This document shows, one piece after another, positions 1 to 57,096 of a stretch of DNA of 57,096 nt. This stretch comes from Rickettsiales bacterium (lineage in GTDB: Bacteria; Pseudomonadota; Alphaproteobacteria; Rickettsiales; UBA1997), in the NCBI GenBank assembly GCA_017620845.1, contig JAGAUJ010000021.1:1-57096 (forward strand), written 5' to 3'. The notes below the pieces were generated by a model. The model was not told where the DNA came from, did no database searches, and was given only the letters and a program-made list of their open reading frames with translations. The position numbers and the translations under genes were made by a program. How positions within the stretch are numbered: the stretch's first letter is position 1; every line of letters begins with the position of its first letter.

Positions 1-526
1 CGCCACCAGCACCACCAGCACCACCTTGACCAGCAGTTATATTAATTTCTAACTCACTCTTCTTATCTCCATTTGAACTAAAATTACTACTAGATATGTT
101 ACCACCAGCACCACCAGATTTTCCATTGCCGCCATTGCCGCCGTTACCACCGTTACCGCCATTGCCAGCATCATCGGCACCACTAGTATTCTTACCATTA
201 GTACCAGCACCACCAGCACCACCAGCGCCACCTTTCCCAGATATACAATTTAAAACATTGTCAATTATACTATTATTATTTAAAGAATCAGCCGTTGCAT
301 CACTACCAGTACTAAAAGCATTATCACCAGCGCCACCAGCGCCACCAGATTTTCCATCATCACCATTATGACCACCACCATTAGCACCATCAGCACCCTT
401 TGCACCATCAGCACCCTTTGCACCATCAGCACCCCACACCGGACACACAACACCCACACTTGTAAAACCAAATACAAGCATCAAAATCCAAACAAAAAAT
501 GCACTCCTTTTTAATTTTTCACACAA
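1..526 (-). CDS. Exported glycine-rich repeat protein, 5' end only (runs off left edge)
   Basis: On the minus strand a frame is open from a TTG at 526-524 to the window edge (about 175 residues seen); an in-frame TAA lies at 538-536. The N-terminus reads like a signal peptide: a short basic part (EKLKR), then a hydrophobic run (AFFVWILMLVFGF), ending near PVWGADG. Next comes a collagen-like stretch of Gly-X-Y triplets alternating GAD and GAK, then blocks of GGA and GGN repeats with Ser/Asn/Asp-rich spacers. One Cys sits near residue 90. The TTG start has no good Shine-Dalgarno; the only ATG (481-479) would remove the basic N-region, so I prefer TTG. It is probably a surface or secreted structural or adhesive protein. 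The function is inferred only from composition, and the C-terminus, which would show an anchor or autotransporter, is outside the window. Confidence 0.65.
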   Translation of the reverse strand, partial: MCEKLKRSAFFVWILMLVFGFTSVGVVCPVWGADGAKGADGAKGADGANGGGHNGDDGKSGGAGGAGDNAFSTGSDATADSLNNNSIIDNVLNCISGKGGAGGAGGAGTNGKNTSGADDAGNGGNGGNGGNGGNGKSGGAGGNISSSNFSSNGDKKSELEINITAGQGGAGGAGG

Positions 527-657
527 ATTAAATAATTAATTCTTTATAATATAATAGATATGATATATTTAAAATAATAATTTTCAATAAAAATTACACA
601 AAAATACAAAAAAAATAAAAAAAATCTTGCAAAATAAAACTATAAATAATATGTTAA

Positions 658-1965
<1,308 letters not shown>

Positions 1966-1992
1966 TTGTAATAAATAATTTACAATAAATAT

Positions 1993-2022
1993 AAATCCAC
2001 TTATTATAGAGTGGATTTTTAT
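1993..2022 (+). terminator. Intrinsic terminator after eno
   Basis: A perfect 9-bp stem (AAATCCACT at 1993-2001 with AGTGGATTT at 2010-2018, 8-nt loop) runs into a T-rich tail. It lies 28 bases after the enolase stop. Confidence 0.85.
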
Positions 2023-2114
2023 TATTAAATTTAATATCACATCAAGAAAAACATTTTTATTGTATTTTTGAATATAATATTTTATTATGCACTCATGAAC
2101 AAAATTATTAAACA

Positions 2115-3428
2115 ATGAAAAATACAAAAACCAATTTAATAGTAGCTGGAATTGTAGCTTTAATGCCAGTAATGATTAATTCAGTTAATGCTAAAAATAG
2201 CAATAACATTGAGCAATTACAAAAAGAGATTAATGCATTAAAAAAAAGGATTGATGATATTAGTTCACAGGATAAATATAACGAAATAAAGAATCATATT
2301 TTAAATGATATAAAATTTTATGGAAAATTACACTTAGAAGTTTTGGATTCAAGTAATGATGGCAATACTTATGGTTTATTAGGTGGTAATGTTGCAGAAA
2401 AAAGATACATAAATTCACAAATAACTTCATTAGAGTTTGGTGGACAAAAAAAACTATCAGAAAAAAGTAGTTTTATATTCAACATAAAATCAACACAAGA
2501 ATACATAAAATTTAAAGAAGTATTTTTAAGTTATAATATTATGTCAAAACTAACAGTAGATTTTGGTCAAATGTCAATCAATTTATCATTAGAAGATGAA
2601 AACTCAAGTAACGGAGAATCATTAATTAGTGATACAAGATATTACAGCACTGGTGACCTATTTTTTACAAAAGGTGTTGGTATTAAATTAAAATATAATG
2701 ATATTTATGGCGGTTTTATTACTGGTGTATATGGAAACTCATACACTGATAAAATATCAGAAATCAATAGAACAACTTTTAATTTTAGAGGTTATATAAA
2801 TCCATATAAAGAAGAAAATAATGTAATTCATCTTGGAGCATCATATTTTAATAGTGTAGTTGATGATTCTAAAGAACACAAAATACCAGATCAAACCCTT
2901 CAAGATTTTACACAAAATAAAAATTTGTCATATACTTTAAAACAGACCGAAAGTATGGCTTTTGAATTTGCAGCAAATCATAATTGGTTTAATTTCCAAA
3001 CAGAATATATGAAAGGTTATATAACCCCATCATCTAAATTATATCAAGAAAGATTTAATATATCAAATTATTATGCAAGAGTTGGTTTTATGTTAACTGG
3101 TGAAACAATTGAGTATAGACATGGCAGTTTCGGTAATGTAAAAGTTGCAAATCCAATAAATGAAGGTGGTTTTGGTGCTTTTGAATTATCTTTTAGGTTT
3201 GCTAATACAGATTTACAAGATATTAAATCTAATAAAATGTTTGATTATGGAAAATATGAAGAATATTCAGCATCTTTAAGTTGGATTCCAATGGATTTTG
3301 TTAAAATTGTATTACAATATTCAAAAATTGAAGAGAAATTCATAAATCCATTTGCAATTGCTGTTAATAATAAGAATAAAAATAACGATTATAATGTTGT
3401 GGCTTTAAAAGGAAAGATATTCTTTTAA
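2115..3428 (+). CDS. Porin-like outer-membrane beta-barrel protein with N-terminal coiled coil
   Basis: The 437-residue protein starts with a signal peptide (about residues 1-26, ending VNAKNS). A short Leu/Lys-rich heptad segment follows (IEQLQKEINALKKRIDDI, about 33-50), as in porins whose N-terminal coiled coil anchors the barrel near peptidoglycan. The rest has the alternating polar/aromatic pattern of beta strands, opening with FYGKLHLEV and ending GKIFF with a terminal Phe, the usual signal for outer-membrane assembly. It probably forms a channel for small solutes; specificity cannot be read. No strong Shine-Dalgarno is visible, and the start is set by the signal peptide. The gene is single, with its own terminator. 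I am confident of the outer-membrane barrel class but not of the porin subfamily. Confidence 0.8.
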   Translation: MKNTKTNLIVAGIVALMPVMINSVNAKNSNNIEQLQKEINALKKRIDDISSQDKYNEIKNHILNDIKFYGKLHLEVLDSSNDGNTYGLLGGNVAEKRYINSQITSLEFGGQKKLSEKSSFIFNIKSTQEYIKFKEVFLSYNIMSKLTVDFGQMSINLSLEDENSSNGESLISDTRYYSTGDLFFTKGVGIKLKYNDIYGGFITGVYGNSYTDKISEINRTTFNFRGYINPYKEENNVIHLGASYFNSVVDDSKEHKIPDQTLQDFTQNKNLSYTLKQTESMAFEFAANHNWFNFQTEYMKGYITPSSKLYQERFNISNYYARVGFMLTGETIEYRHGSFGNVKVANPINEGGFGAFELSFRFANTDLQDIKSNKMFDYGKYEEYSASLSWIPMDFVKIVLQYSKIEEKFINPFAIAVNNKNKNNDYNVVALKGKIFF

Positions 3429-3452
3429 TAGTATATAATAATTGTTAATTGT

Positions 3453-3482
3453 AACCCATCGCCCAATTGCGGTGGGTTTTGT
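3453..3482 (+). terminator. Intrinsic terminator after the porin-like gene
   Basis: The stem AACCCATCGC (3453-3462) pairs with GCGGTGGGTT (3469-3478), one wobble, 6-nt loop, and a T tail follows. It is 24 bases after the stop codon. Confidence 0.9.
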
Positions 3483-4079
3483 ATTCTTAAATACTACTTT
3501 TATTACAAATACTATAAAAGTTTCATATTATATAATTATTTTTGTATTTAATCTTTGTAAAAATATGTAATGCTTTATTTTAAAATAAGATTTACATAAT
3601 ATGTTATTGATTTGTATTTATATTTTCAGTCTTAATGTTTAAATACTGTAACTTTTACAATTTAATTAGTAATAAATTATCTCAGTATAAAAATATACAA
3701 TATTTGTAGAACACAAAGATATTTAGGTAATTCCAATAATATTTCAAAAAAAATTATATATAGTAATTGTATATAAGTTATATGCATATATATTAAAAAT
3801 TAACATCAAATTATATTTACATATAAATTATTAATATTTAATTATAATAATATTATTTTTTTTAAAATATTTTTATTGACATGTTACTTTATATATGTCA
3901 ATAATATATTCCCACACAATAATGGGTTATAAAAAGCTATTAAGTATTATTGAAGCGCTTTATATTATTTATTACAAAAATCGCAAAATACCATATTTTT
4001 GCGACAAGTTGTTTTTGCTTTAAAATTATAAAGGAGAATAATATTTAAAAATTTTATTAATTTTATAGGAAAATTTTAA
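3483..4079 (+). other. AT-rich intergenic leader with inverted repeat and hairpin
   Basis: No gene is seen in about 600 bases. Two structures stand out. ATTGACAT at 3875-3882 and ATGTCAAT at 3895-3902 form an exact 8-bp inverted repeat. TCGCAAAA at 3981-3988 and TTTTGCGA at 3997-4004 form an exact 8-bp hairpin with an 8-nt loop. A strong AAAGGAG sequence near 4030 is followed within about 10 bases only by an ATT codon and a stop, so it opens no reading frame I can find. Confidence 0.6.
3875..3905 (+). promoter_or_regulatory. Candidate promoter overlapping an 8-bp inverted repeat
   Basis: TTGACA (3876-3881) is a consensus -35 hexamer. After 18 bases comes AATAAT (3900-3905), a fair -10. The -35 lies in one arm of the inverted repeat ATTGACAT/ATGTCAAT, and the other arm abuts the -10, so a dimeric repressor could block it. 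It would drive the secreted-protein gene at 4080 through a leader of about 165 nt. This is inference from sequence only. Confidence 0.45.
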
Positions 4080-5057
4080 ATGAAAAAAATGTGTAAAATT
4101 AAAACTTTATTTCGGTATTGTGTATTGGTATTTGTTTTGTTGTTTATGCCAATCGCAAATATTATGGCGAATGAGATGAGTAAAGTCGATGAAGCAAGTA
4201 GAGTATTTAAAGATATGCAAATTGGTAGTAAACCGGTAAATGAGCAAATTACCAAAGGAATGCCCCCAAAAATGGACATACCAATTACACTATCAACCGA
4301 TATAGTTACTCTTATTGCTGGCTTGATAGCCGCCAGACAACAACTACAAGCACATGAAACAACAGTTATAAAAAAAATGGTACTATACTCACAGATTGCT
4401 TTAATGACCCTTAAAACATCATTCGATTTCTATCGATTATATGAGTTACGTAGCTACACTGACAATAATTATATAATACAAAATAATTTTTGTCAATATT
4501 GTAATAAAAATTTAGCAGAAAGACTAATTCGAAACGCAACAGAAATTTATAACATAGATAATATCAATCCTTTTAAAGCCTGTGTACTTGATAATGAAAT
4601 ATGTAATTTTGATTACACACTGGCCAATTATGGTATTCATATTTATAATGATATTAATAATAACAAAATAATATTTAATAATGCAAAGATAGAAGAGTCA
4701 ACGGTTGTTAGTTTAAAAGATTTTGATAAATATAGTAAAAATTATAATACAACAAAAATGTCTATCGCCATGCATACTGGATGTGTTGAACCATTTTTAT
4801 ATTGCAAAAATTCTTTTTGCTCAAATCAACAAAAATATAAAACTACCAATTATAACGCAACACCACAAAACAAACATAATAATATAAATTGTGATGAAAT
4901 TTTAAAATGTCCAAAAATATATGGTTATGAACAATATAGATTGGCAATATCTCATAAATATAAAATTAATATTGTAAAATCTATTACCAATAAAAATACC
5001 TATGATTGTTTTGATGAATACGCACAATACCCTACTATTTACGATTCAGACTCATAA
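4080..5057 (+). CDS. Unknown secreted cysteine-rich protein
   Basis: I do not recognise this 325-residue protein. It starts with a long signal peptide (basic CKIKTLFRY, then a hydrophobic run LVFVLLFMPIANIMA, about residues 1-31). A second, weaker hydrophobic segment near residues 75-88 (IVTLIAGLIAA) may be a membrane helix or amphipathic. The remainder is Asn/Lys/Tyr-rich with at least twelve cysteines, several in close pairs (FCQYC near 138, EPFLYC and NSFC near 245-255, CDEILKC near 278), suggesting a disulfide-bonded periplasmic or surface protein. The long structured leader and its own terminator make it a one-gene unit. Coding is convincing: a long open frame with signal peptide and terminator. 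Role unknown. Confidence 0.7.
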   Translation: MKKMCKIKTLFRYCVLVFVLLFMPIANIMANEMSKVDEASRVFKDMQIGSKPVNEQITKGMPPKMDIPITLSTDIVTLIAGLIAARQQLQAHETTVIKKMVLYSQIALMTLKTSFDFYRLYELRSYTDNNYIIQNNFCQYCNKNLAERLIRNATEIYNIDNINPFKACVLDNEICNFDYTLANYGIHIYNDINNNKIIFNNAKIEESTVVSLKDFDKYSKNYNTTKMSIAMHTGCVEPFLYCKNSFCSNQQKYKTTNYNATPQNKHNNINCDEILKCPKIYGYEQYRLAISHKYKINIVKSITNKNTYDCFDEYAQYPTIYDSDS

Positions 5058-5112
5058 ACATTACATCTTTTATCTATATTTTACACAAATTACTTTTATT
5101 TTACTTACTAAG

Positions 5113-5147
5113 CAACCACAATTCTATATATTGTGGTTGTTCATTTT
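5113..5147 (+). terminator. Intrinsic terminator after the cysteine-rich secreted protein
   Basis: CAACCACAAT (5113-5122) pairs perfectly with ATTGTGGTTG (5130-5139), 10 bp with a 7-nt loop. The tail TTCATTTTT is an imperfect U-tract. Confidence 0.75.
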
Positions 5148-5292
5148 TGCAATAATCTATCACAAAACATTTAGATATCTTTGCAGTATTATTAATTTTA
5201 AATAGTTTAGATTTACAAACTCCCACATTATATTTCTGCGACTAAAAAATATTTATATACAATTTAACAAATTTAATACTATCAGTAGTTTT

Positions 5293-5745
5293 TCAATCCT
5301 CTTCCAAAAAAGTTTTTCCAGTATTCACATTTCTAACAATTAAACCAGTGGATTTTATCAACATTGTTATAACCTTTTTCCTATCTGCATTAATAAAACC
5401 ACCATTCGTATCGCCTTTATCATAAACTATTTCTCTAACGCCAGCTTGCAATAAATGTTTCATACAATTTTCACAAGATATATGAGTGCAATATACTTTT
5501 GCATTTTTCAAAGAACATTTTGCAAAAATTAAAGCATTCATTTCTGCATGAACACTTAACATATCTTTATAAGGTCTTTCAAATGTCATACATGTTTCAT
5601 CACAACCAGCAATAAAACCATTATAACCAAATGATATTGGCTCATTATTTTCAGAAACTATAACACAACCAACTTGTGTTGATGGATCTTTTGATTTTTT
5701 AGATACTGCCCAAGCAATAGACATATAATATTCATCCCAGTTCAT
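5293..5745 (-). CDS. dCMP deaminase family protein (ComEB-like)
   Basis: A zinc-dependent cytidine/deoxycytidylate deaminase fold of 150 residues. The zinc site is visible as HAEMNA (about residue 66, zinc His plus catalytic Glu) and HISCENC (about 89-95, two zinc Cys). The family normally has PCxxC; here the Pro is Ser. The N-terminal text (SKDPSTQVGCVIV) and the FGYNGF stretch are typical of dCMP deaminases, which turn dCMP into dUMP to supply dTMP synthesis. It faces the following gene with a short divergent promoter space (5746-5879). A related nucleoside or tRNA deaminase is less likely, given the STQVG and GYNG motifs. Confidence 0.85.
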   Translation of the reverse strand: MNWDEYYMSIAWAVSKKSKDPSTQVGCVIVSENNEPISFGYNGFIAGCDETCMTFERPYKDMLSVHAEMNALIFAKCSLKNAKVYCTHISCENCMKHLLQAGVREIVYDKGDTNGGFINADRKKVITMLIKSTGLIVRNVNTGKTFLEED

Positions 5746-5879
5746 ATTTACATTATTTTTATTATGTATTGGAATTTTAATAACAGATTAAAAAAATATC
5801 AACAAAAAATATTCAATTATTGATTTTTTTTATTAATTAAATATACTATACTAAATTAATATAAAGAATGTAAAAAATC

Positions 5880-7136
5880 ATGATAGAAATAGGACAATTA
5901 AACAACGGAATTAGAGTTGTATGTGATTATATGAAAGATGTTGAAACAACCTCTATAAAAATACTTGTAAATACTGGTTCAAGAAATGAAAATATAAAAA
6001 ATAACGGTATTTCACACTTTATAGAGCATATGGCTTTTAAAGGCACAAAAAATAGAAATGCCAAACAAATTGCTTGCGATTTTGAAAATATAGGGGCAAG
6101 TTTTAATGCTTACACATCAGTAGAAACAACCGCATATTACAGTAAACAATTAAAAGAATATACCGAAAAAGCATTAGAAATTTTAATAGATATGATTGAT
6201 AATTCTATTTTTGACAATGAAGAGTTAGAAAAAGAAAGAGGTGTTATTTTACAAGAATTAGCAATGACAAATGACACCCCCGATGATATAATTTATGATT
6301 ATTATAAAGAAACTGCTTTTAATAACCAACCATATGGAAGAAGCATTTTAGGTCCAGCAGAAAATATTAAAAATTTCCAAAAAAATGATTTTTTAGATTA
6401 TATAAATACAAACTATACAGCAGACAATATTGTTTTATCAGTTGCTGGTAAAATAACATTGGATGAAATCATTAATTTTGGAAACAAATATTTTAAAGAC
6501 AGAAATAACACAACAAATTTTATTCCAGAAAAAGCAAAATATACATCAGGTTGCTTTAAAAAAGAAAAAGATTTAGAACAAGTGCAATGTATTATTGGTT
6601 TTGAAGGTTTATCATATAATGATAAAAATAAATATAAAATATCAGTTATGAATCATATTTTAGGCTCTGGCATGTCTTCACGATTATTTCAAGAAGTTCG
6701 AGAAAACAAAGGATTGTGTTATACAGTTTATTCTTTTAACTCTTTTGGTAGAGATGTTGGTTCTTTTGAAATATATACTGGTATAGAGCCCGAAAATACA
6801 AACAAGGCAATAGATGCCATTATTGATGAACTTAAAAAAGCCACAGAAACAATAACACAAGATGAGTTAGAAAGATCTAAAATTAAATTAAAATCATCTA
6901 TATTAATGGGACTTGAAAATACAAGTAGTAGAGCTTCATCAAATGGTGCTGATATTTTAAAATATGGAAAAGTTATTGATGAACAAGATATAATTGAAGA
7001 TATTAATAGCACAACTATTGAGGAGGTGCAAGATATATTAAAAAATATAATTTGTAGCACCCCAAGTATTGCTCTATATGGAAAAGTTAGCGATTCTTAT
7101 GATTATGATTTAATTAAAAGTAAAATTAAATTATAA
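5880..7136 (+). CDS. M16 family zinc peptidase (mitochondrial-processing-peptidase-like)
   Basis: A 418-residue member of the pitrilysin/M16B family. The inverted zinc motif HxxEH is intact (H46, E49, H50 in SHFIEHMAFKGT), and E126 in GVILQE lies 76 residues on, as expected for the third ligand. The C-terminal half shows the second M16 domain, including a GLCYTVYSF-type stretch common in these peptidases. There is no signal peptide, so it is probably cytosolic, as for many alphaproteobacterial PqqL/MPP-like proteins. Family members degrade short peptides or process presequences; its substrate here is unknown. It sits about 65 bases upstream of the dehydratase gene but has no evident functional link. 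Confidence 0.93.
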   Translation: MIEIGQLNNGIRVVCDYMKDVETTSIKILVNTGSRNENIKNNGISHFIEHMAFKGTKNRNAKQIACDFENIGASFNAYTSVETTAYYSKQLKEYTEKALEILIDMIDNSIFDNEELEKERGVILQELAMTNDTPDDIIYDYYKETAFNNQPYGRSILGPAENIKNFQKNDFLDYINTNYTADNIVLSVAGKITLDEIINFGNKYFKDRNNTTNFIPEKAKYTSGCFKKEKDLEQVQCIIGFEGLSYNDKNKYKISVMNHILGSGMSSRLFQEVRENKGLCYTVYSFNSFGRDVGSFEIYTGIEPENTNKAIDAIIDELKKATETITQDELERSKIKLKSSILMGLENTSSRASSNGADILKYGKVIDEQDIIEDINSTTIEEVQDILKNIICSTPSIALYGKVSDSYDYDLIKSKIKL

Positions 7137-7202
7137 AATTGACTATTTAAAAAAATATTTTATTATAAACATATATATTATATTAACAAATAACTACATT
7201 GG

Positions 7203-8219
7203 ATGCAAACGATATTAATAACTGGTGGAGCAGGATTTATAGGTTCAAATTTTATTCCATACTTTTTAAAGGCACATAAAGAATACAAAATAGTAAATAT
7301 TGATAAATTAACTTATGCCGGAAATCTTAACAATTTAAAAGAATGCAAAGATAACCCAAACTACACTTTTATACAAGGTGATATTTGTAATAGATTATTA
7401 ATTGAAAAAATTTTCAAAGATTATGATATAAAAGGAGTTATACATTTTGCAGCGGAAAGTCATGTTGACAATTCAATAATAAATCCTGATGCCTTTATAC
7501 AAACAAATATTGTTGGCACTTTTACACTTATTGATGTAGCAAAAAATTACTGGTTAGAAACACCACATAAAGTAAAACAAGGTTATGAGAATTGTAGGTT
7601 TCATCACATTTCAACAGATGAAGTTTATGGTGATTTAGATGAGACTGGATTTTTTACTGAAACAACACCATATAACCCAAGTTCTCCTTATTCTTCAAGT
7701 AAAGCAAGTTCTGATTTAATTGTAAAAGCATATAAAAGAACATACGGATTAAATATTACGATTTCAAATTGTTCTAATAATTATGGTCCAAAACAACATA
7801 GCGAAAAATTAATACCAACAATTATTAGAAAATGCCTATCTAATGACAAAATACCAGTTTATGGAACTGGAAAAAATATTAGAGATTGGCTATATGTTTT
7901 AGATCATTGTAAGGCGATAGATTTAATTTATCATAATGGAAAAAATGGCGAAACTTATAATGTTGGCGGTAGAAATGAAAGACAGAATATTGAAATTGTA
8001 AAAACAATTTGTAATATTTTAGATAAAAAAATTCCAAGTAAAATTTTAAAAAGTTATTTTGAATTGGTTGAATTTGTTGTTGATAGGGCTGGACATGATA
8101 GAAGATATGCTATTGATGCTACGAAATTAGAAACTGAATTAGGTTGGAAAGCTGACGAAAATTTTGATAGTGGAATTATAAAAACAGTTGATTGGTATTT
8201 AGAAAATAAAAATTTTTAG
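7203..8219 (+). CDS. rfbB: dTDP-glucose 4,6-dehydratase
   Basis: Converts dTDP-D-glucose to dTDP-4-keto-6-deoxy-glucose, the step leading to dTDP-rhamnose and other deoxysugars for surface polysaccharide. The 338-residue extended SDR has the NAD-binding GGAGFIGSN at the N-terminus, the HISTDEVYGD motif (Thr/Asp/Glu of the dehydratase site) and the YSSSK catalytic Tyr/Lys pair. The NCSNNYGP and DRAGHDRRYAID motifs are typical of RfbB/RmlB. The next gene, an RgpF-like polysaccharide protein, starts only two bases after the stop, so both are probably co-transcribed for O-antigen or similar glycan synthesis. The other rml genes are not in this window. Confidence 0.95.
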   Translation: MQTILITGGAGFIGSNFIPYFLKAHKEYKIVNIDKLTYAGNLNNLKECKDNPNYTFIQGDICNRLLIEKIFKDYDIKGVIHFAAESHVDNSIINPDAFIQTNIVGTFTLIDVAKNYWLETPHKVKQGYENCRFHHISTDEVYGDLDETGFFTETTPYNPSSPYSSSKASSDLIVKAYKRTYGLNITISNCSNNYGPKQHSEKLIPTIIRKCLSNDKIPVYGTGKNIRDWLYVLDHCKAIDLIYHNGKNGETYNVGGRNERQNIEIVKTICNILDKKIPSKILKSYFELVEFVVDRAGHDRRYAIDATKLETELGWKADENFDSGIIKTVDWYLENKNF

Positions 8220-8221
8220 TT

Positions 8222-9055
8222 ATGAAGGCAGTTGTAGTTTTTCATTTATTTAATTTTGATTTATTAGATGAAATATTTAAATATATTAGCAATATAACAA
8301 TTGAATATGATTTATATATTACTATAACAAAAGAGGATGAAACAATAAAACAAAAAATATTAAATTTTAAACAGGATTCTAAAATATTTTTAGTAGAAAA
8401 TAGAGGATATGATGTTGGTCCATTTTTTGAAATATTAAATAAAATTAATCTTAATGAATATGATTACCTAATTAAATTACATACAAAAAGTTCAACAAAA
8501 ACCACACAATTTATTTCAAAAATACAAAGTTTTAATAATAATGAATGGAGAAAATATTTATTGTCATTTTTAAAAAATAAAAATACATTTAATAAATGTC
8601 TAAATATTTTTAATAAAAATCACAAAGTTGGAATGATTGGAGATAGTTATTGTATAGTAAAAAACGATATTTATTATAATTTTAAACTTGATGATTTTTG
8701 CAATACAATATTAAATAAATTACAGATAGATAAGTATAACAAATCAAAATATATTGCTGGAACTATTTTCATTGCAAGGACAAACATATTTAAGCCCCTG
8801 CAACAACTAAATATAAATATTAATGATTTTGATATTACAAATGGGAAAATAAAGCACGGAACAAGAGCACATTTTTTTGAAAGAATTTTTGGATTTAATG
8901 TATATAAACAAGGTTATAAAATATATGAGTTGTTCACTATAAGATCACTGTTATTGTTTTTAAAAAATACTTTCTATACAAAAAGAGTTACCACAAGCAA
9001 TAAACTATTAATCAAATTATTTAAAATACCAATTTATAATAAAAAATTAAAGTAA
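8222..9055 (+). CDS. RgpF/rhamnan-synthesis-F-like polysaccharide protein
   Basis: A 277-residue protein with the hallmark stretch of the rhamnan synthesis F family: ENRGYDVGPF near residue 60 and a KLHTKSS motif about 30 residues later, followed by GMIGDS and an IAGTIFIAR segment. Members act in building rhamnose-containing cell-surface polysaccharides and have a glycosyltransferase-like fold. Codons are extremely AT-rich, with Lys/Asn/Ile-rich protein composition even for this genome. The two-base spacing to the dTDP-glucose dehydratase gene supports a shared deoxysugar pathway. The exact reaction is not established from sequence. Confidence 0.75.
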   Translation: MKAVVVFHLFNFDLLDEIFKYISNITIEYDLYITITKEDETIKQKILNFKQDSKIFLVENRGYDVGPFFEILNKINLNEYDYLIKLHTKSSTKTTQFISKIQSFNNNEWRKYLLSFLKNKNTFNKCLNIFNKNHKVGMIGDSYCIVKNDIYYNFKLDDFCNTILNKLQIDKYNKSKYIAGTIFIARTNIFKPLQQLNININDFDITNGKIKHGTRAHFFERIFGFNVYKQGYKIYELFTIRSLLLFLKNTFYTKRVTTSNKLLIKLFKIPIYNKKLK

Positions 9056-9147
9056 AAAAATATTCACATTTCAATTTGTTATTAATGTAATACCACTTAC
9101 AAATAGATGCAACAAACAATATTACATTTTTTTATAGTAAATTATAA

Positions 9148-9168
9148 GTGTTGCGGAGGTGTTGCGGA
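9148..9168 (+). repeat. Short tandem duplication in a non-coding gap
   Basis: The ten bases GTGTTGCGGA occur twice (9148-9157, 9159-9168), separated by one G. It lies between the convergent RgpF-like and tsf genes. No function is apparent. Confidence 0.7.
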
Positions 9169-9181
9169 ACAATACAAAAAT

Positions 9182-9208
9182 AAAAAAGCACCAAGTCCCC
9201 TTGGTGCC
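9182..9208 (-). terminator. Intrinsic terminator of the rpsB-tsf operon
   Basis: Read on the minus strand, GGCACCAAG and CTTGGTGCT form a stem (plus positions 9188-9195 with 9200-9207) with a 4-nt loop, followed by a run of six T (plus 9182-9187). It lies 36 bases past the tsf stop. Confidence 0.92.
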
Positions 9209-9243
9209 AAATACACAAATAAATTCATGTATTATTATATTTT

Positions 9244-10155
9244 TTATTTTTGCATAGAAGCAACTTCTTCCGCAAAATTATCTTCTTTCTTTTCAAGACC
9301 TTCTCCAAGAACATACAAGCAATACTCTTGAATTTCAACAGTTTTACCATTTTCTTTTTCAAAAGTCTTCAAAACATCCAAAACTTTTTTATCATTATCC
9401 ATAACAAAAACTTGTTCCAATAAACAAATTTCTTCATAGAATTTTTTGATTCTACCATCAATCATTTTTTCAATGATATTTTGTGGCTTTCCAGATGATT
9501 TCGCTTGTTCTATAAGAACATCTCTTTCTCTTGTAACTCTTTCTTCTGGCACAGATTCTCTATTTAAAAATTCTGGTTTTGAAGCCGCTATATGCATGGC
9601 AATTTGTTTACCCAATTCTTGTAAAGAATCTTTGCTTGCATCAGATTTTAACGCAAGTAAAACACCAATTTTACCTAAATTTGGTGCAATAACATTATGT
9701 AAATAAGAAACTATAACACCATTGCCATTAAGAGTAATATTTTTACCTCTTCTTAACTGTAAGTTTTCACCAATAACAGCAATTTTATTAGTAATTTCTT
9801 CACCAATATTAGAATAACCTTTAACTTCTTCAACAAAGTTATTGTTATCTTTAACTTGTTTTCCTGCTTCTGCAATATGTAAAACTAATTCTTGGAATTT
9901 ATCATTTCTTGCCACAAAGTCTGTTTCAGAGTTAACTTCAACCATACAAGCATTTTTACCATCATTATTGACAGCAACTAAACCCTCGGTTGTTACTCTT
10001 GCACTTTTTTTAGCAGCAGAAGATAAACCTTTTTTTCTTAACCAGTCAACTGCTTCTTCATAGTTATCTCCACAAGCAGATAATGCTTTATTACAATCTG
10101 CAATACCGCAACCAGTTTCCTCTCTTAATTTTTTAATTAAAGCTAAATCTGCCAT
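9244..10155 (-). CDS. tsf: Elongation factor Ts
   Basis: Nucleotide exchange factor that releases GDP from EF-Tu during translation. It has 303 residues, with the N-terminal UBA-like domain (ALIKKLREETGCGIADCNKA) and the diagnostic EVNSETDFVARN motif near residue 75 that contacts EF-Tu. The C-terminal dimerisation region follows, with the typical LLEQ..V stretch. Only three bases separate it from rpsB upstream, the classic rpsB-tsf operon, and a strong terminator follows. The sequence reads as an intact, ordinary EF-Ts. Confidence 0.98.
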   Translation of the reverse strand: MADLALIKKLREETGCGIADCNKALSACGDNYEEAVDWLRKKGLSSAAKKSARVTTEGLVAVNNDGKNACMVEVNSETDFVARNDKFQELVLHIAEAGKQVKDNNNFVEEVKGYSNIGEEITNKIAVIGENLQLRRGKNITLNGNGVIVSYLHNVIAPNLGKIGVLLALKSDASKDSLQELGKQIAMHIAASKPEFLNRESVPEERVTRERDVLIEQAKSSGKPQNIIEKMIDGRIKKFYEEICLLEQVFVMDNDKKVLDVLKTFEKENGKTVEIQEYCLYVLGEGLEKKEDNFAEEVASMQK

Positions 10156-10158
10156 TGT

Positions 10159-11085
10159 CTACTCCTCTGTTTTTTCAGTTGTTGTTTCGGCTGTATTTTC
10201 AGCAGTTACTTCTTTTTTTGCTTCTTTTTTAAAAGAAGGTTTTTTAGCAACTTTTTTATTATCAGTCGTTTTCTTTTTTGTTGCTGATTTTGAATTAACT
10301 ACTGGTTTTTTTTCAGTTCTAACAACTTTAATATCTTTTAAAGCATCATTAAATATTCTACAATATAATTGAATTGCTTTTATAGAATCATCATTACCTG
10401 GAATTGGATAATCAACAACATCTGGATCAGAATTTGTGTCAACTATTGCCATTACTGGAATTCCCAAAGATCTTGCTTCATTAATAGCAAGTGATTCTTT
10501 TACTGTATCCACAACAAATAATAAATCTGGTAAAGTTCCCATAGATCTTATACCACCCAAGTTGTCCATAAGTTTTTCTTTTTGTTTATTTAAAACAACT
10601 TGTTCTTTCTTTAATAATTTGCTGTTTTCATCACTTAATTGACTTTCAATGAATCTAATTTTTTTGATTGATTGAGAAACTGTTTTCCAGTTTGTCAACA
10701 TACCACCAAGCCACTTGTGATTAACATAGAATTGATTGTTATTTTCTGCCAATTCTTTAATGCTTTCGGCACCTTGTTTTTTAGTGCAAACAAATAAAAT
10801 TTTACCTTTTTTCTTTGCTACTTCTCTTAAAATTCTTGTAGCTTCATTTAATAAAATTGCTGTTTGTGTTAAGTCAATTATATGAATACCATTTCTACTA
10901 CCATAGATATATGGAGCCATTTTTGGGTTCCATCTCATTGTTCTATGACCAAAATGAGCACCTGATTCAAGTAATTCTCTAATAGTAAATGATGGTTCAT
11001 TTCCTTTTTTTTGTTCTGAAACTTCTTCTGTTGTTTCTTCCACAATATTTTCTTGTTCTGTAAGAACTTCTTTTTCTTCTGTCAT
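10159..11085 (-). CDS. rpsB: 30S ribosomal protein S2 with acidic N-terminal and basic C-terminal extensions
   Basis: Small-subunit protein needed for S1 and mRNA docking. The S2 core is clear (ESGAHFGHRTMRWNPKM, FVCTKKQGAE, HKWLGGMLTNW, VDTNSDPD). I start at the ATG at 11085 because AAGGTG lies seven bases before it; the frame stays open further upstream. That gives 308 residues, longer than the common length of about 240-260. The extra parts are about 30 acidic Glu-rich residues before the core and a C-terminal tail of Lys/Ala/Thr/Glu repeats. Such low-complexity tails occur in alphaproteobacterial S2 but their role is not established. It is first gene of the rpsB-tsf operon, with a structured leader upstream. 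Confidence 0.97.
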   Translation of the reverse strand: MTEEKEVLTEQENIVEETTEEVSEQKKGNEPSFTIRELLESGAHFGHRTMRWNPKMAPYIYGSRNGIHIIDLTQTAILLNEATRILREVAKKKGKILFVCTKKQGAESIKELAENNNQFYVNHKWLGGMLTNWKTVSQSIKKIRFIESQLSDENSKLLKKEQVVLNKQKEKLMDNLGGIRSMGTLPDLLFVVDTVKESLAINEARSLGIPVMAIVDTNSDPDVVDYPIPGNDDSIKAIQLYCRIFNDALKDIKVVRTEKKPVVNSKSATKKKTTDNKKVAKKPSFKKEAKKEVTAENTAETTTEKTEE

Positions 11086-11110
11086 TTTATCACCTTGGTT
11101 AAAACATTTA

Positions 11111-11147
11111 TCAACAAAAATCCGCAAAGGACACCAAAGTTTGTTGA
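11111..11147 (-). promoter_or_regulatory. Possible structured leader of rpsB
   Basis: An exact 8-bp inverted repeat (TCAACAAA at 11111-11118, TTTGTTGA at 11140-11147) encloses 21 bases that contain CTTTG twice when read on the minus strand. It lies 26 bases before the rpsB ATG. Ribosomal protein S2 controls its own operon through the leader in other proteobacteria; whether this hairpin does so is inference. Confidence 0.4.
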
Positions 11148-11160
11148 TATGTTAATTAAT

Positions 11161-11188
11161 AAAAAAATAAAGTCTGGAAAAACCAGAC
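11161..11188 (-). terminator. Terminator (or attenuator) between the YrbL-SDR gene and rpsB
   Basis: GTCTGG (11172-11177) and CCAGAC (11183-11188) form a short 6-bp stem with a 5-nt loop. On the minus strand it is followed by a T-rich run. It ends the upstream gene; if the rpsB promoter lies upstream of it, it could instead attenuate rpsB-tsf. Confidence 0.7.
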
Positions 11189-11230
11189 ATTAACATTGTA
11201 TAATAATCATTTTATAATGCAAGCAAATAT

Positions 11231-12634
11231 TTACTTCGTCTTATCTCCACAAGCTGGAAATTTTGAATAAATATAATCCCCCAATCCAAAAGGTAAACAA
11301 CTTAACAACATCATTGAGTAATAAACTATTTTAGGAAAAATTATAAACTTTTTATTTTTTTCTATTCCTTGTCTTATCTTTTTTACTGCCTCATCAACTT
11401 CAATCATAAATGGCATTGGAAAATTATTTTTATCAGTTAATGGTGTTCTAATAAATCCGGGACAAACAACATTTACATTTACATTATATTTTTTTAAATA
11501 ATTATTCAAAGCCTCACCATAAGATCTAACACAGGCCTTACTTGCAGAATAAGCTGGTGCTGTTGGCAAACCTCTAAAACTTGCTATTGAACTAATTATA
11601 ACAATTCTTCCTTCATTATTTTTTATCATTTGTGGAATAACTGGATTTACTGTATTTATAACACCAAAAATATTTGTATTAAAAATTTCATATAAACTCT
11701 CATCAGTTTCAAAACCACCAGCAGTTCCACCCGATACACCAGCATTAGCAATAACAATATCAAATAAAACACCTATTTCTTCAAAATATTTTTTCATTTC
11801 TTCTTTATTTCCAACATCTATGCTTTTTATAAAAACAGTCGCACCTTTTTCTTCACACAATTTTTTAGTTTCTTCTAATCTTTCTATATTTCTTCCAAGC
11901 AAATATAAATTTGTATTACCATTTGAATAACTTAAAGCTAAACCCTTTCCAAGTCCACTATTTGCCCCAGTAATTAATATATTTTTCATACAATCTCCAA
12001 CATATTTTTTTAGTAAATTATTTTTAAATCTATTAAATTGTCTAAAAATTTTATTTCTTCCAATAAATGGAATATATTTTGACAATGGAATAAATTCTTG
12101 TTCACCAAATCCATCAACAATATATAATTTTAATTCATTATTTGTCAATCTTTTTACTACAATATTAAATTCTTTTAATTCTCTGCTTATAAAATTTGTT
12201 TGTAAAATATTATAAAACAAATCATATAAAGCACATTTTACTTTATTTACTTCAATACAATCACCTCTATCATTTATATGCATACTTATATATTTTTCCA
12301 GAGAAACTGTTTGAGTTCCATCATCATTTAATATATTTTCAGTCAAAAAACCAGTTCCCAAATTAGTTTCAACTAAACCATATGATTTTGGTATAAAATC
12401 AAGCCACTCATGTTTGATATTTTTGTAAAAATTATTATCTTCATAATTTTCATCAAAATCTTTTAAATGCCTAAATTTTTTAAAAAAATTGTTTTTCTGT
12501 CTGTCTTTTCTATGTTGTAAAACATCTTGTTTTGTAATTTTTATTAGTTTTGTTTTGTTATCATAGTAATAAATATCTCTGTTTCCACCAGAACAGAATT
12601 TATCTTCCAGTGTTAATGTAACGTGTTTATTCAT
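11231..12634 (-). CDS. Fusion protein: YrbL-like kinase-fold domain plus short-chain dehydrogenase
   Basis: A single 467-residue frame holds two unrelated domains. Residues 1 to about 210 resemble the YrbL (PhoP regulatory network) family, a protein-kinase-like fold of unknown activity: LEDKFCSGGNRDIY, then LTENI and LYIVDGFGEQEF. From Met216 a complete classical SDR follows: TGANSGLGKG cofactor loop, NAGVSG, a Ser in ISSIASF and catalytic YSASK, then a CPGFIRTP motif. At the junction (about 11989) a GGAG Shine-Dalgarno lies seven bases before Met216, and the codon before it is TGT, one base from TGA. So the two were probably neighbouring genes joined by loss of a stop, and the SDR may still be made separately. 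The C-terminal hydrophobic stretch may touch the membrane. SDR substrate unknown. Confidence 0.85.
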   Translation of the reverse strand: MNKHVTLTLEDKFCSGGNRDIYYYDNKTKLIKITKQDVLQHRKDRQKNNFFKKFRHLKDFDENYEDNNFYKNIKHEWLDFIPKSYGLVETNLGTGFLTENILNDDGTQTVSLEKYISMHINDRGDCIEVNKVKCALYDLFYNILQTNFISRELKEFNIVVKRLTNNELKLYIVDGFGEQEFIPLSKYIPFIGRNKIFRQFNRFKNNLLKKYVGDCMKNILITGANSGLGKGLALSYSNGNTNLYLLGRNIERLEETKKLCEEKGATVFIKSIDVGNKEEMKKYFEEIGVLFDIVIANAGVSGGTAGGFETDESLYEIFNTNIFGVINTVNPVIPQMIKNNEGRIVIISSIASFRGLPTAPAYSASKACVRSYGEALNNYLKKYNVNVNVVCPGFIRTPLTDKNNFPMPFMIEVDEAVKKIRQGIEKNKKFIIFPKIVYYSMMLLSCLPFGLGDYIYSKFPACGDKTK

Positions 12635-12681
12635 AATATTAATTTATTCCAACAATATTAAATAACATTGTAAAAATATAT

Positions 12682-12707
12682 TTTAAAAAGTCAACCACTT
12701 GGTTGAA
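12682..12707 (-). terminator. Probable terminator downstream of mnmG
   Basis: TCAACC (12691-12696) and GGTTGA (12701-12706) form a 6-bp stem with a 4-nt loop. On the minus strand it is followed by a T run. It lies about 150 bases past the mnmG stop; no gene is seen in between. Confidence 0.6.
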
Positions 12708-12854
12708 AAAAACTTATTTTTTATATATTTTATATATAAATATTATAATTGTTTTATTTATTTTTACTATTTATTTTTACTATTATTACAACCAGCAACT
12801 CACTTGTAATACCAATTGCAAGATTTTGAAAATAATTACAACTTTATACTAAAA

Positions 12855-14687
12855 TTAATTTTTTCTGCTCTTCAATGCCACCATAACATTAACTATACTT
12901 GCCGGAGTAATACCCATAATCCTACTTGCAACCTCAATACTATAAGGCCTATGTTGTTTAAATTTTTCCTTAACTTCATTTGTAAGTCCACCAACAGAAT
13001 CATAATCAAAATCAGCCGGAATTAACATATTTTTTTCTTTTTCTAATAATTCAATATCTTGATTTTGCCTTTTTATATAAGGTTCATACATCGCCTCAAT
13101 AGACAATTGTTTTTGTGTTTCTATATCTATTTCATTAATTTCTGGAAAAACATTTTTCAATTTTTCAATATCAATATTTGGATGGCCCAATAATTCATAA
13201 GCACTTCTTTTTATACCATCTTTTTTTATATCAATATCAAATTTTGCCAATTCATTTGGCGATATAATAAAAGATTTTAATAATTCTTTACCTTTTTCAA
13301 TTTTATCTTTTCTTTCATAAAAAAATTTTTGTCTTTCTTGTGATATAATACCAAACTCAACACCTTTTTCAGTTAGTCGTAAATCAGCATTATCCGCTCT
13401 CAAAAATAATCTATATTCTGCCCTTGATGTAAACATTCTATAAGGCTCCGTTATACCCAAAGTTGTTAAATCATCAATCATAACACCAATATAACTATCT
13501 TCTCTATTTAAAATAAATGGTTTATCACTACAACTATTTATGCCAGCAACAAGCCCCTGCCCTGCCGCCTCTTCATAACCAGTTGTTCCATTAATTTGAC
13601 CAGCAAAAAACAAATTTTTAATCTTCTTTGTTTCCAAAGTTGGTTTTAATTCAAGAGGACTTATATAATCATACTCAATAGCATATGCATATTGTAAAAT
13701 CTTACAATTTTCAAGTCCTTTTATTGAATGTATAAACTCATCTTGCACCTCAACTGGTAAAGATGTAGAAATTCCATTGGGATAAACTAAATTACTATCA
13801 ATACCCTCAACTTCCAAAAAAATTTGATGTCTATCTTTGTCAGCAAATCTCAAAATCTTATCTTCAATAGATGGGCAGTATCTCGGTCCTCTTCCAACTA
13901 TTTTACCACCATACATTGCAGATTTTTTAATGTTATCTTGTATAATTTTGTGTGTTCCAGTATTTGTATAAGTAATTCTACACTCTATCTGTGGAACCAT
14001 AATTTCTGTATTCATATAAGAAAAAGGTTGAGGCACATCATCCCCACTTTGTAATTCTAATTCGCTAAAATCTATTGTATTTTTATCAATTCTTGCTGGT
14101 GTTCCAGTTTTTAATCTTCCTACTTCAAAATCATATTTTTTAAAGAAATTTGCTAATTTTTTAGATGGCTTTTCATTTATTCTTCCAGCCTCTTCACTAT
14201 CAAAACCCCTAAAAATAACTCCATTTAAAAAAGTTCCACTTGCTACAATAACTGCGTTTGAAAATAATTTTTCATTATCATTTAAAACAACACCTTTTAC
14301 AATACCATCTTCAACAATTATATCTGTTACTTCTGCTTCTATTATATCAATATTCTTATATTGAGACAATAACTCGTTCATTGCTTTTTTATATAACTTT
14401 CTATCTATTTGACATCTTGGAGACCATACGGCAGGACCTTTGCTTGCATTTAATACTTTGAAATGTGTTCCAGACATATCAGCACACTTTCCCATTAAGC
14501 CATCAAGAGCATCTATTTCTCTAACAATTATTCCTTTTGCAACACCACCAATTGATGGATTACAAGATAACTCACCAATGTTGTTTTTATCAAAAGTTAT
14601 TAAAGCAACTTTTTTACCAGTTCTTGCAATTACTCCAGCTGCTTCAATACCAGCGTTACCAGCACCTATTACTATTGTTTGATACAT
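12855..14687 (-). CDS. mnmG: tRNA uridine-5-carboxymethylaminomethyl modification enzyme MnmG (GidA)
   Basis: FAD-dependent enzyme that, with MnmE, makes the cmnm5 modification at wobble U34 of several tRNAs. The 610 residues show the N-terminal dinucleotide-binding loop (VIGAGNAGIEAA, residues 6-17), CNPSIGG, a GRLKTGTPARID stretch, AGQINGTTGYEEAAGQG near the FAD site, and the C-terminal helical region ending RIMGITPASI. Its length matches the family. Its start overlaps the end of the upstream DUF4349 gene by 16 bases, so they are co-transcribed. rsmG, parA and parB, the frequent neighbours of gidA in many bacteria, are not in this window. Confidence 0.98.
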   Translation of the reverse strand: MYQTIVIGAGNAGIEAAGVIARTGKKVALITFDKNNIGELSCNPSIGGVAKGIIVREIDALDGLMGKCADMSGTHFKVLNASKGPAVWSPRCQIDRKLYKKAMNELLSQYKNIDIIEAEVTDIIVEDGIVKGVVLNDNEKLFSNAVIVASGTFLNGVIFRGFDSEEAGRINEKPSKKLANFFKKYDFEVGRLKTGTPARIDKNTIDFSELELQSGDDVPQPFSYMNTEIMVPQIECRITYTNTGTHKIIQDNIKKSAMYGGKIVGRGPRYCPSIEDKILRFADKDRHQIFLEVEGIDSNLVYPNGISTSLPVEVQDEFIHSIKGLENCKILQYAYAIEYDYISPLELKPTLETKKIKNLFFAGQINGTTGYEEAAGQGLVAGINSCSDKPFILNREDSYIGVMIDDLTTLGITEPYRMFTSRAEYRLFLRADNADLRLTEKGVEFGIISQERQKFFYERKDKIEKGKELLKSFIISPNELAKFDIDIKKDGIKRSAYELLGHPNIDIEKLKNVFPEINEIDIETQKQLSIEAMYEPYIKRQNQDIELLEKEKNMLIPADFDYDSVGGLTNEVKEKFKQHRPYSIEVASRIMGITPASIVNVMVALKSRKN

Positions 14688-15556
14688 TTTCTTTTAATAT
14701 ATAAATAAATTTTTTTAACAAAAACAGATAAAATAAAAAAACCTAAAAATAGTGGTAAAAATACAATAAATGTTATAAAATAATGGACTATCATTTGACA
14801 AGCTAAAATTAATGTATTTATAGCATCTGTTATAACTTTTTTAATACTCCATTTGTTTCCCATAATCTCCGGTTCTATTGTTAGATTAATTTGTGAATAA
14901 TCAACTTTATTTTGTATTTTTAAATTTGATTTTTCAAGTCTTTCTATTTCATTTTGAACATTGCTTAATTCTCTATCTACTGCAATAACATCTGCTAATT
15001 TTTCCGCTTGTTTATTCATCATTGTTCTTAATTTATCTCTTCTAACGTATAGATTTTTTAATTTATTTTCATTATCTGTATATTGCTCTGTAAAATCTGT
15101 CGCTGAAAAACTTTCATTTTTAATGTAACCATCTTTTTTAATATCTTTCATAAATTTAGATATATTATTTGTTGGAACTTTTATTGTAAAATTGGTTGCT
15201 TTATTATTTTCATATTCATAAGAATAAAAATTTTCAATATAACCATTGTATTTTTTTAGTAATTCTTCTAATTCTTGTGTGCTTTTATCTACATTTTTAA
15301 CAATAATATTTAAATTAAATGTTTTAACTATTTTTCTATCAGTATTATTATAAGTTAAATTTGTAGCATCAATGGAATTTGTAGCAGTAAGTGTTCTTGC
15401 TTTAATATTGTTTGTTGTTTTATATTGTCTTGTTTCGTTTGTGTGAATTTTACGATTTTGTATTGCACCTTTAAATATGGAAATTAATGTAATAATTAAT
15501 AGTATAATTATTATATGTTTACTCACAAAATTATTTATTTTATTATATAAATTCAT
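14672..15556 (-). CDS. DUF4349-family membrane-anchored protein
   Basis: A 294-residue protein with an N-terminal hydrophobic helix (HIIIILLIITLISIF, about residues 14-28) and a C-terminal pair of hydrophobic helices with a basic end (about 245-294). The middle matches the DUF4349 pattern: a hydrophobic strand after KIVKTFNLNIIVKNVD, then EELLKKYNGYIEN, TIKVPT, and a long Glu/Lys-rich coiled coil (about 170-225, with VDRELSNVQNEIERLEK). The central domain is probably periplasmic. Function in the family is unknown. It overlaps mnmG by 16 bases, which looks like operon packing rather than a functional link. Confidence 0.75.
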   Translation of the reverse strand: MNLYNKINNFVSKHIIIILLIITLISIFKGAIQNRKIHTNETRQYKTTNNIKARTLTATNSIDATNLTYNNTDRKIVKTFNLNIIVKNVDKSTQELEELLKKYNGYIENFYSYEYENNKATNFTIKVPTNNISKFMKDIKKDGYIKNESFSATDFTEQYTDNENKLKNLYVRRDKLRTMMNKQAEKLADVIAVDRELSNVQNEIERLEKSNLKIQNKVDYSQINLTIEPEIMGNKWSIKKVITDAINTLILACQMIVHYFITFIVFLPLFLGFFILSVFVKKIYLYIKRKCIKQ

Positions 15557-15795
15557 ATTTGATAATCTAATTTAATGAGTAAATAGTAGTAAATATTTTT
15601 TAAATGTCTATAAAATATTTATAAATATTGAATTATAACATTTAATAATATCTCAAAAAAAATAAACATTGCAACCACCCCTAACAAATACAAACCAAAC
15701 ACCAATCAACAACCTAATTAAACTCCTACTATATATAACAAATTAAAATACCCCAACACAACATTGGGGTATATATTAAATCAAAACAAAATAAA
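15557..15795. other. Intergenic gap between murE and the DUF4349 gene
   Basis: There is no gene here. The part at 15661-15740 is strikingly G-poor and A/C-rich on the plus strand. The murE terminator lies at 15740-15772, and the promoter of the DUF4349-mnmG pair must lie in the rest. Confidence 0.6.
15740..15772 (-). terminator. Intrinsic terminator after murE
   Basis: ATACCCCAA (15748-15756) and TTGGGGTAT (15764-15772) form a perfect 9-bp stem with a 7-nt loop. On the minus strand a short T-rich tail follows. It starts 24 bases after the murE stop. Confidence 0.88.
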
Positions 15796-17274
15796 CTAAT
15801 TATTTTTTAACCACTCTTCTACAACTTCTCTCTCACAAAAATATTTTTTTTCTGCATTAGCATATTCTTGATATTTTTCAGGACCTTTACCCATCATTAT
15901 AAATGTATCACCCTTTTCTGCCATAGATAAAGCAAATTCTATAGCATCTTTTCTATTTACAAACAACTTATATTCAGTGCCAGTTTTTTTAAGTCCAACT
16001 TCTATTTGAGAATTTATAACATTTGGGTCCTCGCTTCTTGGGTTATCTTCTGCCACAACAACAAAATTAGAATATTTTCCAGCAACTTCACCCATAAGTG
16101 GTCGTTTTGAATTATCCCTATCTCCACCACAACCAAACAAAGAAATTAACTTATTTTTTGTAAATTGTTTCATTGCCTTTAAAATATTTTCAAATTGTTC
16201 TGCTGTATGTGCATAATCTATTATTATATTAATACCTTTATCATTATTTACAGACTCGCATCTACCACCAATATAATCTATATTATTTAAACCATTTACA
16301 ATATCATCAATCTTAACATCTAAAAGCAAAGCAGTTGCTATTGCACTTAATGTATTATAAACAGAAAATCTACCAACTAAATTAATAAAAATATTTTTAT
16401 ATTCTTTATTATTATATTTTAAATCAAAATATGTTCCATTCGGTGTTATATTTACATTATAAGCATACAAATCAGCACTTTTATCTTCTAATGATAAAGA
16501 TAATTTTTGCTTATTTATTCTGTTATAAAATTCTTTTCCATATTTATCATCAATATTAATGACTGCCTTTTTAGATAAATTAAACAATTTAAATTTTGCT
16601 TCTGCATATTCTTCTTGTGTTTTATGAAAATCTAAATGTTCTATTCCTAAATTTGTAAAAATACCAACTTCAAAATTAATCATATCAACTCTATTTAAAC
16701 TTAAAGCATGTGAAGTTGCTTCCATTACTGTATATTTTACACCTTGTTCATTTATATAATTAAACATTTTTGCTAATTCTAAACTGTCAGGTGTTGTAAC
16801 TGTTGTTTTATTAACTGGTATTGGTTCATTACCTATTCTATGACCCAAAGTTCCTATTACTGCACTTTTAATTCCCACATTTCGCAACACAGTTTCAATA
16901 ATTATTGTTGTAGAAGTTTTGCCACTTGTTCCGGTAACACCAACAACTTTCATATTGTTTTGCGGATTGTTATAAAAATTAAAACAAATAGTCTGCATTG
17001 CACTTCTTGTATCTTTAACTTTTATAACTGTTACATTTTTATTATTTACAAAAATATCTTTTTCCACCAAAAATGCTCTTATATTGTCATTTTTTATTGC
17101 TTCTTCTACAAAAGCGTGACCATCAAACTTCATTCCAGAAATACAAACAAACATAGTATTTTTATCACAATTTACGACCTTTCTGGAATCATTTTCAATT
17201 ATTTCAATATCAAGTTCATCATTTCCTTGTAATATTTCATAATCTATATTGCTCAATATATTTTTTATTTTCAT
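15796..17274 (-). CDS. murE: UDP-N-acetylmuramoyl-L-alanyl-D-glutamate--2,6-diaminopimelate ligase
   Basis: Adds meso-diaminopimelate to the peptidoglycan precursor in the cytosol, using ATP. The 492 residues show the three Mur-ligase domains: N-terminal UDP-binding part, central P-loop GVTGTSGKTST (near residue 113) with the ATSHAL and NLGIEHLDFH motifs, and a C-terminal domain with DNPRSEDP. The DNPR motif is the marker of the meso-DAP-specific enzyme rather than the Lys-adding one. The organism therefore builds a DAP-type wall, consistent with MltG, MltA and the NlpD-like gene nearby. murE stands alone here and is transcribed divergently from dnaA. Confidence 0.97.
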   Translation of the reverse strand: MKIKNILSNIDYEILQGNDELDIEIIENDSRKVVNCDKNTMFVCISGMKFDGHAFVEEAIKNDNIRAFLVEKDIFVNNKNVTVIKVKDTRSAMQTICFNFYNNPQNNMKVVGVTGTSGKTSTTIIIETVLRNVGIKSAVIGTLGHRIGNEPIPVNKTTVTTPDSLELAKMFNYINEQGVKYTVMEATSHALSLNRVDMINFEVGIFTNLGIEHLDFHKTQEEYAEAKFKLFNLSKKAVINIDDKYGKEFYNRINKQKLSLSLEDKSADLYAYNVNITPNGTYFDLKYNNKEYKNIFINLVGRFSVYNTLSAIATALLLDVKIDDIVNGLNNIDYIGGRCESVNNDKGINIIIDYAHTAEQFENILKAMKQFTKNKLISLFGCGGDRDNSKRPLMGEVAGKYSNFVVVAEDNPRSEDPNVINSQIEVGLKKTGTEYKLFVNRKDAIEFALSMAEKGDTFIMMGKGPEKYQEYANAEKKYFCEREVVEEWLKNN

Positions 17275-17294
17275 ATCTATTTATTATATAATAA

Positions 17295-17438
17295 TTATCA
17301 ACTCATATTGCATGCTATATTTTTATTACTAATTTTCAACATTTTTTATTGAATTGTTGCATGTAATCAAAACAACACAGTCATTTTTTATTGAGTTATC
17401 AATACTTTTTAAACATATGTTGATAATTCAATAAAAAA
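17295..17438 (+). promoter_or_regulatory. Repeat-rich region upstream of dnaA with degenerate DnaA boxes
   Basis: This lies between the divergent murE and dnaA genes. A 19-base arm (17384-17402, six T then ATTGAGTTATCAA) is repeated inverted at 17420-17438 with a single mismatch, around a 17-base spacer. A partial third copy, TTTTTTATTGAATT, starts at 17342. Three nonamers resemble the DnaA box TTATNCACA: TTATCAACT (17295-17303), TTATCAATA (17396-17404) and TTATCAACA on the minus strand (17426-17418). Two of these lie in the inverted-repeat arms. It may be the dnaA autoregulatory site or part of an origin. Confidence 0.5.
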
Positions 17439-17550
17439 CCTTGTCAATAGTAAAAATGTAAATTTTTGTAAAAAAGTATACTTTACTATTTGAATCATCC
17501 AAATATTATAGTGTAAGATACATTAGTATAATAAATTAATAATATTACAA

Positions 17551-18984
17551 ATGCCAAGTATTATAAAGAAAGATATTATTATAGATAAACAAGAAAATTG
17601 GAGCGATGTTTGTGATAAACTTTACAGTCAATTTGGTAAAGGTATATATGATGCTTGGTTGAATAATTTAAGTTTAGTTTCATTAACTCAAAATGAAATA
17701 GTAATGTCAGTTCCAACTGCTTTTATAAGAGATTGGATACTTAGAGAATATTTTAATGGAAAATTTAAAAATATTAATAATACAAGAACCTGTATTCAAA
17801 AAGGAATAAAGCAAATATTACTTGACACATTTCCAACACTAATGTCTTTTCAAATAATTGTAGATAAAAATGCAATTGAAAATAATATAGATAATAAAAT
17901 AGAAGATACAAATAACACTACAATAAAAAGTATATCAAGTAATAATAACTTATATAATATAGGAATACCATTAAATAATAGCTACACATTTGATAATTTT
18001 GTTGTTGGTTCTTCAAACAAATTAGCATATCAAATTGCAAAAAATATAGCAACAACAAATAGTATTGACTTGGGAACAAATCCATTTTTTATTTATGGCG
18101 GTGTTGGTTTAGGTAAAACTCATTTATGTCAAGCAATGGCTTGGAAAATAAAAGAAACACAACCAAACAAACAAGTTGTTTATTTATCCGCTGAAAAATT
18201 TATGTTTTTATTTGTTCAATCTTTACAAGAACAAGATATAAATACATTTAAAAATAGATTTAGAAATATAGATGTTTTAATAATAGACGATATACAATTT
18301 ATAGTTGGAAAAGATAAAACACAAAAAGAGTTTTTTTATACTTTTGAAACATTAATTAATGACAATAAACAAGTAGTTTTGGCTTGCGATAAATCACCAT
18401 CAAACTTAATTGAACTTGATGAAAAACTAAAATCAAGAATAACTGGTGGTCTGGTTGTTGATATAAAAGAACCAGATTATCAATTAAGATATGACTTAAT
18501 TACTAAAAAGTCAAAAGATTTAGGTTTAAATATAAATAAAGATTTAATTGAATATATAGCAGAAAATATAGTATCAAGTGGTAGAGAAATAGAAGGTTGT
18601 TTAAAAAGATTACAAATACATCAAGATATAATGAATATTGAAATTACAGTTGATACAATAAATGAAATATTAGGTGACAACATATCTAACAATAAAAAAT
18701 TAATAACAATTAATGATATTCAAGAAAAAGTATCAAAGTATTTTGACATATCATTAAATGATTTAAAATCAGATAAAAGAATAAAAGAACTTGTTATACC
18801 AAGACATATTGCCATGTATTTCAGTAAAAAACTAACAACAAAAAGTTTTCCGGAAATAGCAAAATGTTTTAATGGTAAAAATCATGCAACAGTTATACAT
18901 GCTGTTAAAAAAATTGAAGAGTTATTGCAAACAGATTTGGAAATTAATAAATTTATCACAGAAATAGATAAACAGTTGAAATAA
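17551..18984 (+). CDS. dnaA: Chromosomal replication initiator protein DnaA
   Basis: AAA+ ATPase that binds DnaA boxes and melts the origin. The 477 residues are in the usual range. Domain I is N-terminal (WSDVCDKLYSQFGKGIYDAW), followed by a short Asn-rich linker (domain II, about residues 100-145). Domain III has Walker A GGVGLGKTH, Walker B VLIIDDIQF and sensor motifs. Domain IV has the signature NHATVIHAVKKI near the C-terminus plus the helix-turn-helix before it (SFPEIAKCFNGK). No strong Shine-Dalgarno is visible, but the ATG at 17551 gives the normal N-terminus. A small outer-membrane gene starts 15 bases after its stop, perhaps in the same transcript. dnaN and recF do not follow, unlike many bacteria. 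Confidence 0.98.
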   Translation: MPSIIKKDIIIDKQENWSDVCDKLYSQFGKGIYDAWLNNLSLVSLTQNEIVMSVPTAFIRDWILREYFNGKFKNINNTRTCIQKGIKQILLDTFPTLMSFQIIVDKNAIENNIDNKIEDTNNTTIKSISSNNNLYNIGIPLNNSYTFDNFVVGSSNKLAYQIAKNIATTNSIDLGTNPFFIYGGVGLGKTHLCQAMAWKIKETQPNKQVVYLSAEKFMFLFVQSLQEQDINTFKNRFRNIDVLIIDDIQFIVGKDKTQKEFFYTFETLINDNKQVVLACDKSPSNLIELDEKLKSRITGGLVVDIKEPDYQLRYDLITKKSKDLGLNINKDLIEYIAENIVSSGREIEGCLKRLQIHQDIMNIEITVDTINEILGDNISNNKKLITINDIQEKVSKYFDISLNDLKSDKRIKELVIPRHIAMYFSKKLTTKSFPEIAKCFNGKNHATVIHAVKKIEELLQTDLEINKFITEIDKQLK

Positions 18985-18999
18985 AAAATTGGAGGCTAA

Positions 19000-19830
19000 G
19001 TGTTTACAATCATTACTTTTATGTTCTGTATATATTTTGTAATTTCAAATTCTATTGCAACAGAAAGCATAAGCAATACTACATTATTACCATCATTAAC
19101 ATTTTACAATAACTACATATTTTCAAATGAATTAAAACTTAATGTTAAACAGACAAATACAAATTATACATTTGGTGGTTACATTAAAAAAAATTCTATA
19201 AATGGAAATGAATTATTTGATACAATAGACAATAGGAATTACAGAGTTATATCTACACAAACAGATAACAATAATTATTTTTATAATATTTTTTTTACAA
19301 AAAAATTTAAAGAATTTAGCAAAAACAATACTAATCACACATTATATTGGACTTTATTTTTTAATGATAGTATAAAATATAAGGAAGTCTTAGAATTTAC
19401 TTATGTAGATGTTTATTCATCTGCTGGTTTACAAATAGACTATTCAATAAATAACACAAATACTGATACAAAAAATATACTTGAAAAACTCCCAATAAAT
19501 TTATTTATGTCAATTTCACAAAATATTAATGGAGTAAAAAATAATATAACAACCGGTGTAAGCACTTTTTATACATTAAATAATAATTTATCTTTTAATT
19601 TTGAATATAGTTATTTTAAAGATGTAAAAACTAAAAATAAGATTAATAAAACATATAATAATAGACATTATATAATAAATGTTAAAGATTTGCTTTATGA
19701 ATCTCATAATGTTAAACTTATAACACATCTGTCTTTTGCAGAAACAATTTCTGCTGATTTACTATTAAATTATTCAAAAACAAAAAGTTATGGCAATAAT
19801 TTCTATTTTGGTGTTCAGTTTAAGTTGTAA
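19000..19830 (+). CDS. Small outer-membrane beta-barrel-like protein (GTG start)
   Basis: An unrecognised 276-residue protein. A GTG at 19000 with GGAGG at 18991-18995 fixes the start. The N-terminus is a signal peptide (hydrophobic ITFMFCIYFVISN, about residues 4-16, cleavage near SIATES). The rest alternates polar and hydrophobic/aromatic residues in hairpin-sized units, and the last strand is YFGVQFKL, consistent with an outer-membrane barrel of perhaps eight to twelve strands. It is very Asn/Thr/Lys-rich. It follows dnaA by only 15 bases, though the envelope role seems unrelated to replication. It could be a lineage-specific surface protein; no family name is justified. Confidence 0.7.
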   Translation: MFTIITFMFCIYFVISNSIATESISNTTLLPSLTFYNNYIFSNELKLNVKQTNTNYTFGGYIKKNSINGNELFDTIDNRNYRVISTQTDNNNYFYNIFFTKKFKEFSKNNTNHTLYWTLFFNDSIKYKEVLEFTYVDVYSSAGLQIDYSINNTNTDTKNILEKLPINLFMSISQNINGVKNNITTGVSTFYTLNNNLSFNFEYSYFKDVKTKNKINKTYNNRHYIINVKDLLYESHNVKLITHLSFAETISADLLLNYSKTKSYGNNFYFGVQFKL

Positions 19831-19945
19831 ACATTTTTGTTATAAAAAAATAAATATTTGCCAACAATTATTAGTATCTACAATCAATATAAACTAAAAT
19901 AATTTTATCAATAGCACATACCGATATATTTTTAATTACACCTTT

Positions 19946-20758
19946 TTAAAAAACATTCACAATTTTAACCAAATCTTCCACACCTAACTCTTCAACTCTC
20001 ACACCAGCGGCAACACCACACTCACTCAATACATCCACCGCATTTTTACACACTTTTTTTAAATTATTTAAAACAGTCTTTCTTCTTTGATTAAACAAAA
20101 CCTGACACAACTTTGACAATTTTACAATAATATCAAGATTTACATCTTGTTTTACAGTCAACCCAACCACAGAAGACACAACTTTTGGTGGCGGAGTAAA
20201 AGCACTTGGTGCTATATCAAAATATTTTTTTACATCACAGATATACTGACACATTACTGATAATCTACCATAATTTTTACTATTATTTTTAGAAATTATT
20301 CTATCAACAACTTCTTTTTGTAATAATAAAGTCATACTTTTTATATTTTTTACATCCTTACTTTCCAACCACTTAAATAATAAAACAGTTCCAATATTAT
20401 ATGGTAAATTGGCAATTATATTATATTTTTCACCACTAAATAACTCGTTTTCATTTATTTTTAAAGCATCACCATAAATTGCTTCCAAATTAGGAAAAAA
20501 TGGTTTTATTTCATTATTTGCAATATTTACACACCTTTCATCCATATCAACAGTTATTAATTTTTTTGGTTGTTTTTTTAGAATTGCAGTAGTTAAACCA
20601 GCGGGTCCAGTTCCAATTTCTAAAACATTTTCATTTTCAATATTTCCAGCACAATTAACTATTTTTGTTAACAACTCTGGATTTGTCAAAAAATTCTGCC
20701 CAAAAGATTTTTTTGTATATAAATTATACTTTTTAATTATTTCAACCGTTGTTAGCAT
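19946..20758 (-). CDS. rsmA: 16S rRNA (adenine1518-N6/adenine1519-N6) dimethyltransferase
   Basis: KsgA/RsmA methylates two adjacent adenines in the 3' hairpin of 16S rRNA during small-subunit assembly. The 270 residues have the diagnostic KSFGQNFLTNPEL start, the SAM loop VLEIGTGPAGLT (near residue 44), and the catalytic NLPYNIGT (near 114). A C-terminal helical domain with FNQRRKTVLNNLK follows. The glycine loop is GTGPAGLT where GAGPGNLT or similar is usual. Its start overlaps the prmC end by 17 bases, so it is the last gene of the long minus-strand run. Confidence 0.96.
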   Translation of the reverse strand: MLTTVEIIKKYNLYTKKSFGQNFLTNPELLTKIVNCAGNIENENVLEIGTGPAGLTTAILKKQPKKLITVDMDERCVNIANNEIKPFFPNLEAIYGDALKINENELFSGEKYNIIANLPYNIGTVLLFKWLESKDVKNIKSMTLLLQKEVVDRIISKNNSKNYGRLSVMCQYICDVKKYFDIAPSAFTPPPKVVSSVVGLTVKQDVNLDIIVKLSKLCQVLFNQRRKTVLNNLKKVCKNAVDVLSECGVAAGVRVEELGVEDLVKIVNVF

Positions 20759-21599
20759 TATTTTTTTCTCCTACATTAAAACAAACAATTCTATCATAAC
20801 CATTTAAATCTTTTTTTATTGTATGTAATGAAAAATTATTTTTTTCAAAAATATCTGTAACAATTTTTGCCTGATTATGTCCTACTTCAAAAAATATTTT
20901 AGTATTATTTTTACAATTTTTTATTATATTTTGTGCTATATATTCATAACATTTTAAACCATTAATTCCACCATCAAGTGCCAACATGGGATCAAAATTT
21001 TTTACATCTTTATCCAATTTTTGTATCTCCTCTGTTTCTATATATGGTGGATTTGATACAATAATATCAAATTTTTCTGCAACATTATCATTCCAGTTAG
21101 AAAGAACAAAATTAATATTTTCTACTCCTAAATTTTTTGCATTAAATTTTGCTACTTCAAGTGCTTTTTCACTTATATCTACCGCAACACCAGTAGCGTT
21201 TTTAAATAACTTTAATAAAGTTAATATTAAACAACCACTACCAGTCCCCATATCTAAAATATGTAGCTTTTTATTTGTATTATATACACTCAAAACTAAT
21301 TCTATTAAATTTTCAGTATCAGGTCTTGGATCTAAAACATTTCCATTAACATAAAAATCATAGTCCCAAAACGATTTTCTATTTATTATTTTGGATATTG
21401 GCTCATTATTAAGTCTTCTTTGAATCAAAACACTCAACAAATATTCCTTATCAAACTCTTCACTAAAATATAAATATAAATCCTTATAATCTATCCCTAA
21501 TACATAAGACAGCAACAACTTACAATCAAAAACAGCAGTATCAATATTAGCAGTTTTTAGAAGTTCACTATATTTATTTATAACATCAATCAATATCAT
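20742..21599 (-). CDS. prmC: Peptide chain release factor N5-glutamine methyltransferase
   Basis: Methylates the Gln of the GGQ motif in release factors RF1/RF2, raising termination efficiency. The 285-residue protein has an N-terminal helical domain, then a Rossmann-type methyltransferase with DMGTGSGCL (SAM loop, near residue 116) and the catalytic NPPYIE motif (near 183). A DPRPDTE stretch before the SAM domain is typical of PrmC/HemK. The gene overlaps DUF2125 upstream by 14 bases and rsmA downstream by 17, so all three are translationally packed. Confidence 0.95.
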   Translation of the reverse strand: MILIDVINKYSELLKTANIDTAVFDCKLLLSYVLGIDYKDLYLYFSEEFDKEYLLSVLIQRRLNNEPISKIINRKSFWDYDFYVNGNVLDPRPDTENLIELVLSVYNTNKKLHILDMGTGSGCLILTLLKLFKNATGVAVDISEKALEVAKFNAKNLGVENINFVLSNWNDNVAEKFDIIVSNPPYIETEEIQKLDKDVKNFDPMLALDGGINGLKCYEYIAQNIIKNCKNNTKIFFEVGHNQAKIVTDIFEKNNFSLHTIKKDLNGYDRIVCFNVGEKNNANNG

Positions 21600-22635
21600 T
21601 TTTAAATATCAATTTTCGTATTATATCATTAACATCAACATCATTAATAAAAAATCTTCTACTTTTTGTATCACTTTTTATACTATAATATTTTTCAGAT
21701 TGTGTATCCTTACTATTTTTTGGAACAAGTTCTAATATTTGTATCAATTTATAAACAGTGTCTTTACTAACCAAAAAATCAGCATCTTTATTGATTGCGG
21801 ACACAAGATAATCATAATTCAAAATACTTGCATCAAGATTTATTTTAGCAGATTTTACATAAGAATCAGAAATATGATCTCCGCTAATATTAATAGAATA
21901 ATTATTTGATATGTCATTAAAAACAAAAGTATCAATAACATTTCTAATTTTTACCAATTTATCATACTCATACTCTTTTATATTTGAAAAAATAACCTCA
22001 AAATTAGATTCTAATTTTTTATCACTACCAACATCTGTATTAATAGAATCTATATTTAACCTAAAAGTTCTATTTTGGTATTCTTGATCAATAATAGTTA
22101 TTAATTTTAAACTCGCATTAACAAGTTTATTAGACAACACACTTTGTTCTTTAACTATATTTTGTATCTCCATATTCTTAAAAAATGCATCTATTGAATT
22201 AATTAAATTATTACCATCTAAACTGAATCTAATATCATGTTCACCAATAATAATTTTATTATATATTTCATCACCATCTATACTATTTTTAATGATAATA
22301 TTTCCATTAAACAAAATATTAACATTTTTTGTAAAAATAAAATTACGAATAGACAATTCATCAAAAATAAATGATACATTCCTATTTTTATACAAAAATT
22401 TTACTTCCAAATTTTTAACTTTTGTTTTTAATATAATTGGAAAGCCACTAACACTTATTTTATCATAACTAAACTCATAATGAGCATTATCTGTATTTAA
22501 AACATTTATAACTTGTTTTTTAACCTCATTCCAAACTAAAACATACACGGAACATATAACAACAAAAATAACTATTATTGCAACATATAATAACTTTGCA
22601 CTACTATTTTCTACATCTCTCTTAAATGCTCTCAT
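21586..22635 (-). CDS. DUF2125-family membrane-anchored protein
   Basis: A 349-residue protein with one N-terminal transmembrane helix (LLYVAIIVIFVVICSVYVLVW, about residues 15-35) and a large, probably periplasmic, remainder. The segment after the helix, ending YDKISVSGFPIILK, fits the DUF2125 pattern seen in alphaproteobacteria (a Val-Ser-Gly-Phe-Pro motif near residue 65). Function is unknown; related proteins resemble the AsmA-like strand-rich repeats linked to envelope lipid transport, but that is inference. It sits in a run of envelope genes, overlapping prmC by 14 bases and starting 17 bases after the NlpD-like gene. Confidence 0.75.
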   Translation of the reverse strand: MRAFKRDVENSSAKLLYVAIIVIFVVICSVYVLVWNEVKKQVINVLNTDNAHYEFSYDKISVSGFPIILKTKVKNLEVKFLYKNRNVSFIFDELSIRNFIFTKNVNILFNGNIIIKNSIDGDEIYNKIIIGEHDIRFSLDGNNLINSIDAFFKNMEIQNIVKEQSVLSNKLVNASLKLITIIDQEYQNRTFRLNIDSINTDVGSDKKLESNFEVIFSNIKEYEYDKLVKIRNVIDTFVFNDISNNYSINISGDHISDSYVKSAKINLDASILNYDYLVSAINKDADFLVSKDTVYKLIQILELVPKNSKDTQSEKYYSIKSDTKSRRFFINDVDVNDIIRKLIFKNDID

Positions 22636-22651
22636 AAATACCCTCTTACAA

Positions 22652-24040
22652 TTAATCTAAATATTTAACAGGATCCATAGCAACCCTACCTTTTCTAACA
22701 GAAAAATACAACTGTGGTTCACTAACATTTCCAGTTTGTCCAACAGTTCCAATAGTTTGACCCTTTGATACTTTGTCTTTAACTTTAACTGTTATTTTAT
22801 CACAATATCCATAAATTGATAACCAACCATTACTGTGTTTTATTATAATAATATTACCAAAACCTTTTAATTCATTTCCAGCATAAGCAACCTCACCATC
22901 ACCAGCTGCAAGTATCGGTGTATTCATTGGAGATTTTATAGTAATAGCATCACTATATTCTCCATCTGCTTGTTTGCCAAATTTTTTTATTATTTCTCCT
23001 TTTACTGGCCAATCAAACAAAGAAGTTTTTTGTTGTTCTTTTATAACTTGTGTTGTCTTAACCTCTTCATTTTTACTTGTATCATTAACCTCAACTTTTT
23101 CAACTGATTTTACTACTTCTAAATCACTTTGCGTTGATTTTTTTGTATTATTTACAGAATTATTATTTCTATTAATAACATATAATTTTTGTCCAACAAA
23201 TATTTTATATGGTTTTTTTAAATTATTATATTTAATTAAATCACTAATACTAACATCAACATATTTTGATATACTATATAAATTATCTCCACGTTTAACT
23301 ACATAATAATTTTTACCGTTTAATATATTGTCATCATTATATTTATTGCTTTTTACTTTATTTTGCCTCATTTCAGTTCTACTATTTACAGGAACTTTTA
23401 TTTTTTGACCAATATAAACATTGTATGGTGGTTTTATATCATTAATGCTTGCGATTTCTCTAAGTGTGGAATTATTGGTAAGAGCAATTTTTATTAAACT
23501 ATCGCCCTTTTTAACAGTTATTGTCTTATATTCAATATTTGTTTTTTCAATTTTATTATTATCATAAACTTTTATTCTTTGCCCTACATATATTCTATAC
23601 GGACTCTTTATATTATTTAACTTTGCAATATTTTTCAAAGACATATCGTATCTTTCAGCTATTGTTGACAAAGAATCGCCATTTTTAACTCTAATAATTT
23701 TAATTTGTTTTTCTTTTGAAATATTGCTTTCAACTAAATTTGTTCTATTGTTTTCTATTTTATCTATCTCTTTCATTTCATCATATTCATCACCATTATT
23801 TAACTTTGCATCACTATCTTCATTTTCTGTTATTTTAGTTTCATTTTTCCTCAAATCTCTAACGACTTTATTATCTGTTGTTTTTATATAAGTTCCCCTC
23901 ATGTAACTTGGCTGAAACATTTCTTTTTTAATACTATTACTACTAAATTCACCACTTTCCTTATAAATTATATTTGCAGCATCTTGAACACAAGAAGTAA
24001 GTGTAAATGCCATTATAATATAAAATTTTTTACTGAACAT
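22652..24040 (-). CDS. LysM/M23 lipoprotein, NlpD-like, with degenerate peptidase site
   Basis: A 462-residue lipoprotein: the lipobox LTSC ends a short signal at about residue 17. After a charged linker come three LysM peptidoglycan-binding repeats, each opening VKxGDxL and closing xVGQK/RI or similar (starting near residues 117, 175 and 247). The C-terminal 115 residues form an M23 (LytM) domain: PILAAGDGEVAYAG, KGQTIGTVGQTG, DPVKYL. The zinc ligands are missing: the usual HxGID is YSDAIT, the HxH motif is LYFSVR, and the YAH position is YGYC. It is therefore probably not a peptidase but an activator of a cell-wall amidase, as for NlpD/EnvC. It acts in the periplasm at the outer membrane, presumably in daughter-cell separation. 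Confidence 0.9.
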   Translation of the reverse strand: MFSKKFYIIMAFTLTSCVQDAANIIYKESGEFSSNSIKKEMFQPSYMRGTYIKTTDNKVVRDLRKNETKITENEDSDAKLNNGDEYDEMKEIDKIENNRTNLVESNISKEKQIKIIRVKNGDSLSTIAERYDMSLKNIAKLNNIKSPYRIYVGQRIKVYDNNKIEKTNIEYKTITVKKGDSLIKIALTNNSTLREIASINDIKPPYNVYIGQKIKVPVNSRTEMRQNKVKSNKYNDDNILNGKNYYVVKRGDNLYSISKYVDVSISDLIKYNNLKKPYKIFVGQKLYVINRNNNSVNNTKKSTQSDLEVVKSVEKVEVNDTSKNEEVKTTQVIKEQQKTSLFDWPVKGEIIKKFGKQADGEYSDAITIKSPMNTPILAAGDGEVAYAGNELKGFGNIIIIKHSNGWLSIYGYCDKITVKVKDKVSKGQTIGTVGQTGNVSEPQLYFSVRKGRVAMDPVKYLD

Positions 24041-24055
24041 ATTTTTACTATTTAA

Positions 24056-25357
24056 TTAATAATTTAAAAACTCTTGGTTTGTACTTATTACAACCTTTTC
24101 TTTGTTTTGTAATTGTAATACAAACATTTTTCTTTCAACAATACCATTTGGCAAAAATCTAAATTTACCATCTATTCCATCAAAACCATTAGGATTTAAT
24201 AATTCCTTTTTATTTATAGCGAATACACCATCAACTTTATCATACAATTTATCTATAATATTAACCAAATCATAAACCATTGATGTTATTTTAATAGGTT
24301 CTGCTCTATATAATTTTATATAATCATCATAAAACTTTTTATATTTATCTGGATTGGCACCAATAAAAATCACTTTATCAAAATATGGATTATTCACTAT
24401 GTTAATATCACCATCCATTTTTGTAGTTCCTATTAACTGAACATATCTGCTATTTTGTTGACTAATAAATAGTAAATTTGCTATTTCTTCTGCTTTTTTA
24501 CCACCATCTGGAATAAATAATGCTTGTGGATATATTTTTTCTTCTTCTTGTATAATAAATTCTGGTTCCTCTGTTTCTCCTAACAATTTACTTTCTAATT
24601 TCTTTTTTTCATAATCCTCATACAAAGTCTGTGGAACCTCGTAAAAATTAACTAAATCATTAATTTTTGTTATAAGATTATTTTCATTTTGTTGCTCATA
24701 ATATTCTGTTTTTATTAATAAACCATCTTTGTTTAAGATAGTTCCTCTTAATATTCTATTCATTAAAGCCCCATGAGTTGTATTTGGCATTAATGCAACA
24801 TAATTATAAAAATCATTTTCCATCATATAAGATATAAGTGTTTGTATTTCTTGTTCTGGAATCGAACCCGTAACAAACACATTATCAATATTTTTTAATT
24901 CTTCATCATTAGACAATGAAAATGATATTAAATCATTTTTTTTAATTATATCTTTAATTGCTTTTGTTTCTGCACTAAACAAAGGACCAATTACTGTGTC
25001 AACTCCATCTTTTATTGCTCTATTAATTGCTTCAACTGCACCAAACGTTGTTCCTTTTGTATCATATATCTTTAAAACTATATTTTTCTTATTATTTTCA
25101 AATAATGACATCTGTATTGTATTTACAATAGATTCACCAACCACTTTTACTTGACCACTTAATGGCACTAAAACAGCAACTCTTAATTTATCACTTGTTG
25201 TTTTTGTATATTCATTTATTAATACATCTGTATAAAAATTAGAATCTCCACCCTCTATACTACTACTATGCATAAAATAATCCAAATCTCCATTACATGA
25301 AAATAAAAAAATAGAGATTACAAATAAAAATATACTCTTTTTCAACTTAATCAGCAT
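24056..25357 (-). CDS. LpoA-like penicillin-binding-protein activator (periplasmic-binding fold lipoprotein)
   Basis: I start at the ATG at 25357, which gives a standard lipoprotein signal (KLKKSIFLFVISIFLFSC, lipid Cys near residue 20); the open frame extends nine codons upstream. About 433 residues follow the type-I periplasmic binding-protein fold: VAVLVPLSGQVKVVGE near residue 60, GVDTVIGPLFS near 120, then SFSLSND. This matches the ABC-type substrate-binding group containing LpoA and similar penicillin-binding-protein activators, which stimulate peptidoglycan synthases from the outer membrane. No transporter permease or ATPase is nearby, while mltG and the NlpD-like gene are, which favours the wall-synthesis role over amino-acid uptake. 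Confidence 0.8.
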   Translation of the reverse strand: MLIKLKKSIFLFVISIFLFSCNGDLDYFMHSSSIEGGDSNFYTDVLINEYTKTTSDKLRVAVLVPLSGQVKVVGESIVNTIQMSLFENNKKNIVLKIYDTKGTTFGAVEAINRAIKDGVDTVIGPLFSAETKAIKDIIKKNDLISFSLSNDEELKNIDNVFVTGSIPEQEIQTLISYMMENDFYNYVALMPNTTHGALMNRILRGTILNKDGLLIKTEYYEQQNENNLITKINDLVNFYEVPQTLYEDYEKKKLESKLLGETEEPEFIIQEEEKIYPQALFIPDGGKKAEEIANLLFISQQNSRYVQLIGTTKMDGDINIVNNPYFDKVIFIGANPDKYKKFYDDYIKLYRAEPIKITSMVYDLVNIIDKLYDKVDGVFAINKKELLNPNGFDGIDGKFRFLPNGIVERKMFVLQLQNKEKVVISTNQEFLNY

Positions 25358-25413
25358 TTTATTAATAAATATTAACAATAACAAAATAACACAATAAAAA
25401 AAATATACAAGAT

Positions 25414-26397
25414 TTATTTTAAACCCCTTACAACATTTTTAAAATCATTTACCATTTTTCTATGTTCAAAATAAGTCTCTGAAAAATTGTGTCCACCATT
25501 ACCAGTTGCAACAAAAAATAAATATTTTGTTTTTGCTGGATTTAAAACTGCTTTTATAGATTCTTCCCCAGGATTACATATTGGTCCAGGTGGCAATCCT
25601 CGTATTTTATATGTATTATATGGCGAATCTCTTCTAATTAAAAAATATGTTTTTATATCTTTTTCTCTTGCAACATTACCGAAAGTATAACCATAAATTG
25701 CAGTTGGATCAGACTGTAGTGGCATTCTTATTCTTAGTCTATTAACAAAAACCGATGCAACAAGTCTTCTTTCTTCTTCTATACCAGTTTCTTTTTCTAC
25801 TATTGAAGCCAAAATTAATGCTTCTCTTTTTGTATTAAATGGCAAATCTTTATCTCTACTGTCCCAATATCTATCAATTACTTTTAACATATCATTTTGC
25901 ATTCTTTTTACTAAGTCTTCTTTTGTATCACCTCGTTGAAATTTATATGTTTGTGGCAACAAACTACCCTCTGGAATACTATCTGGAATCTTACCGCTTA
26001 AATATTCATTGGTATCTATCATCTTCAATATTGAATCATTACTTAAACCTTCTGCAAAAGTTATTGTCCTATAATAAATATTATTATTTATTATATCTTT
26101 TATTAAATCGGCAATTGTAGAATCTTTTTTAATAAAATATTCTCCATACTTTATAACTGGCTTATTTTTAGTTTTAATTCTCACAATAACATTAAATAAT
26201 ATTTTATTATTTATAATTTTATCTTTATATAATTTATTCACTAAAATATTTAATCCCGACCCCTTTTCTACATAAATTAATTTATTCTCAATAATCACTG
26301 AATTTAAAAATTTGTTAACATATAAAGTTATTAATATTAAAAAAATAATACCAATACTAAACATTGTTCCAAATAATATTTTAATTCTCTTTGTCAT
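25414..26397 (-). CDS. mltG: Endolytic murein transglycosylase MltG
   Basis: Cleaves nascent glycan strands in the inner-membrane/periplasm space and so helps set glycan length. I take the ATG at 26397 (TKRIKILFG), giving about 327 residues with one transmembrane helix (about 10-30). The frame continues upstream, with a second hydrophobic stretch that would be unusual. The YceG domain is clear: LILASIVEKETG with the catalytic Glu, then VFVNRLRIRMPLQSDPT and a GLPPGPICNPG motif. It begins the sub-run of wall genes mltG, LpoA-like and NlpD-like, and is separated from holC by 111 bases, so it may have its own promoter. Confidence 0.94.
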   Translation of the reverse strand: MTKRIKILFGTMFSIGIIFLILITLYVNKFLNSVIIENKLIYVEKGSGLNILVNKLYKDKIINNKILFNVIVRIKTKNKPVIKYGEYFIKKDSTIADLIKDIINNNIYYRTITFAEGLSNDSILKMIDTNEYLSGKIPDSIPEGSLLPQTYKFQRGDTKEDLVKRMQNDMLKVIDRYWDSRDKDLPFNTKREALILASIVEKETGIEEERRLVASVFVNRLRIRMPLQSDPTAIYGYTFGNVAREKDIKTYFLIRRDSPYNTYKIRGLPPGPICNPGEESIKAVLNPAKTKYLFFVATGNGGHNFSETYFEHRKMVNDFKNVVRGLK

Positions 26398-26507
26398 ATT
26401 TATTATAAATAAAAAAACTACTATGATAATAACAAACAAATTTTATTTTTCAATTGTTTATTAAAATAGCAAATAACTTAACATTAATTTTATATACAAA
26501 TCAAATA

Positions 26508-26972
26508 TTAAAACTCTTCCAATACGGTCCACTTTTTCGTAAGTGCATCTTTTTCGTTAATTATAATATTACAATTTAAATCTTTAAACAATTTTAAACT
26601 ACTTCTTGCCTGTCTTACAGAAGGATCACTCAACTTTGTAAAAATATAATAAATTTTTTTAAAAGATTTCAAAAAATCAGCATCATCAACAAAACTACTC
26701 AACAACAAACAATCTGCATTATTTGAATTTATTAATTCATTACTTAAAAGTAATTTATCATTATTTTTAAAATCTTTATCAAAAATAGAATGTGGCAAAA
26801 AATCAGCATTTCCCCCAGAAATCCACAAATATTCATCAAATTTTTTTAATTTTTCCATTGACGTAGAATAAAGCAAAATACTTTGATTACTTTTACTATT
26901 CATTTGATATAACAAACTATATATAAAAGCGCTTACATCCTCACTTATAGAATAAAAATTAACCTCTAACAT
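26508..26972 (-). CDS. holC: DNA polymerase III chi subunit
   Basis: A 154-residue protein matching HolC: an N-terminal strand-helix (EVNFYSISEDVSAFIYSLL), then KLKKFDEYLWISGGNADFLPHSIF, where LW followed by FLPH is the family marker. Later comes a YYIFTKLSDPSVRQARS stretch. Chi links the clamp loader to SSB on lagging-strand DNA. Sequence similarity in this family is low and the call rests on the LW/FLPH pattern plus context. The start codon shares one base with the dnaQ stop, so the two polymerase III genes are translationally coupled. Confidence 0.82.
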   Translation of the reverse strand: MLEVNFYSISEDVSAFIYSLLYQMNSKSNQSILLYSTSMEKLKKFDEYLWISGGNADFLPHSIFDKDFKNNDKLLLSNELINSNNADCLLLSSFVDDADFLKSFKKIYYIFTKLSDPSVRQARSSLKLFKDLNCNIIINEKDALTKKWTVLEEF

Positions 26973-27694
26973 TATTTATTTTCAACCTCCATATTCCATA
27001 AACTATTTTTAACATACTTTGCCAAAAATTCATTATGTTTATTTATATCATCTTCACTATTTTTAAAATTTCTACTCTCTAAAACACTTCTGTTCTTAAT
27101 ATCCATCAAAATATTTTCTATATCTGTATTTGAAGATTTTTTATCAATATTTTTTTCATCTATTAAACTTTTCTGCGAACCACCATTTAACTCAATATAA
27201 ACATCAGCCAACAATTCAGCATCAAGCAAAGCACCGTGAAAAACTCTGGCAGAAGCATCAACATTAAATCTCTTACATAAAGCATCCAAATTATTTTTTT
27301 GTCCTGGAAATTTTTCTTTTGCCAACAACAAAGAGTCTATAACCGCATTTTCTAATTTTTTATAACCAGCCAATTCAAACTCATAATTCAAAAACTTCAT
27401 ATCAAACGGTGCATTATGCGCTATTAATGGTGAGTCTGCAACAAATTCAATAAATTTATCTATTATATCTTTAAAAACTGGTTTACCAATAACTTTATCA
27501 TTAGATATACCATGAATTTTCACTGCATCTTCTGGTATATCTCTTTCAGGATTTATTATTTCATGAAAATAATTTCCTGTCCTTTTACCATCAATTAGTT
27601 CTACACAACCAATTTCCAATAACCTATCACCAGTAAACGGATCAAAACCGGTTGTTTCTGTATCAAAACAAATTTCTCTAATTACCGTTGTCAT
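26972..27694 (-). CDS. dnaQ: DNA polymerase III epsilon subunit (3'-5' proofreading exonuclease)
   Basis: A 240-residue DnaQ with all exonuclease motifs: Exo I FDTETTGFDP (Asp/Glu near residues 10-12), Exo II AHNAPFDMKFLNYE (near 95), and Exo III HGALLDAELLADVY (near 155, catalytic His and Asp). The C-terminal tail after about residue 180 is Ser/Asn/Lys-rich; in DnaQ this region binds the polymerase alpha subunit. It overlaps mlaC upstream by 17 bases and holC downstream by one, so translation of the three genes is packed although their functions differ. Confidence 0.96.
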   Translation of the reverse strand: MTTVIREICFDTETTGFDPFTGDRLLEIGCVELIDGKRTGNYFHEIINPERDIPEDAVKIHGISNDKVIGKPVFKDIIDKFIEFVADSPLIAHNAPFDMKFLNYEFELAGYKKLENAVIDSLLLAKEKFPGQKNNLDALCKRFNVDASARVFHGALLDAELLADVYIELNGGSQKSLIDEKNIDKKSSNTDIENILMDIKNRSVLESRNFKNSEDDINKHNEFLAKYVKNSLWNMEVENK

Positions 27695-28283
27695 TTTTTA
27701 TTTTTAATTCATTTAAAAATTTACTAAAACCTTTTGAAGTTATAACCGAATTTATTTCAGATCTTTGTGCCGAAATAAAACTAATTCCTTCTGTTATTAT
27801 ATCCCTTATAAAATATTTATTATCTTTTTTAATAATTCTAAAATTATTTTTAACTTCTTTATCATTATATTTTACAATACTTGATATATTAAAAGTATTC
27901 TCTTTAACTTGTTCTATTAAAATTATTTTATAACTATCTTTTTTATAGACATCTAAAACAGAAATGTAATTTTTAATTAATATTTTTGAATAGTTATCTA
28001 TAAACTCTTGCTTTTCTTGTTGAGTTATTGTTTTTCTATATTTTCCAAGTATAAAATTACCCATCCAGTCTAAATCCAATATATTATTTGCAAGTGTATA
28101 AACTGAATCTTCTTTAAGTTTTTGATTTGTAATTTTGCTTATATTTTCAAACTCAATAGCAAAATTATTAATAAATTTGCTTATACCATCTTTATCTATT
28201 TTACTAACATTGTTAGCAAAACCATTAAAACAAACAAAAATTAAACAAACAAATGTTAAAATAAAAGAAATTTTACTCTTCAT
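27678..28283 (-). CDS. mlaC: Phospholipid-transport periplasmic protein MlaC (Ttg2D family)
   Basis: Carries phospholipids between MlaA at the outer membrane and the MlaFEDB transporter at the inner membrane. A 201-residue protein with a signal peptide (ISFILTFVCLIFVCFNGFA, about residues 4-22). It shows the MlaC pattern: DLDWMGNFILGKYRK near 72, EFIDNYSKILIKNYISV near 95, a FRIIKKDNKYFIRDII stretch near 150, and an ISFISAQRSEI segment near 170. It overlaps mlaA upstream by 11 bases. The inner-membrane mlaFED genes are not in the window. Confidence 0.9.
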   Translation of the reverse strand: MKSKISFILTFVCLIFVCFNGFANNVSKIDKDGISKFINNFAIEFENISKITNQKLKEDSVYTLANNILDLDWMGNFILGKYRKTITQQEKQEFIDNYSKILIKNYISVLDVYKKDSYKIILIEQVKENTFNISSIVKYNDKEVKNNFRIIKKDNKYFIRDIITEGISFISAQRSEINSVITSKGFSKFLNELKIKNDNGN

Positions 28284-29214
28284 TTTCTACCTCGTTATTA
28301 TTTTTCAAATTAATATTTTTGTAATGTAAATTTTGTATATAACTATCTCTTGCAAAAATATATGGATCAAAAGATTTTTCTAAAAATTGTTCATTTAATT
28401 TTACTGCACCATCAACTTTTCCACTATAACCCCCAATATATTTTGGCACTAATAATTCATTTGGCGTTAAATCTCCAATATCTCCATCAAATCCCAAAAG
28501 GTTAAAAGAAAATGGATCAACAACAACACCCAATAACATACCAGTTCCCTCTCTTAAAGTGCTTGGACCAAAAAATGGTAACATTAAATATAAACCGTTT
28601 CCAACACCATAGTAAGCAAGCGTTTGACCGAAAGTTCTTTTTTCCCTATAAAAACCAAAATACTCTGCTGGATTAAATAAACCAAATACCCCAATCGTCA
28701 TATTTGTTGTAAATGTTGCAATAGTTTTAAAAGAATTTTTATAGTCAAGTTGTAAAATTGAATTTATTAGAGTTAATGGATCAAAAAATCTATCTCCAAA
28801 ATTACTTAAACAATCCCTTATAAATTGATTTGTTATTGTATTGTAAAATTTTATTAAAGGTTCACCAACATTATTTAAAATAAAAATATTAAATGAAAAA
28901 ATTTTTCTATTAATTTTTTCCAATGGATCTTTGATTGTTATTGTTTCTGTTTCTGTATAATAATCATCATATTCATCATATTCATCAATTTCATTATTTA
29001 TCTCATTTATTTTGGTTACATCACCTTTACTAATATTATTATATGTCTTACTACTATTGCTATTTGTAACTATACTTTCAACATCAACACCATTAATACT
29101 AACCTCTTTTACAAACTCAACCTTTTTTACTACACAAAAAGCATCAACACTATTAAATACAAATAATATCAATATCAACAATTTAACACAATATCTACAT
29201 CTTATCAATTTCAT
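28273..29214 (-). CDS. mlaA: Outer-membrane lipoprotein-type MlaA (VacJ)
   Basis: Takes misplaced phospholipids out of the outer leaflet of the outer membrane. I choose the ATG at 29214 because AAGGTGG lies five bases before it, giving about 313 residues. The signal region (RCRYCVKLLILILFVFNSVDAFC) ends with AFC, which could be a lipobox although Phe at -1 is atypical. The family text is clear: DPLEKINRKIFSFN near residue 90, a PLTLINSILQLDY stretch, RTFGQTLAYYG, and GPSTLREGTGMLLG. An insertion of about 60 acidic, Tyr/Asp/Glu-rich residues precedes the core. It is adjacent to mlaC and close to aas, all acting on envelope lipids. Confidence 0.92.
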   Translation of the reverse strand: MKLIRCRYCVKLLILILFVFNSVDAFCVVKKVEFVKEVSINGVDVESIVTNSNSSKTYNNISKGDVTKINEINNEIDEYDEYDDYYTETETITIKDPLEKINRKIFSFNIFILNNVGEPLIKFYNTITNQFIRDCLSNFGDRFFDPLTLINSILQLDYKNSFKTIATFTTNMTIGVFGLFNPAEYFGFYREKRTFGQTLAYYGVGNGLYLMLPFFGPSTLREGTGMLLGVVVDPFSFNLLGFDGDIGDLTPNELLVPKYIGGYSGKVDGAVKLNEQFLEKSFDPYIFARDSYIQNLHYKNINLKNNNEVENEE

Positions 29215-29602
29215 TTTCCACCTTATACAAATTAAGTGTTTCAACATATACATTTATAATCTTCAAAGTCAATCCTTTTTCAGCCATAGATATCATTTTA
29301 GCAATTCTTAACTGATTATAATTTTTTATTGTTATCAATAATTTATAAGCCTTTGTCAAATCCCTATCAATTAAATATACAAGTGCAAGCAAATATTTTA
29401 CTTGTTCATCATTTGGCCACAACCTTAAAGTTATTTTTAATCTATTTTTACACTCGTCCAATGCACCGCATTCAAAAAAATCCACTGCTTGTGCAATATT
29501 ATTTTCCCTTAAAAAAGATAGATGCAACTTTAAATCATTTAAATTATTTACCACCATCTCCTTTGTTTTAATAAAAAAATTTTTAACTTTTCTTATATAC
29601 AT
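29195..29602 (-). CDS. Small TPR-like protein
   Basis: I start at 29602, where GGAGG lies just upstream of the ATG; this gives 135 residues. There is no signal peptide. The centre reads as one or two tetratricopeptide-like helix pairs (AVDFFECGALDECKNRLKITLRLWPNDEQVKYLLALVYL, here shown only as a region near residues 48-85: Ala/Leu/Tyr at regular spacing and a WPND turn). It is probably a protein-binding scaffold. It overlaps mlaA by 20 bases and sits just downstream of aas, so it is co-transcribed with the lipid genes. No firm function. Confidence 0.55.
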   Translation of the reverse strand: MYIRKVKNFFIKTKEMVVNNLNDLKLHLSFLRENNIAQAVDFFECGALDECKNRLKITLRLWPNDEQVKYLLALVYLIDRDLTKAYKLLITIKNYNQLRIAKMISMAEKGLTLKIINVYVETLNLYKVENEIDKM

Positions 29603-29652
29603 ACCCCTCCAACATAAAATATTTTTAATATTTCCATATCCCACATATCTTA

Positions 29653-31821
29653 TTAACACATACCCAATTCAACCAAAATTTCTTGTTTTAATTTTATATT
29701 ATCTCTTTTCCCACTTGGTAAAACTGGTATTTCTTCCTTATAAATTATAGTTTTTGGTAAACACAATTCAGAAATAAAATTATTTTTTATATAAGACTGC
29801 AACTTTTCCATATCAACCATCTTATTATCTGTAACCAAAACTATTTGCTCACCTTTTGATTCGTGTGGTATTGAAATTGCACAATATTGAAACTCAGTAT
29901 TCATCCATTTAAAACACTTCTCTGCTATATTTTCAACATGTGTCAATGAAACCATCTCTCCACCAATTTTAGCAAATCTTTTTATTCTATCTTTAATAAA
30001 GAAATAACCAGCATTATCAACTTCCACAACATCACCGGTGTTATACCAACCATCTTTCAAAGGAACTATTTTTCCAGGATTACCTGCCTTTATATAACCT
30101 TTCATAATATTTGGACCTTTAACATATAAAACACCTCCATTTTTTATACCATCAACTTTTTCAAATTTATATTCAACACCCGGCAACATTTGTCCAACCG
30201 AACCAAACCTACAAAATACTGGATTATTAGCAGCAATCACTGGGGCGCACTCAGTAGCACCATAACCTTCTAATAATCTAACACCAAATATTTCTGACCA
30301 AGTCTCCCTTGTATCTTGTTTTATTGCTTCTGCACCACCTAAAATAAGTCTTATACTATTAAAATCATATGAATGAGCAACCTTTGAATAACCTCTAAAA
30401 AATGTATCAGTTGCCAGCAAAGCAGTAGCGCCAGTTTCATATACCAATTCAGGAATAATTCTATAATGTAATGGAGATGGATATAAAAATAATTTACTTC
30501 CACACAATAAAGGAAATATTGAACCAATAGTCAAACCAAAACAATGGAACATTGGCAAAATATTAAATAAAATATCAGAATTATTCAAATCAAAGAAACA
30601 CTTGCATTGTAAGACATTTGAAACCATATTATTATGACTCAATACAACAGCCTTTGGTGCACCTTCTGAACCAGAAGTAAACAACACAGCACATTCTTTA
30701 TCGGCACTATTTTTAAATGGTATATATTTTTTCTTATACAACAAATAAGCATATAATTTATCTTTTAATGTAAATGTTTTTGCTATATCTTCAAGATAAT
30801 AAATTTTTATATTTGAACTTTCTATTGCACTAACCATTTCTTGTAATTTAGCAGTTTCTATAAATTCCCTTGAAGTTATAATATTCTCAACAAGTGCAGT
30901 CTTACACATTAACACAACACTTGCAATACCACTTGAAAAATTTATCATTGTCGGCACTCTTTCATAAGCCACTAAACCAAAAAATGCACAAATATTAGCA
31001 CAAGAATTCGGTAATAACAAACCAATGTGTTCTTGTTGTTTAAAATGTTCTTTAAAATAATTTCCTAAAATAAAACTTTTTATTATTATATCTTTAAAAC
31101 TTTGCGGTTTCCTCTTAATATCTTCCAAGTATTTTTTTCTAACAAAAAAACCCTCTTTTGCATTTATTTTAGCAGTCTTCATTAACATATTAAACAACGA
31201 TTTTCTACCATCATAAAGAGTTTTAAATTTAGTTTCTATCATTATTCTATATATTTGATTACTCAAATAATCTCTTTGCCTTCTCAAATTATTATCTAAC
31301 TTAAAATTTATAGGTTTGTCTATTGTTATTGTTGTTCTTGGTAATGGTCTTAAATGTAATTTACCTTTTAAAATTGAAAAATAACTATATTCAGCACCAT
31401 TAATCCACACCGGAATAATAGGAGCGTCAGTTTTATCTGCTATAATACCTGGAGCTTCATAAATTTTCATCAGTCCGCCATTTTTTGTAAGCCTTCCCTC
31501 TGGAAACAAAAAACATCTTCTCCCACCATTAATTTTTGTAATAACTTCTTTTAAAGATGTTGGATCTATCGGATTAAACTCTATTATATCTGCACCTCTC
31601 AACAAAAACCTAATCCATCTTTTTCTTAATAGATAACTATTTAATGCTAAAACTGGATTTCCCGGTAAAAAAGCATATATTAACACAGGGTCCAAAAAAG
31701 ACACATGGTTTGATATAAAAAGAGCCTTCTCTGGTAAATTTTTTATATCTAACTTTGTTTTACATCTTACTTTAATACATCTAAAAAATATTCTTAATAA
31801 TTTTCTTTTTAAATCAAACAT
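29653..31821 (-). CDS. aas: Acyltransferase/acyl-ACP synthetase fusion (Aas)
   Basis: A 722-residue two-domain enzyme. Residues 1-200 are a PlsC-type acyltransferase: NHVSFLDP (HX4D catalytic motif near residue 38), FLFPEGRLTK near 100, and IIPVWI. From about 220 on is an AMP-binding acyl-activating domain: the P-loop-like VLFTSGSEGAPKAVVLSH near 385, LEGYGATECAPV near 510, GWYNTGDVVEVD near 590, and a conserved Lys near the C-terminus (PSGKRDNIKLK). In E. coli, Aas re-acylates lyso-phosphatidylethanolamine at the inner membrane. The MFS half (LplT) sometimes fused or adjacent is absent here. It lies next to mlaA/mlaC, consistent with phospholipid recycling. Confidence 0.92.
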   Translation of the reverse strand: MFDLKRKLLRIFFRCIKVRCKTKLDIKNLPEKALFISNHVSFLDPVLIYAFLPGNPVLALNSYLLRKRWIRFLLRGADIIEFNPIDPTSLKEVITKINGGRRCFLFPEGRLTKNGGLMKIYEAPGIIADKTDAPIIPVWINGAEYSYFSILKGKLHLRPLPRTTITIDKPINFKLDNNLRRQRDYLSNQIYRIMIETKFKTLYDGRKSLFNMLMKTAKINAKEGFFVRKKYLEDIKRKPQSFKDIIIKSFILGNYFKEHFKQQEHIGLLLPNSCANICAFFGLVAYERVPTMINFSSGIASVVLMCKTALVENIITSREFIETAKLQEMVSAIESSNIKIYYLEDIAKTFTLKDKLYAYLLYKKKYIPFKNSADKECAVLFTSGSEGAPKAVVLSHNNMVSNVLQCKCFFDLNNSDILFNILPMFHCFGLTIGSIFPLLCGSKLFLYPSPLHYRIIPELVYETGATALLATDTFFRGYSKVAHSYDFNSIRLILGGAEAIKQDTRETWSEIFGVRLLEGYGATECAPVIAANNPVFCRFGSVGQMLPGVEYKFEKVDGIKNGGVLYVKGPNIMKGYIKAGNPGKIVPLKDGWYNTGDVVEVDNAGYFFIKDRIKRFAKIGGEMVSLTHVENIAEKCFKWMNTEFQYCAISIPHESKGEQIVLVTDNKMVDMEKLQSYIKNNFISELCLPKTIIYKEEIPVLPSGKRDNIKLKQEILVELGMC

Positions 31822-31837
31822 AATTAACCTCTATTCT

Positions 31838-32887
31838 TTATTCAAAAATCTTAAATCCATAATGTCTTAAAAATCTTATATCTCCATCATATAAGTTTCT
31901 AATATCTCTTATTCCATATTTTAACATTGCCATTCTTTCTATACCAAAACCAAAAGCAAAACCCGTATATTTATCTGTATCAATACCAACATTTTTAAAT
32001 ACATTTGGATGCAACATACCAGCACCTAAAATCTCAATCCATTCTTCACCTTCACCCAATATTATTTTGCCATCACTTTTTTTACATTTAATATCAACCT
32101 CAATACTTGGAGATGTAAAAGGAAAATAACTTGGCCTAAATCTCAATGGAACTTGTTTTAAATTAAAAAATTTTTTTAATATAGTAGATAAACAATCTTT
32201 TAAATCTTGCATATTCACATTTTCATCAACATATACACCTTCCATTTGATGAAACATTGGAGAATGTGTAGCATCCATCTCACTTCTAAATACTTTACCA
32301 GTGCATATAAACTTAAAAGGTGGTTTTTTCTTTGACATTTCTCTAACTTCCATTGTAGTAGTTTGTGTCCTTAATAAAATCACATCATTATTTTCAATAT
32401 CATTTTTTAAATAAAAAGTATCTTGCATTTGCCTTGCTGGATGGTGTTTTGGAATATTTAAACCTTCAAAACAATTCCAATCATTTTCTATTTCTGAACC
32501 ATTTGTTATAGAAAAACCCATTGAATATAATATATCTCTTAATTCCTTTTGAACCTTAACCATTGGATGAATAACACCAATATTTTCTTTTTTTACAGGC
32601 AAAGTTATATCAATACTTTCTTTTTTTAAATCTTCATTTATTTTTTCTTGAATAAACTTATCTTCAATTTTTTGTAACTCTTCTGTTATAAAATTTTTTA
32701 ATATATTTACTTCAGCACCAATAGTCTTTTTCTCTTCTATTGATAAAGTAGACATATTTTTCATTATATCATTTATTTTACTTTTTTTACCTAAAAACTC
32801 AATTTTTAAATTTTTAACATCTTCCAATGTTTTTAATATTTCAATTTTACTCAAAAAATCATTTTTTATATTTTTTATATTTTCCAT
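31838..32887 (-). CDS. pheS: Phenylalanyl-tRNA synthetase alpha subunit
   Basis: Catalytic class II subunit charging tRNA-Phe. The 349 residues have the N-terminal coiled coil (about 1-90) that grips tRNA and the class II core: motif 2 region FICTGKVFRSEMDATHSP near 193, FHQMEGVYVD near 210, an EWIEILGAGMLHP stretch, and the motif 3 GFAFGFGIERMAMLKYG near 320. Length is normal. The beta-subunit gene pheT, usually directly downstream, is not here; aas follows instead, so pheT must lie elsewhere. It is also separated in orientation from rpmI-rplT, its frequent upstream neighbours, which lie 1.8 kb away on the plus strand. Confidence 0.97.
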   Translation of the reverse strand: MENIKNIKNDFLSKIEILKTLEDVKNLKIEFLGKKSKINDIMKNMSTLSIEEKKTIGAEVNILKNFITEELQKIEDKFIQEKINEDLKKESIDITLPVKKENIGVIHPMVKVQKELRDILYSMGFSITNGSEIENDWNCFEGLNIPKHHPARQMQDTFYLKNDIENNDVILLRTQTTTMEVREMSKKKPPFKFICTGKVFRSEMDATHSPMFHQMEGVYVDENVNMQDLKDCLSTILKKFFNLKQVPLRFRPSYFPFTSPSIEVDIKCKKSDGKIILGEGEEWIEILGAGMLHPNVFKNVGIDTDKYTGFAFGFGIERMAMLKYGIRDIRNLYDGDIRFLRHYGFKIFE

Positions 32888-32898
32888 ATATATTTAAC

Positions 32899-33693
32899 CT
32901 ACCTTTTTAATTTATATAAATTATTATTATAAATACACACAATATCAGCTCCACTTCTCAATGTAAACTGACTTGAAACTTGTTCTATAACCAAATAATT
33001 CTCAACTATTCTATAATTAACTAATGATTCATAACCACTTGTATCAACTGCATATATTGCTGGCATTTCATAATTATTTTTACCAAATTCAAGATATGTA
33101 AAATCTCCATCATCAAAAATCTTTACTGGTGCTATATTTTCACTTCCACTAAATTCATAATTAAAATTATAAGCATCAAGATTTCTTAAATCTGGCATAT
33201 CACTTCTATTCTTTGTATTATTAAATATTGCAATATTTTTGTCTTCTGTTTCTGGATACATAAATTTTACATAAAATAAAACATCATCCTCTTGAACAGA
33301 AGCCGCTTCAACAGCATCCAATTCAAAATGATATGTTCTTTTATTTGTCATAACAGTCATATTTGTATTTGCATAATCCAATACTGGTTTTAAAAATAAT
33401 TTATTTTCTAAAACAACAGTTTGCCAAGACATAGTATCACCCATTGAAATTGTTTGCACTGTTTCACCTTTTTCAAATTCAATATATGATTGTGATAAAT
33501 AATGTCCTACATATCTATATACATCGTTTGGGTTATATATATATGCTCTAAATCTTTTTTCTGCACCTATTACTCTTGGCAATTGGACTGCATAAATATT
33601 CTGTATAAAAATACATTGTAAAAACAATAAAAAACTAAAAAACAATTTTTTAAACAATATTCCACTCCTAAATAACATTTTAAACATATTCAT
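32899..33693 (-). CDS. virB9: VirB9-family type IV secretion outer-core protein
   Basis: A 264-residue secreted protein matching VirB9/TrbG/CagX: N-terminal signal (about residues 14-36, ending IYAVQLPR), then the conserved N-domain RFRAYIYNPNDVYR, IEFEKGETVQTISMGDTMSWQ near 75-95 and KRTYHFELDAV near 125. The C-terminal domain, which binds the VirB7/VirB10 outer-membrane core, is recognisable (PAIYAVDTSG). VirB9 forms the outer-membrane part of a type IV secretion channel. It sits one base after virB8, so the two are one unit. No virB4, virB6, virB10, virB11 or virD4 is in the window. Confidence 0.9.
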   Translation of the reverse strand: MNMFKMLFRSGILFKKLFFSFLLFLQCIFIQNIYAVQLPRVIGAEKRFRAYIYNPNDVYRYVGHYLSQSYIEFEKGETVQTISMGDTMSWQTVVLENKLFLKPVLDYANTNMTVMTNKRTYHFELDAVEAASVQEDDVLFYVKFMYPETEDKNIAIFNNTKNRSDMPDLRNLDAYNFNYEFSGSENIAPVKIFDDGDFTYLEFGKNNYEMPAIYAVDTSGYESLVNYRIVENYLVIEQVSSQFTLRSGADIVCIYNNNLYKLKR

Positions 33694-33694
33694 A

Positions 33695-34459
33695 TTATAC
33701 CTTTGTTATTTTATAATCACTAACTATTAAAACTGGTTTTGTAAATTCTTTTTTTATATTATTGTATTTTATTGTCTCATATTTGAAAGTTAATAACATT
33801 TTTTCATCACTCATTGTTCTTTTGCCTTGTGAATCAATAAAAATAGTAGTATATTCTATTTCTGCCTCTGTTGGCATATTTGTAAATACATAATTTTTAA
33901 TTTTATCTTTAAAATCTTTTTTTTCATTTTTTATAAACTTAAAAGATTTTATGACAACATTTTGACTTACATTTTTATTAAACATATTTCCGGATATTTG
34001 ATTAAAATCATTTCTAAATCTTTGAAATAACTCATTTGTAGAATAATTTTTAATTTTTGTTAATTTTATATTTAAATCTTCAATTTTACCACTCTTATAG
34101 TTATGTGTAAACAATTCTCTTGTATAGTTTATTATTAAAAATCTTAATATTGCCTCATTTGAATTATATTTCAAACCAGCAGGCTTAATTGGACTAATTT
34201 CTGTATAATAATCAACAACATTATCTCTTTTTACCAAAATCGGGAATGATTCTTTTAGTGGTAATATATTTTTTATTGTAAAATATAAAAATATTAGTAT
34301 TAAAAAACTCATAAAGGACAGCAGAATGAAATAAGTTCTTTCTGCTATAACATTTAAATATTTTAAACAATACCAATCCAGAGCGTCTTTAAAATATGTT
34401 TTTTCTTCAACAATAGTAGCAACTACCTCTGAATATTTTATTTTTTCTTTTTCTGCCAT
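33695..34459 (-). CDS. virB8: VirB8-family type IV secretion inner-membrane protein
   Basis: A 254-residue bitopic protein: cytosolic N-terminus, one transmembrane helix (LLSFMSFLILIFLYFTI, about residues 46-62), then a periplasmic NTF2-like domain with VKRDNVVDYYTEISPI near 77 and a YTTIFIDSQGKRT stretch. VirB8 is an assembly factor of the inner-membrane platform of type IV secretion. It is first in the long minus-strand run, followed by virB9 one base later and then pheS, so secretion genes are mixed with housekeeping genes here. The tRNA/rpmI promoter lies upstream in the opposite direction. Confidence 0.9.
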   Translation of the reverse strand: MAEKEKIKYSEVVATIVEEKTYFKDALDWYCLKYLNVIAERTYFILLSFMSFLILIFLYFTIKNILPLKESFPILVKRDNVVDYYTEISPIKPAGLKYNSNEAILRFLIINYTRELFTHNYKSGKIEDLNIKLTKIKNYSTNELFQRFRNDFNQISGNMFNKNVSQNVVIKSFKFIKNEKKDFKDKIKNYVFTNMPTEAEIEYTTIFIDSQGKRTMSDEKMLLTFKYETIKYNNIKKEFTKPVLIVSDYKITKV

Positions 34460-34550
34460 TATATTAATTAAAATATAGACAACATGTTGTATGTTAATAA
34501 TAATATAAAAAATAATTTTATCAAGAAAATTTTAATTATAATATTTTTTT

Positions 34551-34580
34551 CTTGACAAATTAAAAAATACCATCTATAAT
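34551..34580 (+). promoter_or_regulatory. Strong promoter for the tRNA-rpmI-rplT unit
   Basis: TTGACA (34551-34556), 18 bases, then TATAAT (34575-34580): both hexamers match the sigma-70 consensus exactly. The tRNA 5' end at 34595 is where a short transcript leader would end. Confidence 0.88.
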
Positions 34581-34594
34581 TTCCTTTGGATAAG

Positions 34595-34670
34595 GGGACA
34601 GTAGCTCAGGGGTCAGAGCAGGATGCTCATAACGTCTTGGTCGTAGGTTCAAATCCTACCTGTCCCACCA
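34595..34670 (+). tRNA. tRNA with CAU anticodon (elongator Met or lysidine-type Ile)
   Basis: A 76-nt cloverleaf with an encoded CCA end. The acceptor stem GGGACAG pairs with CTGTCCC, the D arm has GCTC/GAGC, and the anticodon loop CTCATAA is closed by GGATG/CGTCT. The T arm is GTAGG/CCTAC with loop TTCAAAT, and the discriminator is A. The base pair at position 1 and the lack of three G:C pairs at the foot of the anticodon stem rule out the initiator. The anticodon CAU alone cannot separate elongator tRNA-Met from tRNA-Ile2, whose C34 is changed to lysidine by TilS; TTGGTCG after the anticodon stem somewhat resembles E. coli Ile2. Confidence 0.95.
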
Positions 34671-34703
34671 TCATAAAAAAATAATCAAATATTAAGGACA
34701 AAG

Positions 34704-34925
34704 ATGCCAAAATTAAAAACAAATAGTTCTTGTAAAGGAAGATATAAGATATCAGGAACTGGAAAAATTTTATTTAAACATGTTGGAAAAAGACATGGTA
34801 TGACAAAAAGAAGTAAACAACAAATAAGAGATAAAAGAAAACAAGGAGTTATGTCTTATGGAGACGGAAAAACAGTTTTCAAAAAGTTTATGAGTTACTT
34901 CAAAAAATTAAGAAAAATAATGTAG
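34704..34925 (+). CDS. rpmI: 50S ribosomal protein L35
   Basis: A 73-residue, very basic protein of the large subunit. The start MPKLKTNSSCKGRYK and the HxMTKRSK-like stretch (KRHGMTKRSKQQ) identify L35. AAGGAC lies about eight bases before the ATG. It is followed after nine bases by rplT, and both lie 33 bases after the tRNA, so all three probably share the strong promoter upstream. No separate translation initiation factor IF3 gene (infC), often first in this operon, is present. Confidence 0.95.
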   Translation: MPKLKTNSSCKGRYKISGTGKILFKHVGKRHGMTKRSKQQIRDKRKQGVMSYGDGKTVFKKFMSYFKKLRKIM

Positions 34926-34934
34926 GGGTATAAG

Positions 34935-35288
34935 ATGACAAGATCAACAAATAATGTTGCTGCAAGAGCAAGAAGAAAAAAAGTTCTAAAAATTACAAAA
35001 GGTTTTAGAGGAAGAGCAAAAAATTGTTTGACTATTGCCAAAGAAAGAGGTGAAAGAGCCCTACAATATGCTTATAGAGATAGAAAAAATAGAAAAAGAG
35101 ATTTTAGAGCATTATGGATTCAAAGAATTAATGCTGGTGTTAGACAATTTGGTATGACATATTCTAATTTTATGAATGGTTTAACAAAGTTAAATATTGT
35201 TATAGATAGAAAAATGTTGTCTGAAATGGCTATAAATGAACCAAAAAGTTTTGAAGAATTGGTTAATAATGTTAAGGCTAATGCTTAG
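34935..35288 (+). CDS. rplT: 50S ribosomal protein L20
   Basis: A 117-residue large-subunit assembly protein. The N-terminal basic extension (ARARRKKVLKITKGFRGRAKN) and the core (ALWIQRINAGVRQFGMTYSNFMNGL) are typical of L20, and length is normal. It follows rpmI by nine bases (GGGGT just before the start) and is closed by a strong terminator. In many bacteria L20 represses this operon by binding the mRNA; I see no clear operator in the short leader here. Confidence 0.97.
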   Translation: MTRSTNNVAARARRKKVLKITKGFRGRAKNCLTIAKERGERALQYAYRDRKNRKRDFRALWIQRINAGVRQFGMTYSNFMNGLTKLNIVIDRKMLSEMAINEPKSFEELVNNVKANA

Positions 35289-35319
35289 TATTTAACTGAT
35301 TAGTTAGTATGTTTATTTG

Positions 35320-35347
35320 CCCCACCAAAAAATTTGGTGGGGTTTTT
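35320..35347 (+). terminator. Intrinsic terminator after rplT
   Basis: CCCCACCAAA (35320-35329) pairs perfectly with TTTGGTGGGG (35333-35342), followed by TTTTT. It is a textbook rho-independent terminator 31 bases after the stop. Confidence 0.95.
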
Positions 35348-35426
35348 GCTTTAATAATGGTTGTGGTTTTATTTTTAATATATATAAATAACTTAATAAT
35401 ATAAAATCATAATATTAACAAACATA

Positions 35427-35454
35427 TTGAAAATTATTTTTTATACATTATACT
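35427..35454 (+). promoter_or_regulatory. Probable ssrA promoter
   Basis: TTGAAA (35427-35432), 16 bases, TATACT (35449-35454). A start near 35461 would place the first nucleotides at the small hairpin GTCTTCAAGAC, just before the acceptor piece of tmRNA. Confidence 0.6.
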
Positions 35455-35460
35455 ATTATT

Positions 35461-35766
35461 GTCTTCAAGACTATGATAATAAACTTTATACAGAATAGGT
35501 GTTATGGACTCGGGGGCGGTACCCGACACCTCCACCAAAAAATTATGGGGGTGAAATAGTGTTGACATTCATTAAAAAGTATAAACTTTATCCGGTAAGA
35601 TACAACCGTAATAGTTCAAATTAAAATTAAATGCAAACGATAACGTTGCTAACAATGTTGCAATGGCTGCTTAGTCGTAAGACTATATTTCAATAGAAAT
35701 ATTATCGCTTGATTGCGATTGCTGTTGTAGCGGGGCTTGGGAACGCCTGTCAACAGAAGTTCCCAT
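35461..35766 (+). ncRNA. ssrA: Permuted two-piece tmRNA (alphaproteobacterial ssrA)
   Basis: Rescues stalled ribosomes and tags their products. The gene is circularly permuted. The 3' acceptor part comes first and ends CACCTCC-A-CCA (35527-35537). After a nine-base linker the 5' part starts at 35547 with GGGGGTG, which pairs with CACCTCC in a 7-bp acceptor stem (one G:U). GTGAAATAGTGTTGACATTC is the conserved post-acceptor text. The tag frame runs 35633-35674: GCA as resume codon, then codons spelling NDNVANNVAMAA and TAG, so the tag would be A(charged Ala)-ANDNVANNVAMAA. Downstream, CTGTTG (35722-35727)/CAACAG (35751-35756) interlocks with GGGAAC (35739-35744)/GTTCCC (35759-35764), an H-type pseudoknot. 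The linker is removed to give two RNAs. Outer ends are approximate. Confidence 0.93.
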
Positions 35767-36103
35767 TAATATATCTTTTTATTCATTCTTATTTTTTAAA
35801 AAACGTGTTAAATCATAAAAAAACTTATGTAAACTATTCTATTTTGAAGTAAAATAAATATCATAAATATGATGTATAATATCCATTTTTATTACCACTA
35901 TATACTTAGACTTCTTATATAAACTTAAAATGTAATAAATAATATTAAATTTTATAATATAACCTTATATCAATATATTAAAACTTTTAACAATAAATAA
36001 GATTATAATAATAGCAAATGTCTACACAACAAAACAATACTTTTATCAAATTTAAACAGTTTTAATAAATTTAATACAATAAAAAAAATATAATACTTAT
36101 AAT
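35767..36103. other. Intergenic region between ssrA and the exporter operon
   Basis: About 340 AT-rich bases between the end of ssrA and the end of the minus-strand permease gene. T-rich tracts at 35774-35797 may end the ssrA transcript. I see no open frame, RNA gene or clear hairpin in the rest. Confidence 0.6.
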
Positions 36104-37348
36104 TTAATACCTCAAAGCCTCAATAGGATCCAACTTCATAGCCTTAATTGCCGGAGTAAGTCCAGAAACTATACCAACAACAACAGCCACAGATATTGAT
36201 ATAACAACCGACCACATAGACACCGGCACAACTTTATTAAAAAAGAAACCACCAATTTGTGATATAATTATACCTAAAACCATCCCAACAAAACTACCCA
36301 AAAAAGATATAGTTACAGATTCAGTCAAAAATTGTGTCATAATCCAATTATTTGGCGCACCTAATGCTTTCCTTGTTCCAATTTCCTTAGTTCTTTCAGT
36401 AACAGAAACAAGCATCATATTCATTATTCCTATACTTCCAACAATCAAAGAAATTGATGCAATCGCCGCCAAGAGTAAAGACAAAGTTGTTCCAACACTT
36501 TTAACTTTTTCTATTATTTCAGTCATCAAATTTATTTCAAAATCATTAGCTGTGGTTGGTTTTAATCTATGTCTTGTTCTTAATAAATTTTCAATTCTTT
36601 TACCTAATATAGATATTCTATCTTCTTCAGTTGCCTTTACAACAACAAGATCAGCAAAATTAGGTCTTGGTGATCCTCTTAACCTTTGTCTTAAAGTTTT
36701 ATAAGGCATAACTATAATATTATCATGATCAGAACCACCCATGCCATCACCTTTTTCTTTCAATATTCCTATAATTGTAAAAGGTTTACCTTTTAATCTT
36801 ATAGTTTTACCAAGCGGATCTTCTGCACCAAACAACTCTTCAACAATAGTTTGTCCAACAACAACATAAGGTTTTGCAGACTTTATATCTTTATCAGAAA
36901 AAATTATACCCCTTTCCATTTCCCAATTTTGAACATCAAAATAATCAGTATTTGTTCCAATAACTGAAACACCATAATTATTAGAACCATATACTGCTTG
37001 AACACTTGTAACAATAACAACAGTTACAGCCTCAACATCTGGCAATTTTCTCAAAGAATTAGCATCATCAAAAGTTACCATTGGCTTTCCTCTACCACCT
37101 CTTACACCACCTTTTATCGTTTGCGCTGGCGAAATTATTATCAAGTTTGATCCCATTGAATCAAAAGTGCTTGTTATTTCAAGTTGCACCGCCTGCCCTA
37201 CTGCAACCATTACAACAACTGCACCAACACCTATAACAATACCCAACATTGTCAAAAAAGTCCTAATTTTATAAGAAGATATTGATATCCACGATTCTCT
37301 TAAAATCTTCCTAATCATTGAAAAAGTATTCATCACATCAACATTCAT
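36104..37348 (-). CDS. ABC transporter permease, MacB/FtsX type
   Basis: A 414-residue permease with the MacB topology: one N-terminal transmembrane helix (TMLGIVIGVGAVVVMVAVGQAV, about 32-53), a large periplasmic domain (about 55-285), then three C-terminal helices containing ASISLIVGSIGIMNMMLVSVTERTKEIGTRKALGA. The last part is the FtsX/MacB signature. It works with the ATPase and the periplasmic adaptor encoded just upstream and with the TolC homologue, pushing substrates (macrolides, peptides or lipoproteins in known systems) across the outer membrane. In MacB the ATPase is fused to the permease; here it is a separate gene. Last gene of the operon. Confidence 0.93.
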   Translation of the reverse strand: MNVDVMNTFSMIRKILRESWISISSYKIRTFLTMLGIVIGVGAVVVMVAVGQAVQLEITSTFDSMGSNLIIISPAQTIKGGVRGGRGKPMVTFDDANSLRKLPDVEAVTVVIVTSVQAVYGSNNYGVSVIGTNTDYFDVQNWEMERGIIFSDKDIKSAKPYVVVGQTIVEELFGAEDPLGKTIRLKGKPFTIIGILKEKGDGMGGSDHDNIIVMPYKTLRQRLRGSPRPNFADLVVVKATEEDRISILGKRIENLLRTRHRLKPTTANDFEINLMTEIIEKVKSVGTTLSLLLAAIASISLIVGSIGIMNMMLVSVTERTKEIGTRKALGAPNNWIMTQFLTESVTISFLGSFVGMVLGIIISQIGGFFFNKVVPVSMWSVVISISVAVVVGIVSGLTPAIKAMKLDPIEALRY

Positions 37349-37369
37349 TTTAACTCCTTTTCAAAAAAA

Positions 37370-38128
37370 CTATATACTACACTGACCATTATTTTCCAAC
37401 TTTTCTTCCAAAGATTCATCAAAATCTTTTCTTAAACCATCATAGGTTTTTCGTCCATCCATAATTTTAATCATTCTTGTAGCATAATCAGCAACATCAT
37501 CCTCATGTGTTACCAAAACAATAGTTATTCCTTGTTTATTTAATTCTCTAAACAATTCCATAATCTCACCACTTGTCTTACTATCAAGATTTCCCGTTGG
37601 TTCATCAGCAAATATTATTGATGGGCTATTTACCAAAGCCCGAGCAACTGCAACCCTTTGTTGCATACCACCAGATATTTGACTTGGAAATCTTTCAGCA
37701 TAACCATGTAAACCAACCCTATCAAGCATTTTTATTGCCCTTCTTATTCTATTTGCATTAGATACATTTTGATAAATTAAAGGCATAGAAACATTATCCA
37801 AAATACTTCTTTTCATCATTAAGTTAAAGTTTTGAAAAACAAAACCTATTTCATAACTTCTTATCTGTGCTAATTCTTTATCAGTTCTATTTGACACTAA
37901 TTTACCATTTAAAAAATATTCACCACCAGTTGGTCTATCTAAACAACCCAAAATATTCATTAATGTGGATTTACCAGAACCAGAATGTCCCATTATTGCA
38001 ACAAATTCTCCTGGATGAATTGAAAATGATACACCCTTTAATACATGCTGACTCATACCACCATCCATGTAATAAGTTTTTTCCAAATTTTCTACCCTTA
38101 TAACTGGTTCAATTATTTTATCTGTCAT
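37370..38128 (-). CDS. ABC transporter ATP-binding protein (MacB/LolD type)
   Basis: A 252-residue ATPase with all motifs: Walker A GHSGSGKST (near residue 52), Q-loop FVFQNFNLM, signature SQISGGMQQRVAVARAL (SGGMQQ, near 146), Walker B SIIFADEPTGNLDS and the H-loop VLVTHED. The group is that of MacB, LolD and SalX exporters. It lies 21 bases before the permease and 18 after the adaptor gene, so it energises the tripartite exporter. No unusual residue is seen. Confidence 0.95.
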   Translation of the reverse strand: MTDKIIEPVIRVENLEKTYYMDGGMSQHVLKGVSFSIHPGEFVAIMGHSGSGKSTLMNILGCLDRPTGGEYFLNGKLVSNRTDKELAQIRSYEIGFVFQNFNLMMKRSILDNVSMPLIYQNVSNANRIRRAIKMLDRVGLHGYAERFPSQISGGMQQRVAVARALVNSPSIIFADEPTGNLDSKTSGEIMELFRELNKQGITIVLVTHEDDVADYATRMIKIMDGRKTYDGLRKDFDESLEEKLENNGQCSI

Positions 38129-38146
38129 AATATTTACTTATTGTTA

Positions 38147-39274
38147 TTATTTTTTCTTAGAGCCTTTACCTTTAAAATTACTTACTTGTTCAATAATTAT
38201 TTCATCTCCAACCTTCAAGCCATCTAAAATTTCAACATTACTAACATCACTCAAACCCTTTGTTATCACAACTGGTTGAACTGTTTTATCTTTAAAAATA
38301 TATACAATATCTTGATTTAAATTTAAATCTTTTATACTACCAATTTGTTTTTTTAAATCTCCTTTTGGCTTATATTGTAAAGCCATTGTTGACAATGTTA
38401 CAGTATCCAAAGATTCTTGAATTTTTATTGTTACTGATGCAGTCATACCTGGCAACAATTTTCTATGGCTATTATCAGTATCTATAATAACAGTATACAT
38501 AACAACATTACTCTCTTCTGTTGGGGATAAACGAACCTGATTAATTTTACCATTAAATACTTCACCTTGATAAGCATCAACCGTAAAAGTTGCATTCATA
38601 CCCTCTTTTATAACACCGATATCTGCTTCTGCAATACTTGTTTCAATTTGCATTTTAGATAAATCTTCTGCTATTTGGAAAAATGTAGGTGCAGATAAAC
38701 TTGCTGCAACAGTTTGTCCAACTTCAACTTCCTTTGATATAACTGTTCCTGATACAGGAGATGTTATAAAAGCATAATCATAATTTTTCTTTGCTTTATT
38801 ATAATGTGCCCTTGCAATAAGTGTATTTGCTTGTTTTGTCTTATAATTTACTTCTTGCTCTTCATAAGCGGTCTTTGAAGTTAATTTATCTTTATATAAT
38901 TTTGCCGTTCTTTCAAAATTATTTTTCGCAGCCTTTTCTTGTGCTTCTGCCAATTTTAAATTTGCTTCTGCTTCATTTTTTGTTTCAACTAATATAGACG
39001 TATCCAGTTGAGCCAATAATTGACCACTTTTTACCTCATCATTATAATCAACCAAAACCGAGTCAATAATACCAGATACTTGCGTTCCAACATCAACAGT
39101 GCTTAAAGGTTTTAAATTTCCAGTTGCAGATATACTATAAACAACATCACCTTTTTTAACTTTAATCATTTCAAAATCACTTTTTCTTAGTTCTGGTTCT
39201 CTTAACACAAGATACATTACTATACAACCAAATATTAAAGTTAAAAGTATCAATATTAATGTTTTTCTTCTCAT
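38147..39274 (-). CDS. Periplasmic adaptor (membrane-fusion) protein, MacA type
   Basis: A 375-residue adaptor anchored by an N-terminal helix (LILILLTLIFGCIVMYLVL, about residues 5-23). The lipoyl half-motifs flank a coiled-coil hairpin: SATGNLKPLSTVDVG and GQLLAQLDTSILV, then the Ala/Glu/Lys-rich hairpin (about 85-150), then SPVSGTVISKEVEVGQTV. A beta-barrel and membrane-proximal domain follow. It bridges the inner-membrane ABC pump and the TolC channel. A Cys in the N-terminal helix (GC, near residue 16) is not in a lipobox followed by processing signals, so it is probably not a lipoprotein. Gap to the TolC gene is one base. Confidence 0.94.
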   Translation of the reverse strand: MRRKTLILILLTLIFGCIVMYLVLREPELRKSDFEMIKVKKGDVVYSISATGNLKPLSTVDVGTQVSGIIDSVLVDYNDEVKSGQLLAQLDTSILVETKNEAEANLKLAEAQEKAAKNNFERTAKLYKDKLTSKTAYEEQEVNYKTKQANTLIARAHYNKAKKNYDYAFITSPVSGTVISKEVEVGQTVAASLSAPTFFQIAEDLSKMQIETSIAEADIGVIKEGMNATFTVDAYQGEVFNGKINQVRLSPTEESNVVMYTVIIDTDNSHRKLLPGMTASVTIKIQESLDTVTLSTMALQYKPKGDLKKQIGSIKDLNLNQDIVYIFKDKTVQPVVITKGLSDVSNVEILDGLKVGDEIIIEQVSNFKGKGSKKK

Positions 39275-39275
39275 A

Positions 39276-40643
39276 TTACATTTCTCCTATTGTTCTATAT
39301 AAATTTGCTTTACTAATTAGCACATTATAAAAATTTGTAATTCTCTCTTTTTTAGCCTCTGCCAATTTTGAGTTGGCAGTTAATAAATTAATTATATCAA
39401 CCTTTCCAACAGAATAAGACTTTGAGGCAACCTTTAAATTCTCTTCTGCACTTTGTAATATTTGTTGACTTATCTTATAAGACTCTATTGATTTTTTATA
39501 ATTTTGATATGCAGTCCACACTTCATTTGCAACAATATTTTTTGTCACTTCAAGTGCATATTTTGCTTTTTTATATTCATATTTTGTTTGTGTAATTTTA
39601 TTTACTTTTGAAAATCCAGAAAACAAAGGAACTGAAACATTTATTCCAATATTTCCACTATTTTCATATAATGAATTATCTTCCCAACTATCATTATGAT
39701 TAAAAGATCCACTTGCACTTATTTTTGGCATTAATTCGCTTTTTATAGACTTTAAATTATTTTCTATGTAATTAATACTCTCTTGTTTTTCTTTAATTTC
39801 TGTTCTATTTTTTAATGCCAATCCTATCATTTTATCAATGTCATTTTCAATTTCTAATTTCGTAATATCTTTATTAGTAGATGGCTTTGCTAAATTAAAT
39901 TTTGTTTTTGGAGTTAAATTTAATAAAACAGCCAATTGTCCACTATATTGCTCTATCATATTTTTAGCATTAACAACTTCCAAAGTTGATTCTTCATATT
40001 GTGTTTTTGCTTGTAGTTTATCATTTAAAGTTGTCATGCCAATATTATATTTTTTTGAAGATTCCTCATAACTTTTTTTAAATGCTTTTTCATTTTCTTC
40101 TGCACTTTTAAGTATTTCTTGTGCTCCAAGCAAGTTTAAGTATGTTGTATTTACAGATAAAATTAAATCATATAATTTAGAACTATAAGAAAAATCCGCT
40201 ATATTTATATTGTTTTTATATATTCTATTTCTTGCTCTCCTACCACCAAAATCATATATTAACCAGTCAAGAGATATTTTTGCAGAATAAGTATTTGAAT
40301 CCACAGATTTACTATCTTCTTTTTTGCTATATACTTCATTAGTAGAAACATTACCAGAAATTGTCGGCAAATATTCTGCTATTGCTTGTTTTTTCTTACT
40401 TTTTGCAATTTCAATATTTAAATATTCTGCTTTCAATTCAGGATTGTTACATACTGATAATCTTATTAAATCTTGTAAATCTAACTCTTCACCGGTTGCA
40501 AGAACGATATTTATGTCATTACAACTTTCTTCCATCTTATGCAATGTTTTTACATCATATTTTTTATCAACTGCCAAAACATTATAACTATTTAATATAA
40601 AAAGCCCGCAAACACCTATATATTTAAGTTTATTAATTATCAT
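39276..40643 (-). CDS. TolC-family outer-membrane efflux protein
   Basis: An outer-membrane channel with two repeats typical of TolC: each has long amphipathic coiled-coil helices and a beta hairpin (for example ISLDWLIYDFGGRRARN near 130 and GINVSVPLFSGFSKVNK near 330). I start at the ATG at 40643, with AAAGG about eight bases before it; it then has a short signal peptide ending VLAVDKK, and about 455 residues. The frame is open nine codons further. Its start overlaps the end of the TetR gene by 11 bases, so the regulator and the exporter are one transcript. Confidence 0.93.
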   Translation of the reverse strand: MIINKLKYIGVCGLFILNSYNVLAVDKKYDVKTLHKMEESCNDINIVLATGEELDLQDLIRLSVCNNPELKAEYLNIEIAKSKKKQAIAEYLPTISGNVSTNEVYSKKEDSKSVDSNTYSAKISLDWLIYDFGGRRARNRIYKNNINIADFSYSSKLYDLILSVNTTYLNLLGAQEILKSAEENEKAFKKSYEESSKKYNIGMTTLNDKLQAKTQYEESTLEVVNAKNMIEQYSGQLAVLLNLTPKTKFNLAKPSTNKDITKLEIENDIDKMIGLALKNRTEIKEKQESINYIENNLKSIKSELMPKISASGSFNHNDSWEDNSLYENSGNIGINVSVPLFSGFSKVNKITQTKYEYKKAKYALEVTKNIVANEVWTAYQNYKKSIESYKISQQILQSAEENLKVASKSYSVGKVDIINLLTANSKLAEAKKERITNFYNVLISKANLYRTIGEM

Positions 40644-41295
40644 CTTTATTGCCTTTATTATTTTTATCATACATACTTAAAATCATTTTAGTTTGATTTA
40701 TTACCATGTCAATTATAATTTTTTTTATTTCATCATCAATTGCTTTTTTATTTAGCATTTTCAAAAATAAATCCACATTATTTACCATACCTAATATTTG
40801 ACCCATAATCATACTTGGTAATATATATAATCGCATATCTTCTCTATCTATATCTATAATATTTGTAATAATTTTTATAAAACCATCACACATTGGCTTT
40901 TCAAACTCATCATATACAACTTGTTTTGAAGATTCTAATCTTAAAAAATCTTTAAACATTAATTTTTTATATTTTTTAAAATCTTGCAATAAAACTTTAT
41001 TTACTAAAATTGTTATTATTTTATTTAAATACTCAAAACTTTGTTCTTTATTATATTTTTCAGGTTCAAAATTTATTATAAGACTTATCCAATCTTTATT
41101 TTCATTTTTTACTTTTTGTATAATACTCTTTAATATTCCTAAAAACAATTCTTCTTTATTTTTAAAATAATACAATACAGTGGAATGATTAATACCAGTA
41201 GCCTTTGCTATATCTCTTATTCCTATGTCAGTATAGTGATTATTGATAAATAATTTTGTAGCAGATTCCATTATTTTTGTTCTTACACCTATCAT
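40633..41295 (-). CDS. TetR-family transcriptional regulator
   Basis: Probable local repressor of the exporter. I start at the ATG at 41295 (IGVRTKIMESA) because the promoter seen at 41323-41351 places the transcript start near 41316; the longer open frame would begin upstream of that promoter. The 220 residues have a TetR N-terminal helix-turn-helix (IGIRDIAKATGINHSTVLYYFKNKEELF near residues 25-52, given here as a region) and a ligand-binding C-terminal half with no assignable ligand. It leads the operon, so it would control itself and the pump. A candidate operator lies in its promoter. Confidence 0.9.
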   Translation of the reverse strand: MIGVRTKIMESATKLFINNHYTDIGIRDIAKATGINHSTVLYYFKNKEELFLGILKSIIQKVKNENKDWISLIINFEPEKYNKEQSFEYLNKIITILVNKVLLQDFKKYKKLMFKDFLRLESSKQVVYDEFEKPMCDGFIKIITNIIDIDREDMRLYILPSMIMGQILGMVNNVDLFLKMLNKKAIDDEIKKIIIDMVINQTKMILSMYDKNNKGNKDDN

Positions 41296-41322
41296 AAAAA
41301 ATATATAATAATTAACATTTTT

Positions 41323-41373
41323 ATTATGAAATATAAATAAATAAAAGTCAATTAATAGTCTATTTATAGTCAA
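41323..41373 (-). promoter_or_regulatory. Promoter and candidate operator of the TetR-exporter operon
   Basis: On the minus strand, TTGACT (plus 41346-41351) and CATAAT (plus 41323-41328) are 17 bases apart, a good sigma-70 promoter. Read on the plus strand, AGTC occurs at 41346, 41357 and 41368, spaced exactly 11 bases, and the outer two are followed by AA. One-turn spacing over the -35 box suits a repressor site. Binding by the TetR protein is inference. Confidence 0.55.
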
Positions 41374-41443
41374 ATATATTTTCTTTGATTTTTTAAAAAT
41401 ACATATTATATTATACTTAGTTATATTATCATTCATTATCTAA

Positions 41444-41836
41444 ATGATAAAAAGAAGTAAAATTACAAAGGTGGCTTATGAAGAAAGTGAAAGTTTTGAC
41501 AATATATACAGGGATGTGTTGTATTTATTAGAAAGAGAAACTAAAAATAGTATAAGCGAAGAAAAAAAGGAAAATGAAGAGGAAGAGGAAGAGGAAAATG
41601 ATAATGACGAAGATGATAATATTAATCATAGAAACAAAGATAAAGAGAGGATAGAATTAGAAAATAGAATCAAAAATAAACTGTCAACAAAAACAGTCAA
41701 AACAATAAATAAAAATGAAAAAGAAATTGATGAAATAATTGACAGTCTTAAAAATACCGGCATAGAACATGATGGAAATGGTATAAGTTTATCACAATTA
41801 AAAAGTAAAAGAACACAAAGACAAAGGAGTTTATAA
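41444..41836 (+). CDS. Unknown acidic low-complexity protein, first gene of the Tim44-like/mltA unit
   Basis: I do not recognise this 130-residue protein. It has no signal peptide or membrane helix. The middle (about residues 38-65) is a run of Glu/Asp/Asn, flanked by Lys/Arg/Glu-rich helices that could form a short coiled coil (IELENRIKNKL near 71). The C-terminus is basic (SKRTQRQRS). In alphaproteobacteria, secB or fxsA often precede the Tim44-like gene; this shows no resemblance to either. Its stop overlaps the next start by one base, with an AAGGAG Shine-Dalgarno inside its end, supporting a real translated gene. Confidence 0.6.
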   Translation: MIKRSKITKVAYEESESFDNIYRDVLYLLERETKNSISEEKKENEEEEEEENDNDEDDNINHRNKDKERIELENRIKNKLSTKTVKTINKNEKEIDEIIDSLKNTGIEHDGNGISLSQLKSKRTQRQRSL

Positions 41837-42489
41837 TGTATATAATTTTTTTATTAATTATTACACTTTTTTTATTTAAAATGCTATTTAATACATTCGG
41901 CTTTACTACTATGCAAGATGCAAATAAAAGGGACGAAGCAATAAAAAAATTTATTAAAAACGTTTCTTATAAAGAAGACACAAATACAAAAGAAACACAA
42001 CATAAAGATAAAAACAAAGATGATTTACAATTTTTCAAAAATATATATAACAATTATGCAGATAAAAAAGAAGAAACACAAAAACAAGAAGATACATTTG
42101 ATGAGGCAAAATTTTTAAAATTAAGCGAAAAAGCAATTGTTGCAATATTAAATTCATTTTCTAATAATAATTTGGAAGAATTAAAAAATCTATTAAGCAA
42201 TAAAATGTTTGTAACATTTGAAAAAAATATATTAGAAAATCAACAAAATAATATGTTTTGCAAAACTGTTATAGTTTCAATAAATGAAAAAACCATTCTT
42301 GAAAAAGTAATAAGTGATTGTTTTAGTTCTATTAAATTATCTTTAAAAATGCAGCAAATAAACTACATTGAAGATAATAACAATGAAGTAATATCTGGTT
42401 CCAAAGACAAAGTAAATAATATTGATGAAATTTGGACTTTTGTAAAAACAAATGAAAGCAAATATTGGTTATTAGACTCCATTGAATAA
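41836..42489 (+). CDS. Tim44-like domain protein
   Basis: A 217-residue protein with an N-terminal hydrophobic helix (IIFLLIITLFLFKMLF, about residues 3-18), a charged linker (about 30-85), and a C-terminal Tim44-like (NTF2-type fold) domain from about 95: FLKLSEKAIVAILNSF, then LLSNKMFVTFEKNI and a final IDEIWTFVKTNE with WLLDSIE. Bacterial Tim44-like proteins (TimA type) are membrane-bound and of uncertain role; the mitochondrial relative tethers Hsp70 at the TIM23 channel. Conserved order with mltA and Smr in alphaproteobacteria strengthens the call. ATG overlaps the previous stop (TAATG), with AAGGAG upstream. Confidence 0.82.
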   Translation: MYIIFLLIITLFLFKMLFNTFGFTTMQDANKRDEAIKKFIKNVSYKEDTNTKETQHKDKNKDDLQFFKNIYNNYADKKEETQKQEDTFDEAKFLKLSEKAIVAILNSFSNNNLEELKNLLSNKMFVTFEKNILENQQNNMFCKTVIVSINEKTILEKVISDCFSSIKLSLKMQQINYIEDNNNEVISGSKDKVNNIDEIWTFVKTNESKYWLLDSIE

Positions 42490-42493
42490 AAAG

Positions 42494-43603
42494 ATGTTTA
42501 AAGTATTAATTATTATATGTTATTTATTATATAATAGCATTGCTTATAGTAATCAAAATGTTGTTAAAATTGACAATAATGTATTTTTAGTCAAATCAAA
42601 TTTTGAAAATCTTAATGGTTGGGAAAATGAAAATTATAAAGAAGCATTAGATGTGTTTTTAGAATCTTGTAAAAAAGTAAATACTTTACCAAAAAACAAA
42701 AATATTTTTCCACAAATAAATAAAAAAATTAATAAAAATGATTTTTATGCCGTTTGTAGAATTGGAGAAATTATAAAAAACTATAATGATAAATATTTAC
42801 AAGTATTCTTTGAAAGTTATTTTATACCATATAAAGTTATTGATAAAACAAATACATCATTATTTACTGGTTATTATTTACCACAAATAAATGCAAAAAA
42901 AACAAAAGATTCAATATTTAGATATCCAATTTATAGAAGAGCGGACGATTTTGACAATAATGGAAAATATTATACAAGAAAACAAATAAACAATGGTATA
43001 TTAAATAATAAAGATTTAGAAATATTATATACTGATGATTTAGTTGAATTATTCTTTTTTCATATACAAGGTTCTGGAAGTGTTTATTTAGTTGATGAGA
43101 ATAAAGTTATTTTTATAGGTTATGATGGAAAAAATAGTTATAAATTTACATCAATAGGTAAATATATGTTAAATAATAATTTAATTGATAAAAGTAAAAT
43201 TAATGCAAAAGATATTAAAAAAGAACTAAAAAAAGATTTAAATCTTGCAAAATTTATAATGAATAAAAATGAATCTTATATATTTTTTAAAATTTTAGAC
43301 AATAATGTTGTATCTGGTGCCTTTGGAACAAAATTAGTTCCATTTAGAACAATTGCAGTTGATACAAGATATATTCCACTTGGATTTCCACTGTGGTTAG
43401 AAACTAAACATAATCAAAAAAACAAAACAATAGATTTTAACAAACTTGTTATTGCTAACGATACAGGCTCTGCAATAAAAGGTGGAGTTAGAGGTGATAT
43501 ATTTTTTGGAAGTGGTATTGATGGCGAAAATAATGCAAGTTATCAATATTCAAGTGGAGAATATTTTTTATTAATTCCAACAAGAATTGCTAAAAAATTA
43601 TGA
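42494..43603 (+). CDS. mltA: Membrane-bound lytic murein transglycosylase A
   Basis: Cleaves peptidoglycan glycan strands, forming 1,6-anhydro ends. The ATG at 42494 follows the Tim44-like stop by four bases; a TTG at 42482 in the same frame would add four residues (NKK) and overlap the stop. The N-terminus is a signal peptide (VLIIICYLLYNSIAYS). The MltA domain is clear: FTGYYLPQI near residue 130, PIYRRADDF, LFFFHIQGSGSV near 210. The C-terminal 3D domain carries the catalytic Asp motif, TRYIPLGFPLW and VIANDTGSAIKGGVRGDIFFG. No lipobox is visible, so it may be periplasmic rather than outer-membrane-anchored. Confidence 0.94.
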   Translation: MFKVLIIICYLLYNSIAYSNQNVVKIDNNVFLVKSNFENLNGWENENYKEALDVFLESCKKVNTLPKNKNIFPQINKKINKNDFYAVCRIGEIIKNYNDKYLQVFFESYFIPYKVIDKTNTSLFTGYYLPQINAKKTKDSIFRYPIYRRADDFDNNGKYYTRKQINNGILNNKDLEILYTDDLVELFFFHIQGSGSVYLVDENKVIFIGYDGKNSYKFTSIGKYMLNNNLIDKSKINAKDIKKELKKDLNLAKFIMNKNESYIFFKILDNNVVSGAFGTKLVPFRTIAVDTRYIPLGFPLWLETKHNQKNKTIDFNKLVIANDTGSAIKGGVRGDIFFGSGIDGENNASYQYSSGEYFLLIPTRIAKKL

Positions 43604-44121
43604 TTACAAATAATGAAGATTGGTTAAATGAAATTCAAAACTGCAAACAAATAAAAAAACAAAATAGAGTAGTTAAAGATTTTAAAAATAGTTTTGATAA
43701 ACGAATAAATAATAACAATAAAGAAATAAATAACACATTTATTATTTATAATAATCTAAATTACGATTATATTTTAAAGAAAAATGAAACTCTTGGTATT
43801 GATAAAAAATTAGATAAAAAATTAAAAAATGGAAATTTTATTCCAGATATTAAAGTTGATTTTCATGGTCTAACACTTGATAATGCTTTTGATTGTTTGA
43901 TTAACACCGTTAATTATGCTTATGAAAATGGTTTGAAATTTGTTTTGGCAGTAACTGGAAAGGGTTATGGCACAAAATCTGGAAAAGATAGTATAAAATC
44001 GCAAATAGATCACTGGATGACGCATCCTGAAATTTCTGCAAAGGTTATTAAATATACAGATGCTCAACAAAAAGATGGTGGCACTGGTGCAATATATATT
44101 CTAATTAAAACAAAAAAATAA
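43600..44121 (+). CDS. Smr-domain protein
   Basis: A 173-residue protein whose C-terminal 85 residues form a Smr (MutS2-type) domain: VDFHGLTLDNAFDCL near residue 87, the glycine loop AVTGKGYGTKSG near 118, and a terminal GGTGAIYILIK. Smr domains are nicking or RNA-cleaving nuclease folds. The DFHG motif and the G-rich loop, thought to form the active site, are intact. The N-terminal half is Asn/Lys-rich and poorly ordered. ATGA overlap with the mltA stop shows translational coupling. It is the usual fourth gene in the alphaproteobacterial Tim44-like/mltA/smr order. Confidence 0.9.
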   Translation: MITNNEDWLNEIQNCKQIKKQNRVVKDFKNSFDKRINNNNKEINNTFIIYNNLNYDYILKKNETLGIDKKLDKKLKNGNFIPDIKVDFHGLTLDNAFDCLINTVNYAYENGLKFVLAVTGKGYGTKSGKDSIKSQIDHWMTHPEISAKVIKYTDAQQKDGGTGAIYILIKTKK

Positions 44122-44622
44122 TAACAATAAAAATATACAAACAATAAAGATAAATACATCTACCACAAATTTACAATCTTATTTAAATTAACTGTTTATT
44201 ATCAAATATAGCACTAAAATGAAAATGTATACTTAATTTTTTTAATAACCCGTTTATCATAATATTATTACAATAATTATTTATATTTCAACCGCACAAA
44301 AAAACCCAACAATTCTCAAAACACTACCATTTAATATACATTATATACATAAAGAAACGGGCCCACAAAATGTGGACCCATCTTAAAAAAATAAAGGAAA
44401 AAAATAAAAAACAAACACTACTTTGTTTTTCACGATCATTATAACAAGCACAAAATTAATAGTCAAGAAAAAAATAAAAAAATGTTTTAAAAAAATACAA
44501 TATTGTTTATATCGTAAATATAAGCCATTTTCATATTTAAAACAATATTTTTTTACAATAATATACTGCCATAAAATAATCATTATTGTATTGTATTTTA
44601 ACAAATAAACTTAAAAATTATT
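44122..44622. other. Non-coding gap before the GTA gene, with two inverted repeats
   Basis: There is no convincing gene in 500 bases. A G/C-rich hairpin at 44359-44379 (GGGCCCACA and TGTGGACCC, one mismatch, 3-nt loop) stands out in AT-rich DNA but has no T tail on the plus strand, so it is only a possible terminator. A 10-bp inverted repeat, AATATTGTTT (44499-44508) and AAACAATATT (44540-44549), is followed by a T run. It lies 70 bases before the GTA gene and could be an operator, terminator or leader. Confidence 0.55.
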
Positions 44623-47600
44623 ATGACAACTTTTATTTTTACACAAACAATTAATTCAGTTAAAAACACAATAGATAATTTAAAACAGACAATAAATTCA
44701 ACTCCGATAGGTCAATACATAAACTATACTCAAAATAAAACAACCAAAAAAGATGATAAACTAACTGGCAAATTAGCGGAATTATCAATACAAACATCAA
44801 GTTATAATAAAATAATTCCTATAATTTATGGCACAAACAGAATTGCTGGTAATATTATTTGGCTTGGAAACATAAAAGAAACATATAATACAAATGCAAC
44901 AACAATAAAAATAGGAAAAGGTCAAAAAATAAAACAGAGTAGCATTGAATATTTTTATAATTTAAGTTTTGCAGTTGCTATTTGTAAAGGAGAAATTGAA
45001 AAAATAAACAATGTTTGGGCTGATACAAAATTATTAGATTTAAAACAATATAAGTATAGATTTTACAGTGGAAGTAGCGACCAATTACCAGATTCTTTAA
45101 TTGAAGCAATAGAAGGAATTGGCAATGTTCCAGCTTATAGAGACTTGTGTTATATAGTTTTTGAAAACTTCCCTTTAAGTGAATTTAATAATAGAATACC
45201 AAACTTTATATTTGAAGTATCAAGAAAAAATATACAAGAAATGGATAATAACCTATTGGAATACTGTATAAAAGGAATAAATTTACTACCTTGTTGTGGT
45301 GAAACTATTTTAAATACAAAAGTTCAATATAGAGCAGAAGAACAATTTGCTGAATATGCAATTGATTGGGTTGATGGAATTTGGACTGTATTAAATCAAA
45401 ATAATAATGATAAAATTGCTGATGCTTTATATTCATTAAATCATCTTACAAGTGAGTTAAAAAATTGTGAATACTTTATACAACATATACCAATTTTTGG
45501 CGATAATATAAACATTAAAGATTGTTCTTTAAAACCAAGAGTAGAGTTTAATGTATTCACAGGACAAACTTACAATTATGGTTATCCAATTTATACAAGA
45601 CCAGATAGATTTAAAGTTGGAAATAAATGGAATAGATATAATACTCCACTTTTAAGTAAAGATTCTACTGGTAAATTTAGATTATTTGGTGGCTCTATTG
45701 GTGATACTGGCATTTTAAGTTTTTTTGAAGAATTAAAAAATAGAGGTAAAAAAAGTATATTTTGTCCAGAAATATTACTTGATATTGAAGGCGTGCCATC
45801 ATATAAAACATTAACCGGCTCTGCTGATGAAATTACAGATTTTTTTACAAAAGAAAATGGTTATAATGAATTTATTTTACATTATGTAGAATTATTAAAA
45901 GACTATGTTTATGCTTTTATTATAGGAAATGAGTTAAGCAATTTAACATCAATACAAGATGAAAATGGAAATTTTCCAGCAGTGGACAATTTGGTTAATT
46001 TGGCACAACAAGTAAAAAAAATTGTTGGAGATAATGTAAAAGTTGGTTATTCTGCCGGTTATAAAGAGTATCATAGTAATAATTACTGGTATAATTTAGA
46101 TAAATTATGGAGCAGTGAATATATAGATTTTGTTGGAATTAAAGCATTTTTTCCACTTACAAATTCTTTACAAACAGAAATTACAAAAGAAACAATTAAA
46201 CAAGGTTGGATAAATGGTGAAGGTTATGACTATATAACAGAAAATGGTATTCAAATACCAATAGAGCAAAAATATGCTTATAAAAATATAGAATATTGGT
46301 GGAAAAATATTCATATAAACCCAGATGGAAGACAAACTGATTGGGTGCCGGAAAGTAAAAAAATATGGTTTACAGAATATGGTTTTAGATCAATAGATTG
46401 CGCTACAAATGAACCTTTTAAGGGAATTGGAGAGTCACCAAAATATTCTACTGGTAATAGTAATTTTTATGCACAAAAAATAGCAATAGAAGCAACAGAA
46501 GAGTGTTTTAAAAATTCTTCTTATGTGGAACATTTATTTGCATATTATTGGGATTTAAGACCATATCCATTTTTTCCAAATAAAACAGATATATGGAAAG
46601 ATGGTGTTAATTGGCAATATGATTACTGTTTAAATGGAAAAACTGGACTGTCAAATGCAAAAGTTTCAATAAATCAGTTATTTAGTGATACTAATATTGA
46701 TACTAAATTTATAAAAAATATTGAAGTTGATGAGTTTATAGATGGTTTTGTTATTAATAATAGCATGTCAATTAAGGATGTTTTAAATACTTTACAAAAA
46801 GTATATTTCTTTGATTGTGTTGAAAATGATGGAAAAATTGCTTTTATATCAAATAAAACAAATATAAGAGATAAAAATAATATTACAACAATCTATGAAA
46901 ATGAATTATTAGAAATTAATAAAGAACAATTTATTAATGTTGATGTTATAAGTAATACTGAATTACCACAAAGAATTGATTTAGTTTTTTTAGATAAAAA
47001 TAATGACTATGATGCAAAATCTTTATATGCAGAAAGAAATAATACAGATAGTGAAAAAAGATATATTGAAACCTTGCCAGTTGTATTAGATGAAAATAGA
47101 GCAAGAAACATAGTTGAAACTTTATTATATTCCACTTGGTTAGAGAAAAGTATTTTTACTTTTATTTTACCATTAAAATATATTTATTTAGAACCGGCAG
47201 ACATAGTTAATTTACAATTAAAAAATAACACTTATATATTAAAAATTAATACTGTAAAATTAATAGATAACAAAATTGTAATTACTGCAACAATTTTTGA
47301 TAATACTTTATACGATTATCAAAATAATATTACTTTAAATAATAATTTAGAAATATTCCAAGAATCCGGAAGAACACATATAGAAATTATTGAAATACCA
47401 GCAATTAATCAAGATATGATTAATAAAATAAATGTATTTTTCCTTATTAAAAATGAATTAAAAAATTGGCAAGGCGCCTATTTGTATTTTTCAAATAATA
47501 ATCAAAAAAGTTATACAATATTGAATGAAACCAAAACTTTATCCACTATTGGAAGTGTATTAAATACATCACACAATGTAAAACCATATTATTTTGATTA

Positions 47601-48279
47601 TAAAAATAAGCTAAAAGTAACATTTAATAATAAGATAGATACAGATTTATTGTTAAATATTGGTAATTACGAATTATTTAATGGCGTTAATTTAGCAATT
47701 TATGGAAATGAAATTATACAATTTAAAAATATAGTTTTAAATGAAGATGGAACATATACTGTAAGTGATTTGTTGAGAGGGTTGTTTGATACTGAAAATG
47801 AAATAAGTAATCATAAAGAATATGATAGATTTATAATTTTAAATGATAGTATTTTAAGACAAGAATTTAATTATGATAAGATTGATTTTAATTATAGTTA
47901 TAAGGCTGTTAGTATTGGAAACGATATGAATAGTGCTGAAAATATTATCTATACTTTAAAAGGAATCAATTTAAAACCATTTAAACCTTGTCATTTAAGA
48001 TATGAAAAATTTGATACTTATGTTCATTTTGAGTGGAGTGAAAAGGGTAGAGGTTATGTAAATTGGGCAAGTAATAGGGATTATGTGTCTACTGAAAATA
48101 TGGAAAAATATTATTTGAAAATTGTTAAAGATAATAAAACCATTTATTCTACATATTTAAATAATATTAGAAGTTTTGATTATTATTTTGAAAATATAGA
48201 ATTTCCTTTTACAATAAGATTACATCAAGTAAATGATTTATATGGTTTTGGAAATTACATAGAAAAAATAATTGAATAA
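44623..48279 (+). CDS. GTA/phage tail-tip (baseplate hub) protein with TIM-barrel-like domain
   Basis: At 1218 residues this is the largest gene. The N-terminal 210 residues match the tail-tip family (AELSIQTSSYNKIIPIIYGTNRIAGN, described by region about 50-75; then SFAVAICKGEIEKINNVWADTK near 110-130). Residues about 370-660 match the TIM-barrel-like domain of GTA 'megatron' proteins (Rhodobacter capsulatus GTA orf15 type): CPEILLDIEG, FIIGNELSNL, YIDFVGIKAFFPL, and IWFTEYGFRSID near 583, with Glu in the NEL and TEYG motifs as in glycosidase-like barrels. The phage-tail-3-like and barrel repeats follow to the C-terminus. In GTAs this protein sits at the tail tip and contacts the cell surface. 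Base composition equals its neighbours. No capsid, portal, terminase or other tail gene is beside it. Confidence 0.88.
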   Translation: MTTFIFTQTINSVKNTIDNLKQTINSTPIGQYINYTQNKTTKKDDKLTGKLAELSIQTSSYNKIIPIIYGTNRIAGNIIWLGNIKETYNTNATTIKIGKGQKIKQSSIEYFYNLSFAVAICKGEIEKINNVWADTKLLDLKQYKYRFYSGSSDQLPDSLIEAIEGIGNVPAYRDLCYIVFENFPLSEFNNRIPNFIFEVSRKNIQEMDNNLLEYCIKGINLLPCCGETILNTKVQYRAEEQFAEYAIDWVDGIWTVLNQNNNDKIADALYSLNHLTSELKNCEYFIQHIPIFGDNINIKDCSLKPRVEFNVFTGQTYNYGYPIYTRPDRFKVGNKWNRYNTPLLSKDSTGKFRLFGGSIGDTGILSFFEELKNRGKKSIFCPEILLDIEGVPSYKTLTGSADEITDFFTKENGYNEFILHYVELLKDYVYAFIIGNELSNLTSIQDENGNFPAVDNLVNLAQQVKKIVGDNVKVGYSAGYKEYHSNNYWYNLDKLWSSEYIDFVGIKAFFPLTNSLQTEITKETIKQGWINGEGYDYITENGIQIPIEQKYAYKNIEYWWKNIHINPDGRQTDWVPESKKIWFTEYGFRSIDCATNEPFKGIGESPKYSTGNSNFYAQKIAIEATEECFKNSSYVEHLFAYYWDLRPYPFFPNKTDIWKDGVNWQYDYCLNGKTGLSNAKVSINQLFSDTNIDTKFIKNIEVDEFIDGFVINNSMSIKDVLNTLQKVYFFDCVENDGKIAFISNKTNIRDKNNITTIYENELLEINKEQFINVDVISNTELPQRIDLVFLDKNNDYDAKSLYAERNNTDSEKRYIETLPVVLDENRARNIVETLLYSTWLEKSIFTFILPLKYIYLEPADIVNLQLKNNTYILKINTVKLIDNKIVITATIFDNTLYDYQNNITLNNNLEIFQESGRTHIEIIEIPAINQDMINKINVFFLIKNELKNWQGAYLYFSNNNQKSYTILNETKTLSTIGSVLNTSHNVKPYYFDYKNKLKVTFNNKIDTDLLLNIGNYELFNGVNLAIYGNEIIQFKNIVLNEDGTYTVSDLLRGLFDTENEISNHKEYDRFIILNDSILRQEFNYDKIDFNYSYKAVSIGNDMNSAENIIYTLKGINLKPFKPCHLRYEKFDTYVHFEWSEKGRGYVNWASNRDYVSTENMEKYYLKIVKDNKTIYSTYLNNIRSFDYYFENIEFPFTIRLHQVNDLYGFGNYIEKIIE

Positions 48280-48295
48280 TATTAATACTAAAACA

Positions 48296-48335
48296 ATCTC
48301 CATTTATGCTATATCATTAAATGGAGATATTATTT
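48296..48335. terminator. Bidirectional terminator between the GTA gene and the P-type ATPase gene
   Basis: ATCTCCATTTA (48296-48306) and TAAATGGAGAT (48318-48328) pair perfectly over 11 bp. T-rich sequence follows on the plus strand; on the minus strand the tail TTGTTTTAG is weaker. The two genes converge here. Confidence 0.82.
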
Positions 48336-50185
48336 CATTTATCTTTTATATTAAACACCCTTATAGCATTCAATATTGATACAACAGACATACCTTCACC
48401 AAGAACAACCGACAGCCAAATTGATCCACTACCAAACAAAGTAAAAAATAAAATAAATATTTTAGAACCAATAGTCAAAAACATATTCCCCTTGATTATT
48501 TGCATAACTTTTTTAGACAATTTAATCAAATATAATATTTTAGAAATATCATCATTCATAATAACAACATCAGCAGATTCTACTGCTACATCAGCACCAA
48601 CACCACCCATTGCAATACCAATATTAGATTTCATTAATACAGGCGAATCATTTACACCATCTCCAACAAATACTAATTTTTCACCACCTTTTAATTTACT
48701 TTGCAATTCTTCCACCTTATTAACTTTATCTATTGGCAATAATTCTGCAAAATACTCATCAACTCCAACATCATTTGCAACTTTTTTAACATTATTAATA
48801 TTATCTCCACTTAATATAATAGTTTTTTTAATTTTGTTATTTTTTAATTCATTTATAACATTTTTTACATTTTCTTTAATCTCATCACCAATAAGTAAAT
48901 ATCCAACAAATTCATTATTTTTTACAACATACAGAACAACACCACTATCATCTATAATGTCAACATTAATATTAAATTGTTTTATAAACTTAATATTTCC
49001 AACAATAAAATAATCATTATTAATCTTTCCAGTTATACCAAGTCCATGAAATTCTTTAATCTCACTAACAATAGATAAGTCTAAAATACCATTATAAGCA
49101 TTTTTGATTGATTGTGCTATTGGATGCATAGAGTGTGATTCAAGAAGTGTAACACTTTTTAATAAGTCATCTCTTGTTATTTTATTTTCAACATTATATA
49201 CTTTTGTTATTTTAAAAGTTCCTTTTGTTATTGTTCCAGTTTTATCAAATACAATATACTTTATATTTTGTAGCATTTCTAAATAATTACCACCTTTAAT
49301 TAAAATACCATTTTTAGAAGCAACACCTATCCCGCCAAAAAGAGCAAGTGGAATTGAAATAATTATAGCACAAGGGCAAGACATAACTAACAAGGCAATT
49401 GCTTTATAAAACCAATCATAAAATGTTTGATTTTCAAAAAATAATGGAGGTAAAATTGCAACAATAAAAGATAAAATAATAATTACAGGGGTATAATAAT
49501 AAGTAAATTTTGAAACAAAATTTTCTACATCTGTTTTTTTACTTCCAATATTTTCAACTAATTCTAATATTTTTGAAACAGTAGAGTCTTTAAATTCAGC
49601 AATAACTTTTGCTTTCAATACGCCATTTAAGTTTATTGATCCACTTATTAACTTACTCTCATTTTCTACATCAACTGGAATTGACTCGCCAGTTATATTT
49701 GATAAATCAATAGTAGATTTTCCATCTACAACAATAGAATCAAGTGGTATTTTTTCACCAGATTTAATTAAAATAATGTCATTAATTTTTACCTCATTCG
49801 GTTCAATTTCCAGCCAATCGTTATCCTTAAAAACTGTTGCATATTCTGGTTTTATATTCATTAAATCAGTTAATAATTTGCGAGTTCTTGTTGTAGCATA
49901 ATCTTGAAAAAAATGCCCTATTTGTGTAAATAACATAATCATTACTGCCTCTGGAAATTCTTTTATTATAAGAGCACCAATAACCGATAAGGCCATTAAC
50001 ACATTTTCATTGGATAAATTTTTTCTTTTTATGCTTTTTATTGCTTTTGTAAACATACTTTTACCAGTTGAAAAACAAGCAATAATACAAATTAATAATT
50101 GTAAAACTATGTTTGATAAAACACATTCAAAAATAAATAATATTAATGAAAATGTAATAAAAAATAAGTCTTTTTTGTTATTCAT
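48335..50185 (-). CDS. Heavy-metal P1B-type ATPase (ZntA/CadA-like) without its own HMA domain
   Basis: A 616-residue metal exporter. Family parts: the phosphatase loop DLSNITGESIPVD, the transport motif SCPCAII (CPC near residue 270), the phosphorylated Asp in VFDKTGTITKG (near 312), the HP motif SMHPIAQSI, and the hinge VGDGVNDSPVLM. The CPC motif and IGHFFQDYATTRTRKLL segment point to a Zn/Cd/Pb exporter. The last helix has GEGMSVV where ZntA-type pumps have a conserved Asp (DTGAT); a Glu may take its place. It lacks the usual N-terminal heavy-metal-binding domain, which seems to exist as a separate gene 350 bases away. Zinc or cadmium detoxification is the likely role; substrate not proven. 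Confidence 0.9.
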   Translation of the reverse strand: MNNKKDLFFITFSLILFIFECVLSNIVLQLLICIIACFSTGKSMFTKAIKSIKRKNLSNENVLMALSVIGALIIKEFPEAVMIMLFTQIGHFFQDYATTRTRKLLTDLMNIKPEYATVFKDNDWLEIEPNEVKINDIILIKSGEKIPLDSIVVDGKSTIDLSNITGESIPVDVENESKLISGSINLNGVLKAKVIAEFKDSTVSKILELVENIGSKKTDVENFVSKFTYYYTPVIIILSFIVAILPPLFFENQTFYDWFYKAIALLVMSCPCAIIISIPLALFGGIGVASKNGILIKGGNYLEMLQNIKYIVFDKTGTITKGTFKITKVYNVENKITRDDLLKSVTLLESHSMHPIAQSIKNAYNGILDLSIVSEIKEFHGLGITGKINNDYFIVGNIKFIKQFNINVDIIDDSGVVLYVVKNNEFVGYLLIGDEIKENVKNVINELKNNKIKKTIILSGDNINNVKKVANDVGVDEYFAELLPIDKVNKVEELQSKLKGGEKLVFVGDGVNDSPVLMKSNIGIAMGGVGADVAVESADVVIMNDDISKILYLIKLSKKVMQIIKGNMFLTIGSKIFILFFTLFGSGSIWLSVVLGEGMSVVSILNAIRVFNIKDK

Positions 50186-50533
50186 ACTATATCTCCCTTT
50201 TTAAATATTTATAAACACTGTATTTATTTGAATGGTTCAAAATAAATAGTTTACACAATAATCAATTATCCAATTATCATACTAAACAACCACCAATCCA
50301 TTAACAACTACTTTAAACACATTAACTAACTTTATATAATCATATCAACCAACCATTTCACTAATTAATTTAGCCAATTTATAAATAATACAACTTCAAC
50401 AATCACATTAATTTATCAACAACCACTCACTCAATAATCAAACCCAACTAAATCGCCCCCTTACTATTTTATCATCCTACATTCACAGAATCGCACAAAA
50501 TAACTTACAATACATAAATTAACTAATATAATA
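50186..50533. other. G-poor intergenic stretch
   Basis: Non-coding. On the plus strand 50281-50460 has about 50 C and only 2 G, with A in excess of T. No promoter, hairpin or reading frame is convincing. It separates the HMA gene from the ATPase. Confidence 0.7.
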
Positions 50534-50749
50534 TTATTCATATATTTTACAATCAGGTTCAACTTTTTCTGCTATTTTCTTTATTTGTGGTAAAATTTTA
50601 TTTAAATCTACACTTGTTTCTATTGTCATTTTTTGTAAAATAAAATTTATATTAAATGAAATTATACCATCTATTTTTCTGATCTCATTTTCTATTTTTA
50701 TGGCACAATTGGCACAATCTAAATTTGTTATATTGTATATTTTTTTCAT
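50534..50749 (-). CDS. Stand-alone heavy-metal-associated (HMA) domain protein
   Basis: A 71-residue protein forming one HMA ferredoxin-like fold: the metal motif C12-A-N-C15 in NLDCANC, and the strand VDLNKILPQIKKIAEKV at the end. Such domains deliver or sense soft metals. The loop text around the Cys (Thr-Asn-Leu-Asp-Cys-Ala-Asn-Cys) closely resembles the N-terminal domain of Zn/Cd ATPases, where an Asp/Glu before the motif selects Zn. It is transcribed toward the ATPase gene at 48335, so it may be the detached metal-binding domain of that pump, acting as a small metallochaperone. No good Shine-Dalgarno is visible. Confidence 0.85.
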   Translation of the reverse strand: MKKIYNITNLDCANCAIKIENEIRKIDGIISFNINFILQKMTIETSVDLNKILPQIKKIAEKVEPDCKIYE

Positions 50750-51082
50750 GATAATATTTAAATACTTAAATAACTATTTAAATAATAATATATAAATATT
50801 TTTTGTCAAGATAATCCATATTAAACAATAATAATATTATTAACATAATAAACCTCTGTTTACAGCTAACAATCAAAATAATATTAATTAAATTTTATAT
50901 TTAAATTTAATTATAAAATAAACCACTTCAATGCTAACATACGAAGCATTATTAGAATAACACACCTCAACAAAATACAAATTTAACCACTACAATCAAC
51001 CAAATAAATACACTCTACAACAATAAAAATACTCACCAAAAAATTGGTGAGCATAAAAATAGCATACAAAATATCTATGTTA
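50750..51082. other. Intergenic region holding the prepilin terminator
   Basis: About 330 bases, AT-rich and A/C-biased on the plus strand at 50930-51030. The only feature I see is the terminator at 51021-51051; the promoter of the HMA gene must also lie here. Confidence 0.6.
51021..51051 (-). terminator. Intrinsic terminator after the prepilin-like gene
   Basis: On the minus strand CTCACCAA and TTGGTGAG (plus 51032-51039 and 51044-51051) form an 8-bp stem with a 4-nt loop, followed by a T-rich tail (plus 51021-51030). It is 31 bases past the stop. Confidence 0.88.
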
Positions 51083-51706
51083 CTAGAAATCTAATTTCAT
51101 TACAAAACCAAAATTTCTTTCACTTTCTGTATCTTCATCATATACTGCATTGCTTGCTGTTGATTCAGAGTATTGGATACCTCTTAATAGACCAGTCGTA
51201 GAATCACCGTCATCTACTTTTTCATCAACATTATATGCTTCTCTATTTGTTAATGGTTGTTCAGAAAAATCTGATTTCTTACTAAATGCTAAAACATTAA
51301 GACCAGTAAAGTCACTTACCATATAGTTACCACCTTCTGTTGCAGCTTCAGCATTCACTAAATACCATCTAGAACCTTTACCAAATTTAGAAGAAATATA
51401 TTCTTCTCCACCTTCACTTTCTGTGCTTGGTTTTTTATCAATAATACCTTCATTAAATAAAGCTTGTAAAGCACCAGAAGATACTATATTTGGATCAACT
51501 GTTGTATCAGCACCTGGAACTTTACCAAATTGCGCATAATATGTATTGAAAGCAGTTCTGTAATTTGTAGCTTCTGTAACTACTGATCTTAATTGTGCAG
51601 ATTTAATTAAACTTGCACCACCAGTAACACCAGCTATCAACAAACCCATAATTATAAGAACTATTGAAAGTTCAATTAATGAGAAACCTTTATTGTTTTT
51701 TTTCAT
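51083..51706 (-). CDS. Type IV prepilin-like / pseudopilin protein
   Basis: A 207-residue protein with a class III (prepilin) signal: KKNNKGFSLIELSIVLIIMG, cut after Gly7, with Phe then Glu5 of the mature protein, and a hydrophobic helix to about residue 27. The mature part is a globular domain with an Ala/Thr-rich alpha helix (about 30-50) and beta region. It is rich in Ser, Glu and Thr near the C-terminus, and has no cysteine pair. It would need a prepilin peptidase and assembly ATPase encoded elsewhere. It stands alone with its own terminator, so it may be a pilus-like surface fibre subunit or a type II secretion pseudopilin. The long C-terminal domain has no similarity I recognise. Confidence 0.85.
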   Translation of the reverse strand: MKKNNKGFSLIELSIVLIIMGLLIAGVTGGASLIKSAQLRSVVTEATNYRTAFNTYYAQFGKVPGADTTVDPNIVSSGALQALFNEGIIDKKPSTESEGGEEYISSKFGKGSRWYLVNAEAATEGGNYMVSDFTGLNVLAFSKKSDFSEQPLTNREAYNVDEKVDDGDSTTGLLRGIQYSESTASNAVYDEDTESERNFGFVMKLDF

Positions 51707-52340
51707 AACAATTTCCGATAATTAATAATTAACACTTTTATTGTAGTAATACAATTTATAAAAATCAATAAAAATAATTATTAAAAAAACCCGTAAATAC
51801 CTTATAAATTTATAATCTATATTATAATTTATTACAACTAATATAATATATAACTATTAACATAACAAAACTAAAAAAATAAATAAAAAAAATATTTGCA
51901 ATTAATAACAATAATCTATTAAATATAACTTTAATATTACACATCTACGAACCACATTATTAATTTAATTTTTCATAAAATTCTAAAAAAAATATAAAAC
52001 ACACAAAATAATTACTTACAATACCATTGTGATAAAAACTTACAAAATCACAAAACCATTATTTAATATTTTATATAAACACAAACAATAAACACACATT
52101 ATTACAACAATAAGTCAATAACTATCACCAACCACAAACACAAAACAAACACAAACATCGTACTGCTCCATATTCCAACACACACCACACATCCATCATT
52201 AAACACCACCAACCACAAAATAAAAGACACTCCACCAAAATCAGCAGAGTGTCAAAAATTATTTCATAAATATCAAATATCTAACCAATTCAATTAAAGT
52301 ATAAATACCTCAAAATGTTTTAGATATTTATTTTAAAAAA
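51707..52340. other. G-poor intergenic stretch with the pnp terminator
   Basis: About 630 bases between the prepilin gene and pnp. The plus strand at 52081-52200 has about 38 C and 3 G. No open frame of note. The terminator of pnp lies at 52216-52253. Confidence 0.7.
52216..52253 (-). terminator. Intrinsic terminator of rpsO-pnp
   Basis: GACACTC (52226-52232) and GAGTGTC (52247-52253) form a 7-bp stem. On the minus strand TTTTATTTTG follows. The loop is 14 nt and may pair further. It lies about 90 bases after the pnp stop. Confidence 0.8.
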
Positions 52341-54458
52341 CTACTTTCTACCTAAATCAGCACCAGTTTTTTGATCAACTTCTCTATAACTCAATTTAGG
52401 TTTACCTTTTTTATCAAAGCCAATTATCTTAACTTTAATTTCTTGACCTTCTGTCAAAATATCGTCGACAAAGTCAACCCTATAATCAGCCAACTCACTA
52501 ATATGGACAAAACCATCCAAATTACCAGACAATTGAACAAATGCCCCAACATCAAGTATTTTTACAACTTTACCATTATAAATTTTACCAACTGTTGGTT
52601 CAAAAATCAAATTTTCTATCATAGAAATAGCCAATTCAATATCCGCCATTGTTGAACCCAATATCTTAACTCTTCCGTCGTCTTCAATATCAATAGAAGT
52701 ATTTGAAGTCTCAGTAATATTCTTAATATTTTTACCTTGGCTACCAATTACATCTTTAATTTTATCAACTGGAACTTTTATAGTCTTCATTTTAGGTGCA
52801 GATTCAGCCAATTCTTTTCTTGACTCAGTAATTGCTTTTGCCATTTCACCAAGAATATGCAATCTACCCTCTTTCGCTTGTTGCAAAGCAATTTTCATTA
52901 TTTCTTGTGTTACACCTTTACATTTTATATCCATTTGTAAAGCAGTAATTGAATCTTGCGTTCCTGCAACTTTAAAGTCCATATCTCCAAGATGATCTTC
53001 GTCGCCCATAATATCAGTTAAAACAACAAAATCATCATTTTCTTTAACAAGACCCATTGCAATACCTGCAACCGGTGATTTCATAGGAACACCACCAGCC
53101 ATTAAAGCCAATGAACCAGCACAAACTGTTGCCATTGAAGAAGAACCATTTGACTCAGTAATTTCTGAAACAAGTCTCATTGTATAAGGAAATTCGTCTT
53201 TTGAAGGTTTTATATTATTTAAAGCCCTCCATGCCAATTTTCCATGTCCAATTTCTCTTCTACCAGGTGCGCCAAGTTTGCCACATTCCCCAACTGCATA
53301 AGGTGGAAAATTATAATGTAACATAAATGTTTCTCTTACTATATCTTTTCCAACTGTATCAACTATTTGTTCATCATAAGAAGATCCAAGTGTCAAAACA
53401 CTTAAAGATTGCGTTTCACCCCTTGTAAACAATGCAGAACCATGAACCGTTTCTCTTGGTAAAACATCAATCTCTGCAACTATTGGTCTAACTTGATCTT
53501 TTGTTCTTCCATCAATTCTTTTTCCAGTAGTTAATAATTTTTGTCTTACAACATTTTTTTCAATCTCTTTAAATATGAAATCTACTTTATTTTGCAAAAC
53601 TTCATCCGCATCCTCTGGAACAAATTTTTCAAACACTTTATCTTTAATTTCTTCCAAAGCCTTTACTCTTGCTTGTTTTTCAGTTATTTCAAAAGCATTT
53701 GCTATATCAGTTTTTGCAAAATCATTAATTAATTTTTCTAACTCTGTATTATCTTCTTGTGTAATTTCCAATTTTTCAACATTACACTCAGAAGCAAATT
53801 CTTTAATCATTTCAACAACTGGTTTTATAGAATCTTGTGCAAATTTTATTGCCAAAAGCATTTCTTCTTCGCTTAATTCTTTAACTTCTGACTCAACCAT
53901 TAAAACTGAATCTTCTGTTCCTGATACAACCAACTCTAATTTACCATTATTTGCAAATGGTTTTGATGGATTCAAAATAAATTCACCATCTCTATAACCA
54001 ACTTTGGCACTTGCTATTGGACCTTCAAATAATGCTTTTGATATTGTCAAAGCAGCAGAAGCAGCAATACTTGCCACAATTTCCGCAGGGCTTTCTTCAT
54101 CATAAGACAACAAAGTGCAGAAAACATTAGTCTCATATCTATAATTAGATGGAAATAAAGGCCTTATTGGTCTATCTATTAATCTTGAAATCAAAACCTC
54201 ATGATCACTTGGTTTTGTTTCTCTTTTAACAAACCCAGGTGGCACTTGTCCTGCTGCATAAAACTTTTCAATATAACTTATTGTCAATGGAACAAAATCC
54301 AAACCAGCACTTTCTTTTGATGCAGTTGTTACATTTGCCATAACAATAGTATTACCCATTTTAGCAATTACACTGCTTGCCTGCCTTCCTATCCTACCAG
54401 TTTCTAAACTTAGGGTTTTTCCTCCCCAATTTATTTCTTTTTTTATAATATTAAACAT
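52341..54458 (-). CDS. pnp: Polyribonucleotide nucleotidyltransferase (PNPase)
   Basis: Phosphorolytic 3'-5' exoribonuclease, part of the RNA degradosome. The ATG at 54458 has AAGGA six bases before it (a TTG one codon upstream is not needed). The 705 residues have two RNase PH domains (GRIGRQASSVIAKMG near 23; FTRGETQSLSVLTLG near 340, with GDEDHLGDMDFKV near 485), then a KH domain with GSQGKNIKN near 563 and an S1 domain (GAFVQLSGNLDGFVHIS near 635). Length and order are normal. It directly follows rpsO by eight bases, the usual rpsO-pnp order. Confidence 0.98.
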   Translation of the reverse strand: MFNIIKKEINWGGKTLSLETGRIGRQASSVIAKMGNTIVMANVTTASKESAGLDFVPLTISYIEKFYAAGQVPPGFVKRETKPSDHEVLISRLIDRPIRPLFPSNYRYETNVFCTLLSYDEESPAEIVASIAASAALTISKALFEGPIASAKVGYRDGEFILNPSKPFANNGKLELVVSGTEDSVLMVESEVKELSEEEMLLAIKFAQDSIKPVVEMIKEFASECNVEKLEITQEDNTELEKLINDFAKTDIANAFEITEKQARVKALEEIKDKVFEKFVPEDADEVLQNKVDFIFKEIEKNVVRQKLLTTGKRIDGRTKDQVRPIVAEIDVLPRETVHGSALFTRGETQSLSVLTLGSSYDEQIVDTVGKDIVRETFMLHYNFPPYAVGECGKLGAPGRREIGHGKLAWRALNNIKPSKDEFPYTMRLVSEITESNGSSSMATVCAGSLALMAGGVPMKSPVAGIAMGLVKENDDFVVLTDIMGDEDHLGDMDFKVAGTQDSITALQMDIKCKGVTQEIMKIALQQAKEGRLHILGEMAKAITESRKELAESAPKMKTIKVPVDKIKDVIGSQGKNIKNITETSNTSIDIEDDGRVKILGSTMADIELAISMIENLIFEPTVGKIYNGKVVKILDVGAFVQLSGNLDGFVHISELADYRVDFVDDILTEGQEIKVKIIGFDKKGKPKLSYREVDQKTGADLGRK

Positions 54459-54466
54459 CAAAATCC

Positions 54467-54742
54467 TTATTTATTAGCTTTTAAACCTAAACTTTGTATT
54501 AATTTTAAATATCTTTCTTTATCTTTTTTTTCTAAATATTTTAGTAATCTTTTTCTTCTTGCAACTAAAATCATTAAACCATTCCTTGAAGAAAAGTCTT
54601 TGTGGTGACTTTTTAAGTGTTCTGTTAAGTTTTTGATTCTTTCAGTTAATACGGCACATTGAACTTCTACTGAACCTGTGTCGCCTTCTTTAACGGCAAA
54701 TTTTGCTGTTAATTCTTGCTTTTTTTCTTTTGTTATACTCAT
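54467..54742 (-). CDS. rpsO: 30S ribosomal protein S15
   Basis: A 91-residue small-subunit protein. The start at 54742 ([16 protein letters not shown]) is chosen because the family begins here; the open frame extends 16 hydrophobic residues upstream, which do not belong to S15. The [17 protein letters not shown] stretch and [15 protein letters not shown] core, including conserved His-His-Lys-Asp, bind 16S rRNA. It is the first gene of rpsO-pnp. S15 represses its own mRNA in other bacteria; the leader hairpin at 54778-54801 is not evidently that operator. Confidence 0.97.
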
Positions 54743-54759
54743 CTTTTTGAGAATTATTA

Positions 54760-54801
54760 TTAATAAAAATAAATAAAATGACCACCTCAAAATGCAGTCA
54801 T
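54760..54801 (-). terminator. Terminator-like hairpin just upstream of rpsO
   Basis: On the minus strand ATGACTGC and GTGGTCAT pair over 8 bp (two wobbles) around an 8-nt loop, followed by a T-rich run (plus 54760-54777), then the rpsO start 18 bases further. It could terminate the upstream module-protein transcript (ending 55268) or attenuate rpsO. Confidence 0.5.
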
Positions 54802-55260
54802 GTTTATTCTATAATAAAAAAAATAAAAATCTATTGTTTTTTACTATAATTTTGTAATTAGTATAATGTATAAATTATGTTTGAAAATATAAACCATTAT
54901 TAAATATACCAAATATTAATATTTGTGAACTATTAATAAAAAACTCACTTAATTAATATTTATGTCTATATTTATGAATATTATTAGTATTCTCCACAAT
55001 CATGTATTATATAATATTCACTTTCTTCAAATAAAACTGTATATCTTTATCATTTATTTTAACAAAAATATTGATTACTAAATCTTCAAGTGCCAGCACT
55101 ATAATGGAAAGTTTAATATTATATACTAAACCTTCCTCAATGATGTTTATATTTAAGGATTATTTATTTTATTAACCTATATGTATATTTAATTCATAAA
55201 ACTCTTGAAAATAAATATGGGAAGAATTAAATAATAAAACATTTAAAAAATCAATTACTA
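54802..55260. other. AT-rich intergenic region before rpsO
   Basis: No gene is seen in about 460 bases. An imperfect 10-bp inverted repeat GGAAAGTTTA (55106-55115) and TAAACCTTCC (55127-55136, one mismatch) has no T tail on either side. The rpsO promoter probably lies between 54802 and 54900 but is not clear. Confidence 0.55.
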
Positions 55261-55267
55261 TTATTCA

Positions 55268-55633
55268 TTATTCCCAAACCCCATCATTACATGTACGAGT
55301 TGCAGATAGGTTTCTAGTTTGAGTTGTATCACTACAAAATATACACTCATAAGAAAATTTTTTAGAAATAGTACAACTAACGCTAACTTGTTTACTATGT
55401 GATGCTGATGCACTTGTTGTGCAACTAAATGATTGAGTAATAGCATCACATGTAGAACATGCTGGTCTAGTAAACGTTCCAGTTAATGTAATATTGTCAG
55501 AACAATTCTTTTTACACCCCCCTCTTGTAGTCCAAGTTCCATTTACACATTCATAATAATGACCACCAGTTTCAGCTTCAAAATTACCAGATATTTTACC
55601 ATTTTTATCCACTTCTTTGTAGCCTGTCATCAT
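55268..55633 (-). CDS. Short cysteine-module protein, out-of-frame companion of the large one
   Basis: A 121-residue frame with 12 Cys and the same module text as the large gene before it: YYECVNGTWTTRGGC and TRTCNDGVWE. It starts 31 bases after the stop of that gene and in a different frame, with no Shine-Dalgarno and no signal peptide. It is therefore either a separate small gene or the tail of the large gene displaced by a frameshift. The second reading would explain why a Cys module without secretion signal is present. Which is right cannot be told from one sequence. Function unknown. Confidence 0.5.
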   Translation of the reverse strand: MMTGYKEVDKNGKISGNFEAETGGHYYECVNGTWTTRGGCKKNCSDNITLTGTFTRPACSTCDAITQSFSCTTSASASHSKQVSVSCTISKKFSYECIFCSDTTQTRNLSATRTCNDGVWE

Positions 55634-55664
55634 ATTTATAATTAAGTAATGTATAATAATAAAC

Positions 55665-57096
55665 TTACTTCAAGTTTTTACCATTGTGTGTTGTTACCAT
55701 AGATGCACTTTTATTTTCTTCTAAACAACCAGTTGGACTACCATCTTCATAAAATTGAGTACAATATTTTTTGTTATTAGGAGAAATATCTACACCAAAT
55801 TGTTCGTTAGAGCAATATGCTGTTGTATTTGGTGTAAAATATTTTATAAGATCTCTATCTTTTAGCCAATTAAAAGTATTTGTTCCATGCGCAATACCAG
55901 CACATGCTACTGTGCTAACATATATACCAAAAGCCAATCCACATCCACCATATCGTTTCCAAGTTCCATTTTCACAAGCATAATGATAACCAGGACTTGT
56001 AAAACTTTTTCCAACAAATACTGTATTAGCACCAATATTATTACTGTCAAACTCTGTATATTTATTACAATAAACATCTATCTTTGTTCCATTAACTGTA
56101 ATGGCATTTTCTAATATAGTTTTTGTTAATGTAGAAACTTTTGATTTGTTAGAAGTATTAAAAATTGTTCCAGATATTATTTTTATTTCTTCATCACTTT
56201 TATAAAACTTACCACCAGTAACCAATGTAGGCACCCCACTACAACTATTAGCAGTTTTAGTCATTTCCCAATTGCCACTTGAATTACAAAATAATCTAAA
56301 ATCATTATACTGACTTGTGTATACACTACCATTACTTTCTGTTCCACTATTTAATACTCTTTTTTGTATTGTTTTTGTATCTATTGTTAATGTTGAAGAA
56401 TTTACATTTGTAAATTGTTCAGCTTTATCGTTAGCTAAATATACAGTATAACCTTTGTTATTTATTTCATCTAAATCACAAGAAGCATAATTTGCTTTCC
56501 AATAAGAATTACCATTATTTATATTTGTTGTATCTTCTGTACAAGTATATACTCTATTACCACTTTCTTCAACAGCTGAACCCGTACTTTCGCCACAGTA
56601 TGCTTTTGTGTTAATATTTACAATAAAATTATTATTTATAGATAAATCTTGTGCAGATCCATTATTTGTAGCATCCTTACATGCCAATATTGGATACATA
56701 CAAGTTGTATTAATAGCAAACTGCATTTTATACAACTGTTCACTTACCATATTTCCATTCTTATCAAACACTGCTGACATATCATTACATCCAGTGAATA
56801 CGCACATATTATTTTCAGTTCCTTCTTTTACTTCCCATTCACTATTTTCATTACATCTTATTACTCTTTTACTTCCTGTTTCTTCTGTATTTAAACTATA
56901 ACCTGTATTACAAGTATCTATTGTAATATATGTATTATAATCATATGTTTTAGATTTATTGTCTTCTAATGTTATATCTATAACATTACTACTATCTATA
57001 TTACTACAAGTTTCATCATTACATAATACCATTTCTATAACACTAGTAGTATTATTACCTAATAAAGATGAATTTGCAGTAAGAGCATCTACTGAA
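55665..57096 (-). CDS. Tandem cysteine/tryptophan module protein, sushi(CCP)-like, 3' end (runs off right edge)
   Basis: The frame is open from the right edge to the stop at 55665; about 476 residues are seen, and the start lies outside. It contains repeats of roughly 75-110 residues, each closing with Cys, a few residues, Trp, then Cys: RCNENSEWEVKEG, YWKANYASC, FCNSSGNWEMTKTANSC, ACENGTWKRYGGC. The first repeat, TCNTGYSLN then VIRCNENSEW, resembles the C-x2-GY-x-L ... C-x-x-x-G-x-W-x-C order of sushi/CCP modules. Such a protein would be secreted and disulfide-bonded. It is Asn/Thr/Ser-rich, with no enzyme motif. Bacterial homology to CCP is my reading, not proven; convergent patterning is possible. 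Confidence 0.7.
   Translation of the reverse strand, partial: SVDALTANSSLLGNNTTSVIEMVLCNDETCSNIDSSNVIDITLEDNKSKTYDYNTYITIDTCNTGYSLNTEETGSKRVIRCNENSEWEVKEGTENNMCVFTGCNDMSAVFDKNGNMVSEQLYKMQFAINTTCMYPILACKDATNNGSAQDLSINNNFIVNINTKAYCGESTGSAVEESGNRVYTCTEDTTNINNGNSYWKANYASCDLDEINNKGYTVYLANDKAEQFTNVNSSTLTIDTKTIQKRVLNSGTESNGSVYTSQYNDFRLFCNSSGNWEMTKTANSCSGVPTLVTGGKFYKSDEEIKIISGTIFNTSNKSKVSTLTKTILENAITVNGTKIDVYCNKYTEFDSNNIGANTVFVGKSFTSPGYHYACENGTWKRYGGCGLAFGIYVSTVACAGIAHGTNTFNWLKDRDLIKYFTPNTTAYCSNEQFGVDISPNNKKYCTQFYEDGSPTGCLEENKSASMVTTHNGKNLK

Follow-up and report, generated by a model that had tools for sequence, protein, structure and literature searches.

CCP, or sushi, modules (PF00084), as in complement factor H, CR2 and CD55, are best known from animals and animal viruses. 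The DNA analysed here, a stretch of 57 096 bases from a Rickettsiales bacterium (hereafter the window), encodes at its right-hand end modules that resemble them, though not every one in full, in the order of four cysteines, in a C-x2-GY motif after Cys2, in a Trp between Cys3 and Cys4, and in a tandem arrangement with short linkers, but that are longer (~80–100 versus ~60 residues), have an extra Cys pair in module 1, score below the Pfam cut-off and are bacterial. A second point of comparison is the Trw system of Bartonella: VirB2 pilins form a surface pilus working mainly in attachment, and for the Trw system it is proposed that VirB2/VirB5 pilins became variable structures for surface attachment (PMC12857230). 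The likeness is that type IV secretion pilins are proposed as surface attachment structures in both cases, whereas Trw varies via multiple sequence-variable gene copies and the family described here fuses modular domains to the pilin. What the window contains is an incomplete, interrupted copy; the wider point worth pursuing is the occurrence of VirB2 pilins bearing animal-type modules.

An interrupted gene for a modular protein

The window is the complete contig C27 of an assembly (G000) of 1.02 Mb in 29 contigs, judged 88% complete, and no sequence past its right edge exists in that assembly. The main ORF (55665–57095, minus strand) encodes a Cys-rich modular secreted protein of 476 residues plus a stop codon, with 20 Cys and 5 Trp; its 5′ end is missing because the contig end cuts the ORF, and the N-terminus of the protein is therefore missing as well. 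Trp residues at 87, 199, 276 and 379 are each flanked by a Cys pair (C81/C98, C185/C206, C270/C285 and C374/C385), giving four C-W-C units against a mean of 0.65 in shuffled sequences (P = 0.0012). Their spacings are exactly 112, 77 and 103 residues, as the original prediction had estimated, and the C-x2-GY-x-L start that it saw in the first repeat is present as CNTGYSL at C62. The closing motif that it ascribed to every repeat, C-x(3-5)-[GN]-x-W-x(4-9)-C, describes one of the four in the main ORF (at C270) but none of the other three, and neither motif of a short neighbouring ORF (55268–55633). Of the at least four repeats that it counted in the main ORF, four are seen as C-W-C units; of the two counted in the short ORF one is complete (CVNGTWTTRGGC) and the other runs into a stop codon after CNDGVWE.

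All modules lie on the minus strand. Module 1 (residues 1–98; 56802–57095) has three of the four CCP cysteines (C2 = 62, C3 = 81, C4 = 98), the first being expected by alignment just past the contig end, together with an extra C25/C30 pair, and its assignment draws on profiles and a structure model. Module 2 (residues 103–206; 56478–56789) has a CCP-like Cys order and an extra C132/C139 pair, while module 3 (residues 206–285; 56241–56480) lacks the second Cys, and module 4 (residues 285–385; 55941–56243) has Cys 285, 343, 374 and 385 in CCP order. Modules 2 and 4 contain all four CCP cysteines and the Trp between Cys3 and Cys4, and the unit formed by modules 2 and 3 is kept in three other genomes.

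Beyond the stop codon, in a different frame, lies a separated C-terminal tail (55268–55669, minus strand), which includes the short ORF and comprises the end of a fifth module and a Cys-rich tail. The short ORF had been taken for a companion, but a separate companion gene was ruled out: the ORF begins inside a module, is without a signal peptide, and belongs to a frame that aligns from residue 1 with the C-terminal end of the full-length relative L055, covering its final module and the Cys-rich tail (34% over 140 columns, E = 6e-15). From these sequences we read it as the broken-off C-terminal part of the main ORF's gene, with a stop codon and a frame change between the two. The tail has no Cys where one would be expected to open the last module, and the window copy, interrupted near its 3′ end, may be truncated, decaying or misassembled there.

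Assemblies break inside genes of this CCP-like family at several places, namely at the right end of the window, at L010 and L059 in the same assembly, at L011 and L012 in the sister species (G001), at L013 (G015) and at L120 (G017), a pattern suggestive of repeats or of variation between strains. A break at a repeat common to the other contig ends of G000 was rejected, as the known contig ends of that assembly have no identical word of at least 21 bases in common. The left end of the window also falls within a gene, in this case for a glycine-rich secreted protein (2–526, minus strand).

Module 1 as a probable CCP module, and the other modules

Direct scans gave no match. Pfam Sushi had no match in the main ORF, in the tail or anywhere in the window's genome; the window protein matched no accepted family in Pfam or NCBIfam, and no relative of it was found in the named genomes; module 1 alone matched nothing among PDB sequences up to E 10, so that a profile was needed. 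Among 344 genomes of the order, however, 11 have a Pfam Sushi match over the cut-off, and a single protein can have as many as eight repeats.

A first profile, built from modules of other genomes selected on their Cys/GY/Trp spacing and excluding the window's genome, matched residues 48–98 of the window protein at 35.8 bits, versus 8.8 bits for the best of 500 shuffles. A profile of aligned modules, likewise without the window's genome, matched residues 14–98 with a score of 36.3 bits; 1000 shuffles in which the cysteines were kept fixed gave no match. An iteration seeded with window module 1 alone gathered 68 modules, and the Sushi cut-off is exceeded in relatives with modules that this window-seeded profile matches. 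When a 52-module alignment that includes the window's row was compared with the PDB as a profile, 75 distinct sequences matched at E up to 0.01, and all 60 of those listed are CCP-bearing proteins, the best among them being CR2 (E = 1.3e-25), although these E-values sum many modules per chain; among the chains shown, no single module does better than E = 0.0018. A six-module profile confined to the window's genome and the sister species, which avoids the pull of distant Sushi-positive modules, gave 16 PDB matches up to E 10 (best E = 0.012), and all 16 were CCP. For the module 1 family, then, PDB searches by profile have returned CCP matches, and from the six-module profile CCP matches only, an outcome that might well have gone the other way. 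With direct scans having failed, it is these relatives that lead us to see in module 1, very probably, a divergent CCP/sushi module.

The remaining modules are less uniform. Module 4 matched the CCP-like profile with 78% probability but found no match in the PDB; module 3 aligned over nearly the whole CCP-like profile at 9.1 bits, and its end matches in hhalign. These matches weakly suggest that modules 3 and 4 are of the CCP kind. Module 2 matched no CCP-like profile, its own profile likewise found nothing in the PDB, and its identity is uncertain. Modules 3 and 4 and the broken last module are probably of the same kind as module 1. The sushi reading of the original prediction is thus well supported for module 1, by profiles and by relatives over the Pfam cut-off, and faintly for modules 3 and 4, but not for module 2, and the window protein itself stays below that cut-off.

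The AlphaFold2 model of module 1 is a confident one (mean pLDDT 87.8, pTM 0.80), while a model of modules 2–4 made from four sequences reached a pLDDT of 37 and was set aside. Foldseek returned no significant match for module 1, the best CCP row standing at rank 18 (E = 3.5); because the module is short, we do not count this against a CCP fold. A viral structure library also yielded no significant match. VIA-align superposed many CCP chains on it end to end, with Z up to 3.9 over ~55–67 aligned residues, and placed CnaB-type domains of the pilus adhesin SpaC at the top (Z 4.7 and 4.0), the CCP rows lying within 1. Modelling one repeat, which had been proposed as a check, has yielded a model that is compatible with the CCP fold but not decisive for it, as the Z-scores of the CCP and CnaB rows lie so close together.

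Relatives and fusions to VirB2 pilins

The closest modules to module 1 are found in L010 and L011, of the window's genome and its sister species, respectively; these proteins combine a glycine-rich domain with between three and eight CCP-like modules and seem to begin with a signal peptide. Other relatives have a TrbC/VirB2 pilin (PF04956) as their N-terminal domain: L055 (1954 aa) continues with 12 CCP-like modules and two ALK/LTK glycine-rich domains (PF12810), and L056 (1396 aa) with nine and one, respectively. The ALK/LTK domain, a C-terminal partner of CCP-like modules in these relatives, is absent from the window gene, with no match in the main ORF or the tail. The window's genome itself encodes one complete VirB2–CCP protein of 725 aa (L112:8673–10847, on contig C7), with a TrbC/VirB2 start followed by about seven CCP-like modules; its TrbC score is 29.1 bits in the genome search and 25.1 in hmmscan, against a cut-off of 27.9, and it is the single TrbC match over the cut-off in that assembly. 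Its ortholog in the sister species (L114:5948–8284, contig C34 of G001) has a TrbC score of 32.6 bits, also about seven CCP-like modules, and the same neighbour downstream.

The modules joined to VirB2 are not of one type. Two proteins from the same bacterial family (L162 and L163) follow the VirB2 start with EGF-like modules and a glycine-rich domain, and a third (L160:1305–2474, contig C15 of G299) combines, in one 390-residue ORF, a VirB2 start, EGF-like modules and a C-terminal SUEL galactose/rhamnose-binding lectin (45.4 bits, cut-off 31.4). Ordinary TrbC/VirB2 matches in the family lie in ORFs of about 110–160 aa, and the CCP-bearing ones are hundreds of residues longer. An ORF of at least 370 aa with a TrbC match over the cut-off occurs in 13 of 61 family genomes, with a fourteenth (G004) cut by a contig end; two of these 14 long extensions (G016 and G284) are Cys-poor and of another kind. 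In some further sushi-like proteins a type IV pilin motif forms the start, either below the cut-off (L074) or as judged by eye (L060 and L070). The N-terminal methylation motif that starts some CCP-like proteins of the order is also seen in a type IV pilin-like protein in the window (51083–51706, minus strand), ~3.5 kb from the CCP-like gene. Among open-licence full texts we found no paper joining a VirB2 pilin with sushi, VirB6 with sushi, or VirB2 with an EGF-like domain, and a VirB2 pilin that carries animal-type modules has apparently not been described before.

Alternative readings

An unrelated Cys-rich bacterial module, such as a CnaB-like or other beta-sandwich stalk, might have converged on the C-x2-GY ... 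C-x-W-x-C pattern, and the SpaC domains heading the structural comparison, the Foldseek result and the sub-cut-off Pfam score would all be in keeping with such a lookalike. We nevertheless consider it quite improbable: the PDB profile matches listed are CCP and nothing else, relatives that match the window-seeded profile pass the Sushi cut-off, and CCP chains superpose end to end with Z-scores close to the top.

Two further alternatives concern the gene itself. It could be a second VirB2–CCP fusion, with a lost TrbC/VirB2 start and modules decorating a type IV secretion pilus, as would suit a genome that has one complete gene of this sort, conserved in the sister species, and a tail whose match, L055, starts with VirB2; as the only over-cut-off TrbC match in the assembly belongs to the complete gene, and the closest relatives of module 1 seem to start with a signal peptide, we think this unlikely. 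That the gene has become a pseudogene, or is a dead paralog that no longer functions, is a somewhat doubtful but serious possibility. It would account for the stop codon at 55665, for the out-of-frame tail lacking its expected Cys, and for a short fragment of the module 2–3 region elsewhere in the genome (C7:11913–12023), yet 476 codons have stayed open despite an AT-rich genome, the conserved Cys and Trp positions are retained, and an assembly error may explain the interruption.

Proposed function

We think it fairly probable that what the ORF encodes is the C-terminal end of a long surface protein, secreted and built of tandem disulphide modules, in an uncultured alphaproteobacterium with a small genome, and that this protein belongs to a modular adhesin family. 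In such a protein the tandem modules would act outside the cell as a rigid stalk braced by disulphides, holding a binding region out towards the surfaces of a host or of neighbours; the 1-3/2-4 disulphide pairing, the surface exposure and the binding are all predicted features. Such stalks are preceded in relatives by a VirB2 pilin domain, by the start of a type IV pilin or by a Sec signal, and at their far end comes an ALK/LTK-type glycine-rich domain or some other region. The adhesive idea gains weight from relatives whose comparable Cys-rich stalks have a VirB2 or type IV pilin at the base and a glycine-rich or lectin domain at the tip, and the terminal lectin of L160 fits it; we infer an adhesive or host-interaction role for the window protein family.

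Modules fused to VirB2 could decorate a surface pilus, and the relatives with CCP modules on type IV secretion pilins suggest a little-known family of modular attachment proteins. Only tentatively, and with more doubt than confidence, do we propose that a family of small-genome Alphaproteobacteria turned VirB2 pilins into modular adhesins via animal-type modules (CCP-like, EGF-like, ALK/LTK glycine-rich and SUEL lectin), the window gene being either a pilin fusion or a partner protein. The many CCP modules of this bacterial lineage, which occur alongside ALK/LTK glycine-rich domains and are joined to VirB2 pilins, prompt the question of whether these modules were acquired from animal hosts or have older common roots, as well as whether a type IV secretion pilus may carry adhesive modules of its own or relies on a VirB5 tip.

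Two VirB4 genes and three giant VirB6-like ones are present in the window's genome, a set reminiscent of the VirB4 and VirB6 duplications in Rickettsia (PMC2653234). On a contig with VirB4 and giant VirB6 genes (C18) it also encodes a protein that appears by eye to be ankyrin-repeat-like (L167:628–1470). In another genome, a VirB6/TrbL-type protein of 1655 residues (L062:1648–6612, contig C169 of G020) bears an ALK/LTK glycine-rich domain. Finally, the window encodes, within this 1 Mb genome, a gene-transfer-agent-type protein with GTA TIM barrel and phage tail domains (44623–48279, plus strand).
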